Notes under the pieces: generated by a model | The model's input: the letters and a program-made list of their open reading frames with translations, nothing else | What the model was told of the DNA's origin: nothing | The model's database searches: none | Program-made: the position numbers and the translations under genes | Shown here: one piece after another, positions 1-64,000 of the stretch | How the letters are laid out: each line of letters begins with the position of its first letter | How positions within the stretch are numbered: the first letter of the stretch is position 1 | Assembly (NCBI GenBank): GCA_013334225.1 | Contig: JAAXXY010000011.1 | Location: 1 to 64,000, forward strand | Reading direction: 5' to 3' | From: Chlorobiaceae bacterium | GTDB taxonomy: Bacteria > Bacteroidota > Chlorobiia > Chlorobiales > Chlorobiaceae | Length of the DNA: 64,000 nucleotides

Positions 1-51
1 CTACTTTTTAGTGATAACAATATTCAATAAAAAATAAATGGTGATCACAGA

Positions 52-222
52 ATGGTTTTAGACAACACAATCTTTCCGGCAGCAGCAGATATACCTGCAA
101 AATATGAGGCGGGCACACTTAATGCAGAAGGAATAATTGGAACTGGAGCTGCAATAAATTATCTTCTCGAAAAAGATATTAATTTATTATTTAAAATTCT
201 AATCGAATTTAAAAAAACATAA
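52..222 (+). pseudogene. C-terminal remnant of a class V aminotransferase (cysteine desulfurase-like)
   Basis: A 56-codon reading frame, too short for the ORF track, translates to a stretch containing KYEAGTLNAEGIIGTGAAI. This matches the well known EAGT-N--GI-GLGA signature that lies in the C-terminal part of class V aminotransferases of the cysteine desulfurase type (PLP-dependent, sulfur transfer from cysteine). The upstream part of the same frame is interrupted by a stop codon and nothing resembling the PLP-lysine region is present, so this is a fragment and not a working enzyme. The DNA is distinctly AT-rich compared with the genes that follow. The remainder of the gene may lie to the left of the window or be lost. 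Confidence 0.6.
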
Positions 223-438
223 TGTACATCATAAACCATGTGATAAAACTTAATTTTAAGTCACAACTATAAATCTCTATCGAAAGTAAAATTTGATTTA
301 AAACCTCATATAGATGAGATTATTACGCATAATACCAGATAAAGTCTTTATATAGAATCAGATATCTATTTTTTCAAGAAATGAATTTGAGGCAGGATAA
401 TAAATCGATACTGGATGATTATTCGGAAGCATAACCGT
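223..438. other. AT-rich non-coding stretch
   Basis: About 215 bases between the aminotransferase remnant and the RidA-family gene. It is AT-rich, contains no open frame of note, and I could not recognise any further protein fragment, RNA gene or hairpin in it. Together with the remnant on its left it looks like decayed sequence. Confidence 0.4.
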
Positions 439-915
439 TCACGAAAAACCGTTGCAGCGAACAATAAGCTCGAGTTCAAGACTTGCATCGAGTGGCAGTT
501 CTGCAACGCCTACAGCGCTTCTTGTATGACTTCCCTTTTCACCGAATATCTCTCGTATTAATGAGGACGCTCCGTTTGCAACAATGTGCTGGCTTGAAAA
601 GAATGATTCGCTCGCAACAAAAAGCGTAAGCTTGACAATCTGCTCGATGCACTCAATGGTACCGGTAACTGATTTTATGGCTGCAAGTGCATTCAGAAGC
701 GCGATACGGGAGGCTGCGGCAGCATGTTCCTGGTTAATCTCGTTGACCTTTCCTTTTCCCCCGGGTTCTATTAACTTACCGGCAACGAGAGGAAGCTGGC
801 CTGATGTATAGACAAGATTGCCTGCACGGACAGCCGGAATATAAAGGCCCGCAGGATTTGCCGGTTGAGGAAGAATGAAACCTGCTTTTACGATGTTTTC
901 TTCAAAAGTGCTCAT
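439..915 (-). CDS. RidA/YjgF/YER057c/UK114 family protein
   Basis: A 158-aa protein of the RidA superfamily. The C-terminal signature [18 protein letters not shown] is the classical family motif that includes the conserved arginine binding the substrate carboxylate, and the N-terminal half has the typical [22 protein letters not shown] opening. True RidA is about 128 aa and hydrolyses reactive 2-aminoacrylate and related imines made by PLP enzymes; this protein is longer, as in the COG0251 subgroup of roughly 150 aa whose substrates are uncertain. It stands alone on the minus strand, divergent from the thiamin operon. Family assignment is firm, the exact deaminase activity is inferred. Confidence 0.85.
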
Positions 916-1043
916 GAGGCAAGATGATAATTAATGAACGGAGAGGCTTCCCGTAAGGCATATGCCTGATAAAACAGCTGCTTTTTGCTGACACTTTTTA
1001 AATTATTTATCGTCACGGAAAAAACAAACTCTACAGACCTTTC

Positions 1044-1691
1044 ATGTGTATCGAAAAACAGGATAAGTTCTCTCTTCCCCGCATCTGTATCGTCAGCAGC
1101 GGCAAGGAAAGCGATCCGGAAAAATCTCCCCTGATCTCACTGCTGAAGCATCTCCCCGAAATGATCCCCTGCATGGTACAGATCCGGGAAAAACATCTCG
1201 ATGCAAAACATCTCTTTATGCTCTGCCGTGAAGCAAAAGAGATCGATCTGCCTCCAGGCACCCTGCTGCTGCTCAATGAAAGAGCTGACATTGCATCAGC
1301 AGCCGGAATTGACGGTGTTCACCTTCCGGAAAGCGGCTGCCCTGCTGAAAAGCTGCGTGCTTTTGCATCCGGACTGATTTACGGCCGCAGCGTTCATTCC
1401 ATTGAATCGGCACGTATTGCCGAGGATTCCGGTGCGGATTTTCTGCTTTTCGGTCCGGTTTTCGATACACCTTCAAAACGTCAGTACGGTAAACCGCAGG
1501 GCCTTGATCAACTTGAAAAACTTTGCAATACCACCGCCCTTCCTGTCTATGCGATCGGAGGAGTCAATCCTGAAAACGCTGGATCATGCAGAGAGCGTGG
1601 TGCATTCGGCATGGCTGCACTCTCACTTTTTCACGATATTACCAAGCTTTCCCGTACACTTGAACTTCTCGACCGGATATGGCAACATTGA
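1044..1691 (+). CDS. TenI-like / thiamine-phosphate synthase family protein
   Basis: A 215-aa TIM-barrel protein of the ThiE/TenI family. Visible family motifs are MVQIREK, LLNERADIASAAGIDGVHL, GRSVHSIESA and LLFGPVFDTPSKR, with the phosphate-binding end AIGGVNPENA. In genuine ThiE the GVHLGQ-D segment carries catalytic residues; here it reads GVHLPESG, so a TenI-type thiazole tautomerase role is more likely than thiamin phosphate synthesis. It is the first gene of a three-gene operon and its end overlaps the start of the canonical ThiE by 13 nt, which suggests translational coupling. Acting as a second thiamin phosphate synthase cannot be excluded. Confidence 0.8.
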   Translation: MCIEKQDKFSLPRICIVSSGKESDPEKSPLISLLKHLPEMIPCMVQIREKHLDAKHLFMLCREAKEIDLPPGTLLLLNERADIASAAGIDGVHLPESGCPAEKLRAFASGLIYGRSVHSIESARIAEDSGADFLLFGPVFDTPSKRQYGKPQGLDQLEKLCNTTALPVYAIGGVNPENAGSCRERGAFGMAALSLFHDITKLSRTLELLDRIWQH

Positions 1692-2311
1692 ACCTGGCAT
1701 CACCTTTTCTCTGCGTTATCACCGATGACTTCCTTTGCCCGGTAACCTCGGCCCGTAAGGCTCTCGAAGGAGGTGCATCGATGATTCAACTGAGAAACAA
1801 AACCGCTTCCTGCAGTCAGCTCCTGTCCTGGGGGAGAGAAATCCGGGAACTGTGCAGCTTGTTTGGCGCTCTGTTCATCATGAACGACCGTATAGACGTT
1901 GCAATGGCATGTGCCGCAGACGGTGTCCATCTCGGACAGCAGGACATCCCGGCAAAAGCTGCAAGAAAAATGCTCGGTGACAGACTGATCATTGGCGTAT
2001 CCTCTTCGACACCGGATGAAGCGCTTCAGGCAGAGCAGGACGGAGCGGATTACATCGGGTTCGGACATATTTTCCCAACCTCTTCCAAAGAGAAATCCTA
2101 TGCTCCGGCAGGAATGGTGATGCTTGAAAAAACAGCTTCGATTCTCTCCATTCCGGTCATCGCAATCGGCGGTATCGATGCCGGAAACGCCTTTTCGCTC
2201 ATTGCGGCTGGAGCCTCGGGCATCGCTGTAATTTCGGCTGTAACGAGGGCTGAATCACCCGCCGAAGCTGCAAAAGCACTGGTAATGATCATAAATAACC
2301 TGCGGCGATGA
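1679..2311 (+). CDS. thiE: thiamine-phosphate synthase ThiE
   Basis: A 210-aa protein that joins hydroxymethylpyrimidine diphosphate and thiazole phosphate carboxylate to make thiamin phosphate in the cytoplasm. It has the expected ThiE landmarks in order: MIQLRNKTAS, FIMNDRIDVAMACAADGVHLGQQDIP, IIGVSSSTPDEA, GADYIGFGHIFPTSSKE and VIAIGGIDAGNA. The usual GPIFPT is GHIFPT here, a minor variant. The start lies inside the preceding TenI-like gene and its stop overlaps the ATG of thiD (ATGA), so the three genes are tightly coupled. No thiamin-pyrophosphate riboswitch was recognised upstream of the operon. Confidence 0.9.
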   Translation: MATLNLASPFLCVITDDFLCPVTSARKALEGGASMIQLRNKTASCSQLLSWGREIRELCSLFGALFIMNDRIDVAMACAADGVHLGQQDIPAKAARKMLGDRLIIGVSSSTPDEALQAEQDGADYIGFGHIFPTSSKEKSYAPAGMVMLEKTASILSIPVIAIGGIDAGNAFSLIAAGASGIAVISAVTRAESPAEAAKALVMIINNLRR

Positions 2312-3135
2312 CAAAATCCTATACTACCGTCCTGACGATAGCCGGATCTGATGGAACTGGCGGAGCAGGAATCCAGGCCGATCTGAAAACATTTGCCGCA
2401 CTCGGCTGTTACGGGCTGTCGGTAATAACTGCAGTGACATCGCAGAATACAACAGGTGTAAAAGATGTTTTGTTGATCGACCCTGCATCCATTCTGTCAC
2501 AATGCAGGGTAATCGCTGAAGATATCGGAATAGATGCGGTCAAGATCGGTATGCTCGGCAATGCTGAAACTATCCGGGCAATTGCCGTTTTTCTGAGGGA
2601 ACTTGCCGGTAAACCTCCGGTTATCCTTGATACGGTCCTCGGGTCCTCCGGCGGGCATGCTCTGCTGCAGGAAAATGCCATACCGCTGATGGTTAAAGAA
2701 CTTTTTCCTCTCGCAACCGTTGTAACACCGAACCTGCCGGAAACCGCCGTCCTGACAGGTATGAAAAAACCGCCTGAAACCAGGGAATCCATCGAGGAAG
2801 CTGCCGCAGCCCTGCTTGAAACAGGAACGGCATCAGTTCTTGTCAAAGGAGGTCATAAAGCCGGAAATGAATGCAGCGACTGCCTCGCTTTCAATGGCGG
2901 TTTTTTCTGGTTCAGTTCAGGCAGAATCAAGACAGGTAACACTCACGGAACAGGATGCACCCTGTCGTCGGCAATTGCGGCATTTATGGCAAAGGGAATG
3001 ACGACAGATGCCGCGGTCGAACAAGCGAAAGCTTACCTGACGGAAGCTCTTGCAGCGGGAGCGGCCTGGCGGCTTGGCCATGGAAACGGACCACTGCACC
3101 ACTGCTACAGGTACTGGGGAATGGGTAGTGGGTAG
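2308..3135 (+). CDS. thiD: hydroxymethylpyrimidine/phosphomethylpyrimidine kinase ThiD
   Basis: A 275-aa ribokinase-fold kinase that phosphorylates HMP and HMP-phosphate to supply the pyrimidine half of thiamin. Family motifs include the start TIAGSDGTGGAGIQADLKTF, the loop VVTPNLPE and the anion-hole motif THGTGCTLSSAIAA. The protein should end soon after GHGNGPLHH, but the frame continues into CYRYWGMGSG, and the stop codon itself lies inside a GGGTAGTG tandem repeat. The natural C-terminus has therefore probably been replaced by repeat-derived codons. The start overlaps the thiE stop by 4 nt. Confidence 0.92.
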   Translation: MTKSYTTVLTIAGSDGTGGAGIQADLKTFAALGCYGLSVITAVTSQNTTGVKDVLLIDPASILSQCRVIAEDIGIDAVKIGMLGNAETIRAIAVFLRELAGKPPVILDTVLGSSGGHALLQENAIPLMVKELFPLATVVTPNLPETAVLTGMKKPPETRESIEEAAAALLETGTASVLVKGGHKAGNECSDCLAFNGGFFWFSSGRIKTGNTHGTGCTLSSAIAAFMAKGMTTDAAVEQAKAYLTEALAAGAAWRLGHGNGPLHHCYRYWGMGSG

Positions 3136-3424
3136 TGGGTAGTGGGAGGAAAATAGGAAGTGCTGTGGGAAACGTGGGTAATGGGGTGCTATGTGTTACG
3201 TGGCAGGCTGGAGAAAGGAAAGTGCTGAGTGCTGAGAGGAAAGAGTGGGTAATGGGGAATGGAATTGTTTTAGTGCTGAGGACTCGTTGCTCATTGCTTG
3301 AAAAACCGTCCAGGGGACCCAATCAACCAGGTGTACCCCATCCACCCCGGACTAAAGATATTCCGATCCTACCGGGCTTTCTTCCCCATTCCCCACTACC
3401 CATTACCCATTACCCACTACCCAG
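3113..3424. repeat. GGGTAGTG/GGGTAATG-type octamer repeats in inverted orientation
   Basis: Between the convergent ends of thiD and ugd the plus strand begins with tandem GGGTAGTG units and ends with the complementary array CCACTACCCATTACCC. Scattered single units such as GTGGGTAATGGGG and AGTGCTGAGTGCTGAG lie in between. The block therefore has repeat arrays at both ends pointing toward each other and could fold on itself over about 300 bases. It supplies the last codons of thiD and abuts the stop of ugd. No gene is visible inside; the track ORF 3135..4031 is a readthrough artefact. Confidence 0.75.
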
Positions 3425-3428
3425 TGCT

Positions 3429-4775
3429 TCAACGCTCAGCGTTGACGCCCCTTGGTACCCGGCCGATGGAATAGTAGGCGAATCCGGCCTGCTCCATGAA
3501 ATCCGGGCTGTAAATATTCCTGCCGTCGAAAATGACCGGATGCAAAAGATCACGTTTGATCATATCGAAGTCCGGGCTCCTGAAAACAAGCCATTCCGTA
3601 AGAACGACGAGTGCATGCGAACCCTTTACGGCATCTTCCGGGTTGTGGGCAAAATAAATATCCTCGCTGTCACTGTAGATCTTTTTTGCTTCCTTCATTG
3701 CAACCGGATCGTAAACCCTTACGGTTGCGCCTTCGTCGATCAGTTCATCGATCACCCGCCGGCTCGGCGCTTCGCGCATATCATCGGTATTGGGCTTGAA
3801 CGCAAGACCCCATACGGCAAAGACATGGCCGTTCAACTCATTGCCGAAATGAGATTTTATCTTCCTGACGATACTGCTTTTCTGGTCGTGGTTGACCGCT
3901 TCGACAGCCTGCAGGATCCTCGAATGGTATCCGTGCTTGTGCGCCGTTCTTTCGAGAGCCTGGACATCTTTAGGAAAACACGAACCGCCGTAGCCAACTC
4001 CGGGATAGATAAAAGAAAACCCGATCCTTGAATCGGAACCGATACCCCTGCGGACCGCTTCGACGTCCGCACCCACACGCTCAGCAATGTTCGCGATTTC
4101 GTTCATGAAGCTGATTTTTGTGGCAAGCATGGCGTTGGCCGCATATTTTGTCAGTTCGGCAGAGCGGATGTCCATGGCGATGAACCGCTCATGGCTCCGG
4201 TTGAATGGAGAATAAAGGAACCGTAAAAGCTCTTTCGTCCTGGGATCGTCCACGCCCACAACGATGCGTTCGGGTTTCATGAAATCATTGATTGCATCCC
4301 CTTCCTTGAGAAACTCCGGATTTGAAACGACATCAAAATCAATGTCGATATTTCTTTCCGATAGCACCGAGCTGATTTTTTCCCTTACGAGATCCGCAGT
4401 TCCGACAGGAACCGTCGATTTGTTGATGACGATACGATATTCGTTCATATGAAGCCCGATACTTTCGGCAACGCTCAATACATGCCGCAAATCGGCGGAC
4501 CCGTCTTCATCGGGAGGGGTTCCGACTGCTATGAACTGAAAGAGACCGAAATCGACGCCTTCCTGAATATCTGTTGTAAAGCGGAGCCGCCCTTCCCTGG
4601 AGTTTTCGGCGATAAGTTCTTCGAGACCGGGTTCGTGAATGGGAATGATACCTTCCTTGAGGTTCTGGATCTTTTTCTGGTCAATGTCAACACATAGCAC
4701 GTCGTTGCCGACTTCTGCAAAACAGGCACCGGTTACGAGACCTACGTAACCGGAACCGAAAATCGTGATTTTCAT
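3429..4775 (-). CDS. ugd: UDP-glucose 6-dehydrogenase
   Basis: A 448-aa NAD-dependent enzyme that oxidises UDP-glucose to UDP-glucuronate for cell-surface polysaccharide. The N-terminal Rossmann motif is [17 protein letters not shown], the central helix has the family's [10 protein letters not shown], and the catalytic cysteine is in [16 protein letters not shown]. The third domain ends with [24 protein letters not shown], also typical. Length is normal. It is the last gene of a minus-strand group beginning with the DHH phosphoesterase, 56 nt after the lipoprotein gene, though its pathway is not obviously linked to those neighbours. GDP-mannose dehydrogenase is the closest alternative but the motifs favour UDP-glucose. 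Confidence 0.93.
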
Positions 4776-4831
4776 GAATTAAACTTCAGATAAGCGTTTT
4801 GCTGGTTAAGGAAATTCAACAGACTCCTTCC

Positions 4832-5680
4832 TTACTCGACAACGATCACCAGACACCGTGATTTCTGCCAGAAAGCATTTTCATCACGGATAAGGAGGAT
4901 TGAAGACGTTTTTCCTCCAACAAACTCGTATGATCCTGCGGTATGGGGGGTCAGGATTCTCAGGTTTTTCAACGGTTTATTGAAATACAGATCCCTTGTT
5001 TCCGTAATATCGATTTTGTTGAAAATTTTGATATTGAAATCCGGAGCGATACGGGCATCGCTTCCGAATAATTTCTCGAGCGGATTGCCGCGGACGAGAA
5101 TTCCTTTCGATACGAGCTCATCAACAGTCCCGGTGATATAATAAGCTGTATAGATCTGGGTTTCCTGCTCCTGAATGAACTGATCCAGTACATCGACTGT
5201 CGAGCGAAGCGATGAAACCTGTTTGTTGAGATTCAGCACCTGCCCTTTCAGCGCCTGTACCTCACTGTCTTTGGTGTTGATCGCCGCTTTCATCTCCATC
5301 ACAAGCTTGTCAAGAGAAGCTACCCGATAAGCCGATGAACGATTCTCTTCCTCAAGTTTTTTAATGAGGTTTTTACTTGCTGAGAGCGTGGAATCGATAA
5401 AACGGATACTTGCCGCAATATCCTTGCCTATCTGGGTGACATTGGTGGATTCCTTGTTCTCGATGCCTGTGGAAAGGCGTTCGACGACAGCCTCTTTCTG
5501 CTGAATTCTCCCGAGATTCTTCTGAACCTGCGCAAGAATAGCCATCATCGATTCCATCTGCTCCTGCCGTGGATCGGTTTTTGGCTTTTCAGGAGAACAG
5601 GCTGAAAGCATCACAAGGAATGCTAAAAATATAACCCCTGCAATCCTTGGATGATAATCCTTTACAGGCAGTGAATCCAT
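4832..5680 (-). CDS. coiled-coil lipoprotein of unknown function
   Basis: I chose the start at [12 protein letters not shown], ten codons inside the track ORF, because it puts a proper lipoprotein signal peptide first: basic N-region, hydrophobic FLAFLVML and lipobox LSAC. The mature protein (about 255 aa) is dominated by a predicted coiled coil rich in Q, K, E and S between roughly residues 30 and 185, followed by a compact C-terminal domain ending CLVIVVE. It is probably anchored in the outer or inner membrane facing the periplasm. The start overlaps the end of the lipase-like gene by 19 nt. I do not recognise the family; similar proteins occur in Chlorobi and Bacteroidota. Confidence 0.75.
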
Positions 5681-6366
5681 TGTTCTATCCCTTCTTTTGT
5701 GCCATACCACCTGGTATGTGGTGTTGGAAGATGTTCCGCATCTGCAATAATGACATTCTCGGCGCCGTCAAGAAAACAGCTGGATGCCGGTACAATGCCG
5801 TCACCGGCAACGTTGCCGTCTTCCTGAACATTCCTGTAAAACTGAAAACACATTCTTTCGACAAAACTTCCCTGTGAATTGCCATGATACTTATTACTGG
5901 CAACAGAAACAACACGGCAACGCTTAAAAAAATCCGCACGGAGATGTTTAAATATAAAATCCGTCTTTATCTTCGCATAATGTTCATGGGTATGAAATGG
6001 CGTTCCAAGAGTAATGAGCTTTTCCACTGCACGCCCTGAATTGTAAACATCACCCTGAAAAGGTTGCTCGAGCAGGTAAATCAGGGCTACCGTCCCTCCC
6101 CCGCTGTGCGCGACAAAAGTGACAGGTTCACCGGGAAATTTCCTTGTCATCTCACTTACCGTCAGGTGAACGGCTTTCATGACCCTGTTTGTCGATTTTT
6201 CAGGGGAAGGAGGAAATCCTACCCAGTCAACGAGATTAACAGGAGCTATGGCTATTTTCCCGGCAGGCAGATACCCTGAAAAGACGTCTTTCATCGTGCT
6301 GTAAAGCGAATCCCAGAATAAGACGCCCGGAATGATCACTACAGGGTTTTGGGGAACTTCTTTCAT
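5662..6366 (-). CDS. lipase-like alpha/beta hydrolase
   Basis: A 234-aa alpha/beta hydrolase. The oxyanion-hole region is at the N-terminus ([12 protein letters not shown]), the nucleophile elbow is AHSGGG, a likely catalytic aspartate is in GDGIVP, and the histidine in [11 protein letters not shown]. The layout resembles triacylglycerol lipase/PGAP1-like esterases that act on lipids or thioesters. No signal peptide is visible, so it is probably cytoplasmic. It sits 6 nt after pepA and overlaps the downstream lipoprotein gene, so all are probably cotranscribed. Substrate unknown. Confidence 0.75.
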
Positions 6367-6372
6367 ATCTGC

Positions 6373-7902
6373 TCAGGATTTTGGAGCGTTCGATGACCAT
6401 TTTCTCAATAACTCAATAACAAGACTCACACCGAATCCAGTTCCACCTGTTGTTTTTCCTGCATTTTTGGCATTGAAGGCTGGACCGGCGATATCGATAT
6501 GTGCCCATTTCTTGTGACCGTCGATGAACTTCTCGAGAAATTTGGCTGCTGTTACCGAACCGGCGCCGCGTCCTCCTGTATTGTTGACATCGGCGATATC
6601 GGATTTGATCTGTTCATCGTAGAGGTCCCAGAGCGGCATCCGCCAGACCTTTTCTCCGGTCAATTCACCAGCCTGGAAAATATCCTCCGCAAGCCTGTCA
6701 TCATTACTGAAAAGTCCGGCCACGGAATTACCCAATGCGACAATACAGGCCCCGGTCAATGTCGCAAGGTCGATAATAACATCCGGCTTGTATTTTTCCT
6801 TCGCATAGGTCAGGGCATCGGCAAGAATGAGACGTCCTTCGGCATCGGTGTTACCAACTTCGACCGTGATACCCGAATAGGTAGTTATGACATCACCTGG
6901 CTTCATGGCGGTACCACTGGGCATATTGTCCGTAGATGGGATAAATCCGATGACATGCAGAGGAAGCTCAAGCCGGGCAGCCGCCTCGACGGCACCAAGA
7001 ACACTGGCCGCTCCGGACATATCGGATTTCATTTCGCCCATTCCTTCTGCCGGTTTCAACGATATTCCTCCCGAGTCGAAAGTGACGCCTTTTCCGACAA
7101 GTGCGACTGTTTTTTTGACCTTTCCTTTCGGTTTGTATTCGAGGATCGTGAATGTGGGGGGATGAAAACTCCCCTTGTTGACCGAAAGCAGGCCGCCCAT
7201 GCCGAGCGCCTCTATTTCCTTTTTCTGGAGAACCGTTACGGAATAACCATATTTTTTACCGGACTCTTTGGCAGCTTTGGCAAGGTCCTCTGCTTCCAGC
7301 ATATTTCCTGGAAGATTGACAAGATCCCTTGCCGTGTTCCGGCATGAACCGACAATTCTGCCGATTTCGGTACCCTTTCCGATCTCTTCCGAAATCCCTT
7401 CTTCGGAACAGAGAACCAGTTCGTCAATATCTTTTACTTTACGCTCGGATTTTTTCTTGTCAAGTTTACCGCTTTTCAGTCGGTCAAAACGGTATGATCC
7501 GGCATAACAGCCCTGAACGAAGATCGCTGCAAGGGACGAAATATCCTGCCCCGTCGCATCGGCAAGTACCGCGATACGGGTAAAGTCCGCAGCAAGTTTT
7601 TCCACCTTGAGATCATGTGCTTTTGCAGCGATGGAAAGTGCGGCTTTCCGCCAGTCGTCAACAGATTTTCCTTCACCAAGACCGAGAAGCGCGATTCTTC
7701 CTGATGAACTTCTGGAACTGCAACCATACAATACCACCACTTCACCTGCATCCGCCTTGAAATCCTTCACTGCAGCGAGTTCAAGTCCGAGTCCTGCAAG
7801 TATTTTATCCGCTTCACTTTTCAACTCCCTGGTTGTAAAGGGAAGAGCAAGGAGATCTGCATCCACGTTATCGAGCGAACACGTCTTGACTGTTATTTTC
7901 AT
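6373..7902 (-). CDS. pepA: leucyl aminopeptidase (M17)
   Basis: A 509-aa cytosolic aminopeptidase with two metal ions that removes N-terminal amino acids from peptides. The M17 signature [14 protein letters not shown] is present, as are the metal/substrate motif [15 protein letters not shown] and [14 protein letters not shown] with the catalytic lysine and metal aspartates. The N-terminal half is the usual variable regulatory domain. Length and motif order are normal. It lies 47 nt after the DHH phosphoesterase gene and 6 nt before the hydrolase gene in a minus-strand group. Confidence 0.95.
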
Positions 7903-7949
7903 AGTTTCATCAATGATTATTTGAAGCTTAATAATGAATATCTGATTTT

Positions 7950-9023
7950 CTATCCTCCTGAAAGCTGTTCATCGTGTTCCCGGACAAAGCTCCTCAAATC
8001 TTCAAGCAGTACTTTCTGTGCTTTTTCCGAGGAGAATTTGAAAAGGCAGCCGGCTGCGTTCATATGTCCGCCCCCGCCGTATTTCTTGGCAAGCTGATTG
8101 ACATATATGTTGCCGCGCGACCTGAAGCTCGCTTTGGTCCTGCCGTCCGGCATTTCAACAATAAGAACGGCAATCCTGACCGTTGGCACACTTAAGAGGT
8201 ACCTGATGATAAGATCGGTATCGAAAAGCTTGCTGCCGGTGGACTTGATCATATCCTGCGATATGAAGAGCCATGAAACAAGACCGTTGTCAAGGATCGT
8301 TATCGAGCTCAATGCCGCTCCAAGCAGCTTGAGAGCAGCAGGTGTCAGGGAATTGTATATTTTATCATAGATCCCGGTCGGATCGGCCCCTTTGCTGACA
8401 AGATCGCCTGCCAGATGATAGACGTAGGGGGTCGTTTTGGGAAAGCGGAAAGACCCGGTATCGGTCATCACGGCCACATACAATGCTTCAGCGATCTCCG
8501 GAGTGAAAATCTCCCTCCCGATATGATCCTGAAGGGCATAGACAAGATCGTAGACAAGTTCTCCGGTTGAAGAGGCATACCGTTCGCAAACCATGACATC
8601 TGCAAAATCCTCCGGTTCGAGATGATGATCAACACAGAGAATTTTCAGCCGGCCAAGCTCCCTCGAAAAACTTACATGTGGCCAGAGAGATCCCATTCTT
8701 TCTTTAAGGTTGGCATCGAGAAGAACAAGTACGTCACATAGCGACAGATTCTGGATTGCATCCTCCTCCTTCGGGTTGAACAGGCTTATCGGATGAAACC
8801 CCTTTAAAAACTGGTAATTGGGAGGCACCTCGGTCGGATTGACAATATCAACCTGTTTGCCGAGCGCTGTAAGCACAAGGGCAAGTGCAACTTCGCTGCC
8901 AAGACCATCGCCATCGGAATTTTCATGAGTGGTAATGACAATGTGCTGCGCTTCAAGCAAAGGCTCTATCAACAGAGTCCATTCTTTGGGCTGAAGGCTG
9001 CGGCTATACTCAGGAAGTATCAT
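7950..9023 (-). CDS. DHH/DHHA1 phosphoesterase (NrnA-like)
   Basis: A 357-aa DHH-superfamily phosphoesterase. The N-terminal domain shows [20 protein letters not shown] (the metal-binding DxD-type motif), VLLDAN, the namesake CVDHHLEP, and [10 protein letters not shown]. The C-terminal DHHA1 domain carries the [26 protein letters not shown] motif that binds substrate. This architecture is that of NrnA, which degrades nanoRNA and dephosphorylates 3'-phosphoadenosine 5'-phosphate, or related c-di-AMP/pApA hydrolases without sensor domains. Exact substrate is inferred. It is the first gene of the minus-strand group ending with ugd. Confidence 0.85.
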
Positions 9024-9468
9024 CAGAATGGTGTAACTTTAACAAAAATATTGCCTAATCTATATTTTTTTATGCTATACGGAAAATGCAATATCCATAA
9101 TTTCAGCAATAGAGAAGGATTGTCAAAGGAATAGAAAACGAATCCATCGCATTTTTATATACAAAGACAACAGGAGGAAGGTCAGAACGGATATTCTCTC
9201 ACAATTGACTTGCGATATGAAACATCAACATTTCTATGCTCCAGGCCGTTTGCCTAAATTGAACTGAAATGATAAATATTTTGACCCGGAAGCGTTTTTA
9301 TCGCATTCTCCTTCTGCCGGCGATTCACCCGCAGACGATAACAGGCAATCCTGAAGGCACTCTCAGGGGTTGAAACGGAAAAATCCGGAAATACGTATCT
9401 GATTTGAACAGCACCGCATGTACAGCACCTTTCGTATATTCCATTTTTGATATGATAGCACATATTCG
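9024..9468. other. divergent intergenic region between the DHH and rlmN genes
   Basis: About 445 bases separating divergently transcribed genes. It must contain the promoters of both. The left half is AT-rich without open frames. The right half holds a minus-strand frame (listed separately) that ends at 9254 and would start only a few bases from the rlmN ATG. I see no tRNA, riboswitch or convincing terminator. Confidence 0.4.
9254..9463 (-). CDS. possible small cysteine-containing protein
   Basis: A minus-strand frame of about 69 codons if it starts at MCYHIKNG (77 codons in the track). It contains ERCCTCGAVQIRY, a possible metal-binding knuckle, and a basic stretch RLRVNRRQKE. The chosen start would leave only five bases to the divergent rlmN start, which argues against it unless the promoters lie inside each other's coding sequence. 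No homolog recognised. It could equally be a chance frame. Confidence 0.25.
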   Translation of the reverse strand: MCYHIKNGIYERCCTCGAVQIRYVFPDFSVSTPESAFRIACYRLRVNRRQKENAIKTLPGQNIYHFSSI

Positions 9469-10551
9469 ATGAACAGTCCGCTGCCAAATATAATGGATTT
9501 GTCCCTCCGGGATTTGCAGAGTTCCCTCACATCTATGGGTGAACCAGCTTACCGGGCTCTCCAGACCCATCAATGGCTTTACCGTCATCATGTTTCGAGT
9601 TTCGATGAAATGACGATTCTGCCGCAGAGCCTGCGTAAAAAATTTGGCGAGGTATTTTCGATACAAAGCCCTGAAATAATAGATCATCAGGTATGCACCG
9701 AAGATGACTGCGATGCGCCGACTGAAAAAATTCTCCTGAGGCTCCCCGACAGCGAGTTGATTGAAGCGGTACTTATAGCTGCTCATGAACGAATGACGGC
9801 CTGCATATCTTCACAGGCCGGATGTCCGCTGCGATGCACTTTCTGTGCGACGGGCCGCATGGGGTTCAACAGAAACCTGAGCAGCGGGGAAATGACAGCC
9901 CAGGTATCTGCACTCAATTCCGTCGCTCTGAAACGTTCGGGAAAAACGATCACCAACATCGTCTTCATGGGAATGGGCGAACCCCTGCTCAATACCGAAA
10001 ATGTTATGGAAACGATAGAAAATCTCAGCAGAAGAAACTACAGCCCGAATCTCTCCCAGAAAAAAATTACGATATCAACGGTGGGAATAATCCCCGAGAT
10101 CCTCAGGATCGCAAATACCGGACTGAAAACTAAACTCGCGGTTTCCCTTCATGCAGCCGATCAGCAGAAACGTGAAGCTCTCATTCCTGTTGCCGCACGT
10201 CAGTACCCGCTTAAAGAACTCGGCAAAGCGCTCGCCGACTATACGGCAATAACGGGTACACCTGTCACGATCGTTTACATGCTTCTTGATGGTATCAACG
10301 ACTCACAGGAGGATGCAAAAAGACTTGCCAGATTTGCAAAAAGCTTTTTATGTAAAATTAATTTGATTGATTATAATCCAAACATTAATATAGAGTTCAG
10401 TCCCGTAAAGAGGGCTGCAAGCGACATGTTTCAGAGATATCTTATTGATTCCGGACTGCATGTTACTGTCAGAAAAAGCTATGGCACTACTATAAATGCA
10501 GCTTGCGGACAACTGGCAACGACTGTCCGAGATAACCGTATTAATCATTAA
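9469..10551 (+). CDS. rlmN: 23S rRNA/tRNA (adenine-C2)-methyltransferase RlmN
   Basis: A 360-aa radical-SAM methyltransferase that methylates C2 of A2503 in 23S rRNA (and A37 of some tRNAs) through a methyl-cysteine intermediate. The radical-SAM cluster motif is CPLRCTFCATG, preceded by SSQAG; the family motif FMGMGEPLLN follows, and the C-terminal acceptor cysteine is in SYGTTINAACGQL. The opening with SLRDLQSSLTSMGEPAYRALQTHQWLY is the usual N-terminal helical domain. It is the first gene of a plus-strand group and is followed 14 nt later by a hypothetical gene. Confidence 0.95.
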   Translation: MNSPLPNIMDLSLRDLQSSLTSMGEPAYRALQTHQWLYRHHVSSFDEMTILPQSLRKKFGEVFSIQSPEIIDHQVCTEDDCDAPTEKILLRLPDSELIEAVLIAAHERMTACISSQAGCPLRCTFCATGRMGFNRNLSSGEMTAQVSALNSVALKRSGKTITNIVFMGMGEPLLNTENVMETIENLSRRNYSPNLSQKKITISTVGIIPEILRIANTGLKTKLAVSLHAADQQKREALIPVAARQYPLKELGKALADYTAITGTPVTIVYMLLDGINDSQEDAKRLARFAKSFLCKINLIDYNPNINIEFSPVKRAASDMFQRYLIDSGLHVTVRKSYGTTINAACGQLATTVRDNRINH

Positions 10552-10565
10552 CCGGTTCAATAATC

Positions 10566-12006
<1,441 letters not shown>

Positions 12007-12032
12007 TCAATCAGGAAAACCCTTATCAGTTG

Positions 12033-12061
12033 AAAAGTCAGTGCGAGGCACTGACTTTTTT
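12033..12061 (+). terminator. intrinsic terminator after adk
   Basis: The inverted repeat AAGTCAGTGC-gag-GCACTGACTT is perfect and is followed directly by a run of T. It lies between the adk stop and the priA start and should end the rlmN-adk transcript, leaving priA with its own promoter or with readthrough. Confidence 0.85.
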
Positions 12062-12072
12062 CTTTCATCGAC

Positions 12073-14505
12073 ATGCTTGCTCAGATAGTATCAGAAAAAT
12101 TCATGAGGGGTGAACCTTGCAATGTAATGGTTTCACCACCTTTTGATGAGAAAATCCGGACAGGAAGTATGGTCATTCTTTCATCATGCAAAGGAAAGGG
12201 GACATTTTCTGTAGGTTATGTCATCGATACTGCGCCCGGTTATACGACGGAGGCTTCCGGACTTGAACTATCAGACGTGCTTCATGACGGGTTTCCGGTT
12301 CTAACCAGTTCGCTCATCATGCTCTCCGCCTGGATGGCCGATTACTATTTCGCAAGAAGAATCGAAACAATTGAAGCACTTATCCCCGCTGCCGTAAGGA
12401 CGACAATTCACGATATTGTCGAGCTGACTGCGTTCGAACTGAATGCCGACAAGCAAAAAATCATCAACACTGCCCTTCGACGTTCGATCATGCAGCTGAT
12501 GGTCAGGGAAAAAAGACTGACCGTCATGCAGCTGCAGAGAAAGCTCGGGAAAAAACAGTTGTACCAGACCCTCTCCGAGCTTGAAAGAGGGGGATATCTC
12601 GTGATGAAAAAGAAATTCTCTTTGACCAAACCAAAACTGAAAATTGCCTACCGGCTGAGCACGCCATTACCTGAAAATATTGAAACCTCTCTTTCTGCCG
12701 CCCCGAAGCAGCTTGAAGCCTTGCTGACACTTTCCGGTATGGAAGAACGTTGCTGTTTTTATGAAAAAACAGGCTGCTCGAGGGATATTCTGAATGCCCT
12801 TGTCAAAAAAGGGCTGTTAGAAAAAGTACCGGTCGAAGTGAAAAGTAATTTCTCGACAGGTTTCACTGAAAAAGCAGCTGCGCCGAAAAAACCGACTGCA
12901 GCTCAGAGTCAATTGCTTGAACAGCTTAGAGCCGCAGTTGAAAAAAATGAATACAAAACCTTTCTGCTGCATGGAGTTACCGGAAGCGGAAAAACCCTGG
13001 TCTACATCGAGCTTCTCAAAACCGTTCTGGCGTCAGGAAAAACAGCTATCGTTCTTGTTCCCGAAATAGCGCTGACCCCGCAAACCGCAGCACGTTTCAG
13101 GGAACACTTCCATGATGATATCACAATCATGCACAGCGGCATGAACAACCAGGAAAAGTATGACGCATGGCATGCCCTGCGGTACGGAAAAACAAAAATA
13201 GCCCTCGGCGCACGATCGACGGTTTTCGCTCCGCTCGAAAACATCGGGGCAATCATCGTTGACGAAGAACATGACAGTGCATACAAGCAGGACCGGCATC
13301 CCCGTTACCATGCCAGGGACACTGCAGTCATGAGAGCGATGTTCAGCAAAGCGATCTGTGTGCTCGGATCAGCTACCCCCTCTTTCGAATCGTACAACAA
13401 TACCATAAACAGCAAGTATACACTGCTCTCCCTCACGGAAAGAATCGACGGAGCGAAAATGCCGGTTATCAGGATGATCAGCATGAAAGACGCTCCAAAG
13501 GCTTCCGCATCGATTTCAGATCTGCTCTACCGGCAGATCGCCTTGCGCCTTGAACACAAGGAACAGGTTATTCTTCTTCAGAACAGACGAGGTTTTTCCG
13601 GAAGCATTTTCTGTCTATCATGTGGTCATATACCCGTATGCAGTTTCTGCAATATCCCCCTGGTCTATCATGCTTCGAAAAAACACCTTCGCTGTCATTA
13701 CTGTGGGCATACCATTGCTTACAAGGCATCCTGTTCCAGGTGCTCCTCCCCTGACATCTACTTCAAGGGCAGTGGAACGGAACGTATAGAGGAAGAACTG
13801 AGCACTCTCTTTCCGGGAGAAAAAGTACTGCGCATGGATGTTGACACCACTTCAAAAAAAGGAGCTCACGGCCGAATTCTCCGGGAATTTCAGGAGGGAA
13901 CGGCAAGCATTCTCCTCGGTACCCAGATGGTTTCCAAAGGGCTCGATTTTCCATCAGTGACCATGGTCGGTGTGCTTCTTGCCGACATCGGCCTCAACAT
14001 CCCCGATTTCAGGGCTTCTGAAAGAATATTTTCTCTCCTGACCCAGGTTGCGGGACGCGCCGGCAGATCTTCAAAACCGGGAGAAGTGTTCCTGCAGGTT
14101 TATAATACGGAAAACGATGTTTTCCCGGCGATCCTCCATGGCAGTTATGAAGAGTTTTTCCACAGGGAATCAGCTATCAGGAGACATCTGAACTATCCTC
14201 CTGCAACACGACTTATCAAATTCGAATGCTCTTCTCCTGATGAAAAAGCGGCTGAATCTGCAGCAGGATTCTGCGCAGAAACACTCGTTCATCATCTTTT
14301 ACCCGGCAAAGCCTCCATTCTCGGACCCGCACCTGCCGGCATCGCGAAACTCAGGGGCAGGTTTCGATACCATGTTCTGATGAAGCTCGCCGAAGGCAAG
14401 CTTTCACCTCTGTTCATCAGGGAGATGAGCGACAGTATAAGTGCGCGTTACCGCAAACAAGATCTTCTTTTCTCAATCGATGTCGATCCCCTGAACCTGA
14501 TGTAA
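12073..14505 (+). CDS. priA: primosomal helicase PriA
   Basis: An 810-aa superfamily 2 3'-to-5' helicase that reloads the replisome at stalled forks. Walker A GVTGSGKT near residue 305, DEEH box in IIVDEEHDSAYKQDRHPRYHARD, helicase motif III GSATPSFES, and the zinc-binding insertion with paired cysteines CLSCGHIPVCSFC ... CHYCGHT ... CSRCSSPD. Motifs V and VI are seen as LGTQMVSKGLDF and QVAGRAGRSSKPG. Length is slightly above the E. coli protein. The N-terminal DNA 3'-end-binding domain is less conserved but present. Confidence 0.96.
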   Translation: MLAQIVSEKFMRGEPCNVMVSPPFDEKIRTGSMVILSSCKGKGTFSVGYVIDTAPGYTTEASGLELSDVLHDGFPVLTSSLIMLSAWMADYYFARRIETIEALIPAAVRTTIHDIVELTAFELNADKQKIINTALRRSIMQLMVREKRLTVMQLQRKLGKKQLYQTLSELERGGYLVMKKKFSLTKPKLKIAYRLSTPLPENIETSLSAAPKQLEALLTLSGMEERCCFYEKTGCSRDILNALVKKGLLEKVPVEVKSNFSTGFTEKAAAPKKPTAAQSQLLEQLRAAVEKNEYKTFLLHGVTGSGKTLVYIELLKTVLASGKTAIVLVPEIALTPQTAARFREHFHDDITIMHSGMNNQEKYDAWHALRYGKTKIALGARSTVFAPLENIGAIIVDEEHDSAYKQDRHPRYHARDTAVMRAMFSKAICVLGSATPSFESYNNTINSKYTLLSLTERIDGAKMPVIRMISMKDAPKASASISDLLYRQIALRLEHKEQVILLQNRRGFSGSIFCLSCGHIPVCSFCNIPLVYHASKKHLRCHYCGHTIAYKASCSRCSSPDIYFKGSGTERIEEELSTLFPGEKVLRMDVDTTSKKGAHGRILREFQEGTASILLGTQMVSKGLDFPSVTMVGVLLADIGLNIPDFRASERIFSLLTQVAGRAGRSSKPGEVFLQVYNTENDVFPAILHGSYEEFFHRESAIRRHLNYPPATRLIKFECSSPDEKAAESAAGFCAETLVHHLLPGKASILGPAPAGIAKLRGRFRYHVLMKLAEGKLSPLFIREMSDSISARYRKQDLLFSIDVDPLNLM

Positions 14506-14617
14506 GAGGACCAGGCTGTCCGGTTAGTTCACACAACTGCAGGACGCTTGCTTTCGATAAAATTGCATATATTCTTACTGGAACAAGAGTGGTCCTGCAT
14601 CATTTAATTACTGTTTT

Positions 14618-15121
14618 ATGACGGCAGCATTTCAATGGACAAGGGAATCGATAAAGCAATCCCCATTAAAAACCGCAGGAATAAGTATTTTTCTGATTCT
14701 CCGGTATGTCTTCGTTATTTTTTTCCTTTACGGGTTCTGGTTTAAACTCGTGAAAGGCTGGCTCTGGACAGACCTTATGTACGGCTACTTCACGAAAAGG
14801 TTCGCCGAGTTACCTCCAGGTTCTTTCCAGGCACAGTATCTCGAACATTTCGCCATTCCACTGGCATTGCCGATTGCATGGGTTGTCACCATCGGTGAGC
14901 TCATAATAGGAGTTTGCCTTGCACTCGGTATTGCCACGAGGGCAAATGCCGCCTTTGCACTGTTTCTTGTCCTGAACTTTGCGGCAGGTGGTTTTTATAA
15001 CCTGACACTACCCCCATTTATGGTTTTTTCTTTATTGATGATGGTTTTCCCTTCCGGCCACTGGTTGGGACTCGATGGAAAACTGAACAAAAAATACCCT
15101 GATTCGATCTGGTTCAGATAA
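14618..15121 (+). CDS. DoxX-family membrane protein
   Basis: A 167-aa integral membrane protein with about four hydrophobic helices: ILRYVFVIFFLYGFWF, the segment around LALPIAWVVTIGELIIGVCLALG, ANAAFALFLVLNFAAGGF, and MVFSLLMMVFP. The pattern, including the glycine/glutamate in TIGELIIGVCLALGI, matches the DoxX family. DoxX was described as a subunit of thiosulfate:quinone oxidoreductase in Acidianus, which would be attractive in a sulfur oxidiser, but most family members have no proven function and no DoxA partner is visible here. It ends 3 nt before the TPR gene. Confidence 0.75.
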   Translation: MTAAFQWTRESIKQSPLKTAGISIFLILRYVFVIFFLYGFWFKLVKGWLWTDLMYGYFTKRFAELPPGSFQAQYLEHFAIPLALPIAWVVTIGELIIGVCLALGIATRANAAFALFLVLNFAAGGFYNLTLPPFMVFSLLMMVFPSGHWLGLDGKLNKKYPDSIWFR

Positions 15122-15124
15122 GCA

Positions 15125-15946
15125 ATGATGCATAATCTTATCGGCAACCGCATCCCACGCGGAGCGCAAATCGTTCTTTTTTCAGTCCTGTTTACTGTGT
15201 CATTATTTTTGTTTTTCCCTGCACTTCACGCTGAAACGGAAAAAAATCTCTCTGCTCTCGAGCTTGCGGAAAAAGCATTCTGGAACCTGAACTACCGTAA
15301 AGCTGACTCCATTTACATCGCAGAACTGGCCAGAAGTCCCGGAAATGCCGAACTTTACTGGAAAAAAGCGAGAACGGAGGTCTCCATTGCAGAATCGGAT
15401 GACTACGACAAAAAAGAGGCCCGCATGCGGGATTACCGCCAGGCTGAGGAGCATGCACGAAAAAGCATCAGCCTCGACAGTACAAGCTCGAAAGGGCATG
15501 CATGGCTTGCCGCTTCTCTTGGAATCATGGCGGACAATGTCGGCTCGAAGGAAAAACTGAGACGGGCCAATGAAGTCAAACGGGAACTCGACATTGCATT
15601 ACGCATTAACCCGCATGACGAAACGGCGTTATCGATTCTCGGTTCCTACTACAAGGAAGCGGCGAATATCGGCTGGTTACAGCGATTACTCGGCAATACC
15701 TTTGTCGGGAAAATGCCTGAAGGAAATATCCAGCTCGCGGAAAAAGCGTTCAGGAAAGCAATTCTGGCTGACCCGAGGATCATAAGAAATTACCATGAAC
15801 TTGGCTTGCTACTGCTTGAAAATGACCGGAAAGCGGAAGCGGTTCCCCTCCTTAAAATGGCACTCGATAAACCAGTCCTGTTCGCAAGCGACAGAAGACG
15901 GCTGGAGGAAATTCGCCAGTCACTGAAAAAGCTTTCGAATGAATAG
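15125..15946 (+). CDS. periplasmic TPR-repeat protein
   Basis: A 273-aa protein with a cleavable signal peptide (hydrophobic core IVLFSVLFTVSLFLFFPA, likely cleavage after ALHA) followed by tetratricopeptide-like helices covering almost the entire mature part. The repeats ALELAEKAFWNLNYRKADSIY, YRQAEEHARKSISLDS and LAEKAFRKAILADPRIIRNYHELGLLLLEN can be read directly. The overall arrangement recalls the RMD/TPR proteins found in Chlorobi and Bacteroidota. Probably a periplasmic scaffold; no enzyme motif. It follows the DoxX gene almost without gap. Confidence 0.75.
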   Translation: MMHNLIGNRIPRGAQIVLFSVLFTVSLFLFFPALHAETEKNLSALELAEKAFWNLNYRKADSIYIAELARSPGNAELYWKKARTEVSIAESDDYDKKEARMRDYRQAEEHARKSISLDSTSSKGHAWLAASLGIMADNVGSKEKLRRANEVKRELDIALRINPHDETALSILGSYYKEAANIGWLQRLLGNTFVGKMPEGNIQLAEKAFRKAILADPRIIRNYHELGLLLLENDRKAEAVPLLKMALDKPVLFASDRRRLEEIRQSLKKLSNE

Positions 15947-15994
15947 ACTGAAGTCCGTATTGAAACGATATATGGCGGGAACAGAACTGCAATG

Positions 15995-16162
15995 TTATCA
16001 CTCCGGCAGAAATAAGCCGCAAATAAATTCTGAAGACGGATTCTTCGCTTCGCCATCCATGAACAACTACTGCTTTCAGTATATTCACTGACCAAATTTT
16101 ACTGATTTATTGTTCATGTTCCGTGTGCGGAAGCGGCCGGATACGGGGAACTCAGAATGACA
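15995..16162 (-). repeat. copy of the TTATTRCTCCGG dispersed element (truncated, carrying the extra module)
   Basis: Read on the minus strand this copy shows TGTCATTCTGAG, then a segment of about 105 bases that is also present inside the 37-kb copy (CATGAACAACAAATCAGT-like, ...TTTTGGTCAGTGAATAT), then GAAGAATCC and a terminus resembling CTTATTTCTGCCGGAGTGATAA. The central hairpin and the half between GGATTCTTC and the terminal repeat seen in other copies are missing. It lies downstream of the TPR gene and explains the similarity between the track ORFs at 15790 and 37235. Confidence 0.75.
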
Positions 16163-16238
16163 GGAACAAGGAGTTTGTTCAGAAAAAAGTTGATACTCTT
16201 GATCACCGGATTAATAAACTGATGCAGTCCCGGGACTC

Positions 16239-16691
16239 CTATTGCCTGCCTTTACCCGCAATCCCGAGAAGCGCCCTGACACCAAGTTGGTAGCTCTCAA
16301 ACCCGAACCCGCTGATAATACCGCTGCATACAGCGGAAATAACCGATTTGTGACGGAACTCCTCACGGGCGTAAATATTGGACAGATGCACCTCGACAAC
16401 AGGTATGCTCACCGCGCTGATAGCGTCGCGAAGAGCGATCGAGTAGTGGGTGAAAGCCCCGGCATTGAGAATGACGCCGGTGAAACCACCTCGATCTTCA
16501 CAGGCAAAGAGCTTCTCGAGCAGAGCGCCTTCATATTCCGATTGAAAAAATTCGAAGGAAATATCCGGAAAACTGTCTGAAAGCGACCTGTTGATATCTT
16601 CAAGAGTTCTGTAACCGTAAACCTGCGGTTCACGTTTTCCAAGCCTCGACAAATTCGGGCCGTTGAGAACAAGAATCGATGTTAAGCTCAT
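16239..16691 (-). CDS. aroQ: type II 3-dehydroquinate dehydratase
   Basis: A 150-aa enzyme of the shikimate pathway that dehydrates 3-dehydroquinate to 3-dehydroshikimate. Type II motifs: LVLNGPNLSRLGKREPQVYG with the catalytic arginine and tyrosine, the NAGAFTHYSIALRDAI helix, and VEVHLSNIYAREEFRHKSVIS with the catalytic histidine. Dodecameric cytosolic enzyme. It is the last gene of the DUF3109-rpoN-hslV-hslU-aroQ run, 23 nt after hslU. Confidence 0.95.
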   Translation of the reverse strand: MSLTSILVLNGPNLSRLGKREPQVYGYRTLEDINRSLSDSFPDISFEFFQSEYEGALLEKLFACEDRGGFTGVILNAGAFTHYSIALRDAISAVSIPVVEVHLSNIYAREEFRHKSVISAVCSGIISGFGFESYQLGVRALLGIAGKGRQ

Positions 16692-16714
16692 CTTTGCGAT
16701 CGGGACTGACTAAG

Positions 16715-18187
16715 TTACAGGATATACCGGCTGAGATCCCTGTCTTCGACCACATGGTTCAGTTTTTCCTTCACCATGCTTTCATCGATCTCGACCTGCT
16801 GATCGGAATAATTCTCCGGGATATTGAACATCAGTTCTTCAAGAAGCGTTGTCATGATGGTATGCAGACGCCTTGCGCCGATGTTCTCGACTGTTTCATT
16901 GACACGGGCTGCAGTCCTTGCGATCTGACGAATTGCTCCTTCGGTGAAAGTAAGGTCAACCCCTTCCGTTGCAAGTAATGCTGTATACTGCTTGATCAGG
17001 GCATTCCTGGGCTGCGTGAGAATCAGGAAAAAATCCTCTTCAGTGAGGCTTTTCAGCTCAACACGGATCGGGAACCTTCCCTGCAGTTCCGGTATGAGAT
17101 CAGAAGGCTTCGCCACATGGAAAGCGCCTGAAGCAATGAACAGGACATGGTCGGTTTTTACGATACCATATTTCGTGGCAACATTGGAACCCTCCACAAT
17201 CGGAAGAAGATCGCGTTGCACCCCTTCCCTGCTGACGTCGGGACCTTTGCTGCCGGCCCCGGTAGAGGCAGAAGCAATTTTATCTATCTCGTCGATAAAA
17301 ACAATGCCGGACTGCTCGACCTTGTTGATGGCTTCCTTCACAACACTATCCATGTCGATGAGCTTCTGGACTTCTTCGTGTTCAAGCAGCTTTCTTGCTT
17401 CGGCAATGGTAACTCTTCTTTTTTTGCGTTTCTTTGGCAATCCGCTCATAAGGTCCTGCATGATCCCGCCTATTTCCTCCATCTGCCCGAGGGGGCCGAG
17501 TATCTGCATCATCCCTCCGGGAGCGTCGCTCGATATATCAAGTTCGATCTGACGATCTTCGAGCTTTCCGCTGCGTAAACGCTCGCGCATCTTCTGGCGG
17601 CTCCGCCGGTTTATCTCTACAGAAGGGTCCTGTTCCTCGCCGGATACAGAAACCAATGCCTGCTCATCTTCCTGCTGTACCTCTTCCTCCCGGGACGCGA
17701 CAGGCGGAAGAAGGATATCGAGCAGCCTGTCCTCGACAAGCTGCTCGGCTTTTTCAAGGACTTCTTCCGATTTCTCGCTCCTGACCATCGCAACGGACTG
17801 ATCGACGAGATCACGGATCATGGATTCCACATCACGGCCTACATAACCCACCTCGGTAAATTTCGACGCCTCGACCTTCACGAAAGGTGCTCTGGCCAGT
17901 TTTGCCAGCCTTCGTGCGATTTCTGTCTTGCCCACACCGGTAGGTCCGATCATGATGATGTTGTTCGGCATGATCTCATCGCGGAGCTCGTCACTTACGT
18001 TCTGACGGCGCAGTCTGTTACGAAGGGCAATTGCAACCGATTTTTTCGCGTCTTTCTGTCCGATGATATATTTGTCAAGTAACGAAACGATCTGATTTGG
18101 TGTAAGATTATTCTCGGCAATCGATCCTTTTCCTCCATTGGAAGTTTCGTCTCTGACTAAAAGATTTGACTCTTTGGTTATACTCAT
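16715..18187 (-). CDS. hslU: ATP-dependent protease ATPase subunit HslU
   Basis: A 490-aa AAA+ unfoldase that feeds the HslV peptidase. Opening [34 protein letters not shown], Walker [10 protein letters not shown], pore motif [10 protein letters not shown], Walker [12 protein letters not shown] and the C-terminal tail ending SRYIL that docks into HslV. The intermediate (I) domain is longer than in E. coli HslU and contains a Q/E-rich acidic stretch, which accounts for the extra length. The gene starts 86 nt after hslV. Confidence 0.96.
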
Positions 18188-18273
18188 TGCAATTAGTTTG
18201 TAATTACCTCAAAACAGTTGAAGAGGGTCAGTTCCTCCTGCAGACGAACTGCAAGCAGATCTTACCGGTACAT

Positions 18274-18822
18274 TCAAACCTCTTCAACTACAATATGATC
18301 GTTTGTATAAATACAGATATCCGCAGCTATCTTCAAACTTTCATGGACGATATCTTTTGCGGAAAGCCCTGAATGTTTCATCAGTGAGCGGGCAGCAGCA
18401 AGAGCATACATACTCCCGCTGCCTATGGCGACAATTCCGTCTTCAGGCTCGATGACATCGCCGGTTCCGGAAATAATCAGGGCCCTGTCGTTACTGACAA
18501 TGGCAAGCATGGCTTCAAGACGCCGAAGGTACTTGTCGGTTCTCCAGTCTTTGGCAAGTTCTACCGCTGCCCGGTCGAGCTTGCCGTTGAAGGCTTCAAG
18601 TTTCTCCTCGAACCTGTCGAGCAGCGTCACCGCATCTGCAGTAGCTCCTGCAAAACCGGTGACATATTTCCCCTGATACACCCTTCTTATCTTGCGGGTT
18701 GAATGCTTGAGCACCGTATTGCCGAGCGTCATCTGCCCGTCACTGCCAAGCGCGGCTGAACCGTCCCTTATAACACCGATAACCGTTGTTGAACGGACCC
18801 GGGGTTTCTGATCTTTTTTCAT
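18274..18822 (-). CDS. hslV: ATP-dependent protease peptidase subunit HslV
   Basis: A 182-aa proteasome-like N-terminal threonine peptidase. The short propeptide [11 protein letters not shown] precedes the catalytic [37 protein letters not shown] and [15 protein letters not shown] are family landmarks. It assembles as a double hexamer capped by HslU to degrade misfolded and regulatory proteins. The gene begins 3 nt after the rpoN stop codon, so expression is probably coupled to sigma-54. Confidence 0.96.
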
Positions 18823-18825
18823 AAA

Positions 18826-20277
18826 CTAAAATATTTTTCTTCTTAGCCTTGCAACAGGAATATGCATTTGTTCCCGATATTTTGCTACTGTTCTTCTGGC
18901 TATTCGAATGCCTTTTTTAAGTAATAATTCGGTAAGACTGTCATCACTGAGGGGATTTTCAGGATTTTCGGAACCGACCATTTCAACAATATACTGCCTG
19001 ATGATTTTGCTCGACAAATCCTCACCCTCTTCAGTTGACAAACCGCTGCCGAAAAAATATTTCAGCTCGAACACACCGAAGCGGGTCTGAACATATTTTC
19101 CATTCGCTGCCCGGCTGATCGTCGAAATATCGAGCCCTGTATCGGCTGCGATCGTTTTCATGCCAAGCGGCACAAGACGGTCGGGACCGGAGACAAAAAA
19201 CTCATATTGCCTTTTCATCAGTGCTTCAATAACCTTGATGAGGGTTTGACGCCGCGCTTCGATTGCACTGATGAATTCGCCCGCTTTCTGCAGGTTCTGA
19301 CGGATAAACTGTTTTTCCTCTTTCGGTGCTTTCCTGTTTTTCAGCAGACTCTGATAACGGTCGGAAACCTTTACCGACAGGGAACTTCTGTCGTTAAGAA
19401 CAGCAGTCAGTTCATTGTTTTCGTAGGTGACGATGAAATCGGGTGTAACGTAATGACCTCCCTCATCCTGAAAGATGCCGGGATGAGGATCGAGACTTGT
19501 TATAGCGGCAAGCGCCTCTTCAACCTGTTCGGCAGGTTCTCCGATTTTTCTCATGAACCGCTCAAATCTCCTGTGAAGGAAATCATCGAAATGATCATGC
19601 AGGATTCTGTATGCGATTTCGTATGTTTTTTTCCCGTAACGGCCCTCTCCCGCCTTGAGCTGAATAAGAAGCCTCCCCTGCAAATTCCTTGCAGCTATTC
19701 CCGGCGGATCGAGAAAACGGATTTTCTGAAGCATGGACTCGAACTCTTTTCTGCTGACCTCGATATCTTCGAGCGAGAGGCTTTCTATGATGACCTCATC
19801 TTTCTCAGTGAGATACTCATCGTTATCGAGGTTGCCGAGGATTTCAATCGCTATGCGTATTTCACGCAGTCCTATGCCTTCCTGCAAGGCAAGTTGCTTG
19901 AGCAGTGTTTCATGAAAACTGTCATGCTGGACAGCCTGGAAAAAACGCTCCTTCGGAGAATTGTCATACGAGAAGCTCATCCTCCCGTCTGGATTTTCAC
20001 CTGGCAATCTCTCTTCCCGACGTTCGTTAAGGGTACTTTTCCTGAAACGGTCAACAGAATCGAACATGTCCTCATTCCCTGAACTTCCGGAATCCCCCTG
20101 ATTATCGGCAACGGTATCCCGGTGCGCTTCTTCGAGCTCAAGCAGCGGGTTTTCCTGTACCTCTTCATATATCCGCTGTTCAAGGTTCAACAGCGGCAGT
20201 TGAATGAGCTGACTGCTCAGGATCTGCTGTGCAGACAGCTGAGTCTTCTGTTTCTGTTGAAGTTTTATACCTGGCAT
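18826..20277 (-). CDS. rpoN: RNA polymerase sigma-54 factor
   Basis: I start the protein at MPGIKLQQKQKTQLSAQQ (483 aa); the track's 46 extra upstream codons lie inside the preceding gene. Region I is the glutamine/leucine-rich activator-interaction segment (QQILSSQLIQLPLLNLEQRI), region II is acidic (LELEEAHRDTVADNQGD), and region III contains the core-binding part, the HTH and the RpoN box ARRTVAKYREQ, which recognises the -24 element. The start overlaps the DUF3109 gene by 13 nt. Sigma-54 commonly serves nitrogen metabolism; no activator (bacterial enhancer-binding protein) is present in the window. Confidence 0.95.
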   Translation of the reverse strand: MPGIKLQQKQKTQLSAQQILSSQLIQLPLLNLEQRIYEEVQENPLLELEEAHRDTVADNQGDSGSSGNEDMFDSVDRFRKSTLNERREERLPGENPDGRMSFSYDNSPKERFFQAVQHDSFHETLLKQLALQEGIGLREIRIAIEILGNLDNDEYLTEKDEVIIESLSLEDIEVSRKEFESMLQKIRFLDPPGIAARNLQGRLLIQLKAGEGRYGKKTYEIAYRILHDHFDDFLHRRFERFMRKIGEPAEQVEEALAAITSLDPHPGIFQDEGGHYVTPDFIVTYENNELTAVLNDRSSLSVKVSDRYQSLLKNRKAPKEEKQFIRQNLQKAGEFISAIEARRQTLIKVIEALMKRQYEFFVSGPDRLVPLGMKTIAADTGLDISTISRAANGKYVQTRFGVFELKYFFGSGLSTEEGEDLSSKIIRQYIVEMVGSENPENPLSDDSLTELLLKKGIRIARRTVAKYREQMHIPVARLRRKIF

Positions 20278-20849
20278 TTCTTCTTGGGGGAAGAATCGAC
20301 AAAAAGTCTCATATTCATAAACCACTCGGTTCCATACAACTCCTCGAGGGCATGACGCACATAATCGACAAGACGTAACTGCTGCATCTTTCCCTTTTCC
20401 ACCCCATGACGGCACATTGCATGTTTTTCATAAACAAGATAGTCCAAACCAAACTTTTTTCTTACGCGAATGGGAAACAATCTGCATGAAACCGGCTTGT
20501 CAAAATGACAATTCCCTTCGCGAAACGCTATTTCAACGGCACAGAAGGTAATGCCGTCCTTGATGCAGCTGAATACACACTCCTTTTTCCCGATCGTCAT
20601 GGTATATGCCCTTCCCTGATAAACCTCGATACCGCCATGCCGCCGGAAATGTTTACGGTTTTTTTCCGGAAGCATCCTGACCAGTTCCTCGGAAGGATTA
20701 CTGAAAAGCTCGACTTCTTCTTCAGCAAGAGGGGCTCCCAGTTCCCCTTCGACACAGCAGCACCCGTTGCATAAATCAAGATCGCACATAAAAAAAGCTT
20801 CCAGAAGCTCTTTGTCCACCAGAACATTTCCAACAGAAACAAGTGACAT
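20265..20849 (-). CDS. DUF3109 family cysteine-rich protein
   Basis: A 194-aa protein matching DUF3109: an N-terminal cysteine cluster FMCDLDLCNGCCCVEGELGAPL and further conserved cysteines in CVFSCIKDGITFCAVE and PVSCRLFPIRV. The related YkgJ/Fe-S oxidoreductase-like proteins bind metal with similar cysteine sets, so a zinc or Fe-S cluster is likely. No function is established. It heads the run leading into rpoN, which its coding region overlaps by 13 nt. Confidence 0.85.
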   Translation of the reverse strand: MSLVSVGNVLVDKELLEAFFMCDLDLCNGCCCVEGELGAPLAEEEVELFSNPSEELVRMLPEKNRKHFRRHGGIEVYQGRAYTMTIGKKECVFSCIKDGITFCAVEIAFREGNCHFDKPVSCRLFPIRVRKKFGLDYLVYEKHAMCRHGVEKGKMQQLRLVDYVRHALEELYGTEWFMNMRLFVDSSPKKKCQV

Positions 20850-20910
20850 GATAAACCCTTTTCTTTTATGCTTGCGGCATCAGTGATTTTTTCATAGCTA
20901 TAAATATAAT

Positions 20911-21123
20911 ATGAAAATGACGGCATATTCCTTTAACGGGATGCATGCAGAAATAGTTGTCAATCCACAGGAATTACCGATAAACGAAGAGACCGTTCCG
21001 GATATGAAAAGGAGACTGAAAAGCGGTATCGAAACCTCCATGGCATCGGCAGGAAATAATACCGGTCACTCGAATGGCCATTATCGGCCGCAATCAATCA
21101 GCGCGGCTTTATGTAACCAATAA
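20911..21123 (+). CDS. possible small hypothetical protein
   Basis: A 70-codon frame starting MKMTAYSFNGMHAEIVVNP. The first half reads like a real protein (strand followed by helix ETVPDMKRRLKSGIE), the last third (NNTGHSNGHYRPQS) looks low-complexity and overlaps a stem-loop. No Shine-Dalgarno sequence is obvious. It lies between the divergent DUF3109 gene and radA. No homolog recognised; treat as uncertain. Confidence 0.35.
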   Translation: MKMTAYSFNGMHAEIVVNPQELPINEETVPDMKRRLKSGIETSMASAGNNTGHSNGHYRPQSISAALCNQ

Positions 21124-21128
21124 AGCCG
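21104..21128 (+). terminator. possible stem-loop terminator upstream of radA
   Basis: CGGCTTTAT-gtaacca-ATAAAGCCG forms a perfect 9-bp stem but is not followed by a T run, so it may be a weak or factor-dependent terminator, or a regulatory hairpin before radA. It overlaps the stop of the small ORF. Confidence 0.35.
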
Positions 21129-21199
21129 GAACTTGCAAAAAGACCGGTATATTTTCAATGCTCATTTCATGTCAATTTAACTGACTGTCAACAAGATAC

Positions 21200-22573
21200 A
21201 TGACCAGGACTGCGACCAGGTACGTCTGCTCGAACTGCGGATCGGTTTCTCTGAAATACCAGGGAAAATGCTTTGAATGCCAGAGCTGGGGTACTCTCCA
21301 GGAAATCAGAAGTGAACCGGAACCGAAAAAACGGAGCGGGAAACATCTCGACACACCGGTTTCTGTACAGAACCTGCATGACTTTGCACCTTCCGAGTAC
21401 CGGCGTATCATGACCGGTATCGGCGAGCTGGACAGGGTGCTTGGAGGCGGCATCATGCAGGCTTCGGCAATTCTCGTGGGCGGTGAACCGGGTATCGGCA
21501 AATCGACGCTCATGCTGCAGCTCGCGCCGCGCCTCGCTCCCCTGAAAGTGATGTATGTTTCCGGTGAAGAGTCACCGAACCAGATCCGTGAACGTGCTGC
21601 AAGACTTTCGATCAGGGCGGAAAACCTCTGGCTGGTTCCGGAAATCACTCTGGAGCGTATCCTCTGGGTCATGGAGAAAGAGCAGCCGGCACTCGTGATC
21701 ATCGATTCAATTCAAACCGTCCACTCGGAAGAGTACCAGAGTTCCGCCGGCACCATCACTCAGATCAGGGAGTGTGCCGCCATGCTGATCAGGGCGGCAA
21801 AGCGGCTTAACATCGTTCTGATGATCATCGGGCATATCACCAAGGAAGGAGCTCTTGCCGGTCCTAAAGCTCTCGAACATATGGTTGATACCGTCCTGCA
21901 GTTCGAAGGGGAAGGATCCCAGCGCTACAGGATAGTGCGATCGGTTAAAAACCGGTTTGGTTCAACAAATGAAATCGGGGTCTTCCGAATGGATGAAAAA
22001 GGTCTGGAAGAAGTCGTCAATCCATCCGAATTCTTTATTTCCGGCAGGAGAACGGATGTACCGGGCAATGCGATCCTTGCGGCAACGGAAGGGACTAGGG
22101 CGCTGCTTGTCGAAGTCCAGGCGCTTGTCTCGAAAACAAACTTTTCCATGCCGCAGAGGATCAGCACGGGGTTCGATCTGAAACGCATGTCAATCATTCT
22201 TGCCGTGCTTGAAAAAAGGCTGGGAATAGAAACATGGGGACAGGATGTCTTTGTGAAAATTGCCGGAGGGCTCAAACTTTCGGAACCGGCCGCCGATCTC
22301 GCCATAGCGGCAGCTATCGCATCCGGTCTCTTGAACCGGACGGTCGACCCGCTTTCCGTATGCTGCGGAGAGATAGGACTTTCAGGTGAACTCAGGGCAA
22401 TAAGCGACAGTGACCGGAGAATCCGTGAAGCGGCACATCTCGGGTTTGAACAGATTGTCCTTCCCGAATCAAACATCCGCGAACTCAAGCCCTCCATAAA
22501 AAAACTTCCCGTCACGGTAAGAGGCTGCAAAACCCTTCAGGATGCACTGCAGCACCTTGTCCGGCTTCCCTGA
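21200..22573 (+). CDS. radA: DNA repair protein RadA
   Basis: A 457-aa RecA-like branch-migration helicase. Zinc finger CSNCGSVSLKYQGKCFECQSWG at the N-terminus, Walker A GGEPGIGKSTLM, the RadA-specific KNRFGSTNEIGVF motif, and a C-terminal Lon-protease-like domain (GGLKLSEPAADLAIAAAIASG). It processes recombination intermediates during repair. Length is standard. It begins a plus-strand stretch continuing to the YvlD-like gene. Confidence 0.97.
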   Translation: MTRTATRYVCSNCGSVSLKYQGKCFECQSWGTLQEIRSEPEPKKRSGKHLDTPVSVQNLHDFAPSEYRRIMTGIGELDRVLGGGIMQASAILVGGEPGIGKSTLMLQLAPRLAPLKVMYVSGEESPNQIRERAARLSIRAENLWLVPEITLERILWVMEKEQPALVIIDSIQTVHSEEYQSSAGTITQIRECAAMLIRAAKRLNIVLMIIGHITKEGALAGPKALEHMVDTVLQFEGEGSQRYRIVRSVKNRFGSTNEIGVFRMDEKGLEEVVNPSEFFISGRRTDVPGNAILAATEGTRALLVEVQALVSKTNFSMPQRISTGFDLKRMSIILAVLEKRLGIETWGQDVFVKIAGGLKLSEPAADLAIAAAIASGLLNRTVDPLSVCCGEIGLSGELRAISDSDRRIREAAHLGFEQIVLPESNIRELKPSIKKLPVTVRGCKTLQDALQHLVRLP

Positions 22574-22680
22574 CCTGCACATTCGATATCGAAATTTTTA
22601 TAGCGACTTCTTTGACATATCGCTTTCGACTTTCTTACATTGTGTTACTGGAAAACGGTATAATATTCAAGGAGAGAATC

Positions 22681-23022
22681 ATGACACGTCTGCTGATCCA
22701 TTGGCTCATCAATGCTCTTGCAGTCTATGCAACTGCTCATATCCTCGACGGCATCCATATTAAAAGCTTCGGCACCGCTGTCCTGGTGGCACTTGTCCTC
22801 GGACTCATCAATGCCGTTATCAGACCGGTATTCGTCTTTTTATCAATTCCCTTCATTATCGTAACGCTCGGTCTTTTTCTTTTCGTGATCAATGCCCTGC
22901 TGCTTCAGCTGTCAGCATCGCTTGTCGGTGGATTTAACATCGACAGCTTCTGGTGGGCAGTGGCCGGTTCAGCGCTCATCAGTATCATCTCCTGGCTGGT
23001 CAGCACTGTTTTCAATATCTGA
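22681..23022 (+). CDS. YvlD/phage-holin-IV-like membrane protein
   Basis: I use the ATG at 22681, preceded by AAGGAGAGA, an excellent ribosome binding site, instead of the upstream start in the track. The 113-aa product is four hydrophobic helices with the family pattern LIHWLINALAVYATAHIL--I, VLGLINAVIRPVFVFLSIPFIIVTLGLF and FVINALLLQLSASLV. This is the COG1950 family, whose members are inner-membrane proteins of unknown function despite the holin-like name. It sits between radA and bchC. Confidence 0.85.
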   Translation: MTRLLIHWLINALAVYATAHILDGIHIKSFGTAVLVALVLGLINAVIRPVFVFLSIPFIIVTLGLFLFVINALLLQLSASLVGGFNIDSFWWAVAGSALISIISWLVSTVFNI

Positions 23023-23054
23023 AAAAGATCCCTACGGCAACCTTACCTGCAACC

Positions 23055-24011
23055 ATGAAAGGTGAAGCTCAAGCAATTGTTCTGCAGAAAGCCAATAAAC
23101 TGAAACTGCAAAATGCCGCTTACCATGCAGACCAAAGCGGCGATGTTCTTGTAAAAACCATCGCAAGCACTATAACACCCGGTTTCGACCGTCTTCTCAT
23201 TACCAACAAACCGGTATCGAACAAGGTCTTCCACTACCCCATCATGCCGGGCAGTGAGTCGATCGGTCAGGTTCTCGATACCGGACCGGGGGTTACCGAC
23301 CTTCATCCCGGAGACTTCGTCTATGCGTTCAAAGGCGATCGCTGGACAGGAGTCGAACCATACTACGGATGCCATGCGGAAATCATCCCGACATCGCGCG
23401 AAAACCTCTTCAGCCTTGGACGGCCGCCAATCCACAGGGATCTGCTGACCGGACTCCTTGCCTATGTCATCAGCGCCATTCAAAAAGTCGAAATCAAGGC
23501 ATCGACAAGGGTCCTCATTCTCGGGCTTGGCTCTGTAGGGCTTATGGTGTCGGAATATCTTTACACTCTCGGCTTCAGGCATATCGATGCAGTCGAAACC
23601 TTCAGCATCCGCGGACAAATGTCCCATGCCGAAAATATCGCTTTTGACATCGATGATTTCACCCTGGATTTCAACAACACGTATGATATCATCATCGAAA
23701 CGACCGGACGAATTCTGCTGATCGAAAAAGCGATACGCCTTCTGAAACCAGGGGGCCGGATCCTCATCATGGGAAACTACGAGGTCATGGCATACGATTA
23801 CAGGCTCATACAGCAGAAAGAGCCGGTTATCGTCAGTTCGTGCATCACCGATTTTTCCCATATGCTCGAATCAGCATCTATCCTCGGGGCTGAAAAACTC
23901 GACAGCGAAAAATTTTTTACCAATGTTTTTCCGCTTTCGCAGTATGAACTCGCTTACAGGACTGCACTTGACAGCAAGGAAGCCATAAAGACAGTAATCT
24001 GCTGGATATAA
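23055..24011 (+). CDS. bchC: bacteriochlorophyllide hydroxyethyl dehydrogenase BchC (probable)
   Basis: I start at MKGEAQAIVLQKANKL, which begins the GroES-like domain; the longer track ORF overlaps the preceding gene. The 318-aa protein is a medium-chain dehydrogenase: substrate domain with FHYPIMPGSESIGQVLDTGPGV and GDFVYAFKGDRW, NAD-binding LILGLGSVGLMVSEYL, and RLLKPGGRILIMGNYE. Overall pattern fits BchC, which oxidises the C3 1-hydroxyethyl group to acetyl in the synthesis of bacteriochlorophyll a. It lacks the GHE zinc signature of ordinary alcohol dehydrogenases, as BchC does. The main alternative is a general zinc-free alcohol dehydrogenase. It is the clearest marker of a phototroph in this window. 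Confidence 0.75.
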   Translation: MKGEAQAIVLQKANKLKLQNAAYHADQSGDVLVKTIASTITPGFDRLLITNKPVSNKVFHYPIMPGSESIGQVLDTGPGVTDLHPGDFVYAFKGDRWTGVEPYYGCHAEIIPTSRENLFSLGRPPIHRDLLTGLLAYVISAIQKVEIKASTRVLILGLGSVGLMVSEYLYTLGFRHIDAVETFSIRGQMSHAENIAFDIDDFTLDFNNTYDIIIETTGRILLIEKAIRLLKPGGRILIMGNYEVMAYDYRLIQQKEPVIVSSCITDFSHMLESASILGAEKLDSEKFFTNVFPLSQYELAYRTALDSKEAIKTVICWI

Positions 24012-24025
24012 TAAAGCCGCAATCT

Positions 24026-25567
24026 ATGAGTATTGCAGTCCAACTGAACGGTATTTCGAAAAAATTCGGGACATTCGCCGCAAACAGCAATATTTCCCTT
24101 TCAATCCATGAACATACAATTCATGCTCTCGTAGGAGAAAACGGTGCCGGAAAAAGCACCCTGACAAAAATCATCTACGGCATGTACAGGCCGACATCGG
24201 GCGATATTTCCATTCATGGCAAACCCGTTCACTTCAGTTCTCCCCGTGATGCGATCAATGCCGGGATCGGGATGGTCCATCAGCATTTCATGCTTGTTCC
24301 CACCCTTACCGTTGCTGAAAACATTATGCTTGGCAATGAGCAGACAGGTCTTTTCAGACGTCTTGATATGCGTAAAATCAATGAAACCATCCGTACACAT
24401 GCCGGTAATACAGGGCTCGATATCAACCCTGATCTTCCGGTCGACAATCTGAGTGTAGGAGAGGAACAGCGGGTCGAAGTTCTGAAACTGCTCTGCCATG
24501 ATGCGTCCATTCTTATTTTCGATGAGCCGACAGCAGTCCTGACACCCGCGGAAACCGACAGACTGTTCGAAATACTCCGGTCATTGCGCGACAAGGGAAA
24601 AACCATCGTTCTCATCACGCATAAGCTCGATGAAGTCCTTGCTGTCGCCGATATGGTCAGCGTGATGAGAAAAGGTGAAATTGTCGGCACGATGGAAGCC
24701 GCTTCGGTGACCAAAACGGAGCTCGCGAACATTATGGTAGGGCGTAATGTGCTTTTACGGGTGACAAATCCCCCGGCATCTCCTGGAAAAACCGTGCTCG
24801 ATGTCAGATCGCTCGGCTTCCGAACGCAAAATGGTGATAACAGGCTCCGCGATCTTACATTTTCTATCAGGGCCGGAGAGATTTACGGCATAGCCGGTGT
24901 GGAAGGAAACGGGCAGAGCGAACTGCTGCAGGCTTTATGGGGACTTAGTCCGGCCGGATCGGTACTCTCAGGAGAAGTAACGCTCGACGGGAAAACACTG
25001 CTCGGGAAAACACCCGCCGAAATCGCTTTCATGGGTGTGTCCCATATTCCGGAAAACCGCCTGCGACATGCGGTTATCCTCGATTATCCTGTTTCAGAAA
25101 ATCTGATTTTCGGAAGACACCGTGAAACCTCTTTTCACAAGGGGATAGGTTTCAGCAAAGATGCTTTGGAAAACAATTCAAAGAAACTGATATCGGAATA
25201 CGACATCCGCTGTGCCGAGCCTTCCGTGCAATCCATCGGAGCACTTTCAGGAGGCAACCAGCAGAAAGTTGTGCTGGCACGAGAACTGAACAGACCGGCA
25301 ATATCCCTGCTGATCCTTGCCCAGCCCACACGAGGCGTCGATATCGGCGCTATCGAAATCATTCACCATAAAATCATCGAAGCACGGATGAAGGGAATCG
25401 CCATTCTGCTCATATCCTCTGAACTTGAAGAGATCATCGCTCTTTCAACACGTATCGGCTGCCTTTTCAACGGTTCGATCCGGCATGAATTCGATCAGGA
25501 AGCCACCTCGTTTAAACGGAAAGAGGAAGATGATTTCCGCCGGGAGATCGGCCTTTACATCACATGA
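24026..25567 (+). CDS. ABC transporter ATPase, nucleoside/BMP type (two ATP-binding domains)
   Basis: A 513-aa fusion of two ABC domains. First domain: Walker A GENGAGKST, signature LSVGEEQRVEVLK, Walker B ILIFDEPT. Second domain: degenerate Walker A GVEGNGQSE, signature LSGGNQQKV and LLILAQPTRGVDIGAIE in place of a normal Walker B, the hallmark of the YufO/XylG-like group of sugar and nucleoside importers. It probably energises uptake of purine nucleosides or similar. It overlaps the permease gene by 4 nt. Confidence 0.88.
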   Translation: MSIAVQLNGISKKFGTFAANSNISLSIHEHTIHALVGENGAGKSTLTKIIYGMYRPTSGDISIHGKPVHFSSPRDAINAGIGMVHQHFMLVPTLTVAENIMLGNEQTGLFRRLDMRKINETIRTHAGNTGLDINPDLPVDNLSVGEEQRVEVLKLLCHDASILIFDEPTAVLTPAETDRLFEILRSLRDKGKTIVLITHKLDEVLAVADMVSVMRKGEIVGTMEAASVTKTELANIMVGRNVLLRVTNPPASPGKTVLDVRSLGFRTQNGDNRLRDLTFSIRAGEIYGIAGVEGNGQSELLQALWGLSPAGSVLSGEVTLDGKTLLGKTPAEIAFMGVSHIPENRLRHAVILDYPVSENLIFGRHRETSFHKGIGFSKDALENNSKKLISEYDIRCAEPSVQSIGALSGGNQQKVVLARELNRPAISLLILAQPTRGVDIGAIEIIHHKIIEARMKGIAILLISSELEEIIALSTRIGCLFNGSIRHEFDQEATSFKRKEEDDFRREIGLYIT

Positions 25568-26604
25568 CCACAGTTCACAATATGACAAATAAAAGCGGCA
25601 AGCTTCTCATACCACTCCTTTCCGTTGTTTCCGCATTGCTGCTGAGCAGTGTTGTCATTTTCATGACCGGAAGAAATCCGGCTGATATATTCCTGAAAAT
25701 GTTCAGATCAACGCTCGGGTCCGAATACGGCATCGGACAGGTCGTGTTCAGAATGACTACGCTGGTCCTCGCCGCTCTTGCAATTGCGGTTCCCTTTCAG
25801 CTCAAGCTGTTCAATATCGGGGCGGAAGGTCAGCTGCAGATGGGTGCTTTTGCAGCAGCTGTCACCGGTGCTCTTCTGCCGGTTTCAACTCCTTCTGCCG
25901 CATCCATCCCGCTATGCATCATCGCCGCGATGTCGGCCGGTGCATGCTGGGCCATGCTTGCAGGAGGTCTGAAAGTGCGTTTCGGAGTCAATGAAGTCAT
26001 TGCAACCATTATGCTGAATTTTATTGCCCAGGGAATCACCGGATACCTGCTCACCTACCATTTTGCCGTTCCATCGACAGAGCACACCCAGCCAGTCATA
26101 TACTCTGCCTCTGTTCCCACGTTCAGCTTGGCTTTCGGATGGCTTAAAAATTCACCGGCAAACATCAGTTTCTTCATCTCCATCGGAGCGGCGCTGCTGT
26201 TTTACATCATGCTCTTCAAATCGAGATACGGATATGAGATGCGGGCTGCAGGCCTGCAGCCGGAAGCTGCAATCTACGGAGGAATCAACACTGCTCGGCA
26301 TATCCTTCTCGGTATGGCAATCGGCGGTGCTTTTGCCGGACTTGGTGCGATAAACATGGTTCTCGGCTACAAGCATTACTATGAATCAGGTATGACGGGG
26401 GGAATCGGCTTTACGGGCATTGCTGTTGCACTGCTTGCAGGGGCTCATCCCTTGTGGATATTGCTGTCGGCTTTCTTTTTCGCGGTTCTTGAATATGGCG
26501 GGCTTACTGTGAACGCCTATATCCCGAAGGATATCTTCATGATCATCCAGGCATTGACCATCATCCTCATCATAAGCTTCAGTGCAGCCCGGAAAAAGCC
26601 GTAA
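25564..26604 (+). CDS. ABC transporter permease, nucleoside type (YufP-like)
   Basis: A 346-aa permease with about eight to ten transmembrane helices and the group's conserved PFQLKLFNIGAEGQLQMGAFAAA and VNEVIATIMLNFIA segments. In Bacillus and most bacteria this gene is followed by a second permease (YufQ type) and accompanied by a BMP-family binding lipoprotein. Neither is here: after the stop codon comes the dispersed element at 26672. The partner subunits may be encoded elsewhere or have been lost. Confidence 0.87.
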   Translation: MTTVHNMTNKSGKLLIPLLSVVSALLLSSVVIFMTGRNPADIFLKMFRSTLGSEYGIGQVVFRMTTLVLAALAIAVPFQLKLFNIGAEGQLQMGAFAAAVTGALLPVSTPSAASIPLCIIAAMSAGACWAMLAGGLKVRFGVNEVIATIMLNFIAQGITGYLLTYHFAVPSTEHTQPVIYSASVPTFSLAFGWLKNSPANISFFISIGAALLFYIMLFKSRYGYEMRAAGLQPEAAIYGGINTARHILLGMAIGGAFAGLGAINMVLGYKHYYESGMTGGIGFTGIAVALLAGAHPLWILLSAFFFAVLEYGGLTVNAYIPKDIFMIIQALTIILIISFSAARKKP

Positions 26605-26671
26605 TGCGCCGTAATGGGGGCTTCCATGTCACTCATCGCTGAATCAACCGGGCGTACAATCGCCATGTGCT

Positions 26672-26875
26672 TTATTGCTCCGGTGATTAAAACTGTCAAT
26701 CCCGGTCAGCAACAATAGTTCCAATTTTGTCGTTCCGAGGCCGATGCAGTCGGCCGAAGAATCCATAAATTATTGTATAGTAATAAAATGGATTCTTCAT
26801 TCCGCTACGCTTCATTGCGGAATGACAACCCCGTTGCGTGGATTTCCCTGCGACTTATCGTGGCCGGAGTAATAA
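26672..26875 (+). mobile_element. MITE-like element with TTATTRCTCCGG inverted ends (reference copy)
   Basis: About 204 bases beginning TTATTGCTCCGG and ending GGCCGGAGTAATAA, so the termini are imperfect inverted repeats. The centre contains GAAGAATCCAT and ATGGATTCTTC flanking a short AT-rich loop, a second potential hairpin. Near-identical copies occur at 37113 and, inverted, at 41894; partial ones at 15995 and 53254. No transposase is encoded. It explains the MDSSFRYASLRND peptide that recurs in the ORF track. Confidence 0.85.
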
Positions 26876-26976
26876 TGAAAAAACATTTGCCGATTTATCC
26901 ACTTACAGCTTTTTTTACTACTTTACGATCACATGCACGAACATACATTTTTTTCGATAATGAAGACCCGCTAACA

Positions 26977-27318
26977 ATGGCGAAAAAAACTGCACCAAAA
27001 GAATCCGGAGATAAAGCTCCTGCAAAAAAAACAACTGAAAAAGAACCGTTAAAGAAAGCCGCCGGTAAAAAAGCCGCTTCTGAAGAGACTGTCAAAAAAG
27101 AACCTGCTAAAAAAGCGCCGGTCAAAAAAGAAGCTGTTGAAAAATCACCTGCCGTAAAGGCAACGAAAAAGACAAAAGCAGAAGATTCCGCAGCCCCCCT
27201 GGAAATACGTGAAGAACATATCCGGATTGCGGCATATTACCGTTGGGAACAAAAAGGCAGACAGCATGGTTCTCACGAGGAGGACTGGCTGGAAGCTGAA
27301 GAATCGATTACCGACTGA
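26977..27318 (+). CDS. lysine/alanine-rich histone H1-like protein with C-terminal DUF2934
   Basis: I start at MAKKTAPKESGD; the upstream 68 codons of the track ORF translate the dispersed element and are not credible. The 113-aa protein has two parts: residues 1 to about 75 are a K/A/P/E-rich, disordered histone-H1-like tail (repeats of KKEPAKKAP type), and residues 76 to 113 match the small DUF2934 domain (IRIAAYYRWEQKGRQHGSHEEDWLEAE). The basic tail suggests DNA or nucleoid binding; DUF2934 has no known role. A strong terminator follows. Confidence 0.8.
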   Translation: MAKKTAPKESGDKAPAKKTTEKEPLKKAAGKKAASEETVKKEPAKKAPVKKEAVEKSPAVKATKKTKAEDSAAPLEIREEHIRIAAYYRWEQKGRQHGSHEEDWLEAEESITD

Positions 27319-27343
27319 ATTGTCTGAAGATTGCTTATACTCC

Positions 27344-27373
27344 AAGGCCATTCGTTGATGAATGGCCTTTTTT
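27344..27373 (+). terminator. intrinsic terminator after the lysine-rich gene
   Basis: AAGGCCATTC-gttgat-GAATGGCCTT followed by a T run. A perfect 10-bp stem directly downstream of the DUF2934-protein stop codon. Confidence 0.85.
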
Positions 27374-27393
27374 ATCTGTATTCCACTCCCAAA

Positions 27394-27567
27394 ATGATTA
27401 AAAAAAGTATTACAACCCTTCTTTCGTCCATTTCAATTCTTTTTGCCGGCATCTGGCTTGTTATCCGCATCATTCTCGAGTATTTCGGCATCATCAGCGA
27501 TGGGAACGACAGGACAACAGGAATCAAGGATCTCAGGGATGAATACAAAAAAGCCAACTACCGCTGA
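27394..27567 (+). CDS. small single-pass membrane protein
   Basis: A 57-aa frame starting MIKKSITTLLSS, the internal start of a longer track ORF whose upstream part covers the terminator. It has one hydrophobic helix (ISILFAGIWLVIRIILEYF) followed by a charged tail DGNDRTTGIKDLRDEYKKA. The positive-inside pattern points to an inner-membrane protein with a cytoplasmic or periplasmic tail. No family recognised. Confidence 0.5.
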   Translation: MIKKSITTLLSSISILFAGIWLVIRIILEYFGIISDGNDRTTGIKDLRDEYKKANYR

Positions 27568-27576
27568 ACAGCTCCT

Positions 27577-28311
27577 CTACTCCGGTTTCGATACCGTCAA
27601 CTCAACTGACTGGCCTGGCTGCAGGTTCGTTCCGACAGAGGGCTTCTGGCTGATTACGGTATTAGGTACAAGCATGGCGGAAGATTCCGTAGTCACCTTT
27701 CCGATCCTGAGTCCGGCCGAGAAAACTGTCTGCTGAGCCTGCACCAGAGACATGCCGAGTACATCGGGAACGGTCGCTTTTCTCATCTCCGGAGGCGGCG
27801 CCTCATAGCGGCCAACAGTAATCGAAACAGCATCTCCGGATCTGACTACTGTCTGAGCGGCCACTGACTGTGCAAGTACTTTGCCATCCTGCTCCAGATC
27901 GTTTACGGATGAGGTCTGAATGGGTTGGAGGTTCAATTCAAGTCTTACAACATTCGAACGGGCATCGAATTCGGTTTTACCGATAAGGTCAGGCATGGGA
28001 AAGCTCGGTTTTTCCCGCCGGTTCACAACCAGATAGATGATCCTTCCAGGTTTCACCTCCGTACCCGGAACTGGTGTCTGGGAAAGAACAATAGAGGAAT
28101 CCACCCTTGCCAGATATCTGATATTGTAACTTTTTACCGTTTTAAAACCTGCTCTCTGCAACTCGGAAGCAGCATCGTCATAGCGTTTGTTCGTTACATC
28201 CGGCACCGTGGTCACACTTCCATGCGAAATATAATAGGGCATGATAAACTTGTCGAAAACCAGCAGCAAAGCGATGAATGCAACGAGGATCAGAAGCGCT
28301 GTTTTCTTCAT
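27577..28311 (-). CDS. membrane-anchored protein with three PASTA domains
   Basis: A 244-aa protein: N-terminal transmembrane anchor (LLILVAFIALLLVF) and three consecutive PASTA domains at about residues 35-103, 104-173 and 178-244, each opening with the typical VPDV or MPDL motif and closing with PG--V-L-V. PASTA domains bind peptidoglycan fragments and beta-lactams; here there is no kinase or transpeptidase attached, so it is probably a periplasmic cell-wall sensor or scaffold. It is 49 nt downstream of the polyprenyl synthase gene on the same strand. Confidence 0.88.
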   Translation of the reverse strand: MKKTALLILVAFIALLLVFDKFIMPYYISHGSVTTVPDVTNKRYDDAASELQRAGFKTVKSYNIRYLARVDSSIVLSQTPVPGTEVKPGRIIYLVVNRREKPSFPMPDLIGKTEFDARSNVVRLELNLQPIQTSSVNDLEQDGKVLAQSVAAQTVVRSGDAVSITVGRYEAPPPEMRKATVPDVLGMSLVQAQQTVFSAGLRIGKVTTESSAMLVPNTVISQKPSVGTNLQPGQSVELTVSKPE

Positions 28312-28360
28312 GGCAGAAAAAGTTTATACATCTCAATCGGAACACACCCTGGAACCGATA

Positions 28361-29335
28361 CTAATATTGTCTCTTCATGACAAAATCGACAAGGTGCAGC
28401 AAAGAGGTTTTAGCAGAACCGTCAGGAAACGGCATGATTTCCGCAACAGCTTTGGACGCAAACCCTTCAGCCACCTCGGAAGCATAGTCAAGTCCCCCTT
28501 TGGATTTGACAAAATCTACTACATCACCGCTTTTATACGCTCTTTTACGGGAGCTTTTCAGGATGGAACGGATTTTTTTCTGTTCACCCTCGGGCGAATG
28601 GCGCAGAGCGTAAATGAGAGGCAGCGTTATTTTCTTGTCCTTGATATCGATACCCATCTGTTTCCCGGTTTTTTTCGAATCACCGGTATAATCGAGCAGG
28701 TCGTCCCGGATCTGGAAAGCAAGGCCGAGATACTCTCCGTAATTTTTCAACGCCTTGATCCGGTTTTCATCCGAAACTGCACTCAGGGCTCCCATTGCAC
28801 AGGCTGAGGAGATCAGTGAAGCTGTCTTGTCGGAAATGACGCTGAGATAATCCTCTTCCGTTATATCAAGGCTCCGGGTTTTCTGTATCTGCAGAATTTC
28901 TCCTTCGCTCATACGGCGCACGGCGTCCGATACCTGATGCAGGAAACCGTAATCTTTATGTTCGAGGGAATAAAGGAGCCCTTTGGAAAGCAGAAAATCT
29001 CCGATAAGCACCGATATTTTGTTTTTCCACAACGCATTTATTGAAGGCAGTCCCCTCCTCATTTCCGCTCCGTCAACAACATCGTCATGGATCAGGGTGG
29101 CAGAATGGAGCAGTTCAACCATGATTGCCGCCCGATAAGTCGATTCATTAACCCCCCCGCAAAGTTTTGCGGCAAGAAGAACCATCGCGGGACGAATCTG
29201 CTTGCCCTGCTGCTTGAGCACATAGCGGGTTACCTTGTCAACAAGGGTATTCCTGGCATGAAGGACCTCTTTATACCTCTTCTGAAAAACATCAATCTCA
29301 TCGTTTACCGATGCAGTCACATCCTTGATATTCAC
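28361..29335 (-). CDS. long-chain polyprenyl diphosphate synthase
   Basis: A 324-aa trans-prenyltransferase. First aspartate-rich motif HDDVVDGAEMRRG, second QIRDDLLDYTGD. The small residue five positions before the first motif (alanine in LHSATLIHDD) is typical of enzymes making long chains, so the product is probably the side chain of menaquinone/chlorobiumquinone or an analogous C35-C45 chain, rather than FPP or GGPP. Length fits IspB/HepT-like enzymes. Chain length cannot be fixed by reading. Confidence 0.85.
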   Translation of the reverse strand: MNIKDVTASVNDEIDVFQKRYKEVLHARNTLVDKVTRYVLKQQGKQIRPAMVLLAAKLCGGVNESTYRAAIMVELLHSATLIHDDVVDGAEMRRGLPSINALWKNKISVLIGDFLLSKGLLYSLEHKDYGFLHQVSDAVRRMSEGEILQIQKTRSLDITEEDYLSVISDKTASLISSACAMGALSAVSDENRIKALKNYGEYLGLAFQIRDDLLDYTGDSKKTGKQMGIDIKDKKITLPLIYALRHSPEGEQKKIRSILKSSRKRAYKSGDVVDFVKSKGGLDYASEVAEGFASKAVAEIMPFPDGSAKTSLLHLVDFVMKRQY

Positions 29336-29630
29336 TGAGTTCCCTGTCTTTTATCGTGACAAATATCCTGGTTCTTACGAATGCGGTGAAAATGAATAAA
29401 AAATGTATCACATTTCCGGGAGCAAAAAAACAAGAAGCCCGGAATATATTTCCCCCCTGGTGCAAAATACGATAGCACCTTTTCATCCTTTCTCTTATGT
29501 AAACATTTTCTTGGCTACTTCCATCTTTGTTGCTATGTTTCGTGTTTGTCGAAACAAGGGGGCGTTTTGCGGAGCAATCGAATGCCTGAAATATTCTGAC
29601 GGAAATATTCCGTTCAACCGTTACGATGCA

Positions 29631-30494
29631 ATGAACCAGGAAGCTGAATCCATACAAACAGAAAATCCTGCCGGAGAAAACAGCCAGCCGGAGTCTGTTC
29701 TTTCTCCTGAAATGATGCCTGCTTCAAAAGGATCGGCTGAAACCCCTGAAGAAGTTGAAGATGAAAAAGGGCTGAATTTCATGGATCATCTCGAGGAGAT
29801 ACGCGGCCGATTGATTAAATCAGTCATCGCCCTTGCCGTTGCTACCTCTATATGCACCATTTATGCGGATTTTCTGGTGAACGAAATACTGATCGGGCCG
29901 ATGAAGCGCTTCAGCAGCGGCATCGTGCTGCAGAACCTCGTTCCATACGGTCAGCTTTCCCTCTATCTGCAGGTCGTGGTTTTTTCAGGTTTCATCATTT
30001 CATTTCCCTTCATCGCCTGGCAGATCTGGCAATTTGTTGCTCCCGGACTGCATGAGCATGAACGCAAAGCCGGCCGATTTTCCATCCTGTTCATCTCATT
30101 ATGTTTTTTTGCCGGCATAGCCTTCGGTTATTTTGTCTTTCTCCCGATAACGCTGCAGTTTTTTGCCAGCTTCGGCTCCCCTCTCATTAAAAACAATATT
30201 TCAATTCAGGATTATGTCAGCTTTTATACAGGTACGCTGCTGACAGCCGGATTTGTTTTCGAACTCCCCTTCATTTCATATGTGCTCTCGAAAATAGGAC
30301 TTCTCACACCTGCATTCATGAGGTTTTACCGGAAGCATGCCATTATTGCCCTGCTTGTTATCGCTGCAATCGTGACACCCTCGACCGACCTGGTTACCCA
30401 GCTCGTTATCGGTGTTCCCATGATCCTGCTCTATGAGATCAGCATTCTTATTTCAGCCCATGTCAACCGCAAGAATGCCGCACTGAAAACATAG
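29631..30494 (+). CDS. tatC: Sec-independent protein translocase TatC
   Basis: I start at MNQEAESIQTENPAG (287 aa); the longer track frame runs through the promoter region. After an acidic N-terminal tail of about 45 residues the protein shows the TatC signature MDHLEEIRGRLIKSVIA and six hydrophobic helices, with SFPFIAWQIWQFVAPGLHEHERK and FELPFISYVLSKIGLL. It is the twin-arginine signal receptor in the inner membrane. TatA/B is not in the window. The N-terminal extension is unusual compared with E. coli. Confidence 0.94.
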   Translation: MNQEAESIQTENPAGENSQPESVLSPEMMPASKGSAETPEEVEDEKGLNFMDHLEEIRGRLIKSVIALAVATSICTIYADFLVNEILIGPMKRFSSGIVLQNLVPYGQLSLYLQVVVFSGFIISFPFIAWQIWQFVAPGLHEHERKAGRFSILFISLCFFAGIAFGYFVFLPITLQFFASFGSPLIKNNISIQDYVSFYTGTLLTAGFVFELPFISYVLSKIGLLTPAFMRFYRKHAIIALLVIAAIVTPSTDLVTQLVIGVPMILLYEISILISAHVNRKNAALKT

Positions 30495-30501
30495 CTGCCG
30501 T

Positions 30502-31515
30502 ATGACAGATTATCCGAATCTTAAAGAAATTACCGTTCCGGGAACGATTCTTGCCGGAAACCCTCTCCACGATCCTGCTGAACGGCGCATACCGGTCTAT
30601 CTCCCCCCTTCCTACGATGGAAAGAAACGATTTCCTGTAATTTATCTTCTGGCAGGATTCGCATCTACCGGGCAGAGCTTCCTCAACTACAGTTTCGGAC
30701 GGCAGACCGTTCCTGAAATGGCACAATCCCTCATAAAGAACGGGATGATGAAGGAAGCAATCATTGTCATGCCCGACTGCATGACCCGCTACGGAGGTTC
30801 GCAGTACGTCGATTCGAATGCTACGGGCAATTACGAAACTTACCTTGTCGATGAAGTGGTTCCCTGTGTGGACCAGGTGCTTTCAACCATTCCTGAAAGA
30901 AACCATCGGGCACTTGCGGGAAAATCTTCAGGAGGGTTCGGCGCTCTCCGCATCGCCATGAGACATCCGGACAAATTTGCCGCAGCAGCCTGTCATAGCG
31001 GCGATATGGGTTTTGAACTCTGCTACAAACCAAATTTTCCGGTTGCCGCACGGATCCTGGAACAGTATCGCGGCAGCATTCCGGCTTTTCTGGATAATTA
31101 TGAAAAATCCCTGAAAAAGCCGTCGAGGGATTTTGCGCTGCTTGATATTATCGCCATGTCCGCCTCCTATTCTCCTGATCCGCAGAAAACTGCCCCTGAA
31201 AATATACACCTTCCTTTTGACCCCTATACTTGTGAAACGGTCCCGGAGGTATGGCAACGCTGGCTTTCTTTCGACCCGCTGGAGATGATCGAACAGGAAC
31301 GGTACCGTGAAGCTCTCCGCTCGCTCGCCTTGCTCTATCTCGATTGCGGCACCGCTGACGAGTATAACCTGCACTTCAGCCACAGAATTTTTTCCGCCAA
31401 AGCGGCTCGGTTCTCCATCGATCACCGGTACGAAGAATTCCCTGACTCTCATGCGAATACATCCTACCGCTATGCCGTCTCCCTGCCTGAACTTTCACAG
31501 GCCATCACGGGCTGA
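30502..31515 (+). CDS. esterase D/Fes-like alpha/beta hydrolase
   Basis: A 337-aa hydrolase of the esterase family. Motifs: RIPVYLPPSYDGKKRFPVIYLLAGFASTGQSF, nucleophile elbow AGKSSGGFGALRIAMRHPDKFAA, an aspartate in LLYLDCGTADEYN and a histidine in FPDSHANTSYRY. The GKSSGG elbow (GxSxGG) agrees with the group including S-formylglutathione hydrolase and enterochelin esterase-like proteins. Substrate unknown. It starts 7 nt after tatC and its end overlaps the convergent coaE by 21 nt. Confidence 0.82.
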   Translation: MTDYPNLKEITVPGTILAGNPLHDPAERRIPVYLPPSYDGKKRFPVIYLLAGFASTGQSFLNYSFGRQTVPEMAQSLIKNGMMKEAIIVMPDCMTRYGGSQYVDSNATGNYETYLVDEVVPCVDQVLSTIPERNHRALAGKSSGGFGALRIAMRHPDKFAAAACHSGDMGFELCYKPNFPVAARILEQYRGSIPAFLDNYEKSLKKPSRDFALLDIIAMSASYSPDPQKTAPENIHLPFDPYTCETVPEVWQRWLSFDPLEMIEQERYREALRSLALLYLDCGTADEYNLHFSHRIFSAKAARFSIDHRYEEFPDSHANTSYRYAVSLPELSQAITG

Positions 31516-32142
31516 ACCTGCTATTTTCGACAGTATTGCGTAAAGAGCGCCGGCCTGGGTTCTGAGCTCCTCTTCCGTCCCGTTGTTCGTAATGACAAAA
31601 TCGGCCTTTTCAGCCAGTTTTTCCTGAGGCCACTGCATGGAAATACGATCAGCTATTTCTTCGCAGCTGCCAAGTCCCTTTTTAACTGCACGATCGATTC
31701 TCCGATCTGTGTCGGCTGTTACGACCACGACAACATCGAGCCCTTTGTTTCCGCCCGATTCAAAGAGAATGGCTGCTTCCTTGACGAGAATGCGAACACC
31801 CTCTTCGGATGCTTTTGCAACGGCACGGTGGAACTCCCTGAAAACACCGGGATGAACAATGCTGTTCAGGGCTGCAAGCTTCTCTGGAGAAGAAAAAACG
31901 ACCGCGGCAATCTTTTTCCGGTCAGGAACCATTCTGCCTTTGGCGTCCGGAGCATAGATATCGTCTCCGAACAACGATTTGATGGATGCAACGATTTCCC
32001 GATCGTATACCTGAAGATCTTTTGCAACTCGGTCAGCTTCGAAAATTCTGCAGCCCAATTCCGAAAGATACCGGCATACCGTCGATTTCCCGCTTCCGAG
32101 ACCACCGGTGACGCCGACAAGCAGAGGTGATTTTCCTTTCAT
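31495..32142 (-). CDS. coaE: dephospho-CoA kinase
   Basis: A 215-aa P-loop kinase performing the last step of coenzyme A synthesis. The N-terminal GVTGGLGSGKSTVCRYLSELG carries the Walker A motif, followed by EADRVAKDLQ and LNSIVHPGVFREF, and the LID region ending with ADFVITNNGTEEEL, all characteristic. It overlaps the next minus-strand gene upstream (lipoprotein) by 4 nt and the convergent esterase by 21 nt. Confidence 0.94.
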   Translation of the reverse strand: MKGKSPLLVGVTGGLGSGKSTVCRYLSELGCRIFEADRVAKDLQVYDREIVASIKSLFGDDIYAPDAKGRMVPDRKKIAAVVFSSPEKLAALNSIVHPGVFREFHRAVAKASEEGVRILVKEAAILFESGGNKGLDVVVVVTADTDRRIDRAVKKGLGSCEEIADRISMQWPQEKLAEKADFVITNNGTEEELRTQAGALYAILSKIAGSARDGL

Positions 32143-32486
32143 TGACCGGAAGACTCCTGCTGCCGGATATGAAGCCTCACCTGGTCGAGCACGAGCTTCC
32201 AGCGTTCAGGGTTCAGTTTGTATGCATATATCTTCCGTTCCGCTTTCTCGCGGGTAAGTGAATGCCGGTCAAGGAGCGCATTGATATCGGCCGAGCCCAG
32301 TACAACCGGTATCGTACCTTCCTTCACGGCCGTCACTCCTGAATAGTGAAGATAATCGCTGTAAAAACCGGCAAACCGTATATCGTCATTGTCCAGAACC
32401 GTGGAAGATTCATCGAAGCATCCTGCAAGCGGAAAGGACAGGAACAGGAAAACAAATATTTTTCGGCAGATCAGGGTCAATTTCAT
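32139..32486 (-). CDS. small lipoprotein
   Basis: I choose MKLTLICRKIFVFLF as start, giving a clean lipoprotein signal peptide with lipobox LAGC; upstream in-frame starts (for example MNSSRIM) are possible but weaken it. The mature part is under 100 aa and contains GTIPVVLGSADINALLDRHSLTREKAERKIYAYKLNPERWKLVLDQ. No family recognised. The stop overlaps the coaE start by 4 nt. It is divergent from sodB. Confidence 0.65.
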   Translation of the reverse strand: MKLTLICRKIFVFLFLSFPLAGCFDESSTVLDNDDIRFAGFYSDYLHYSGVTAVKEGTIPVVLGSADINALLDRHSLTREKAERKIYAYKLNPERWKLVLDQVRLHIRQQESSGQ

Positions 32487-32637
32487 TATGCGGCTGCTAT
32501 TCATTTGATGGTTCATCATCCCGTACAAGATAAAAAACGATTTTTTGAAAATTCGAGAAACTAAATCAAGCCGCAACAAGTTTAACAGTTTAATTCTATC
32601 CTCATATCCTTTTTCAATCTTTAAATCTCTACATATC

Positions 32638-33240
32638 ATGGCTTACAAGCAACCAGCGCTTCCGTATGCTGAAAACGCGCTCGAACCGCATATTTCCGCT
32701 AAAACCATCTCGTTTCACTATGGGAAGCATCATGCAGCTTATGTAAACAATTTCAACAACCTTGCTGCAGGAACCCCGCTTGACGATCTGAGCATCGAAG
32801 ATGCAATTGCCCAAACCGCCAATGATCCGCAGAAAGTCGGAGTGTTCAACAATGCAGCCCAGGCCCTGAACCACACTTTTTACTGGAACTGCCTGAAACC
32901 TAATGGAGGAGGCGTCCCGACCGGAAACCTTGCCGACAAGATCACGGCTGATTTCGGAAGTTTCGACAAGTTCAGGGATGAACTTAAAAATGCCGCAGCC
33001 ACCCAGTTCGGAAGCGGATGGGCATGGCTGGTGCTCGATAACGGAACCCTTAAAGTCGTAAAAACCGGCAATGCACAGACACCGCTTACAAGCGGACAGG
33101 TGCCGATCCTTACCATCGATGTCTGGGAACATGCGTACTATCTCGATTACCAGAACCGCAGGCCCGATTACGTTGCCTCACTGATCGACAACCTGATCAA
33201 CTGGGATTTTGCCGAAAGCAATTTCAATGCCGCTCAATAA
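32638..33240 (+). CDS. sodB: superoxide dismutase [Fe/Mn]
   Basis: A 200-aa dismutase starting at MAYKQPALPYAENALEP. Metal ligands in the expected places: FHYGKHHAAYV, NHTFYWNCL, and DVWEHAYYLDYQN; the segment AATQFGSGWAWLV and overall sequence resemble the iron type. It removes superoxide in the cytoplasm, an oxygen-tolerance function in an anaerobe. Upstream start codons in the track ORF are in the promoter region. A terminator follows about 40 nt after the stop. Confidence 0.96.
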   Translation: MAYKQPALPYAENALEPHISAKTISFHYGKHHAAYVNNFNNLAAGTPLDDLSIEDAIAQTANDPQKVGVFNNAAQALNHTFYWNCLKPNGGGVPTGNLADKITADFGSFDKFRDELKNAAATQFGSGWAWLVLDNGTLKVVKTGNAQTPLTSGQVPILTIDVWEHAYYLDYQNRRPDYVASLIDNLINWDFAESNFNAAQ

Positions 33241-33277
33241 GGAAAGAGAGCCGAAAAGATTTATCTGTCAATGATAT

Positions 33278-33323
33278 CGAGGCTGTCCCGGAAGCAATAC
33301 CCTGGTCAGCCTCGCTTTTTTTT
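33278..33323 (+). terminator. intrinsic terminator after sodB
   Basis: CGAGGCTG ... CAGCCTCG with a 21-base loop followed by a long T run. It ends the sodB transcript and abuts the convergent lipoprotein gene. Confidence 0.75.
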
Positions 33324-33326
33324 CTG

Positions 33327-34190
33327 TCACATCCAGGGAAGGATGCGCGCATCATCGAGACTGATAACCCTCGCTTTTTTGGGCAGAGATAATTTCAGGG
33401 GAATTGTGGTCGACTTCAGCACCCTTTCATCATAGGCTATCACAAGCTGATTTTCTTTTTGTCCCTCATCAGAGTCCCTGAAAAGGATCATCTCTATTTT
33501 CTTTGGAACCAGCACGCTTCGTCCATCTACCTTGCATATTTCGAAATCCCTGAAATGCAATTCGGTTTTGGCACTGCCGGAACTGTTCCTGAGAATGAGG
33601 GCACTGAGTGTTTTGTTCGATGGATCGATTATCACTTCTTTGGTGCCAGCCTGAGTGTCAAGTGTAAAAAGAAGCTTTCCCGATCCTTTCCTGACTGATT
33701 TTATGGCACTTTCCGGTTCAGTTATCCTGACAAGGCCGAGCAGGGTTTCCGAAAGCAGCCTGTAACCCGAATTCACTCCGAGCATTTTCTCGATATTCCT
33801 GTCGCTGTTGCTTCCGAGAAACAACCTGTTGTTCAGCATATCGTGAACAAAAAGGGAATCCCTTCGGAAAAACATGTCCGCAACCGGCCAGTTGAGCAAA
33901 CCGGAACTTACGATCATCCGGGCCTCTTTTCCCCTGTTGAGCTGAATGTTGCAGAACAAACGATCCTTTCGTTTCGGAGTTTTGATCCAGACATCGGCAT
34001 ATCCATCGAGAGAGCCGATAAACGGCGAAGCTTTAGCGACTTCGCGATACAATGCGGCATATTCAGGACTCAGTACAGTATGTTCAACCGGGATCTCTTC
34101 CTTGCTGACTGTCTGAAACCGCGCACAGCCGGACATCAGGAAAAGCAGCAGCAAAGCCGCTGAAAACAATATTCCTCTCTTTTTCCTCAT
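33327..34190 (-). CDS. DUF4292-like lipoprotein (LolB-like fold candidate)
   Basis: Starting at MRKKRGILFSAALLLLFLMSGC gives a strong lipoprotein signal peptide; the track start is five codons upstream. The mature protein is about 265 aa, and the features SLDGYADVWIKTPKRKDRLFCNIQLNRGKEARMIVSSGL and LFLGSNSDRNIEKMLGV fit the DUF4292 group of Bacteroidota/Chlorobi, which is structurally related to LolA/LolB lipoprotein carriers. A role in outer-membrane lipoprotein handling is plausible but inferred. Confidence 0.75.
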   Translation of the reverse strand: MRKKRGILFSAALLLLFLMSGCARFQTVSKEEIPVEHTVLSPEYAALYREVAKASPFIGSLDGYADVWIKTPKRKDRLFCNIQLNRGKEARMIVSSGLLNWPVADMFFRRDSLFVHDMLNNRLFLGSNSDRNIEKMLGVNSGYRLLSETLLGLVRITEPESAIKSVRKGSGKLLFTLDTQAGTKEVIIDPSNKTLSALILRNSSGSAKTELHFRDFEICKVDGRSVLVPKKIEMILFRDSDEGQKENQLVIAYDERVLKSTTIPLKLSLPKKARVISLDDARILPWM

Positions 34191-34409
34191 TATTCTCTGA
34201 AGCAATTAATGCAGCTTTATTTCCGTCCGACATGCAGCCGGTTTTCCGTTAAAATAAAAACATTTACCTTGCACCTCCATAAAATCGGGCTTATGCTGCG
34301 ACTTTAGCCACCTTTTCCCGAAGTCCGTAAATCAACAGTTGCACGGCCATGAAAAATTCAGTTTAATGTAACATCATGTCATTCAATTCAACAATCTCAT
34401 TTTCATTCC

Positions 34410-35591
34410 ATGCACTCTCTCTACCTTAAACCGAAAGAACATCACCGTATCCAGAAAGGACATCTCTGGGTGTTCAGCAATGAACTTGAGAACGTACCAC
34501 ACGATATCGCGGCAGGTGAGACCGTAAAACTCTTCACCCATGACAAAAAATTTCTCGGGACAGGTTTTTTCAATCCGGGCTCGCTCATTTCCTTCAGGCT
34601 CATTTCACGGAACGACGAGCTGCCCGACAAGGATTTTTTCAGAAGAAAGATAGTTGAAGCTCTCAGGTTGCGTGACAAAATCTACAGGGACGACGACACC
34701 AATGCCTACCGCATTGTTCATGGTGAATCAGATGGTCTGCCTGGACTTGTCATCGACCGCTTCAACCGGGCCGTTGTACTTCAGGCTTTTTCAGCAGGGA
34801 TGGACAGGCATCTGCCCCTTGTTTCCGAAGTCCTTCAGGAACTTCTTGATCCGGAAGTGATCGTAGTCCGAAACGAATCGGTGCTGAGAGAACTCGAAGG
34901 CCTGCCGATCTACAAGGACATTATCAAGGGTGAACGTCCGGGTTGCATTCAAACAATTCACGATGCAGGCATCAGCTTCGAAGTTGATCTGTTTGAAGGA
35001 CAGAAGACCGGCTTTTTTCTCGACCAGAGGGAAAACCGCCGCATCATCAGAAAGTTTTCCGATGGGGCCGATGTGCTTGACGTTTTCACGAACGATGGAG
35101 GGTTCGCCCTCAATGCGCTATACGGAGGAGCGAAATCTGCCATTCTGCTCGATTCGTCGCAGGATGCGCTGCAGCGTGCCGAACGCAACGCGAGGCTCAA
35201 TAACTTCAAGGAATACAGCCTTGTCGTTTCCGACGCTTTCGATATGCTTGAAGAGATGGTTAAAGCTCAGGAGACATTCGATCTTGTCGTTCTCGATCCT
35301 CCGAGTTTCACAAAAAGCCGCAAAAACCTTCCTGCCGCTCTCAAAGCCTACAAAAAGCTCAACAGGCTCGGCCTGCAGCTCCTGAAAAGCGGCGGTTTTC
35401 TTGCAACGGCGTCATGCAGTCATCATGTCCCGGAAGAGGACTTCCTGCAGAGCGTTCACCAGGCGGCTCTCGCTGAAGGATGCCAGCTTCGCATGATTTA
35501 CCGGAACTCGCAGCCGTTCGACCATCCCGTGCTGCTCGCCATGCCTGAAACAGGATACCTCAAGTTCGCCTGTTTCTACGTGACGCGCTGA
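34410..35591 (+). CDS. class I SAM-dependent rRNA methyltransferase, RlmI/YccW family
   Basis: A 393-aa protein with an N-terminal PUA domain ([17 protein letters not shown]), the RlmI-family [15 protein letters not shown] segment, a SAM-binding region [21 protein letters not shown], and the catalytic region [13 protein letters not shown] with a downstream cysteine in ASCSHHV. RlmI of E. coli methylates C1962 of 23S rRNA; family members in other phyla may act on other cytosines. Single gene on the plus strand. Confidence 0.9.
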
Positions 35592-35613
35592 CGAATGCTT
35601 GCTGACGTCCGGA

Positions 35614-36195
35614 TCACTTTCTAAAATCCCTGATCAGATCGTAAACCTCCCGCCATGATGCAGCCCTCGGGCCTGCAATATGGCGGTTGGTGCTGTTGGC
35701 GAAACAGATCGTGAACAATCCTTTCTCCCGGAGCTGCGTAATGTTGTCCGGCGTATCCTCGACATAGATATCGGCACCGACTTGCTCTTTCTCTTTCATG
35801 AAACAGAGATCCCAGTATGGAATTCCGTGGCTGTCGAGCCAGTCGACGGTCTGCTGAACCGCCGAAGCATGAAAATAATGGATGAACAGGCGGTGGGTGA
35901 TGATCCTTATCCGGTAGCCTTCATCCGAAAGCATGCGAAGGTACTTGCGGGCCCCCGGTATCATGGGCATGGTTTTGAAAAGCTCGCGCTGCGTCACCGC
36001 GAAACGGTGGAGGCTTTCATACTGGCTCCTGTCGGTTATCCCCCATTCGGACAAACCATAGGAGACCTCTGCAGATAGCTCACCGGGCGTGCATTCGAAC
36101 CACTCAGCGGCGATCTCCCTCATGCGCGCATAGAAATCGGCGCACACACCGTCGAGATCGACTCCGATAACGGTTTTCGGTTTTTCCTTCATCAC
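35614..36195 (-). CDS. HAD-superfamily nucleotidase (NT5C-like)
   Basis: A 193-aa HAD hydrolase. Motif I is [11 protein letters not shown], the threonine of motif II lies in IITHR, and the motif III/IV segment is [12 protein letters not shown]. The helical cap and length match the 5'(3')-deoxyribonucleotidase-like group (COG5663). It probably dephosphorylates a nucleotide, perhaps for pool sanitation. It lies 30 nt downstream of the thioredoxin-TPR gene on the same strand. Confidence 0.8.
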
Positions 36196-36225
36196 TCCGG
36201 CTTAACTGGTTATCACTCCTGTCAT

Positions 36226-37032
36226 TCAGAATGCGCGGTCGAAACTTCTGCGGTGCTTCATGGTAATCTCATGCTCTTCACCAAGAAAACGGAAAATCGC
36301 TATGCACGCTTTCCGTGATCCGTCATCATCATAGTAGCGGTTCTCTTTCAGTACACCGATAAAACGCTCGATAGCTCCGTCGAAATCCTCCTGCCGAAGC
36401 TTGCTGATCGCCTCAAGATACTCTTTTTTTGCAGTATCTTCCTCAAATATTGAAGGGTCAAGGGTAATGAGCCTTCCAATCGTCCTGATCGTCTCTGAAA
36501 GGCTCGCATACTGAGGCTCATGTTCGAGAAATGCACAGAGACGGAGAGCCTCTTCAGTATGGGAAAAGAGGTAGACCCTTGCCAGAAGCGATATGACCTG
36601 AAGGTTCTCCGGCTCTTTATGCAGCACACCTTCGAGAAGTACCGCCGCTTTTGAAGGCTCGCCCTGAAGCATGCAGTTCATGGCTGCCTCTATATCCTTT
36701 TCGTAAGGGCTTGGAACGGCTTTTTTAAGCCACTCCTGCAACTGGTATTCCGGAAGGGCGCCGGAGAATTCATCGATTACCACACCATCGACAAAAAGCT
36801 TCACATTCGGTATACTCCTCACCTTGAAGTTTGCTGCTATGTCCTGGTGTTCTTCGGTATCGATCTTTACCAGCTCCCATCTGTCTGTGTTGCTGGCTGC
36901 GAGTTTTTCGAGGAGAGGAGCGAGCATCCTGCAGGGTGCGCACCACTCCGCCCAGAAATCAACAAGTACAGGAATTTCCCTGCTGCGCTCTATAACGTCG
37001 TGCTGAAAATCCAGCTTCTTTTCTGCGTTCAT
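36226..37032 (-). CDS. thioredoxin-TPR protein (YbbN/CnoX-like)
   Basis: I start at MNAEKKLDFQHDVIERS (268 aa); the track's 47 additional codons translate the inverted-repeat element at 37113 and cannot be original. The thioredoxin domain at the N-terminus has an intact WCAPC active site and the cis-proline in RSIPNVKLF, and is followed by a tetratricopeptide region (LQGEPSKAAVLLEGVLHKEP and EAISKLRQEDFDGAIERF). Unlike E. coli YbbN, which lacks the second cysteine, redox activity is possible here. Probably a chaperone/holdase linked to oxidative stress. Confidence 0.87.
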   Translation of the reverse strand: MNAEKKLDFQHDVIERSREIPVLVDFWAEWCAPCRMLAPLLEKLAASNTDRWELVKIDTEEHQDIAANFKVRSIPNVKLFVDGVVIDEFSGALPEYQLQEWLKKAVPSPYEKDIEAAMNCMLQGEPSKAAVLLEGVLHKEPENLQVISLLARVYLFSHTEEALRLCAFLEHEPQYASLSETIRTIGRLITLDPSIFEEDTAKKEYLEAISKLRQEDFDGAIERFIGVLKENRYYDDDGSRKACIAIFRFLGEEHEITMKHRRSFDRAF

Positions 37033-37112
37033 GTTGGCAATTATCCGTAAATGGTTCTTTATAAAAGTTATGAACCTGATCGGTTCTTGTGAATATCCTT
37101 GTCGGAAGTTCT

Positions 37113-37403
37113 TGTTACTCCTGCTATTAAAACTTTCAATTCTGGTTGGAAACAATAGCTCATATTTTGTCATTCTGAGCCCCCTGTATCCGGCCGCTAC
37201 CGCACACGGACCATGAACAACAAATCAGTGAATTTTGGTCAGTGAATATGCTGAAAGCAGTACTTGTTCATGGAAAGCAAAGCGAAGAATCCATAAATTA
37301 TTGAATAATAATAAAATGGATTCTTCATTCCGCTACGCTTCATTACGGAATGACAGACCAGATGCATGTATTTCCTTGCGACTTATTATTGCCAGATCAA
37401 TAA
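37113..37403 (+). mobile_element. MITE-like element with an inserted ~105-bp module
   Basis: Same ends and centre as the 26.7-kb copy (starts TTGTTACTCCTGC, ends GCCAGATCAATAA; central AATGGATTCTTCATTCCGCT). Between TCATTCTGAG and GAAGAATCC it carries about 105 extra bases (TCCGGCCGCTACCGCACACG...) that are also found in the truncated copy at 16 kb. It lies right upstream of the thioredoxin-TPR gene. Confidence 0.82.
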
Positions 37404-37646
37404 GTCATGCAGGTCGTATCGGACCAAATTTCACAAGTATCTCCAACAAGTATACGCATGATTTTAACAATCAGCATGATAAAACGGAATAATTGCCTGG
37501 AAGGATTTTACAACGGAAAATCGTCAGCTGCTGAAGTACAGGTGCAGTTTCACTGACTCCTGCTGTCCGGATGCTGGCAGCTCAGCAAATGCAACCGCGA
37601 AACGTTGCCGCAGGGTACATTGAACCGGGTGGGATATGAAATAAAG
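37404..37646. other. non-coding stretch
   Basis: About 240 bases between the repeated element and the end of the hcp operon. I find no open frame of substance, RNA gene or further repeat in it. Confidence 0.4.
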
Positions 37647-37668
37647 AAGGGGGCTTTTTCGGCCCCCT
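37647..37668 (-). terminator. stem-loop terminator after hcp
   Basis: On the minus strand GGGGGC-cgaaaaa-GCCCCC followed by TTCTTTATTTC. GC-rich stem with a moderately T-rich tail just beyond the hcp stop codon. Confidence 0.6.
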
Positions 37669-37683
37669 CCATGTATAGATGCT

Positions 37684-39312
37684 TCAGGCTCCGGCCATCA
37701 TCGCTTCGATATCTCCGGTAACGGTACCGATTGGTTTGATGCCGAATTTCTCGACAAGCACCGCAGCCACGTTCGGAGTGAGGAACTCGGGTAGTGTAGG
37801 CCCGAGCCTGATTCCCTTGACGCCAAGATAGAGCAGGGCGAGCAGAACCGTAACGGCTTTCTGTTCATACCAGGCGATATCGAAGGAAATCGGCAGGTCA
37901 TTGATATCCTCGAGACCGAATACCTCCTTGAGTTTCAGCGCTATGACGGCCAGCGAATAGGAATCGTTGCACTGACCGGCATCGAGCACACGAGGAATGC
38001 CGCCGATATCACCGAGCTCGAGCTTGTTGTAACGGTACTTCGCACATCCTGCTGTCAGGATCACGGTATCTTCCGGAAGTCCGGATGCGACATCGGTGTA
38101 GTACTGCCTTGAATTCTGCCGGCCGTCGCACCCTGCCATGACGACAAACCGCTTGATGGCGCCGGATTTCACAGCACCGACAACCTTGTCTGCAAGGGCG
38201 AGCACCTGGTTATGCGCAAAACCGCCGACAATCGTGCCGTTCTCGATCTCCTTCGGCGGCTGGCAGTTTTTTGCAAGTTCAACAAGAGGCGAGAAATCCT
38301 TGCTGCCGCCTTCCGGTCTCGCCGGTATATGCCTCAGCCCCGGGTAACCTGCCATTCCGGTCGTGAACATCCGGTTCCGGTAGGCTTCTTTTACTGGCAC
38401 GATACAGTTCGTGGTCATGAGAACAGGGCCGTTGAACGAATCGAACTCCCTGTCCTGTGACCACCAGGAGTTGCCGTAGTTGCCCACGAAATGCGTGTAT
38501 TTCTTGAATGCAGGATAATAGTGCGCCGGAAGCATTTCGCAGTGTGTATAGACATCGATGCCGGTTCCTTCCGTCTGCCTGAGCAGATCTTCAAGGTCGC
38601 GCAGATCGTGGCCTGAAACGAGGATGCCGGGGCGGTTTCCGACACCCGTCTTCACAGTCGTGATGACAGGGTTGCCGTAGGTTTCGGTATTTGCCCTGTC
38701 GAGCAGAGCCATAGCCTTGACGGCCGCTGCACCGGTTTCAAGGACGAGCGCTGTCAATTCATCGGCATCGAGCGTTTTTGCAATCGCACCAAGTCCCTTG
38801 ATATAAAAAACATAGATATCGTCATCGTGGTAGCCAAGCACCGCAGCATGATCGGTATAGGCGGCAAGACCTTTAATACCGTAAAGCACAAGGCTTTTCA
38901 GTGACTGCAGATCCTCGTTCGCACTGAGGTTTTCGATCCCCGTGGTCATAGCTTTCAGAAGAAAATCCTCCTTCGTGCTGCCGTTCCAGCGTACCGCATC
39001 GTAATCCGGAACCTGGGCGAGCGATGTCTTCAGTTCGTCACGCATGGCAAGCGTCTTCCTGATCTGACAGACAATGGCTTCATCGTCGAAATTGGTGTTG
39101 GTAACGGTCACGAACAGCGATTCACTGATGAGCTGGCCAACCGTTCTCGAAACGCTTCCCGCAAGCTCGCCTGCGACAAGTGCAAGCCCTTCGCAGGCAT
39201 ATACCAGCACATCCTGAAGTTTCGCCGTCATTTCATCCTTGCCGCAAACGCCTCTCGCTATACATCCGGTTCCCCTGATGCTTTCCTGGCACTGGTCACA
39301 ATACATTCCCAT
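37684..39312 (-). CDS. hcp: hydroxylamine reductase / hybrid cluster protein
   Basis: A 542-aa Hcp with the N-terminal cysteine set [19 protein letters not shown] (C-x2-C-x8-C-x5-C), the arrangement of the [4Fe-4S] class found in strict anaerobes, and the downstream ligands of the hybrid Fe-S-O cluster ([41 protein letters not shown]). It reduces NO and hydroxylamine in the cytoplasm and is linked to S-nitrosylation. Last gene of an operon headed by an Rrf2 regulator, with a ferredoxin-like and a TPR protein between. Confidence 0.95.
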
Positions 39313-39317
39313 ATCAA

Positions 39318-39746
39318 TTACTCCTTCGTTTTTTGTTTTTGTGTCTGAAGGCTGCAGAGGGCCGCCATTTTCCTGTCCCAGGCAGCCTCTTCCACATCGC
39401 CTTTTTTATCCTTCAACTGAGCCCTGTTCAGATAAGCTGAACGCAGCAGTCGCCTGTTGTTCGGCTTTCTCGATATGATCTCGGTAAAATCCCCGATCGC
39501 CCCTTCGATATCCCCTTTTTCCATTCTCGCAATTCCACGATTGCCATAAGCGGTGATCATCTCCCGAAACCGGAGGCCGATCTTAAGGGCCATGGTGAAA
39601 TCCTTGATCGCCCCTTCGAAATCGCCGCTGCAGCTTCTGGCATTCGCCCTGTCATAGAACGCTTCGGCATTGTCGGGATGTTCCTCAATGATCCGGCTGA
39701 TCTCTTCGACACTGCCGCGGTACCCGCCAAGTGCATCTTTCAGCAT
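39318..39746 (-). CDS. TPR-repeat protein of the hcp operon
   Basis: A 142-aa protein if started at [15 protein letters not shown] (22 codons inside the track ORF, where the preceding gene leaves a 22-nt gap). It consists of about three tetratricopeptide repeats: [54 protein letters not shown] and [21 protein letters not shown]. No enzyme motif. It begins between the 4Fe-4S protein and hcp, with 5 nt to hcp, so it is probably an assembly or interaction partner of Hcp. Placement in the operon is the main clue. Confidence 0.75.
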
Positions 39747-39768
39747 GTCTCCTCCCCTCTTTTCATCT

Positions 39769-40674
39769 TCAGATCCACTCTTCCGACAAAATGCCGCCCT
39801 GTATTCCGACAACCACCTTCTTTACCGGAACCTTGCGGGTGGCTTTCGAAAGCGCTTCGGAAACAATCGAAACGAGCCCCCAGCAGCATGGCACCTCCAT
39901 GATCGCAACCGTGATGGTATTGATCTTCGCCATATCGATCATGGCAGTCAGTTTTTCCACATAGACCTCCATGTTGGTATCGAGTTTCGGGCATGCGATA
40001 GCGAGGCTTTTTCCCTTCATCCAGGAACCGTGAAAATCACCGACGGCAAATGCCGTGCAGTCCGCCGCGAGAAGCAGGTCGGAACCCTGATAATATGGCG
40101 CCAGAGGTGTTACGAGATGAAGCTGGATAGGCCATTGCCTCAGCGCGCTTCCGGCGGGAGCCGATTGCTGCTGCAGAGGTGCTGCCCCGGTGTTTCCATT
40201 CCTGCTGAAATCCATCATTCTGCTGCCCGGGCATCCACCGCCGGCAGCATGATGATGAGGGTGGGCATGCTCCTTTTTAATCTCTGGCTCAACAGCAACT
40301 TCAGCCACCTCTTCAAGCGGATTGGCTATCCCCTGCTCTTCGAGGTATTCGAGGGCATCACGGAGGTAACCTTCCTGCCCGTGATCGATCAGGTGGCGCA
40401 AATGTGCCGCGATAACATTGGGACCGGCTTTCGCAATGCTCTCGTGCATGACCCGTTTTTCATCGTATGGCTGGGCTTCCCGGTTTTCGATCTTCATGGC
40501 GCCGGTCGGACAGTGGCCTACACATGCTCCGAGCCCATCGCAGAAGAGATCGCTGATAAGGCGCGCCTTGCCGTCTATAACCTGCAGGGCCCCTTCCGGG
40601 CACGCAGGAATACAGTCGCCGCAACCGGTGCATTTTTTCTCGTCTATGGTTATTATCTGCCGTTTCATAATCAA
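39769..40674 (-). CDS. 4Fe-4S dicluster protein of the hcp operon
   Basis: A 301-aa protein with an N-terminal ferredoxin domain: a full cluster motif CTGCGDCIPACPEGA and a second, CDGLGACVGHCPTGA, in which one position usually occupied by cysteine is leucine. A linker with a His-rich stretch (EHAHPHHHAAGGGCPGS) follows, then a C-terminal domain ending VKKVVVGIQGGILSEEW with extra cysteines (AADCTAFAVGDFH, MEVPCCWGLVS). It probably delivers electrons to Hcp, as the Hcr reductase or ferredoxin-like partner does elsewhere. Confidence 0.8.
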   Translation of the reverse strand: MIMKRQIITIDEKKCTGCGDCIPACPEGALQVIDGKARLISDLFCDGLGACVGHCPTGAMKIENREAQPYDEKRVMHESIAKAGPNVIAAHLRHLIDHGQEGYLRDALEYLEEQGIANPLEEVAEVAVEPEIKKEHAHPHHHAAGGGCPGSRMMDFSRNGNTGAAPLQQQSAPAGSALRQWPIQLHLVTPLAPYYQGSDLLLAADCTAFAVGDFHGSWMKGKSLAIACPKLDTNMEVYVEKLTAMIDMAKINTITVAIMEVPCCWGLVSIVSEALSKATRKVPVKKVVVGIQGGILSEEWI

Positions 40675-40689
40675 TCGCTCCCTGTATAA

Positions 40690-41157
40690 TTAATGTTGCA
40701 AACTTTCGGTCAGGCGGGCACTTTCCGATGCCTGATGCAGTCCGTTCACCATCTGAAGGTTTCGAAAAAGAGTGCCGATCGTGATCTTCTCGAATTCGTT
40801 GCTGACAACCTGCTCGATTCGCATGATTTCGTGGCGTAAAACGCAGGTCGCCCTGTTTTTGCATAGCTGCTTTCTGAACATGCACTCGGAAACCTGGACT
40901 TTCCCCTGAAAACCCTCGATCAGATGTTTGACCTGGATCTTGTCAGCGTCCTTATGCAGCTTGAAACCGCCCTGAACCCCCTCTTTCGAAATGATCAGCT
41001 CCATCCCGATCATCTCCTGCAAAAGACCGCGGAGAAACTGGTAAGGAATATCCTGTTCGGCCGAAATTGTTTTCGCCGAAACATAGGAATCCTTTCCTGC
41101 GGCAAGCGCCAGAAGAGCCCGGATAGCGTAATCAGTTTTTTTGGTCAGTACTTTCAT
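40690..41157 (-). CDS. Rrf2-family transcriptional regulator
   Basis: A 155-aa winged-helix regulator. The N-terminus MKVLTKKTDYAIRALLALA and DIPYQFLRGLLQEM are Rrf2 hallmarks, and the three cysteines ECMFRKQLCKNRATC (C-x6-C-x5-C) are in the place of the Fe-S ligands of IscR/NsrR. It should therefore sense NO or redox state through a cluster. It is the first gene of the hcp operon and a perfect palindrome lies just upstream, so it most probably autoregulates the operon. Confidence 0.9.
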   Translation of the reverse strand: MKVLTKKTDYAIRALLALAAGKDSYVSAKTISAEQDIPYQFLRGLLQEMIGMELIISKEGVQGGFKLHKDADKIQVKHLIEGFQGKVQVSECMFRKQLCKNRATCVLRHEIMRIEQVVSNEFEKITIGTLFRNLQMVNGLHQASESARLTESLQH

Positions 41158-41173
41158 TATCCCATATCTTAAT

Positions 41174-41192
41174 TGATACTAATTTAGTATCA
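41174..41192. promoter_or_regulatory. predicted operator for the Rrf2-hcp operon
   Basis: TGATACTAA-T-TTAGTATCA is a perfect 9-1-9 palindrome, starting 16 bases upstream of the regulator's start codon. Rrf2 proteins bind palindromes of comparable size in their own promoters. It is the strongest candidate binding site in the region, and probably overlaps the promoter. Confidence 0.7.
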
Positions 41193-41385
41193 GTTTATAA
41201 AAAAACAAACATTATTCTTCGTTCCGCAATAAAAAAAGACTTTTTTTATCCGTTTATCAGCCCACCCTGACATGAGCGCAAGGGCCTTGTCAACGCTAAA
41301 TCAAAGTAAATGTGAGATTTACGATCGTTCACCGAAACATGTCATGCGGAGCATGAAATATGAATGACCAGGCGTGAGGGTAATG

Positions 41386-41414
41386 AAAAAGGCCGGAAAA
41401 CGGTTCCGGCCTTT
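41386..41414 (-). terminator. intrinsic terminator of the small ORF
   Basis: AAAGGCCGGAA-ccgtt-TTCCGGCCTTT on the minus strand, perfect 11-bp stem followed by TT and then CATTA. It lies about 70 bases downstream of the small minus-strand ORF and supports its being transcribed. Confidence 0.7.
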
Positions 41415-41486
41415 GATAACAGTCAGTGTGAAGAAGCTTGCGTTCCCCGCTTCGTGATCGAAAAAACGGCTCGGGAAAGTCTGAAA

Positions 41487-41660
41487 TCACAGCCGAAGTT
41501 CGGCTATGGCGCTTTTGATGAAGTCGTATGCATCCTCGAGAAATTTCAGGGCCTGACGTATTTCGTAATCGTCGTCCACATCATCTTTTGCCCTGTCGAG
41601 CCGCTTTTTGGCATCCTCGACAGCATTGGCGGCAAGCTGCAGTTTGGAAATGACCGGCAT
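41487..41660 (-). CDS. small helical protein missed by the ORF track
   Basis: A 57-aa frame starting MPVISKLQLAANAVEDAKKRLD and ending KSAIAELRL. It is preceded by GGGAG nine bases before the ATG, a good ribosome binding site, and followed by a strong terminator. The sequence is charged and helical, with heptad spacing, and looks like a small cytosolic alpha-helical protein. It overlaps opposite-strand frames in the track, which look worse. I know no name for it. Confidence 0.7.
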   Translation of the reverse strand: MPVISKLQLAANAVEDAKKRLDRAKDDVDDDYEIRQALKFLEDAYDFIKSAIAELRL

Positions 41661-41893
41661 ATCGTTATTTCACTCCCGTTTTGGATTACTGTGACAATTT
41701 TTTTCAGGTACCAGCAAAAAAAACTGTTCCGATAGCAGAATCGATCAGAATAAGATCCAAAAAAGAACCTCGAACATGCTCTCTTATCTTTAAAGATAAC
41801 TAAAATTTCTTTCATCCTGTTATTTATCGGGATTTGACAGGCATGAGGCGGCACCCTTAATAACGCAGACACTCGACGAATTCCCGGTTACCG

Positions 41894-42087
41894 TTATTGC
41901 TCCGGCAACAATAAGTTGCAAGAAAATCTATGCAACGGGGCTGTCATTCCGCTATGAAGCGTAGCGGAATGAAGAATCCATTTTATTACTATTCTATAAT
42001 TTATGGATTCTTCGCATTGCTCAGAATGACAAAATCGGAGTTATTGTTGCTAACCAGGATTGGCAGTTTTAATTGCCGCAGTAATAA
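41894..42087 (-). mobile_element. MITE-like element, inverted copy
   Basis: On the minus strand it reads TTATTACTGCGGCAATTAAAA ... GCCGGAGCAATAA, matching the 26.7-kb copy almost throughout, with the central ATGGATTCTTCATTCCGCT. About 194 bases, no coding capacity of its own. Confidence 0.85.
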
Positions 42088-42209
42088 TATCGGCATGAAA
42101 ACAGCGGAACTGCCCGGGCAACGTACCCTCGGCCATTGCATATCGGTGGTTGAATTCCCTCGGGGCGTTTAAAAAAAACGACATTGTTCTGACGTAAAGC
42201 ATACAGGAG

Positions 42210-42229
42210 GGCGGACATTCCTGTCCGCC
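42210..42229. repeat. REP-like palindrome, unit 1
   Basis: GGCGGACATTCCTGTCCGCC, a 20-base near-perfect palindrome flanked by AGG and ATTCAAA. It is paired with a similar unit in opposite orientation 44 bases further. Confidence 0.6.
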
Positions 42230-42272
42230 ATTCAAACATATCCCTCGCTATTGAATTTGATTGTTTTTGAAT

Positions 42273-42292
42273 GGCGGGTTGGAAAACCCGCC
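42273..42292. repeat. REP-like palindrome, unit 2
   Basis: GGCGGGTTGGAAAACCCGCC. Together with unit 1 it makes a BIME-like pair (both units flanked by TTTGAAT/ATTCAAA on their facing sides), located at the 3' end of the C25 peptidase gene, where it may stabilise or terminate the message. Confidence 0.6.
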
Positions 42293-42400
42293 CCACTTGA
42301 AACCCTCACCGCTGACGCACCGTCTCCTCACGGGGCACAACGGCCTGCCCAATAGCCTCGTTATATTCGACTCAGGCGTAACTTTCCCGAACCTGAACCC

Positions 42401-45199
42401 TCATTTTGTATTGTATTTCCTGAGGCAGAAACCGCAGCCGTCGTACCCGGCATTCAAGCCGTCCTGCAATTTCTCGAAGTACACCTTGTGGTTCGGCGTC
42501 ATCCTCTCGACCCACTGGCATCGGCAATCGTGCAGTTCATCGGTATTGCTGTTCCCGATATAGAAGTTTTTCGCCTCGGCGACCGAGCGGTAAACAGGCA
42601 TTTCAGGATCACCGAAGAGATGGGTGTTATAGCAGTACCATATCCGCCCCAGGCGTTCATCGCCGGATATTCCGGAAAGCAGTTCAAGCCGGGAATCGTT
42701 CATTTCCCCGAGATGCCTCGTCAGAGCCATTCTCATAAAGAACAGTTCGCGATAAATCGAGCCCAGTCCGATCCAGCTGAAGCGGGTATTGCCGATATAG
42801 GCCACGGCCGCACCGTTCACGAAGTTGGTAGCCAACTCGGCAACGCTGTCATTGACGTCGAGCTTGCCGGTCAGGCATGAATCTGCATAGAGAATGAATG
42901 TTTTCGGACCATTGACAAGCGTATTGACAAGACCTGGACTGAAGTAGGCACAGCCCGGCCAGTTTCCATGCCCCGTAAGGCTTACAAAGTGCGGGCCCCG
43001 GTTGAGTGAGGCTTTCAGGTTGTCTTCAGTCAGGTGCCGCAACCAGGTTTCGGCTGCTTCCGCAGGATTCATGTCGGCTTCGTCGGTATAGAGACGTTCG
43101 ACATGATCGATGCCTGGAAATGCCTGCAGCATTTTTTCACGAAGCGATTCCTGCTCGGTGACCGAACTGTCGAGATCTGAATAATCAATTCCGAAATACA
43201 TGGGGTTGAGCACACCCGGATCACCGTCCCAGACAACAATCCAGGGTGTCGGAACCGGAAATTCCCAATGGAACCAAAGAAAAGAGAAACTGAAAATACT
43301 GGGAGAAAGATCGCTTGACGATTTGGCATAATACCAGCCGGGATTGCTGTGACCGGCATTCGACCGGTAGGTCAGACGGCGGTAGTAGTGATCATCGAAA
43401 AAACAGATGATCTGATCGCCGGCATCTGGAGGAAGAGAATCGCAATGAAGCAGGGCATGGTTGGAAAAAGTCTTGTATTTACAGGTCTCCGGAACGGCAT
43501 GTACGGTATCATGCTCAATACGATAGAATTTTCCCCAGGTCGTCGCAGCATACAGCATGGAGCGGAAACGGTCATAATCCGAATCGGGACGGGGAACGGA
43601 ACCCCATTTTTCATAGTCGAGCACCTTGTTGACAAACGCCTCAGCTTCCGCGACACTCTCCACCGAAGCCCTTCCGATGCTCACATCAGCACGGTATTCG
43701 ACGTTGTCGAAGTTCTTTGACGCACTGTGCTGGCCATAGAGATGGTTGTTGAGATGATCCCAGTCATGCTTGCCTGCAACGGAGTATCCCGAACCATACA
43801 GGCTTGCGTAGTAGAAATCGGTGGGAATGAGGTTCATATCCGTATACCACACCATAACGGCATTGACTTTCGATGAAGGTCCGTTCACCCTGACCCATTC
43901 CGTGGAAGCGGAACTGATGGTCGCGAACGTGTCATCGGTGGTGTAATACCATCCTGCCGTTGTTGTCGAGGAGGTTCCTGCCGAGTCATAAGGAATCAGG
44001 ACACCGGTATCGTAGTTGGTAAGGATATCGCCGGTACTGTTGAAGTCGTTGGTATCGACGCGCATACCCAGGTAACTCCCTTTCCATACGGAGCAGTTCT
44101 TGTCCTTGCTGATATCCCCGCTGTAGATGCGGCCCCATGCACAGCTCGCCGCCCGGCGAGCCGGAATGATGCTGACATCGCCGCCAAGCAGCACGAATTC
44201 CACGCCGCGAGAGCCGCAGAACCATTTAAGGAAGTTCCTGATCACTTCGGCAAGATCACGGGCACCGGTCATGAAGTCGCCGTATTGACCATCGACAATG
44301 TCTTTGACCTGGGCGACATGGGTACGCAGGCCGCGAGATTTCTTCCAGTTGGCAAGCTGCCGGAACTTGCCTGTTATGTCGCCGATATAGCTGCCCTGCA
44401 ATGCAAGTACGCTGTCCCATTTGTTGTTGTCCGTAATGATCAGGTAATCACAGGCCACCGGCGCGCTGATTCCTTTTTTCTTAGTCACGGGAAGGGCGAA
44501 ATCCGGTTTGACCGGAACATCTTTTTTCAGGCTGGCGATGCTTTTGCGAAGCTGTTTGTCGACAAGCGTTTTGTTGACGACGATATCGTTGAGAATAATG
44601 TGCTGATTGAACAGTTTCCGGGGAGAAAGACGTTTTCCGTTCTCTTTTGCGAGCCGGTCCATAGCCTCCGACGACTCGGACTCGACGGTCAGGGTTATCT
44701 CCTCATGCAGGGAAAGCAGCCCTTCCCTGGTAAGACATACCGGCCAGACCTGAATAAGCGCAACAGGAACAAGGCCCACCATCTCTTCACCTGCGAAGCG
44801 ACAGATCTGTTTTCGGCGATTGAAGGCATTCTGGTATTTTTTCTGCTCAGGGAAGGCAAAGCTCCGCCTGTAATTCATATAGGGAAGCGCATCATCCGGG
44901 CCTATCGAGGGCTGTTGTACCGAAGCGACCGGTTCCGGAGTGTGGTTGAGGAGAACTGCCGGAGAGCTCTTGAACGTCAGCCGCTTGAATCCGTGCCCTG
45001 CAGGAAGGGCAACACGGATGAGTTTGAAGGGAAGCGCTGGCGCTCCGGGATCGGCAGTGGACTGAAGACCTTTCATGGAGATACGGATGCCGAAAGGAGT
45101 TGAAAGCAGCTTCACATCTGATCGCCTGAATTGAAGATGTTGTGTCTGGGCGACAACATCCGGCTGCAAGGACTTTGCAGTAGCAGATCGCTTTTCCAT
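42401..45199 (-). CDS. gingipain-like C25 family cysteine peptidase
   Basis: A 932-aa protein. Residues 1 to about 270 resemble the C25 propeptide (VALPAGHGFKRLTF and the following beta-rich part); the catalytic domain follows, with LLGGDVSIIPAR, the catalytic histidine in SLTGHGNWPGC (about residue 744) and the nucleophile in YADSCLTGKLD (about 775), the clan CD arrangement. Unlike gingipains there is no signal peptide (a stop codon lies two codons upstream of the ATG) and no type IX sorting tail; instead the C-terminus has a cysteine set CRCQW ... CGFC. Cellular location is therefore unclear. Base use is like the host. Confidence 0.82.
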   Translation of the reverse strand: MEKRSATAKSLQPDVVAQTQHLQFRRSDVKLLSTPFGIRISMKGLQSTADPGAPALPFKLIRVALPAGHGFKRLTFKSSPAVLLNHTPEPVASVQQPSIGPDDALPYMNYRRSFAFPEQKKYQNAFNRRKQICRFAGEEMVGLVPVALIQVWPVCLTREGLLSLHEEITLTVESESSEAMDRLAKENGKRLSPRKLFNQHIILNDIVVNKTLVDKQLRKSIASLKKDVPVKPDFALPVTKKKGISAPVACDYLIITDNNKWDSVLALQGSYIGDITGKFRQLANWKKSRGLRTHVAQVKDIVDGQYGDFMTGARDLAEVIRNFLKWFCGSRGVEFVLLGGDVSIIPARRAASCAWGRIYSGDISKDKNCSVWKGSYLGMRVDTNDFNSTGDILTNYDTGVLIPYDSAGTSSTTTAGWYYTTDDTFATISSASTEWVRVNGPSSKVNAVMVWYTDMNLIPTDFYYASLYGSGYSVAGKHDWDHLNNHLYGQHSASKNFDNVEYRADVSIGRASVESVAEAEAFVNKVLDYEKWGSVPRPDSDYDRFRSMLYAATTWGKFYRIEHDTVHAVPETCKYKTFSNHALLHCDSLPPDAGDQIICFFDDHYYRRLTYRSNAGHSNPGWYYAKSSSDLSPSIFSFSFLWFHWEFPVPTPWIVVWDGDPGVLNPMYFGIDYSDLDSSVTEQESLREKMLQAFPGIDHVERLYTDEADMNPAEAAETWLRHLTEDNLKASLNRGPHFVSLTGHGNWPGCAYFSPGLVNTLVNGPKTFILYADSCLTGKLDVNDSVAELATNFVNGAAVAYIGNTRFSWIGLGSIYRELFFMRMALTRHLGEMNDSRLELLSGISGDERLGRIWYCYNTHLFGDPEMPVYRSVAEAKNFYIGNSNTDELHDCRCQWVERMTPNHKVYFEKLQDGLNAGYDGCGFCLRKYNTK

Positions 45200-45667
45200 A
45201 GCTTATGAGGTCTGATTTGTTTTGGGGGGAATGGAGCTCCTACATAATATGGCGCCCTTTACTTAACCTTATCATAGTAACTTTTTTTCCGAAGCAATAA
45301 AAGTTCGGAGCATAACGAAGGTGACCTGTCTACGTTTAACCGGGCAATTGTTTTTGGATAATTTCCGTTTTTACGTCTGTCATCACAGCAACACTCTCTG
45401 CCCATAAACGATTCGCAAAATCGATGATTTTATAACCTTTCTTTATCTAATGGAGTTTTTCAAACGTCTTGTTACAAATCTGAAACAAAACGAATAAAAA
45501 ATCATTACATGATTCATTGACCAGGATCGGTCAGGAAACCCAATTACAGTGTAACACACTTCGAGGGGCCGGCTGACATAATGTTACATTATGCAACAAG
45601 TTATGTGCATCGAGAAGAAAGTCGATTTTTCTAATCTTCGAGACATTCCATTATTTTTTTTACATTG
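45200..45667. other. intergenic region between the nuclease gene and the C25 peptidase gene
   Basis: 468 bases, AT-rich, without ORF track entries of value. It contains the promoter of the peptidase gene and a perfect palindrome at 45577. A stretch of about 34 codons open on the minus strand (KGYKIIDFANRLW...) is seen but not assignable. Confidence 0.4.
45577..45593. promoter_or_regulatory. palindrome of unknown role
   Basis: CATAATGT-T-ACATTATG, a perfect 8-1-8 inverted repeat located 75 bases downstream of the nuclease stop codon and about 380 bases upstream of the peptidase start. It resembles an operator more than a terminator because it has no T run. Confidence 0.35.
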
Positions 45668-47146
45668 CTATGTTTGCCTAGAGTATGAACTCGGTTTAGG
45701 AAAACCACCTCGGACAACAACCACAACTATAGCAACTTGGGACTGGCCGCTTTGATGAGAAAAAACCTCAATATCGTCTTCTACGATACCGACGGGTGCT
45801 GATTTTGTTGAGGCTTCGAGCACAGACAATACACCTATTCGCTTCCCCAGTCCGATTACATAAGCTGCTGTTTGATTGAAGAATTTAGTGAAATCCTTAG
45901 GAAATAGAACTTTGCTGTTCTCAACTTTCAATTCAATCGGTATGCCCTTGAAGGTTAAATCGGTGATCCCGCCACCAGCTTCTGGATGACCTTGCAAGTG
46001 TTCGCCTATATCACTTCGGCTTCGAAGCAATTTAGTGGCTTCTTTTTGGTACTCCGGCTCAGACATGCCAGCCTCAAACAAACCATCTCTCAGAGCTTGG
46101 GCTGCGATATTGCCAAATCCACCGAGCAATGTCATTGTGTTCGCAATATCATCTAAATGCAAACCGTGAAAGGTTCTTAACTTGTCACGAACATTGAGAA
46201 GATGTTGATCGACATTTGAAAAGCCAGTTAAAGGGTTTGAAGCAATATCAGTTCCTTCCAAGAGCAACCGGCGGTGCCCGACAATGGCAACATCCCGACC
46301 ATTGCTCGTATCGTCAAATTCGGCTGCATACAGAAACTCATATGGTCTTGAGCCAAATGAATGAGCTACTTCCAAAACTGCGCGACCAGTGCCAGTAAGA
46401 ATAAATGGGCCGCTCCCTCCTGGCTTCTTGAACCTAAAATCAGGTAACCAATTCTGCTCACGCCTATCGATTGTCACTGGCGTCAAAAAAAGGATTTCAG
46501 CACCTTTTGGCCAATTTGAAACCCTAACTTCAAGAGTAAGATCATATGCCGTCCCTGGCTTAAGATAGTTCCATTGCTTGGCTGGCTTTCCATCGATATC
46601 AAACTTCAAAAACGCTACGGTTGTCTCGAACTTCTCAGGCGTTTCTGAACATCCCTTAGAAGTAGAAACGCGAAGCTTATCAAAACCATCAGGTCTTAGA
46701 TTGGCAAACAAAAGAAGCGGCAAATTCCAGTGTTTTAACTGATCTTGTATTTCAGTCAGTTCATCCACGTTACTCAGGCCGCCGACTAGAGCCAGAAACC
46801 CTTTTAAACGCTCATCAGCAGCGAAACTCAAAGACTTGTCAGCCTCTGAAGCTTTGAGCTTCGCCGAACTCAAGAACCGTTGAGCATCTTTTTCAGCATT
46901 GCGGATAGCATGCTTCCATTCAGCCAAAAGCACAAAGATGTCAATAGCAGTTTGATATGCTCGATACTGATCCTCGACATTGCCTTGAGCGATTTTAGAT
47001 ACTGCTTCGTCAAGCTCTACACTAGCCTTTTTTAGGCGCTCAAGACCATTCAACGAAGGCGTCAGCGCTTCTGCGAGTGCAGCTGCAACATCACTTCTCG
47101 AAGAAAAAGCTTGACGGAAAATCTCTAAGTTTAGCTCGTTCTTCAT
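45668..47146 (-). CDS. predicted PD-(D/E)XK nuclease with N-terminal helical and middle beta domains
   Basis: A 492-aa protein I do not recognise by name. Residues 1-135 are helical and charged, about 170-300 look beta-rich (strands such as LTLEVRVSNWPKGAEILFLTPV), and the C-terminal part shows a restriction-endonuclease core: GGGITDLTFKGIPIELKVE, with Asp396, Glu405 and Lys407, followed by QTAAYV (Gln425, Tyr429), the Q-x3-Y pattern common in this fold. It therefore should cleave DNA or RNA. The start lies inside the 856-aa gene (56-nt overlap), implying coupled expression and a joint function. Base composition is less GC-rich than the surroundings. Confidence 0.7.
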   Translation of the reverse strand: MKNELNLEIFRQAFSSRSDVAAALAEALTPSLNGLERLKKASVELDEAVSKIAQGNVEDQYRAYQTAIDIFVLLAEWKHAIRNAEKDAQRFLSSAKLKASEADKSLSFAADERLKGFLALVGGLSNVDELTEIQDQLKHWNLPLLLFANLRPDGFDKLRVSTSKGCSETPEKFETTVAFLKFDIDGKPAKQWNYLKPGTAYDLTLEVRVSNWPKGAEILFLTPVTIDRREQNWLPDFRFKKPGGSGPFILTGTGRAVLEVAHSFGSRPYEFLYAAEFDDTSNGRDVAIVGHRRLLLEGTDIASNPLTGFSNVDQHLLNVRDKLRTFHGLHLDDIANTMTLLGGFGNIAAQALRDGLFEAGMSEPEYQKEATKLLRSRSDIGEHLQGHPEAGGGITDLTFKGIPIELKVENSKVLFPKDFTKFFNQTAAYVIGLGKRIGVLSVLEASTKSAPVGIVEDDIEVFSHQSGQSQVAIVVVVVRGGFPKPSSYSRQT

Positions 47147-49661
47147 TTTCTTTATCCAAATTATAACTAAGATGGCACCAAGTGTCGATAAGATCAGAAA
47201 ACGCCTCTCCGCTCCCTATCGCATGTTCAATCTTGGAAGCTACTTCAATCAAAGAAGCTTCAAGCCGCCACTGTTCATAGCGATCTTCTTTTGGGATACT
47301 TGCTATCAGCTCCCCAAAGCACGCACTTGCCGCAGCATAGTCTCCTGCCTTAGACAAGGCCGTAGCGTATAGAACAGCCTCAACAAAGTCTTTTGACTTG
47401 AATGGTCGAAGTGCTTCGAATGCCTTTTTAAGGTCACTTATACATTTTTGAAGCTCATAGGAAGTCGCTTTTAATATCACTGATGCGCAGTCGTCAATAG
47501 AAATAGATCTAGTATAGCCGTCTTGAATTGACTTCAACGCCACTCTGACAAAACCAGGGACATCCTTAAAGCCATAATGCAAGCGATCAACTGCGTGATA
47601 CAGGGCATTTCCCTCTAAACTGAGTAAGATAGAGGAAAGCCGCAGCCCGAACCCTCCGGTTCTTTCTTCTGGCACAAGACAGAGAGAGGCAAACACGTCA
47701 ATACAGTCAACGATGAAATCATCCTTCTTGTTTTCTTGGGAGTAATAAACAATCAATATCCATAGCCCTTGAATAATATGCCCACGTTTATCTTCCGGAA
47801 ATGATCTACGCCCCAAAGAATGAACAACTGATTTATGAACAAAAACATACGGGTCATTTAGCAATACGGAAAATGCATCAAAGAACAAATCGGGAAAGTT
47901 CTGTACCAAGTCATATGGAACATTCTTCCATGCTTGCACCGCACAGCCTCGAACAAGAGCACTCTCGTCCATTAAGGCACGGTACCAATCGGAGAGCACC
48001 ATTTTTAGACTTTCAACCCCAGTCAACAATTTTGAAACATGAAGGATCATGTTTCCGCGCATTTGGGTTTGATTATCTGGCAATCTCCGATAAAGGTTAA
48101 GGAACTGTTCAATTCCTTCACGCCCCTTGGATTTTGCTCCTATCGCAGCCCACTCGATCAGTGCACCTTGCAAACTGTCAATTGATGATCGTTTGTTGCG
48201 TCTATCCATTTGAGCGAGCACATCGTTAGTCAACTCCAATGAATTCGCTGTATCTACCTGCTCATACTTCTCACTGAGTGTAGCTGCCGCGCCGATCAAA
48301 TCATCAAAATGCTCGACTGCAAGCTGAGCATACTCATCCCAAGAATGCCTGAAAAACTGCCCTGAATCATCCATGTTGTTTTCGGGGTTTTCCACAGCTG
48401 CCCAAAGCAATCTTCTGAATGCTATCCTTTCTGCTATTCCTATCTGAACTTGTTCCCGATAGAGGCACTTCAACACCGAGCTATAGACTCTATAAGCTTC
48501 TTTTCTTCCGATATGATCGTTATCCTCGAGAAACGATTGGATGATCTTATCAGCTTCCTCTGGAAAACGTTTGAAGCTCTTCGAAGCTGCTTTACGAAGA
48601 TAATAAAGCACACTACTCCCCTCACTACGCTCCCCAGGAAGAAGAGTTCGCCTGCGCATCAACTTGGCGAATATGTCTATAAGATGTTTTGAAAACAATT
48701 CGTTGCTATCTATTGCAAGTATAATCTCAATAGCTACTTCGATTTTCGCTGGGTTAGCATCACTTAGAAGAATCTCAACTTCCGCACCAATCTCGGCCTG
48801 CCTTTTCTGGTAGAGCTGATGGATTGGCTCAGCATCGAGTAGCATTGGTTCAGTCCTGCCAATATGCATTCCTGGCGGCGGCGCTAAAGCCATCCATACA
48901 AAGCGACGTAAAACCTTTTTCAGGTCGATTTGGGAAAGTTCTTCCGCATTTGATAAAATCACATCTATTATTTCTGGCGATTTCTCATTATTGCTCACCA
49001 TGCGGACTGCCACTAACAGCTTTTCTTCGCGTTCTAATGAGGCCCTAAACAAAGCTTTCGCAGCAAACATTGAATACGGCAATTGCTCATAGAGAACTTC
49101 CGGCAAAAGGTGGTCGATTATTTTTCTGGTAAATGTCTCAGGAGCAAGGTTTGCAAGCTGCTCCAAACGCGGATCGTCATTTGATATGTCTTCTCTATCA
49201 AGATCATCCAAGAGATCGAGAACGAAGGATTCCTCTAAAGAAAGTTCGTAATGAAGTTTAGCGCGCGCTGCCTTTCTCTCAGACTGTTTCTGCACTCTCT
49301 TCTTTTCTTCTTGTTCGCGATCCCTTTTTCGCTTTTCAGCAGCTTTTTCCCTAGGGTCAACAAAATCCAAAATATTAGGAAAATTAACGGGAACACGTTT
49401 TTTACAATTCTTGCAGTTATTCTGGTAGAAGTCGAAAATCGAATCTTCCAGCAACCAAGAATGCATTGAGTTTTTTTTTGAAAATTTGCACTGAACCCCC
49501 ATATGCCCAATTGGAAGATCAGTTGCAGCTTCAATCATCCCCCTACCTGGAGACCTAGCGACTTCGGCATAAAAACACCAATTGCGTAAAAGCTTTATTG
49601 CTCGTAGATTACGTTGGCCAGCTTCTACTGCATCATTATAACGATCTTCAAAATCATCCAT
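47091..49661 (-). CDS. large zinc-knuckle / helical-repeat protein of unknown function
   Basis: An 856-aa protein with no recognised family. Near the N-terminus a C-x8-H-x15-C-x2-C set (CKFSKKNSMH ... NNCKNCKKRV, about residues 58-86) should bind zinc; it is followed by a very basic and acidic coiled segment (KAAEKRKRDREQEEKKRVQKQSE). The remaining 700 residues appear as helical pairs with HEAT-like spacing and no ATPase, nuclease or membrane motif. Such a protein would be a scaffold or a sensor. It overlaps the nuclease gene by 56 nt and follows the HEPN-like gene and a recombinase remnant on the same strand. Confidence 0.7.
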   Translation of the reverse strand: MDDFEDRYNDAVEAGQRNLRAIKLLRNWCFYAEVARSPGRGMIEAATDLPIGHMGVQCKFSKKNSMHSWLLEDSIFDFYQNNCKNCKKRVPVNFPNILDFVDPREKAAEKRKRDREQEEKKRVQKQSERKAARAKLHYELSLEESFVLDLLDDLDREDISNDDPRLEQLANLAPETFTRKIIDHLLPEVLYEQLPYSMFAAKALFRASLEREEKLLVAVRMVSNNEKSPEIIDVILSNAEELSQIDLKKVLRRFVWMALAPPPGMHIGRTEPMLLDAEPIHQLYQKRQAEIGAEVEILLSDANPAKIEVAIEIILAIDSNELFSKHLIDIFAKLMRRRTLLPGERSEGSSVLYYLRKAASKSFKRFPEEADKIIQSFLEDNDHIGRKEAYRVYSSVLKCLYREQVQIGIAERIAFRRLLWAAVENPENNMDDSGQFFRHSWDEYAQLAVEHFDDLIGAAATLSEKYEQVDTANSLELTNDVLAQMDRRNKRSSIDSLQGALIEWAAIGAKSKGREGIEQFLNLYRRLPDNQTQMRGNMILHVSKLLTGVESLKMVLSDWYRALMDESALVRGCAVQAWKNVPYDLVQNFPDLFFDAFSVLLNDPYVFVHKSVVHSLGRRSFPEDKRGHIIQGLWILIVYYSQENKKDDFIVDCIDVFASLCLVPEERTGGFGLRLSSILLSLEGNALYHAVDRLHYGFKDVPGFVRVALKSIQDGYTRSISIDDCASVILKATSYELQKCISDLKKAFEALRPFKSKDFVEAVLYATALSKAGDYAAASACFGELIASIPKEDRYEQWRLEASLIEVASKIEHAIGSGEAFSDLIDTWCHLSYNLDKENEERAKLRDFPSSFFFEK

Positions 49662-49670
49662 AATGAGTTA

Positions 49671-49850
49671 CTAGATAACTGTGATTATCTCGGGAACAAG
49701 ACAACAATCCACGTCATTCCTACAGCGCATATGCCTATTTTCGATTGGACATGCCTCCATTCTTTTTCTCGCACGAGCAGCTTTCAGGCCGGCCTGGTAT
49801 CGTTCCTGAATCATCTTGCATTCGAACTGTGCCACAGTACGCGTAAACAT
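49671..49850 (-). pseudogene. remnant of a serine recombinase (resolvase/invertase)
   Basis: A 59-codon frame missed by the ORF track, beginning immediately after the HEPN-like gene's stop codon and in the same frame. It reads TVAQFECKMIQERYQAGLKAARARKRM, a close match to the AEFER-LI-ERT-AGL-AARARGR segment that joins the catalytic domain to the C-terminal DNA-binding domain of serine resolvases/invertases. The catalytic serine part is absent. It shows that a transposon or invertible element was once inserted here. Confidence 0.65.
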
Positions 49851-50378
49851 TTAAGGTAGTGCGAAGTGTCGGCACTTATGTCGAATCTCTTCGAGCGCTT
49901 TCAGTATCGCTGCCAAATCCACCGATTCACCGCGAAATGAAAGAGTTTTCGTCATAGGATTATAACCACGATGAAGATTGGCTGGGTTGTGTCCCCAGAT
50001 GGATTCGAATGGATCGATTCTCGTATCCATATATACCGCTGAACAATTTTTCTCGAACCACTTTTCGATTCGCTCGTCGTAGTGCTCAAAATGATTTCTT
50101 ATTTTGCGATCAGAAAGCAGATTGTGGTCATCGACGTTGAGTAGCATCCGCAAGATTTTGCCTCGTGCCTCAGACGTCTTTCGCTGGGGCCAGAGAATTT
50201 TCGAGACATTTGCGGCGGCGACGAGGATCGATTGGATCGCACTCCAGGGCTCAATCGGGTCAAAGTGATCTTCGCAAGTCACAAGGCGTTCAGCCGCCCG
50301 TTCTGCAATCTTTGACTGCAAAACGATCTCACTGATAAAGACCAGCTCCTCAAGTGCTTTCATCTGACTATTACCCAT
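49851..50378 (-). CDS. HEPN-like protein (putative ribonuclease)
   Basis: A 175-aa, entirely helical protein with the motif RKIRNHFEHYDERIEKW. The RNHFEH part fits the R-x4-6-H catalytic motif of HEPN-superfamily RNases, found in toxin-antitoxin, abortive infection and CRISPR-associated systems. No signal peptide or membrane segment. Related RNHFEH-containing proteins are often annotated simply as hypothetical, so a toxin function is an inference. It lies upstream of the zinc-knuckle protein on the same strand, separated by the recombinase remnant, and may be cotranscribed with it. Confidence 0.6.
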   Translation of the reverse strand: MGNSQMKALEELVFISEIVLQSKIAERAAERLVTCEDHFDPIEPWSAIQSILVAAANVSKILWPQRKTSEARGKILRMLLNVDDHNLLSDRKIRNHFEHYDERIEKWFEKNCSAVYMDTRIDPFESIWGHNPANLHRGYNPMTKTLSFRGESVDLAAILKALEEIRHKCRHFALP

Positions 50379-50602
50379 GATTCATATTCCCCGCGAGTAC
50401 AGCTGTCATGCCGGATTTTTCAGAATGAAATCTATTACTTGTTATGCCATATGTCAACATAAACAGATTTATACTCTATTCTGACATGAATCAGGTATGA
50501 TCCTGACATCAGGTTAGGGTATAGTTCAGATTGACATATTTTTTACTCCCCAAGTCAACCTTCAGTCCCGCCCACCCCCAAAAAAGCATCGGTCAGCAGG
50601 GT

Positions 50603-51238
50603 TTACTTTATGCGGGTGTTCGGTTTATAGTCGATGATTTCCGCTCCTTTCTCCTGTACCTTCTCACATGCCTTGTTCACTTCTTTTTCCGAACGGTCCC
50701 CGACGCCATTTCTTACGAACTTCACCTGATAATTTCTTTTCAGCGCTTCCAATGTCGTTTCCAGGACACATTGATCAGCATAGACACCAGTCACAACCAG
50801 TCTGTTCACCTGATGATCGACCAGATATTTTTCAAATTCCTTGTTGCTGAACGCATCGGTATTTTTTTTTGAAAAAACGGCAGTGCCGCTGACCCTGATT
50901 TTGCTGTAAATATTGGCACCCAGGCTTCCTTCCATGGCAGCATGACGCCGGATCCTGTTACCAAGAGCAAACCGTGGAAACTCACTTTTCACATAGATGA
51001 TGAGCTGACCGCTTTTTTCGAACTCGTCGATAAGGCTGTTCACGACTGCGGTAACGCCCGGAATCTGCTCTTTATTTATCGGCGCCTTCCCTTTTTCATC
51101 AAGAAAATCCTCCTGCATATCGAGGACAAGCAACGCCGTCTTCGGATGCTCATATTGCTGGATGGGATTTCCTCCGGCTACAAAGCTGAATCCGGAGATC
51201 ATCATAAAAATCGCCATCATGAGCATAAACCGTTTCAT
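50603..51238 (-). CDS. secreted isochorismatase-family hydrolase
   Basis: A 211-aa protein of the cysteine-hydrolase (isochorismatase/nicotinamidase) family with the catalytic triad: Asp in LDMQEDF, Lys in FSKKNTDAF and Cys in VYADQCVLET. Unusually it has an N-terminal signal peptide (FMLMMAIFMMISGFSFVAGG), so it should act in the periplasm. Substrate unknown; nicotinamidase or a related amidase. It lies alone after the accessory region. Confidence 0.85.
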   Translation of the reverse strand: MKRFMLMMAIFMMISGFSFVAGGNPIQQYEHPKTALLVLDMQEDFLDEKGKAPINKEQIPGVTAVVNSLIDEFEKSGQLIIYVKSEFPRFALGNRIRRHAAMEGSLGANIYSKIRVSGTAVFSKKNTDAFSNKEFEKYLVDHQVNRLVVTGVYADQCVLETTLEALKRNYQVKFVRNGVGDRSEKEVNKACEKVQEKGAEIIDYKPNTRIK

Positions 51239-51747
51239 ATCACCCTCCTTTGGAAAATAGATTACCTTCGACCGCCTGAGCCTTCCGTCAGGTCAACCTG
51301 AACATGCCGGGAACAGGATGAATGCAGAGCGATTTTTTCATCAATCCGCCGTATCAGATCCTGAACAAATCCGGAAAACCGCTGAGCAACCGGTTCAGAA
51401 TTACCCATTCCCGACAAGTGCTGGTTTTCGTATGTTCATGAAATATAGGCAAGTAATTTGCATTCATAAGATAGAAAACCACGAAAAAAGACGTCTTTCC
51501 TGCCGTGCGTGAATAACTCTCATCAGGGTACCCTTTGAAGAAGTAAGAATTGCCGGTGTTGAATACCGGTTTTATTCATGCTAACCCTCATAACAATAAT
51601 AACTTGAATGGCGACGTAATCATTTGAAATGAATACGCTTTTATCTATTTTAATTCATCGGAGATATACTTTCCCGACCGGCATATTTCCTGCTCTTCCG
51701 CAATCCTGAAAGCAAGCGCGCATTTCAAATCCTGATCAGTAAATACC
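51239..51747. other. intergenic region without recognised genes
   Basis: About 509 bases. The frame at 51318 is not convincing. There is a weak hairpin (CCGGT-gttgaat-ACCGG followed by TTTT) near 51553, which could end a plus-strand transcript that I cannot identify. Promoters of the isochorismatase and methyltransferase genes must lie here. Confidence 0.4.
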
Positions 51748-52653
51748 ATGGATGCAAGTACCAAGAACCGGTTGATCGATGCAGGACTCAGGACTGCCGA
51801 CTCCGGTATCGCTGACGAAGACGAGATATGGTCACATTACAGCAATGACAAGGTAGATATCGGTGAACGGCTGGCCAGCGTTATACGCACCCTGCATGCC
51901 GCAAACCCCCTCACGAGGAAATTGCGGGCGCTTTCCCTCGGTTCAAGCAGTGAGCCGCAGTTCCGGATTCTCGAAACCGCTTTTCGCGGGGGACTTTATC
52001 TGTTCGATATCGACCAGAAAGCGCTGGACATCGTAGAAGAAAGAATACGAAGGCAATATACCGATCATATTTCTACCATACAGGGTGATTATACCGGCAT
52101 CTCTCGGAACAGGGAGTACTGCAGAAATTTTCTCTCGGAGAAGCTCGATAACCGGAAAGTCGATCTGATAACCCTTCACCACTCATTGTACTATTGTGCG
52201 GAAGAATCCTGGTGTGGTCTTTTTGAAGAATTGCTCAGGCAATTCCTGGCCCATGAAGGGGCCGTTCATGCAGTGCTGATGGCAAACAGCAGTAACGACA
52301 AGCGTACTACAACATGGCTTTACAATCACTTCGCAGGTAAATTTTTCGGAGTCCGGAATAATCAGAGCCTGCCGGCATTGAAAAAGGAACTTGAACAATC
52401 ACGAATGTTCAGCAATTCACAGATCATGATCAGTACAAGCAACGTGAAATTTTTCGTGAACGACTTCGAAAAATTCATGAAAGTGATCTGGATGATTCTG
52501 CTGCACCCGAACGTTCATCGTTACAACGATGCGCAGAAAGAAGAAATCATCTCGTTTATCATCGACAACTTCTGGCTGAAAGGACAACCATTGCTGCAGA
52601 AACAGCATCACCTGGTGATTTATCGGGGTATGGATTTCAAAGGGATCATTTAA
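51748..52653 (+). CDS. SAM-dependent methyltransferase-like protein
   Basis: A 301-aa protein with a Rossmann-like SAM-binding region: LRALSLGSSSEPQFRILETAF (motif I variant with GSSSEP), YLFDIDQKALDIVEERI (acidic loop), TIQGDYTG and VDLITLHHSLYYC. The C-terminal half is less conserved and ends HHLVIYRGMDFKG. Motif I is GSSS in place of GxGxG, so activity is probable but not certain. Substrate unknown. Stand-alone gene. Confidence 0.72.
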   Translation: MDASTKNRLIDAGLRTADSGIADEDEIWSHYSNDKVDIGERLASVIRTLHAANPLTRKLRALSLGSSSEPQFRILETAFRGGLYLFDIDQKALDIVEERIRRQYTDHISTIQGDYTGISRNREYCRNFLSEKLDNRKVDLITLHHSLYYCAEESWCGLFEELLRQFLAHEGAVHAVLMANSSNDKRTTTWLYNHFAGKFFGVRNNQSLPALKKELEQSRMFSNSQIMISTSNVKFFVNDFEKFMKVIWMILLHPNVHRYNDAQKEEIISFIIDNFWLKGQPLLQKQHHLVIYRGMDFKGII

Positions 52654-52722
52654 TCTCTAAGAGCAAGAGCAATGCTGCTATCCCGCTCTCCTCCTGACCC
52701 GAGCGGAATCTTGTCCGAACAG

Positions 52723-53196
52723 CTATCGCAGAGCCTGGATCAATGCAGGCAGAACAACAATGAGCAGCAGAAAGGTCAATGCCGGGCGCATGAGATTGAC
52801 CGGCCTGAGATTACCGAGCACAAAAGCCGTTACGACATGGTTCACCGCCGAAAAAGTAAAGAAAGTCAGCATGACAAGCACGATTGTAGCATCTGCATAT
52901 TTACCCCAGTTCGAAAGATAGATAAAACAGGCCACACAGGCCATTGCGGCATTTGCAAGTCCTGACTGGATCTGGTAAGCCCGGTTGTGTGGATAACCGA
53001 TTTTCCTCGAAGCGGCTTCGCCAAGGAAAAGCGATTCAAAAGCAGTAGTTCCCGACATGATCATGACAATGAACAGTCCAAGGATATGAAATCGTGATAC
53101 AGGAGACGAACCGTAATAGTATGAAAAAAATATAGCCGCTGAGACACCAAACGGACGAACCCATTCCATTACCGAGACCAGTTGCCTTTTTTTCAT
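52723..53196 (-). CDS. multi-pass membrane protein of unknown function
   Basis: A 157-aa protein with about five hydrophobic helices: FGVSAAIFFSYYYG, HILGLFIVMIMSGTTAFESLFLG, SGLANAAMACVACFIYLSNW, ADATIVLVMLTFFTFSAVNHVVTAFV and PALTFLLLIVVLPAL. A conserved-looking NRAYQIQSG and NHVVT motif are visible. Similar small integral proteins of unassigned DUF families occur in many bacteria. No partner in the neighbourhood. Confidence 0.65.
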   Translation of the reverse strand: MKKRQLVSVMEWVRPFGVSAAIFFSYYYGSSPVSRFHILGLFIVMIMSGTTAFESLFLGEAASRKIGYPHNRAYQIQSGLANAAMACVACFIYLSNWGKYADATIVLVMLTFFTFSAVNHVVTAFVLGNLRPVNLMRPALTFLLLIVVLPALIQALR

Positions 53197-53253
53197 CGCA
53201 GAGAATGATTATTTGGTGTAGCAGAAGGACAGATGAAATTCATCCGCCATTGT

Positions 53254-53336
53254 TATTACTCCAGCGATTTAATGTATTATACGTTTTAGCGCATATTGTC
53301 ATTCTGAGGCCGATGCAGTCGGATGAAGAATCCATC
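53254..53336 (+). repeat. truncated copy of the TTATTRCTCCGG element
   Basis: TTATTACTCCAGCGATTTAAT ... TTGTCATTCTGAGGCCGATGCAGTCGG-ATGAAGAATCCAT matches the left half of the 26.7-kb copy and then stops just at the central hairpin. The remainder is absent, and the convergent cation transporter gene begins 12 bases on. Confidence 0.75.
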
Positions 53337-53348
53337 AGCCAACCTCTT

Positions 53349-54293
53349 TCATCCGGAAACCGGTCCCCTAAGATTTTTTCCGTTATGAACCTCTACCGTA
53401 ATATGCACAAGTTCTTCATGAACGCTGAGGATCCGTTTGAAATAATCAGAATTTGCCTCTTCACTTGAAAATAATGATAAAATACAGGAGTACTTTCCCT
53501 TACCGACCCGCCATACATGAATGTCTGTTATTTCCGCTTTAATCCGACTTTCCCCTATAGCCTCATGTATTTCAGCAACAACAGGTGCATCCATTTCCGC
53601 GTCGAGCAGAATACGTCCCGAATCACGCAACAAACCGAAAGCCCAGACAGTAACGAGAACCGCTCCGGTAATTCCCATGAGAGGATCGAGCCAGTTCGCC
53701 CCCCAGTATTTTCCGCCGACCAATGCAACTATTGCGAGAACTGATGTCGCCGCATCTGAAAGCACATGGATATATGCGGATCGAAGGTTCAAATCGTGAT
53801 GGTGGTCATCATGTCCATGATGTTCATGGTGATGATGCTCGTGAGAATGATCATCCTTGAGCAGCCAGGCACAAACCAGATTGATCATCAGGCCTGCAAA
53901 AGCGATTGCAATTGCCTGAACGTAATGTATGGGCGAGGGGGAAAGCAGACGTTCAACGGATTGAAATAGCATCAGGCAGGCAATTATTACGAGAAATATG
54001 GCGCTCGTATATCCTCCAAGCACTTCTATTTTCCATGTTCCAAAAGAGAAACGGGTATCCCGTGCAAAATAACGTGCCGCCTTGTAAGCCATAACTGACA
54101 ATCCGAGCGCGAGAGCGTGAGAGCTCATATGCCAGCCATCGGCAAGCAGTGCCATTGAATTGAAAAGCCATCCTCCGGATATCTCGGCAACCATCATAAC
54201 AATGGTCAGCAAAACCGCCCATCGGGTTTTTTTTTCACCTAAAGGATTACCTTCATCAAAAATATGGGGATGCGGAAGATCAAAAACAGACAT
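53349..54293 (-). CDS. cation diffusion facilitator (CDF) metal exporter, DmeF-like
   Basis: A 314-aa inner-membrane antiporter with six helices. Metal-site residues are in ALLADGWHMSSHALALG and LSDAATSVLAIVALVGGKYWGANWLDP (HD type pairs), and a very histidine-rich cytoplasmic loop (DDHSHEHHHHEHHGHDDHHHD) lies between helices IV and V. The N-terminal position of PHIFDEGNP and the loop are typical of DmeF/ZitB-like exporters for Co, Ni or Zn. The C-terminal cytoplasmic domain is present. Confidence 0.9.
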   Translation of the reverse strand: MSVFDLPHPHIFDEGNPLGEKKTRWAVLLTIVMMVAEISGGWLFNSMALLADGWHMSSHALALGLSVMAYKAARYFARDTRFSFGTWKIEVLGGYTSAIFLVIIACLMLFQSVERLLSPSPIHYVQAIAIAFAGLMINLVCAWLLKDDHSHEHHHHEHHGHDDHHHDLNLRSAYIHVLSDAATSVLAIVALVGGKYWGANWLDPLMGITGAVLVTVWAFGLLRDSGRILLDAEMDAPVVAEIHEAIGESRIKAEITDIHVWRVGKGKYSCILSLFSSEEANSDYFKRILSVHEELVHITVEVHNGKNLRGPVSG

Positions 54294-54600
54294 GGCCGGG
54301 TTTCTCTTTCAGGGTTTCCTGTCTCTTTATCGAAAACACTCGGGAAAAAATATAAACGAAAGTTTCTGTTGCCATTCAAAAGGCACAAGAATCAGCCTGA
54401 TATGAATCCTGAATAAATTCATTTTATATCGCCTGAATAACGACCGCTTGCGGCGTATTACTTTAAGTAAATCAAGTATTATTTAAAATTTATTACGTTA
54501 ATTCTACAAATAATTAAAAATTATTTTAAAATAATAGTATTATTACTTTAAATAACACTTTGCATGCTGATGTATTTTATATGTCTCTAATTTTAATATT
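54294..54600. promoter_or_regulatory. AT-rich regulatory region of the LuxR-type regulator gene
   Basis: About 307 bases, markedly AT-rich, with two copies of the 15-mer TATTACTTTAARTAA (54456..54470 and 54541..54555), each a near-palindrome TTACTTTAARTAA, spaced by 85 bases. The arrangement suggests an autoregulated promoter for the regulator that begins at 54601. Confidence 0.5.
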
Positions 54601-55827
54601 ATGGCATCTGTCAGACAGCAGAAACTGAAGATTACTGAAAAAAGCCATTGGATCAATTATCATCCGGAAGCGGGATATAAAAAACATGCAAGGCTGCTTG
54701 ATAATGACATTGTCCACACATGGATAGACTCAGAAAAAGATGTGGTTCTCGATTTTCTGGATACCGAGCTTTTACAGACAGTGCTTTCCGAAGCCGGACT
54801 TATTGACAAGCAGTTCCATATCATTTTTGACCTCAACCATGTGTCCGATATATCTTACCGGTACAAGCTCGGAATAACCGAGCTGCTCTTTCACTGGGAA
54901 CCTTACCTTGGGAGTATCTGCTTCTTCAACATTTGTCCCTCGATGTTGACGGTCGTTCGGTCGTTTGCATATATCGCCCCTGAAAAAATCTGCGTCTTCC
55001 AGTCTTTCAGCTATAAAGAGGCATTGCAGAATATCATGTCATTCAAGGCCGGCGACAATTATGCTGAAAAATCCTCAATTGTCAATACTCTCGATTCTTC
55101 GGATCCAAAGAAGCAGTTCCTGAGCGCCGTTACAAAAATCTCATGGCTCAACATGCTTGATGTCCAGATACCGATACCTGCTCCCGACAGTATATACTTT
55201 GAATTTTTTCAGGCGCTCGAAGCCTTGCGCCTCGATCTTATGGCTAAAGACGATGAAAATGAAAAAGAAATAAAATTGCTAAAACAGGATTGCGAAAACC
55301 GTATAACTCAAATGAACATAAAAATGAACGCACAATCAGAAGTAAACAAAAAGACCGTTCAGGACCTGAAAAAAGAAGTTGCGGAACTGAGAACAACAGT
55401 TGCGACACAGGATATGGAATTGACAAGAATTTCCACAGCGATAGCGGAAAAAACCGGCAAACTCAGAAAACTTCTCGATCAGATCTCTGTACTTGATATC
55501 GAACCTTCCCTAAAATATTCAATGACGAATTCCTGCCTGAGCCTTATAGAAACCCAGACTATCGAAAAAAGGCTTGATGTGGAACTGACAGAATCCGATT
55601 CTGTTTTCCTTTCCAAACTTCAGAAAAAGCATCCCAATCTCAACCAGAGGGAAATGAGAATCGCTCTCTTTGTCAAACTCAACCATGACACGAAAGATAT
55701 TGCAACCTCTCTGGGCATTTCGACAAGGGGAATGGAAAGTATCCGCTACAGGATGCATAAAAAGCTGGGACTTGGCAAACACCAGTCAATAAAAACGTAT
55801 CTTTCCGATGTAGTGATGGGCATGTAG
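54601..55827 (+). CDS. coiled-coil protein with LuxR-type HTH domain
   Basis: A 408-aa protein. Residues 1 to about 150 form a globular domain with a STAS-like look (VVLDFLDTELLQTVL, IIFDLNHVSDISYRYKLGI), 215-305 are a long coiled coil (KQDCENRITQMN ... QDMELTRISTAIAEKTGKLRKLLDQ), and the C-terminus is a LuxR-type HTH (LNQREMRIALFVKLNHDTKDIATSLGISTRGMESIRYRMHKKLGL). This layout of a cytoplasmic coil plus HTH resembles regulators common in Bacteroidota/Chlorobi. DNA target likely includes its own promoter. Confidence 0.8.
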   Translation: MASVRQQKLKITEKSHWINYHPEAGYKKHARLLDNDIVHTWIDSEKDVVLDFLDTELLQTVLSEAGLIDKQFHIIFDLNHVSDISYRYKLGITELLFHWEPYLGSICFFNICPSMLTVVRSFAYIAPEKICVFQSFSYKEALQNIMSFKAGDNYAEKSSIVNTLDSSDPKKQFLSAVTKISWLNMLDVQIPIPAPDSIYFEFFQALEALRLDLMAKDDENEKEIKLLKQDCENRITQMNIKMNAQSEVNKKTVQDLKKEVAELRTTVATQDMELTRISTAIAEKTGKLRKLLDQISVLDIEPSLKYSMTNSCLSLIETQTIEKRLDVELTESDSVFLSKLQKKHPNLNQREMRIALFVKLNHDTKDIATSLGISTRGMESIRYRMHKKLGLGKHQSIKTYLSDVVMGM

Positions 55828-55867
55828 AAAAAATAAAAACTTTTTTTCCTGGAACACTCAAAAATGT

Positions 55868-56419
55868 ATGAAAGTGAAAAAAGTACTCGTTACATCAATG
55901 CTGATAACCGTTCTCGGATCAGCATCTGCCTTTGCAAACACGTATGTCAGCGCTTCAGCAGGGCTCGGGCTCCCGAACAGATGGCAGGAAACAGGCTATA
56001 CGACCGATGTCGATACCAATCTTGCTATAAACGGCGCCATCGGATATGATTTCGGATCGACAAGGCTGGAAGCTGCTGCCGGATACCAGAAGCACGACCA
56101 TAAGAATACCTCTGACGATTTTTCGGTACTTTCCTTCATGGCAAACGGTTATTACGATTTCCACGGCACGTCGAACGTAACACCTTATCTTATGGCTGGC
56201 GCCGGAATAGGTTCTTTCAATGTATCCTGGGATACCAGAAATACGAGTTCTTTTATCTGGCAGGTTGGTGCAGGTATGGGAATCAAAATCGATAAAAACC
56301 TCTCTTTTGATTTTGGATACAGGTATCTCAAACCGGAAGGCCTCGTTTGCCCGACGGATGAAAACAAGATAACCTGGAGCAGCAATAATTTTCTGGTCGG
56401 CCTCAGGTACGGATTCTGA
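55868..56419 (+). CDS. outer-membrane beta-barrel protein
   Basis: A 183-aa protein with a signal peptide (MLITVLGSASAFA, cleaved before NTYVSASAG) and alternating hydrophobic strands ending in FLVGLRYGF, the terminal aromatic residue recognised by the BAM machinery. The strands LAINGAIGYDFGSTRLEAAAGYQKH and TPYLMAGAGIGSFNVSWDTR are typical of the eight-strand OmpW/Opa-like porin family. Expression is probably tied to the preceding regulator gene, 40 nt upstream. Confidence 0.85.
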   Translation: MKVKKVLVTSMLITVLGSASAFANTYVSASAGLGLPNRWQETGYTTDVDTNLAINGAIGYDFGSTRLEAAAGYQKHDHKNTSDDFSVLSFMANGYYDFHGTSNVTPYLMAGAGIGSFNVSWDTRNTSSFIWQVGAGMGIKIDKNLSFDFGYRYLKPEGLVCPTDENKITWSSNNFLVGLRYGF

Positions 56420-56440
56420 ACCAGGAATACAATCCGATAA

Positions 56441-56474
56441 AAAAAACCGGAGTTTCAGTCACTCCGGTTTTTTT
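56441..56474. terminator. bidirectional terminator
   Basis: AAAAAACCGGAGT-ttcagtc-ACTCCGGTTTTTTT, a perfect stem with runs of A and T on the two sides. It serves the barrel gene on the plus strand and the ferritin-like gene on the minus strand. Confidence 0.88.
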
Positions 56475-56512
56475 ACTGACAGTCATTATCAGTGGTGATT
56501 TTTTATGGTTGG

Positions 56513-57007
56513 TTATTTCTTCAGAAAAACCCCCAGGTCTTCCAGCAGCGCCTGCAGGTCCTCCTCATGTGTCACCTCATCCTGCAGGATCTGTATGGCA
56601 ATATTGTAGGTTACCGGATCTTTCAAACCGATTTCCTGAATGATGCTGTTGTAGGTTGATATGGCACACTGTTCACCGGAAATGTTCTGTTCGAGAATTT
56701 TCCGGACAAACGGATCGTCGGGAGCTTCATAACCACAGTTAGTCCATTCGAACCACTGCTTTGGCGAAGTGAGAGGTGTTCCGCCGAGCTGGATGATCCG
56801 GGTGCTGACCATATCGGCATGACGAAGTTCATCCGCCGCATGCTGCATGAGCTCCGCCATCACGGCATCCTTCATCGGCCCCTGAACAACCTTGGCTCCC
56901 AGCCAGTACTGGTAGTAGGCAAGCCATTCATCGGCAAAAGCCTTGTTCAGCAGTTCAAGGACCCTTTCCAGGTTTTCTCCCACTATCTCACGTCCTCTTG
57001 TACCCAT
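56513..57007 (-). CDS. ferritin-like di-iron protein
   Basis: A 164-aa four-helix ferritin-like protein with the di-iron ligands in order: Glu in FADEWLAYYQYW, E--H in AADELRHAD, Glu in SGEQCAISTYN, and E--H in LQDEVTHEEDL. It belongs with the bacterioferritin/DPS-like group (DpsL), which stores iron or detoxifies peroxide. No heme-binding methionine is obvious. A ribosome binding site AGGAGG precedes the start. Confidence 0.85.
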   Translation of the reverse strand: MGTRGREIVGENLERVLELLNKAFADEWLAYYQYWLGAKVVQGPMKDAVMAELMQHAADELRHADMVSTRIIQLGGTPLTSPKQWFEWTNCGYEAPDDPFVRKILEQNISGEQCAISTYNSIIQEIGLKDPVTYNIAIQILQDEVTHEEDLQALLEDLGVFLKK

Positions 57008-57090
57008 GTAAAACCTCCTTTATGAATGTATTTGCAGGAAAGGCAATGATCTCAGATATATGATTGCTCAGGCCAATATCCGTAAAATAA

Positions 57091-58419
57091 TCAACTTCCC
57101 GGTTTAATGTCACATGATGCATCCTGCACAAGCGGTTCAGGCTCGGCAGGTTCCGCAGGCTCAGGAAGGTTGGAATAAAAACGCCATTCCTTGTTCACAA
57201 TCCTCGCTCCGTGACCGAATGTGAAATAGGACCATGCCCACTGGAGAATAACAAACAGCCGGTGTTTGATCCCGCTCAGGTAGTAAATATGTACCGCAAG
57301 CCATATAATCCATGCAGAAAGGCCTGAAAGCCTGACATTTCCTCTTTCGGCTATCGATGCATTTTTACCGATGGTTGCCATCTGCCCTTTATCGTGATAG
57401 TGAAACGGTTTTCGCTGCAATCCAGTGATATCGAGAATAATATTTTCACCTATTGCCTGCCCCTCCTGAATCGCTACAGATGCAAGACCAGGAAGGGTAC
57501 CGCCGTTCTGAAGGGCAAAATGCGCCTGGTCCCCGCCGACAAATACATTGGGATAACCTGGAACAGACAGATCTTCAAGGACGATAATCCTGTTGGTCTG
57601 ATCGGTTTCGAAACCGATATTTTTTCCTATGCTTGTTGCCCGGACACCGGCTGCCCAGAGCACCGTACCAGCCTCTATTCTTTCGATGCCGACCTGAATA
57701 CCATCGGAATCTATTTTATTGACCAGACTGCAGGTCCAGACCTGTACTCCGAGTTTTTCGAGCGCACGAGTTGCCTTGCTTGACATTTCGGGTGAAAAAG
57801 TCTGAAGAATCCTGGATGCGGAATGCACAATAAAAATCCGTGTAAGCTTCGGATCGATGTTCCTGTAATATTTGGACAGGTAATAGCGGCTCATCTCGCC
57901 TATGGAACCTGCCAGCTCGACTCCGGTGGGTCCTCCGCCGACGATAACGAATGTGAGCAGCTTTTTTTTCTCATGAGGGTCCTGAGAGCGTTCAGCATTT
58001 TCAAACGCCTCCATAACCCTCCTGCGGATTTCTGCTGCCTGTGCGATGGTTTTCAATCCGGGAGCGAATTCCTCCCATTCATTATGGCCAAAATAGTGGT
58101 GCTTCGCTCCGCAGGTCAGGACAAGGTAATCGTAAGTGATTTCACCAAAATCCGTAAAAACTATCCTTGCACGGGGATCGACCGTTTTCACCACTCCCTT
58201 GAATACCGTTACATTTCTGTATTTCGACAGCATCATCCGCAAGGGATAGGCTATTTCACCGGCATTCAGGGCAGACATTGCAACCTGGTAAAGCAGCGGC
58301 TGAAACAGATGATAGTTGTTTTTGTCGATCAAAGTCACCTTCAGCCCCTCTCTGTTGCGAAGCTTTTTAGCGACATTGAGACCGGCAAAACCTCCACCAA
58401 CGATAACGACATGCTTCAT
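57091..58419 (-). CDS. ndh: NADH dehydrogenase type II
   Basis: A 442-aa flavoprotein: FAD-binding GGGFAGLNVAKKL at the N-terminus, NAD-binding IVGGGPTGVELAGSIGE, and TVLWAAGVRAT. The C-terminal hydrophobic stretch AWIIWLAVHIYYLSGIKHRLFVILQWAWSYFTFGHGARIV is the membrane-associating part of NDH-2. It transfers electrons from NADH to quinone without pumping protons. The last residues are Pro/Glu-rich and unusual. A sulfide:quinone oxidoreductase was considered, but the motifs favour NDH-2. Confidence 0.9.
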   Translation of the reverse strand: MKHVVIVGGGFAGLNVAKKLRNREGLKVTLIDKNNYHLFQPLLYQVAMSALNAGEIAYPLRMMLSKYRNVTVFKGVVKTVDPRARIVFTDFGEITYDYLVLTCGAKHHYFGHNEWEEFAPGLKTIAQAAEIRRRVMEAFENAERSQDPHEKKKLLTFVIVGGGPTGVELAGSIGEMSRYYLSKYYRNIDPKLTRIFIVHSASRILQTFSPEMSSKATRALEKLGVQVWTCSLVNKIDSDGIQVGIERIEAGTVLWAAGVRATSIGKNIGFETDQTNRIIVLEDLSVPGYPNVFVGGDQAHFALQNGGTLPGLASVAIQEGQAIGENIILDITGLQRKPFHYHDKGQMATIGKNASIAERGNVRLSGLSAWIIWLAVHIYYLSGIKHRLFVILQWAWSYFTFGHGARIVNKEWRFYSNLPEPAEPAEPEPLVQDASCDIKPGS

Positions 58420-58523
58420 GATTCACGACGAGGGTATTGCAATAAGAAAATACCATTTCAACACTTAATTAATATAGGCATTAAACGAATACCTCCTAAA
58501 ATATTCAGAATAAAATCACAATC

Positions 58524-58835
58524 GTGAATACCCGGGCAACACTGCATGTCAACGATGAATACAATCATTTTCACCTGAAAACGGAACGCATTCGGACAAC
58601 TGTCATTTTAGCCGTGATCCAGAATGCCATTAAATTCACCCATGAAGGACATATTGAATTCGGATACGAAATAAATGGGGAGATGCTCGAGTTTTATGTC
58701 CTTGATACCGGAACAGGTATTCCGGAATGATGTGAATACAAATTATCCTCCTTTAAAATGACAATCCTCATCGCTGAAGATGACGGGGCGTCTTCCCTGC
58801 TGGTGAAATCAGGCTCGAAGGAAAAAAAGATGATC
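58524..58835 (+). pseudogene. broken hybrid sensor histidine kinase
   Basis: The first 68 codons translate to [38 protein letters not shown], the N and G1 boxes of a histidine-kinase ATPase domain, and end in a stop. Then 28 bases on comes MTILIAEDDGASSLLVKSG, the start of a response-regulator receiver domain. The intervening and following domains (G2 box, remainder of the receiver) are missing and the second fragment runs into the opposite-strand ATPase gene. This was once a hybrid kinase and is now a remnant. Confidence 0.8.
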
Positions 58836-58841
58836 AAACAA

Positions 58842-61514
58842 CTATTTCAGAAAGACGAACATGTTTTTCCTGAGGATGAATTTCACCGTTTCTATGACAG
58901 GTATAATCGTAGCGGCAGCTGCGATTACAATCAGCCAGTCTTCAGCGCTCAACAGAAATGTTCCGAAAGGTTTACGGAGAACCGGAAGCAGAATGATGAG
59001 CCCAAGCAGGACAAGCTCCCAGGCAACTGCAAGATTGAGCCATTTGTTGGCAAACGGACGCTTGAGTATTGAATCTTTTTCGGAACGGAAATTGTAAGCT
59101 TTGAAGAACTGGATCAGTACAAGTGAAACGAATGTCATCGTCATCGATTCCACGAGAGAGCGTCCTGAAGCAAGTGCCCACTGGAACAGAGAAAGATTGA
59201 CGAAGGAAGACCAGATGCCGCCGGTGAGCATGAGCAAAACGACAGGCCTGGAAAATATCCCCTTTTTCGGATCGTTCGGTTTGCGCTTCATGATATCCCG
59301 TTCAGGCGGATCGACGGCAAGAGCAAGTGCGGGAAGCCCGTCAGTAGCGAGGTTCACGTAAAGGATCTGTACAGCCGTAAGGGGAAGTGGAATACCCATG
59401 AAAGTAGCGAATGTCATCAGGCCAAGTTCCCCTATGTTAGAAGAAAGAAGATAGGTAAGGTACTTTTTGATGTTGTCGTATATACCCCGTCCTTCTTCCA
59501 CGGCAGCCACAATCGAGGCGAAGTTGTCGTCCGTCAGCATCATGGCCGATGCCTCCTTCGAAACATCGGTTCCGGTTATCCCCATGGAAATTCCGATATC
59601 CGCTTTCTTCAGGGCCGGAGCATCGTTGACACCGTCGCCGGTCATCGCTACAACCTCACCGCTCTTCTGCAAGGCTTCGACAATACGCAGCTTGTGCTCG
59701 GGGGCTACCCGGGCAAAAACCGAGATGGTGCCGACAGAACGGTACAGCTCTTCTTGGCTCATTGCACTGAGCATCACACCGGTCACGACAGAGGTGCCTT
59801 GCTGAAGAATACCGAGTTCAACCGCAATAGCTTCAGCTGTCAATGGATGATCGCCGGTAATCATGACCGGCCGGATTCCGGCCTCTTTGCAGCGACGGAC
59901 GGCATCCTTCGCTTCTATTCTCGGCGGATCGATCATGCCGGCAAAACCGATGAAGGTCATGTTCCGGGAAGCACTGCCGATATCTGAAACATCTCGGAAG
60001 GAAAATCCGAGAACACGAAGCGCTTTTTTCCCGAGATTATCGGCTTCCCGGAGAAGCATGGTACGCATCTGTTCGTCGATTTGCACAATGCCGCTGTCGG
60101 TCATGACAGAAGTACAGTCCGGCAGAATAGCCTCAGGTGCCCCCTTGCTGTATGCTTTCAGTGAAGATCCTGTCCTGTTCAGGGTGATCATCCTTCGGGT
60201 TTCGGAAGAAAAAGGCAGCTCATCAATACGTTCATGAAGATCCTGCAGTTGCAGCTCGTCGAGTCCGGCCTTTCGTGCAGCAACAAGAAGAGCGCCTTCC
60301 GTGGGATCGCCGGCAACAGACCATTTTCCCTCACTGTCCTTCCGAAGCCGGGCATCGTTGCACAGGACACCGGCAAGAAGAAGCTCCTGGAGCGTTCCCG
60401 GCAACCCGCTCCCGTCAACGGTAGCGAAAACACCTTCTGGAAGGTAGCCTGAACCGCTCACTTCAACCAGTTTGCCTGACACATGGAATGCCCGGACGGT
60501 CATCTCGTCACGGGTCAGTGTGCCGGTTTTGTCGGAACAGATTACCGTCGTGCTCCCGAGGGTTTCGACTACCGGAAGGCGACGCATGAGTGCATTGCGC
60601 TTCACCATCCGCTGGACCCCGAGTGCGAGTGAAATGGTCACGACTGCCGGCAGGGCTTCGGGGACGACGGCAACAGCAAGGGCAATACCGAAGATCAGTA
60701 TCTCGACGAATGGCTGTCCCCTGAAAATACCGAGGATAACTATAAACAGAACAATGACCGATGCAGCTCTTGCCAGGGTAGAGCCAACCTTGTCCAGGTT
60801 TTTCTGGAGAGGTGTTTTTTCTGTTTCCACGGTCTGCAACATGGCCGCGATGCGGCCGAATTCAGTCTGCATACCTGTTTCTGTAACAACTGCTACAGCC
60901 CGCCCGTAGCTGATGGTTGTTCCGGCAAAAACCATATTTTTCCGGTCTCCGGGACCAGCTTCAGCTGCAACTATTACTGCCGAATCTTTTTCTGAAGGGA
61001 GCGATTCCCCGGTAAGGGATGCTTCTTCCACCCTGAGGTTGATGGACTGCACCAGTCTCGCATCGGCAGGAACACGATCACCGGCAGCAAGAAAGACAAT
61101 ATCGCCCGGAACGATGTTTTCCGCATCGATGACAATTTCCTTTCCCTCTCGTTTAACCTTTGCAAGAGGAGCTGCCATTTTTTTCAGCGCTTCGATAGCC
61201 TTTTCGGCACGGTATTCCTGAAAAAACCCGAGCAATACAGCAAAAACAACAATCACCGCTATTGCCACCGCTTCAGCTGCATGCCCGAGAAACGCGGAAA
61301 GCACCGTCGCTATCAGGAGCGTGATGATGAGCACATTGCGGAACTGCTGCAGTAGAAGAAGCCACGGGCCTGTCTTTTTCTCGGCAAGAATGCGGTTCGG
61401 CCCGATTCTTTCGAGTCTCGCTGCGGCTTCGGATGAACTCAGGCCATCAGAATCAGACTGTGTCTGTTCGAAAACCTGTTCAAGGGAAAGTGAGTGAAGA
61501 AAACGACTGGACAT
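58842..61514 (-). CDS. cation-transporting P-type ATPase (Ca2+-type)
   Basis: An 890-aa P-type ATPase: actuator motif TGESLPSEK, phosphorylation site DKTGTLTRDE, hinge TGDGVNDAPALKKADIGISMG, and PEALPAVVTISLALGVQRM in helix M4 (the PE-L type of type II pumps). The N-terminus begins with the cation ATPase domain, and the C-terminus has six additional helices. It probably exports Ca2+ or Mn2+. The Na+/K+-type selectivity residues are not seen, though the ion cannot be proved by reading. Confidence 0.88.
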   Translation of the reverse strand: MSSRFLHSLSLEQVFEQTQSDSDGLSSSEAAARLERIGPNRILAEKKTGPWLLLLQQFRNVLIITLLIATVLSAFLGHAAEAVAIAVIVVFAVLLGFFQEYRAEKAIEALKKMAAPLAKVKREGKEIVIDAENIVPGDIVFLAAGDRVPADARLVQSINLRVEEASLTGESLPSEKDSAVIVAAEAGPGDRKNMVFAGTTISYGRAVAVVTETGMQTEFGRIAAMLQTVETEKTPLQKNLDKVGSTLARAASVIVLFIVILGIFRGQPFVEILIFGIALAVAVVPEALPAVVTISLALGVQRMVKRNALMRRLPVVETLGSTTVICSDKTGTLTRDEMTVRAFHVSGKLVEVSGSGYLPEGVFATVDGSGLPGTLQELLLAGVLCNDARLRKDSEGKWSVAGDPTEGALLVAARKAGLDELQLQDLHERIDELPFSSETRRMITLNRTGSSLKAYSKGAPEAILPDCTSVMTDSGIVQIDEQMRTMLLREADNLGKKALRVLGFSFRDVSDIGSASRNMTFIGFAGMIDPPRIEAKDAVRRCKEAGIRPVMITGDHPLTAEAIAVELGILQQGTSVVTGVMLSAMSQEELYRSVGTISVFARVAPEHKLRIVEALQKSGEVVAMTGDGVNDAPALKKADIGISMGITGTDVSKEASAMMLTDDNFASIVAAVEEGRGIYDNIKKYLTYLLSSNIGELGLMTFATFMGIPLPLTAVQILYVNLATDGLPALALAVDPPERDIMKRKPNDPKKGIFSRPVVLLMLTGGIWSSFVNLSLFQWALASGRSLVESMTMTFVSLVLIQFFKAYNFRSEKDSILKRPFANKWLNLAVAWELVLLGLIILLPVLRKPFGTFLLSAEDWLIVIAAAATIIPVIETVKFILRKNMFVFLK

Positions 61515-61605
61515 GATATAATCTTAAATTATCAGGTTCGTTCGAACTTGTTCATGCAATCAGGAATCGTATCCGTAAACACTCTGGTTTTAAACCGGAA
61601 CCAGC

Positions 61606-64000
61606 CTAAAAGGTTACTTTCGTAGCCGTTGCAGCCTGGTTCCTGAATTTGTCCGTCCAGCCTGAACCCGAATGCTTCTCAGCAAGAACCACCGCTATGT
61701 GTTTCGGAAGAATACCGAGATCAAGATTTCTGCCGAGGCCCTGAACGCAGGATGGACAATTGGTCAGTATTACAGCGCTTTCAGTACCGTGAAGCGACTC
61801 TCTGACAGCCTCCCTCTTTTTCTGCAGCATGGAGTCTGTGATGTCCGGCCTCGAAAGCGAAAGGGTTCCAGCTTCTGAACAGCAATGCGCAACCGATTTC
61901 ACGGAAACGAACCCACCAATGCCGTGCAGGGTCTGATGGGCCTTGCCGGCAAGGGAATCGTGACAGGGGGCATGGTAAAGATATTCCCCCTTGGGATCAA
62001 GTTTCAATCCCTTCTCGAGAAGATAAGCCGCTATGTCTACTGTCCTTCCTCCAAACAGCTTGCCTGTTTCCACAACCTCGAGCCCCTCCATGCATGTGCC
62101 GCACGTGACAATACAGGCATCGAAATCGAGATAGGCAAACATCTCCCTGATCTGGCTGAAAAGCACTGTATTCCTCAGCACCATGCTTGAATACTGGGCA
62201 GTCTTTGCATTGACATGAGCAGGGAAACCGCAACAGAGAAAAGGAGGAGGCAATACAACCCTTGTACCGACTTCGAGCAGCAGATAGATTGCCGCCATGG
62301 CAATCGTGGAATTCAGCCGTTCGGATCCGCATCCGGGAAAATAGAATACCGTGTTCTCAACCTCTCCTGAAGGCTCGAATACAAGAACCTGATCGGGCCC
62401 GCATTCCGGCAGAACATCACGTAAAGTCTGATCAGAAACCGGTGGTACGGGAGAACGCATCATCCTCAGGGGAAAAAGAGAGGGTGGATTGTTTTCCGGC
62501 TGAATTGGCGCCGATATCATGGCCCCTGCCCGCTGGACAGCTCCACCGCCACGCAGCACGGTTCTGCGGAAAAATGCATTGAAAGCGGGCGACCTGCTCT
62601 CGAGATAACGCAAAGTCATCTCCGTAATCGGTGAAGAGTGCTTGAAACCCCATTCCGAAAGGATTTCCCGCTCCAGCACGGAAACTTCACCGGTGTCGAT
62701 ATTGACCGGACAGGGTTTCAGGCATTTATGACAGATTGTACAGTGATCGGCGACCTCTTCGAGCCATTTCAGCAAAGCGAAATCGGTCGAACGTTCGCGC
62801 TGCGCATCGAAAAGAAGGGCCTCGATCAGGGATCCTATCGCAAGATTCTTGTTGCGGGGATGATAGAACATACCCCTCGACGGATAGTAGACACAGCAAT
62901 CTGTCTTGCATTTGCCGCACCGTATGCAGTAATCGACTTTCTTCGAGAGCTCGGCAATCTGAGCGCGTTTGAGAATATGAGCTTCAAGTTCGAGCAGGTT
63001 GAACGACGGTGTGAAAATATGATCAAGAACTCCGTAATCCTCGAGCTTTCCCGGATTCATGATCCCTTTCGGATCGACCTTGCTGCGATGGCGGGACAGT
63101 TCCTCGATGACCGAGGGGTCGAGGTACTTCAGTTTCGTGACACCTATACCGTGCTCCCCGGAAACTACCCCTCCAAGCTCGATGACCTTCTCCATAACGA
63201 CATCGATAACCTTGTCCACCCGCTCGAGCATGGCCCTGTCGTTTGAAAGCACCGGCACGTTGACATGGACATTGCCGTCTCCGGCATGCATATGGGTAGC
63301 AAGCACGATGCGTCTGTTACGGACATGATGGTAAGCCTCATCAAATGCCGTCTGCATTACGGGATATCCCTGGACAAGTTCACCAAGCTCGCTGTTGAGC
63401 TCCTGAAGGATATCAAGCGAACGAAGGGCATCAGGAGCAGCGGTTGAAATTCTTTCACCGAAGACATGGCAAAGCTCGAGTCCAGCCGGAATTTTCGAAG
63501 CGAACTGCCCGTTGTCATCGTTCACTTTGGCGTTTGAAAGGATCTGAGCGGCTCTTTCAACAAAGCGAAGCTGGGCATACCGTTCCTCTGAAAAGTTCAG
63601 GTCATCGATGAAACGCGAAAAACCTGCAAGAGCTTCAAGAGGAATCACAATATCCTCATTCATCTTGAAAGCATTGGTCCTTCTGGCGATGGCCCCGAGC
63701 TTTTTCCTGTCGGTCCAGAAACGAACCGCTTCTGCATTGTCACGGGCAACGAACATCAGGGTGTTCGGATGCCTGTCGAGCAGGGTTTTAACGCGTTCGA
63801 CACCGTTTTCCACCTCCAGTGAATGGTTTCCGGCAATATCGATCAACAGGACCGCTTTCGGCGTCTGCGCACGCGGTGCCTTGACCTTGTAGTCGATCGC
63901 CCTTATATATTCGTCATCGAAATGTTCAAGGGCAAGCAGAACTTCAGGATTCTCGGAAATCAGCGGAAAAAGCCTTGAGAGTTCGAGTATCACCTTGCTC
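61606..64000 (-). CDS. FAD-linked oxidase / Fe-S oxidoreductase fusion (partial at the window edge)
   Basis: The frame is open to the window edge; the GTG at 63991 is internal. Visible in order: the FAD-linked oxidase C-terminal domain (LATHMHAGDGNVHVNVPV, GGVVSGEHGIGVTKLKYL, DPKGIMNPGK), a ferredoxin domain with two 4Fe-4S motifs (CIRCGKCKTDCC and CTICHKCLKPCP), and two CCG repeats (YFPGCGSERLN ... CCGFPAH and YHAPCHDSLAGK ... HCCSEAG). This is the GlcD-GlpC-type fusion that oxidises D-lactate or glycolate. The N-terminal FAD-binding half lies to the right of the window. Confidence 0.9.
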   Translation of the reverse strand, partial: SKVILELSRLFPLISENPEVLLALEHFDDEYIRAIDYKVKAPRAQTPKAVLLIDIAGNHSLEVENGVERVKTLLDRHPNTLMFVARDNAEAVRFWTDRKKLGAIARRTNAFKMNEDIVIPLEALAGFSRFIDDLNFSEERYAQLRFVERAAQILSNAKVNDDNGQFASKIPAGLELCHVFGERISTAAPDALRSLDILQELNSELGELVQGYPVMQTAFDEAYHHVRNRRIVLATHMHAGDGNVHVNVPVLSNDRAMLERVDKVIDVVMEKVIELGGVVSGEHGIGVTKLKYLDPSVIEELSRHRSKVDPKGIMNPGKLEDYGVLDHIFTPSFNLLELEAHILKRAQIAELSKKVDYCIRCGKCKTDCCVYYPSRGMFYHPRNKNLAIGSLIEALLFDAQRERSTDFALLKWLEEVADHCTICHKCLKPCPVNIDTGEVSVLEREILSEWGFKHSSPITEMTLRYLESRSPAFNAFFRRTVLRGGGAVQRAGAMISAPIQPENNPPSLFPLRMMRSPVPPVSDQTLRDVLPECGPDQVLVFEPSGEVENTVFYFPGCGSERLNSTIAMAAIYLLLEVGTRVVLPPPFLCCGFPAHVNAKTAQYSSMVLRNTVLFSQIREMFAYLDFDACIVTCGTCMEGLEVVETGKLFGGRTVDIAAYLLEKGLKLDPKGEYLYHAPCHDSLAGKAHQTLHGIGGFVSVKSVAHCCSEAGTLSLSRPDITDSMLQKKREAVRESLHGTESAVILTNCPSCVQGLGRNLDLGILPKHIAVVLAEKHSGSGWTDKFRNQAATATKVTF

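Follow-up and report, generated by a model that had tools for sequence, protein, structure and literature searches.

MITE-like elements of a Chlorobiaceae genome and the same ends around different palindromes in other phyla

Copies in the window and their anatomy

The window, i.e. the whole 64-kb stretch of DNA analyzed here, holds four copies of a short element with inverted ends and a fragment of another. The ends TTATTRCTCCGG...CCGGAGYAATAA are both present in four of the five copies (15995-16217, 26672-26875, 37112-37403 and 41894-42087). The copies and their parts are as follows.

15995..16217, minus strand: copy with both ends and a divergent interior, 223 bp; long REP variant with the CATGAACAA...TTGTTCATG palindrome
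26672..26875, plus strand: reference copy, both ends intact, 204 bp
26672..26687, plus strand: left end TTATTGCTCCGGTGAT, RATTAAA type (sequence, end alignment)
26728..26765, plus strand: first REP-like palindrome of the reference copy, TGTCGTTCCGAG...GAAGAATCCA (sequence, alignment)
26789..26827, minus strand: second REP-like palindrome of the reference copy, head to head with the first (sequence, alignment)
26860..26875, minus strand: right end GTGGCCGGAGTAATAA, AACAATAA type (sequence, end alignment)
37112..37403, plus strand: copy with a nested third palindrome, 292 bp; clean empty site in the relative G045
37212..37272, plus strand: nested third palindrome CATGAACAAC...GTACTTGTTCATG within the first REP of the 37112 copy (sequence, alignment)
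41894..42087, minus strand: copy with both ends, 194 bp
53253..~53338, plus strand: left-end fragment with one REP, without the right end

The elements display the structural features of MITEs: they are shorter than 500 bp, have inverted ends and, as the first-pass annotation held, carry no coding capacity. Allowing up to one mismatch, 8 occurrences of the end motif TTATTRCTCCGG were counted in the window where 0.56 would be expected, and none of 100 shuffles reaches 8. A lone motif with one mismatch and no partner at 45289-45300 is probably a chance occurrence.

The first-pass annotation described a MITE-like family of at least five copies sharing termini, a central hairpin and much of their sequence. 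The family is real, as its ends are in excess in the window and coincide in a multiple alignment of about 40 copies. Four copies have both ends, but the one at 53254 is the left-end fragment; the copy listed at 37113 begins one base earlier, at 37112, its first letters being TTGTTACTCCTG. The GAAGAATCCAT/ATGGATTCTTC hairpin is found in 26672, 37112 and 41894, with one half in 53254 and none in 15995. By blastn, 26672-26875 matches 41894-42087 over its full length (83%), and 37112-37403 is alignable to the reference copy except for an 88-bp insert, but 15995-16217 shares only the ends and outer parts with the family and has a different interior. The nested REP-like interior pair and the ends in other phyla had been missed.

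In the alignment of 38 elements from which the anatomy was taken, the outermost 13 bases are common to both ends; beyond them one end shows RATTAAA and the other AACAATAA. The two versions are asymmetric, TTATTRCTCCGGC being followed either by AACAAWA or by RATTAAA. The interior consists of a pair of palindromes placed head to head, with a TGTC tag and a GAATCCA tail and a spacing of about 23 bp in the reference copy. Several copies are longer, with a third palindrome, CATGAACAA...TTGTTCATG, nested in the first REP. Subfamilies are distinguished by the stretch from the end to the REP. Elements without a REP also occur, of 114 bp in genome G074 and 97 bp in G045. The 97-bp element apparently lies at the same locus as the C39 fragment of the window genome (G000).

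The nested palindrome (window 37212-37272 and approximately 16068-16147) gives matches of about 72-89% in many genomes of the genus Chlorobium, including several without the element by a search with the 204-bp copy (e.g. G005, G013, G022). Possibly it forms a repeat family of its own.

Distribution, empty sites and target

The window genome consists of 3.05 Mb in 101 contigs. A genome-wide blastn search gave 44 scored matches, from 40 of 82 loose candidates; end motifs number 104 in the genome, where the reversed control gives 21. In selected genome stretches a profile search located 80 merged places, counting fragments; a filter for both ends kept 42, among which 53254 is a false positive caused by a spurious right end. 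The density is 5 in 64 kb in the window versus about 1 per 30-40 kb in the genome, and an unselected 200-kb sample holds 1-2 elements. The hundreds of copies that the first-pass annotation thought possible are not supported. The copies are intergenic. Matches within the window genome are mostly 80-89% identical, and the copies are presumably old and decayed.

That the family is a repeated conserved RNA or a transcription terminator is very improbable. The predicted folding is strong (z -4.2 to -6.6) and the position intergenic, as such a role would have it; a stable predicted fold is, however, expected of any palindrome. The covariation term is 0.15, with change on both sides in 3 of 24 pairs, Rfam gives no match on the window, and the element is missing at orthologous sites. 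The neighboring genes are convergent at 9 copies, divergent at 10 and tandem at 22 (simple ORF caller), about as at random, which speaks against a terminator. With no coding capacity, no Rfam family and almost no covariation, the element does not belong to any longer RNA or gene, and with empty orthologous sites besides, the MITE reading of the first-pass annotation survives this check.

The empty sites come from genome G045, which shares about 89-95% identity with the window along extended stretches. In this comparison of close relatives the element is either wholly there or wholly missing at orthologous sites, which is compatible with both gain and precise loss. Clean empty sites in G045 are found at the 37112 locus, C27:32363, C21:60559 and C84:131342, where TCAT, TTCA, TTAA and GTAT, respectively, replace the element; only two of the four are within one base of TTAA. 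The 15995 locus is also empty in G045 with a poor junction alignment, and junctions are poorly aligned at C28:65476, C13:717 and C13:11690. Copies common to both genomes are found at C17:9551, C40:22007 and C54:599, and one copy is apparently common also to G050 and G074, judged from flank strings alone.

The target-site duplications for which the first-pass annotation had proposed an alignment were not found outside the ends: direct repeats there do not exceed chance (about 1000 length/offset combinations, best z 3.6). The flanks show a weak symmetric preference, TA/TTA...TAA/TA (slashes at the element borders). The outermost element bases are TTA and TAA, thus the empty sites fit either of two modes of insertion: into TTAA, with no more than TA duplicated, or between TT and AA, with nothing duplicated. 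The data are compatible with both; a TA duplication would lie inside TTA/TAA. A TTAA/TA target would suit an IS630/mariner-type enzyme.

At L007 1501-1704 (G000:C30:31812-32015) a copy replaces about 190 bp of the G045 locus, apparently inside a gene. Either the insertion came with a deletion or the locus was rearranged later.

Ends, REPs and other palindromic repeats (GCCCCGACAGGGGC, CTCCGGAG and CCCCGGGG types) are chained in islands at L060 1400-2174 (G000:C40), L078 200-900 (G000:C67) and L225. The left flank GCGATATATTGGT is common to five element copies. Against the MITE reading, recombination in repeat islands, where some copies are chained, may have spread them. Several fragments are indeed chained with other palindromic repeats and the left flank recurs at five places, but most complete copies end precisely and lie between flanks that are unrelated on either side, and spread by recombination between islands in place of transposition is improbable.

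The same ends in other phyla

Scanning GTDB r220 for the right end TTGTTGCCGGAGYAATAA gave at least 112 stretches, where by our estimate about 15 chance matches are expected; many are chance matches in genes, and a large part have a second end 63-290 bp away. A pair of ends with its interior is called a frame here. The groups found are as follows.

Chlorobaculum sp. 24CR and W9 MAGs: frames of 141 bp
Syntrophales and other Deltaproteobacteria MAGs: frames of 101-150 bp
Nitrospirae SKS1.bin124 and DBS2-1.bin90: frames of 130-132 bp
One Oscillospiraceae MAG: frame of 63 bp

Outside the window genome the ends are exact over 13-15 bases, and the AACAAWA/RATTAAA asymmetry is kept across phyla. Exact TTATTRCTCCGGCRA is found 2-20 times in each of 12 such genomes and the reversed control 0 times. 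Binning of MAGs may misplace contigs; several MAGs per group and a named Chlorobaculum strain agree, and the Oscillospiraceae occurrence, a single MAG, is the weakest case.

The cargo differs between groups. In Chlorobaculum it is GGGCTAAAGCCC plus CCCCGGACTGAAGTCCGGGG. Syntrophales frames hold classical CGTC-type pairs, CGTCATTCCCGCGAAAGCGGGAATCCA with TGTCATGCCGGACTTGATCCGGCATCCA, but one Syntrophaceae frame holds a different palindrome, GTAGAGACGTTGCATGCAACGTCTCTAC, and some Syntrophales frames of 102-106 bp are without a REP. The new finding is of the same ends around different cargo in Chlorobaculum, Syntrophales, Nitrospirota and one Oscillospiraceae MAG, i.e. unrelated interiors bounded by the same ends in at least three phyla, plus a fourth in one MAG.

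Within Chlorobaculum sp. 24CR, copies that lie in unrelated flanks reach 99.3% identity, which indicates that the element was probably active there recently. Plasmids and phages searched with the 204-bp copy gave no match, and none of five IMG/VR matches to the right end shows a second end at element distance.

All REP units of the window lie inside frames (8 of 8; the eighth, with TGTCGTTCC, was read from sequence). In Syntrophaceae G082, 200 kb taken without selection contain strict CGTC REPs of which 0 of 10 are framed, which rules out frames as carriers of all CGTC REPs. Since REP pairs occur outside frames, the frame is not a general vehicle of REPs. The window-genome cargo shows the TGTC tag, AT stem start, CCA tail and head-to-head pairs of CGTC REPs, but a strict scan (8-9 bp stem, 4-5 nt loop) finds 0 in the window. 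The Syntrophales cargo has the tag, the 8-9 bp stem, the 4-5 nt loop and the CCA tail, with 30 strict units in frames. The Syntrophales REP core also matches Neisseria and Azospirillum records.

Mobility and comparison with known systems

The first-pass annotation had proposed a search for a transposase with matching ends. Neither such a gene nor an autonomous element turned up in the stretches examined of the window genome and about 15 other genomes. Six Y1 transposase genes are present in the window genome and the element flanks none of them, as it would in a RAYT/REPIN system. Genes adjoining lone ends look like housekeeping genes, by eye.

The candidate partners were rejected. The long end pairs at L251/L243 and L383 are neighboring small elements, and L326 is a frame of roughly 290 bp with a fourth palindrome and a second, separate end. 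At L305 an IS of 1788 bp, bounded by ends of its own, sits inside a Chlorobaculum frame. The frame, from Chlorobaculum sp. 24CR, is interrupted at L305 2466-4253 (reverse strand) with GAATTA on both sides, an apparent duplication, and the IS encodes a 500-aa transposase-like protein (family judged by eye).

Alternatively, mobility could reside in the REP pair, with an HUH (Y1, RAYT-like) enzyme acting on it and the TTATTRCTCCGG palindrome serving only as a preferred landing site or an older frame. REP pairs are known outside frames, some frames of 97-114 bp are without a REP, and the window genome does have Y1 genes; REP pairs nested in longer palindromes are on record from Anabaena variabilis and Halothiobacillus neapolitanus (PMC3733652). 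But at empty sites the frame and the REP are missing together, no Y1 gene is flanked, and frames are equally well kept in lineages with non-REP cargo. CGTC REPs are moreover reported to lack a dedicated transposase, their mode of spread being open since their description (PMC3733652). This reading is unlikely. With its frame spanning phyla, the family described here adds to the known cases of REP nesting in a palindrome.

By structure and empty sites this is a MITE family. The copies are probably non-autonomous transposable elements (MITEs) with two asymmetric versions of one end signal, moved in trans, and we read the whole as a cross-phylum family whose interior holds exchangeable palindromes. 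A transposase recognizing the ends would act in trans, inserting the element at TTAA and duplicating the 2 bp TA, or placing it between TT and AA with no duplication. The interior would be dispensable for recognition, with REP-type palindromes taken up repeatedly. Copies would decay after insertion, appearing old in the window genome and recent (up to 99%) in Chlorobaculum sp. 24CR.

It is conceivable, and put forward tentatively, that one transposition signal of about 20 bp at both ends, near letter-for-letter the same in Chlorobiota, Desulfobacterota, Nitrospirota and perhaps Bacillota, marks a general carrier in which host-common palindromes are exchanged and which is moved by a widely spread enzyme. 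If true, such a carrier would be one route by which orphan CGTC REPs travel from site to site and possibly between genomes. Descriptions of short bacterial repeats usually concern one genome at a time; the ends found here surround different palindromes in at least three phyla. The cross-phylum ends offer a handle for finding the enzyme and a testable link between MITEs and orphan CGTC REPs. No description of the end sequences or the REP sequence was found in the open-licence literature searched.

Among bacterial MITEs (reviewed in PMC10969869), Chunjie of Geobacter uraniireducens is 178-235 bp in 38 copies. The present element resembles these in size, terminal inverted repeats, non-coding and intergenic character, tens of copies and internal size variation. 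Unlike them (Chunjie compared by description only), it is without direct repeats outside the ends, has a REP-type pair in its interior, and its ends are asymmetric beyond 13 bp and common to several phyla. With TIRtrons, TIRYTs and solitary TIR repeats (PMC3733652) it shares inverted repeats multiplied independently of a transposase gene. However, TIRtron and TIRYT repeats flank tyrosine transposase genes (PMC3733652), and here 0 of 6 Y1 genes are so flanked. As in CGTC REP families (PMC3733652), there is a TGTC/CGTC tag, an AT stem start, a CCA tail and pairing head to head. The Syntrophales cargo fits CGTC-1 exactly (PMC3733652), whereas the window-genome cargo differs from CGTC REPs in its longer loops, interrupted stems and place inside a frame. 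The layout also resembles that of GTAG-15 of Anabaena variabilis and CGTC-1 of Halothiobacillus neapolitanus (PMC3733652), where a head-to-head REP pair also lies in a longer recurring inverted repeat. Those frames have other sequences and were each reported from a single species (PMC3733652), whereas the present frame spans phyla, holds several kinds of palindrome and also occurs without a REP.

Follow-up and report, generated by a model that had tools for sequence, protein, structure and literature searches.

A candidate two-gene anti-phage system with an OloB-like, predicted PD-(D/E)XK nuclease in a Chlorobiaceae bacterium

Results

An OloB-like protein with three predicted domains

The window, a stretch of 64,000 nucleotides (positions 1–64,000 of contig JAAXXY010000011.1, assembly GCA_013334225.1) from a Chlorobiaceae bacterium, contains an ORF at 45668–47146 with an ATG start, encoding a protein of 492 aa on the minus strand (Table 1). 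The plus strand across the same interval carries many stops. These coordinates are exactly those of the first-pass annotation, which gave no strand. The protein matched the PADLOC OloB profile over residues 37–491 (E = 2.3e-50) and by this match is already recognized in databases as OloB. Searches of Pfam, NCBIfam and PDB sequences returned no family and no solved relative.

Table 1 Features of the oloA/oloB-like locus in the window.
Feature	Position	Strand	Basis
OloB-like gene, predicted nuclease subunit, 492 aa	45668..47146	-	ORF; PADLOC OloB; full-length relatives at 62-78% identity
N-terminal helical domain, residues about 1-140	46727..47146	-	AlphaFold helices
Middle beta-sandwich domain (predicted), residues 176-297	46256..46621	-	AlphaFold strands; weak Foldseek matches
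C-terminal PD-(D/E)XK domain (predicted), residues 363-489	45680..46060	-	AlphaFold elements; same domain ends LmuA
D396, motif I aspartate	45959..45961	-	D in 8/9 domains, E in L012
E405-L-K407, (D/E)XK motif	45926..45934	-	E and K invariant, 9/9 domains
Q425-x3-Y429 motif, helix 420-433	45860..45874	-	Q and Y invariant, 9/9 domains
Upstream partner gene, OloA-like, 856 aa, HEAT-type alpha solenoid (predicted)	47091..49661	-	PADLOC OloA; AlphaFold; Foldseek
Four invariant cysteines C29, C58, C83, C86, OloA N terminus	49404..49577	-	Invariant in 8 partners
Overlap, oloA end / oloB start, 56 bp	47091..47146	-	ORF coordinates
Variable segment: pair, C25 peptidase gene and 175-aa ORF	41963..50552	.	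Comparison with G010

The domain architecture was assessed with an AlphaFold model computed from a shallow alignment of seven sequences (mean pLDDT 58.6). The model agrees with the three-domain division proposed at first pass, with a helical part (7–138), a beta sandwich (about 176–297) and an alpha/beta part (310–480). The N-terminal helices (7–27, 32–51, 56–94, 105–122 and 127–138) were modeled with low confidence, and hits of this region to stathmin and EAL proteins were taken as helical noise. Most blocks of the middle domain had pLDDT of about 57–84, with parts lower. UNC119, RhoGDI and the FW domain of ILRUN were weak Foldseek hits, which suggests an Ig/UNC119/RhoGDI-type beta sandwich. 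At first pass, no recognized relation was given for the middle and N-terminal domains; the protein as a whole is, however, already recognized as OloB, and the nuclease domain is related to the C terminus of Lamassu LmuA, as described below.

A conserved operon with an OloA-like HEAT protein

Directly upstream lies a gene whose 856-aa product matched the PADLOC OloA profile (E = 1.1e-62). The adjacent, overlapping genes thus matching OloA and OloB form the gene pair by which Olokun is called. The AlphaFold model of the OloA-like protein is all helical (mean pLDDT 77), and its Foldseek matches include condensin CAP-G, karyopherins and PP2A-A. Four N-terminal cysteines are unchanged in all eight partners compared, some of which are only 16–25% identical, and these residues likely form a zinc site.

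The two genes overlap by exactly 56 bp in the window, in relatives L001–L005 and in an E. coli locus (L044). Pairs overlapping in this way are found in Geomobilimonas, Marinobacter and Dinoroseobacter as well as E. coli, so that this overlap is conserved across phyla; more distant relatives have overlaps of 68, 23, 11 and 4 bp. The A gene lies directly upstream of B in every relative whose upstream DNA was inspected. Identities among A proteins track those among B proteins (r = 0.99 across eight pairs, 0.96 in the close clade alone). Because the 56-bp overlap is exact and the two proteins diverge in parallel, A and B can be regarded as one unit. The first-pass suggestion of an effector with its sensing domain in one chain therefore describes at best half of the system, since oloB is the second gene of a conserved two-gene operon and the separate 856-aa HEAT protein is likely the sensor or scaffold.

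The C-terminal domain has the order and residues of a PD-(D/E)XK nuclease

In the OloB model, the C-terminal secondary structure elements are helix 363–375, strands 384–386, 397–399 and 402–409, helix 420–433 and strands 437–444, 458–466 and 469–479. Over residues 363–479 this corresponds to the order alpha-beta-beta-beta-alpha-beta (block pLDDT mostly about 60–84, with lower loops). D396 is placed just before the second strand, E405 and K407 in the third, and Q425 and Y429 on the following helix. The Q-x3-Y motif is typical of RecB/Cas4-type end-processing nucleases.

Conservation was evaluated across nine C-terminal domains, including the distant ones and those from Lamassu. Of the 137 gap-free columns, 13 are invariant, a set to which E405, K407, Q425 and Y429 all belong (P of about 5e-5, given that these four columns were specified in advance). 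E363 in the first helix of the domain is also invariant. When full-length B proteins were compared, 18 of the 30 invariant residues fell within 363–489. The catalytic-type residues are kept at overall identities of 17–24%, with D396 changing only to E, and relatives with as little as 20–23% identity follow this pattern.

These results uphold the proposal, made from the sequence at first pass, of a C-terminal PD-(D/E)XK core carrying D396, E405, K407 and Q425-x3-Y429: GGGITDLTFKGIPIELKVE and each named residue were found at the positions given, the model shows the predicted element order, and the residues are conserved in homologs. A fold lacking the core or a lack of conservation of the three acid and lysine residues would have counted against the proposal, and neither was observed. 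A Foldseek search with the whole OloB model, which was swamped by beta-sandwich matches, gave only beta-sandwich and solenoid proteins and no PD-(D/E)XK structure among the matches listed. The predicted PD-(D/E)XK fold is therefore drawn from element order and conservation rather than from a structural match.

The nuclease domain is shared with Lamassu LmuA

The last 100–130 or so residues of OloB matched the PADLOC LmuA profile (E = 8e-11), while the remainder of the protein had no LmuA match. Lamassu with a C-terminal PD-(D/E)XK LmuA (PADLOC PDLC03853) is exemplified by two Streptomyces plasmids (L063 and L064). On both, LmuA (503 and 484 bits) adjoins LmuB (647 and 465 bits), and the LmuA C terminus aligns with the domain from the window, with the E, K, Q, Y and D residues kept. 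No other enzyme domain was recognized in the LmuA proteins with the OloB-type ending. Because the same nuclease domain ends LmuA in Lamassu loci beside LmuB, it appears to be an interchangeable module that serves SMC-based as well as HEAT-based sensors. Assignment of the window pair to plain Lamassu was rejected, as there is no neighboring LmuB and the partner protein, which matches OloA, gave no hit to any LmuB model.

Distribution and genomic context point to a mobile system

Full-length relatives of OloB with 62–78% identity were found in Geomobilimonas, Marinobacter, a Dinoroseobacter MAG and a deltaproteobacterial MAG, and E. coli copies are 67% identical to the window protein. Distant relatives (L033, L037, L018/L011 and L019/L012) share about 20–34% identity with it. 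Within the family, none of the other 85 genomes (86 searched) yielded a match to the gene, and the phage genomes searched contained no relatives. Two viral contigs (L037 and L038) carry an OloA/OloB-like pair; there the pair adjoins phage genes (terminase-like and primase/helicase-like ORFs by eye), with a PAAR-like gene in L037. Plasmid matches in Rhizobium and Martelella were set aside, having no intact B gene where inspected. At L005 5921–7198, the OloB-like gene is broken after about residue 390 with loss of the nuclease domain, so that either such pairs are subject to decay or the contig has an error at this point.

The pair occurs in 5 of 5,426 E. coli genomes, on the chromosome. It follows a tyrosine integrase and is located at tRNA-Thr in two of three loci inspected; in L044 it spans 13979–17969. 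The E. coli islands (L043–L045) comprise the integrase, the pair, a 240-aa ORF, SIR2 genes and a PDC-M09B candidate, and the island of one strain (L043) also contains Zorya ZorD. In L043 the oloA-like gene starts at an IS5 element.

In the window, comparison with a close relative (G010) showed that the flanks match at 91–95%, while an 8.6-kb segment, variable within the window's genus, is replaced by 407 bp. G010 does not offer a clean empty site, as 407 bp of different sequence occupy the position; this stretch (L059 12880–13286) resembles an IS3-type transposase remnant by eye. Also within the variable segment, a 932-aa gingipain-type C25 peptidase (42401–45199, minus strand) adjoins the pair; its C-terminal 55 or so residues are found in other genes of the genus and are perhaps a sorting tail. 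A 175-aa ORF without a family match lies upstream of oloA (49851–50378, minus strand). The other neighbors of the pair in the window had no PADLOC match. A 69-bp sequence at 37335–37403 is repeated in inverted orientation at the left edge of the segment, at about 41894–41962 (82% match through G010). An isochorismatase-like gene (50603–51238) flanks the segment, and a second, 92% identical copy at G000:C99:23151–23780 fits either the stated 6.9% contamination of the assembly or a paralogue. Taken together, the E. coli islands, the viral contigs, the variable segment and the sporadic presence show the pattern of a mobile defense system.

Discussion

The reading that best accounts for these data is that the pair is an anti-phage system, spread by horizontal transfer and catalogued as Olokun, in which the OloB-like protein is probably the nuclease effector of a two-protein system. 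In such a system, OloA, with its HEAT solenoid and four-cysteine site, would sense an infection cue or scaffold the complex and keep OloB inactive, and OloB would dock through its helical and beta-sandwich domains. Once activated by release or recruitment, the PD-(D/E)XK domain of OloB would cut DNA, with D396 and E405 binding the metal, K407 acting as the catalytic lysine and Q425 and Y429 serving as in RecB/Cas4-type nucleases.

A reading that differs from this one solely in the target is that OloB is a toxin-like nuclease directed against host DNA and OloA its inhibitor, so that phage attack would free OloB and lead to abortive infection. The overlap and co-inheritance of oloA and oloB would suit such an arrangement, as would the domain held in common with LmuA, which is described as an abortive-infection effector; OloA is, however, very large for a mere antitoxin, and we regard host targeting as possible but somewhat doubtful. 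It is rather unlikely that OloB is instead a restriction-like or repair nuclease that targets certain DNA structures or ends, with a DNA-binding solenoid role for OloA and no killing involved. AlkC and condensin CAP-G, both among the Foldseek matches, are HEAT-type solenoids that do act on DNA, and the Q-x3-Y motif is compatible with end processing, yet sporadic occurrence on mobile islands suits defense better than housekeeping repair.

How the pair relates to Olokun itself was considered separately. Olokun (OloA/OloB) was reportedly described by Millman et al. in 2022. Its mechanism is given as unknown or uncharacterized (PMC12926258, PMC12592470). Comparison of the window lineage with main-group OloA and OloB by hhalign gave probabilities of 0.1 and 0.3% (E = 0.72 and 0.22), that is, no detectable homology; group-specific HMMs with filters off never found the B protein of the other group and found A at best with E = 0.15, and pairwise phmmer yielded no links between main-group and window-lineage OloB. 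In the main-group OloB set (L007–L010, L030, L031, and Klebsiella and Photobacterium plasmids), the N terminus carries a Y/F-G-x-D...x-K motif whose D50 and K70 are invariant (in L007–L010, L030 and L031); the motif resembles PD-(D/E)XK but mostly lacks an acid before the K. The PADLOC OloA and OloB profiles (PDLC03925/PDLC03926) thus appear to have been built from a mixed set of two lineages.

It seems unlikely to us that the window pair belongs to ordinary Olokun and shares ancestry with the main group, having diverged past detection. The profiles cover almost the whole length of the proteins of both groups, and both consist of two adjacent genes with a PD-(D/E)XK-like motif in B, but the hhalign and HMM comparisons leave a plain main-group assignment unsupported and the motif sits at opposite ends of the B protein. 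We consider plausible, though at less than an even chance, the proposal that catalogued 'Olokun' covers two unrelated two-gene systems, each of which would have independently joined a PD-(D/E)XK nuclease to a helical partner. The window lineage would then be a distinct, unnamed defense system combining a Cys4-HEAT sensor with the Lamassu LmuA nuclease module.

Lamassu effectors kill or degrade DNA upon sensing (PMC10586767, PMC12904381), which agrees with an effector role for the domain common to OloB and LmuA. One review assigns the effector to the N terminus of LmuA proteins generally and views their C-terminal domains as possible docking parts (PMC10586767). By that account the shared domain might serve for docking, as a degenerate, non-catalytic PD-(D/E)XK fold. 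This is very unlikely, because the catalytic set is retained across such divergent sequences and that type of LmuA has no other recognizable enzyme domain, which argues for an effector.

The OloB lineage accordingly offers Olokun a concrete candidate effector with named residues, present in E. coli chromosomes, and suggests that one nuclease module has been exchanged between the SMC-based sensor of Lamassu and a HEAT-based one. Annotation tools may be merging two lineages as Olokun, and functional results obtained for one should therefore not be extended to the other.

Among known systems, the PD-(D/E)XK nucleases with QxxxY (RecB/Cas4-like) share with OloB the D...ExK...QxxxY and alpha-beta-beta-beta-alpha-beta orders, although by sequence OloB matches neither Pfam nor any solved member. 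In Lamassu, the last 130 or so residues of LmuA are homologous to OloB and have the same E-x-K, Q-x3-Y and GN/GG..PS ending; LmuA is partnered by SMC-like LmuB, whereas OloB is partnered by a HEAT solenoid and has the beta-sandwich middle domain that sets it apart from LmuA. Olokun likewise consists of two adjacent genes, A then B, to which the window pair gives near full-length PADLOC matches, but main-group OloA has about 490–690 aa compared to about 855 aa in the window lineage, and main-group OloB bears an N-terminal D...K motif where the window lineage has a C-terminal nuclease domain.
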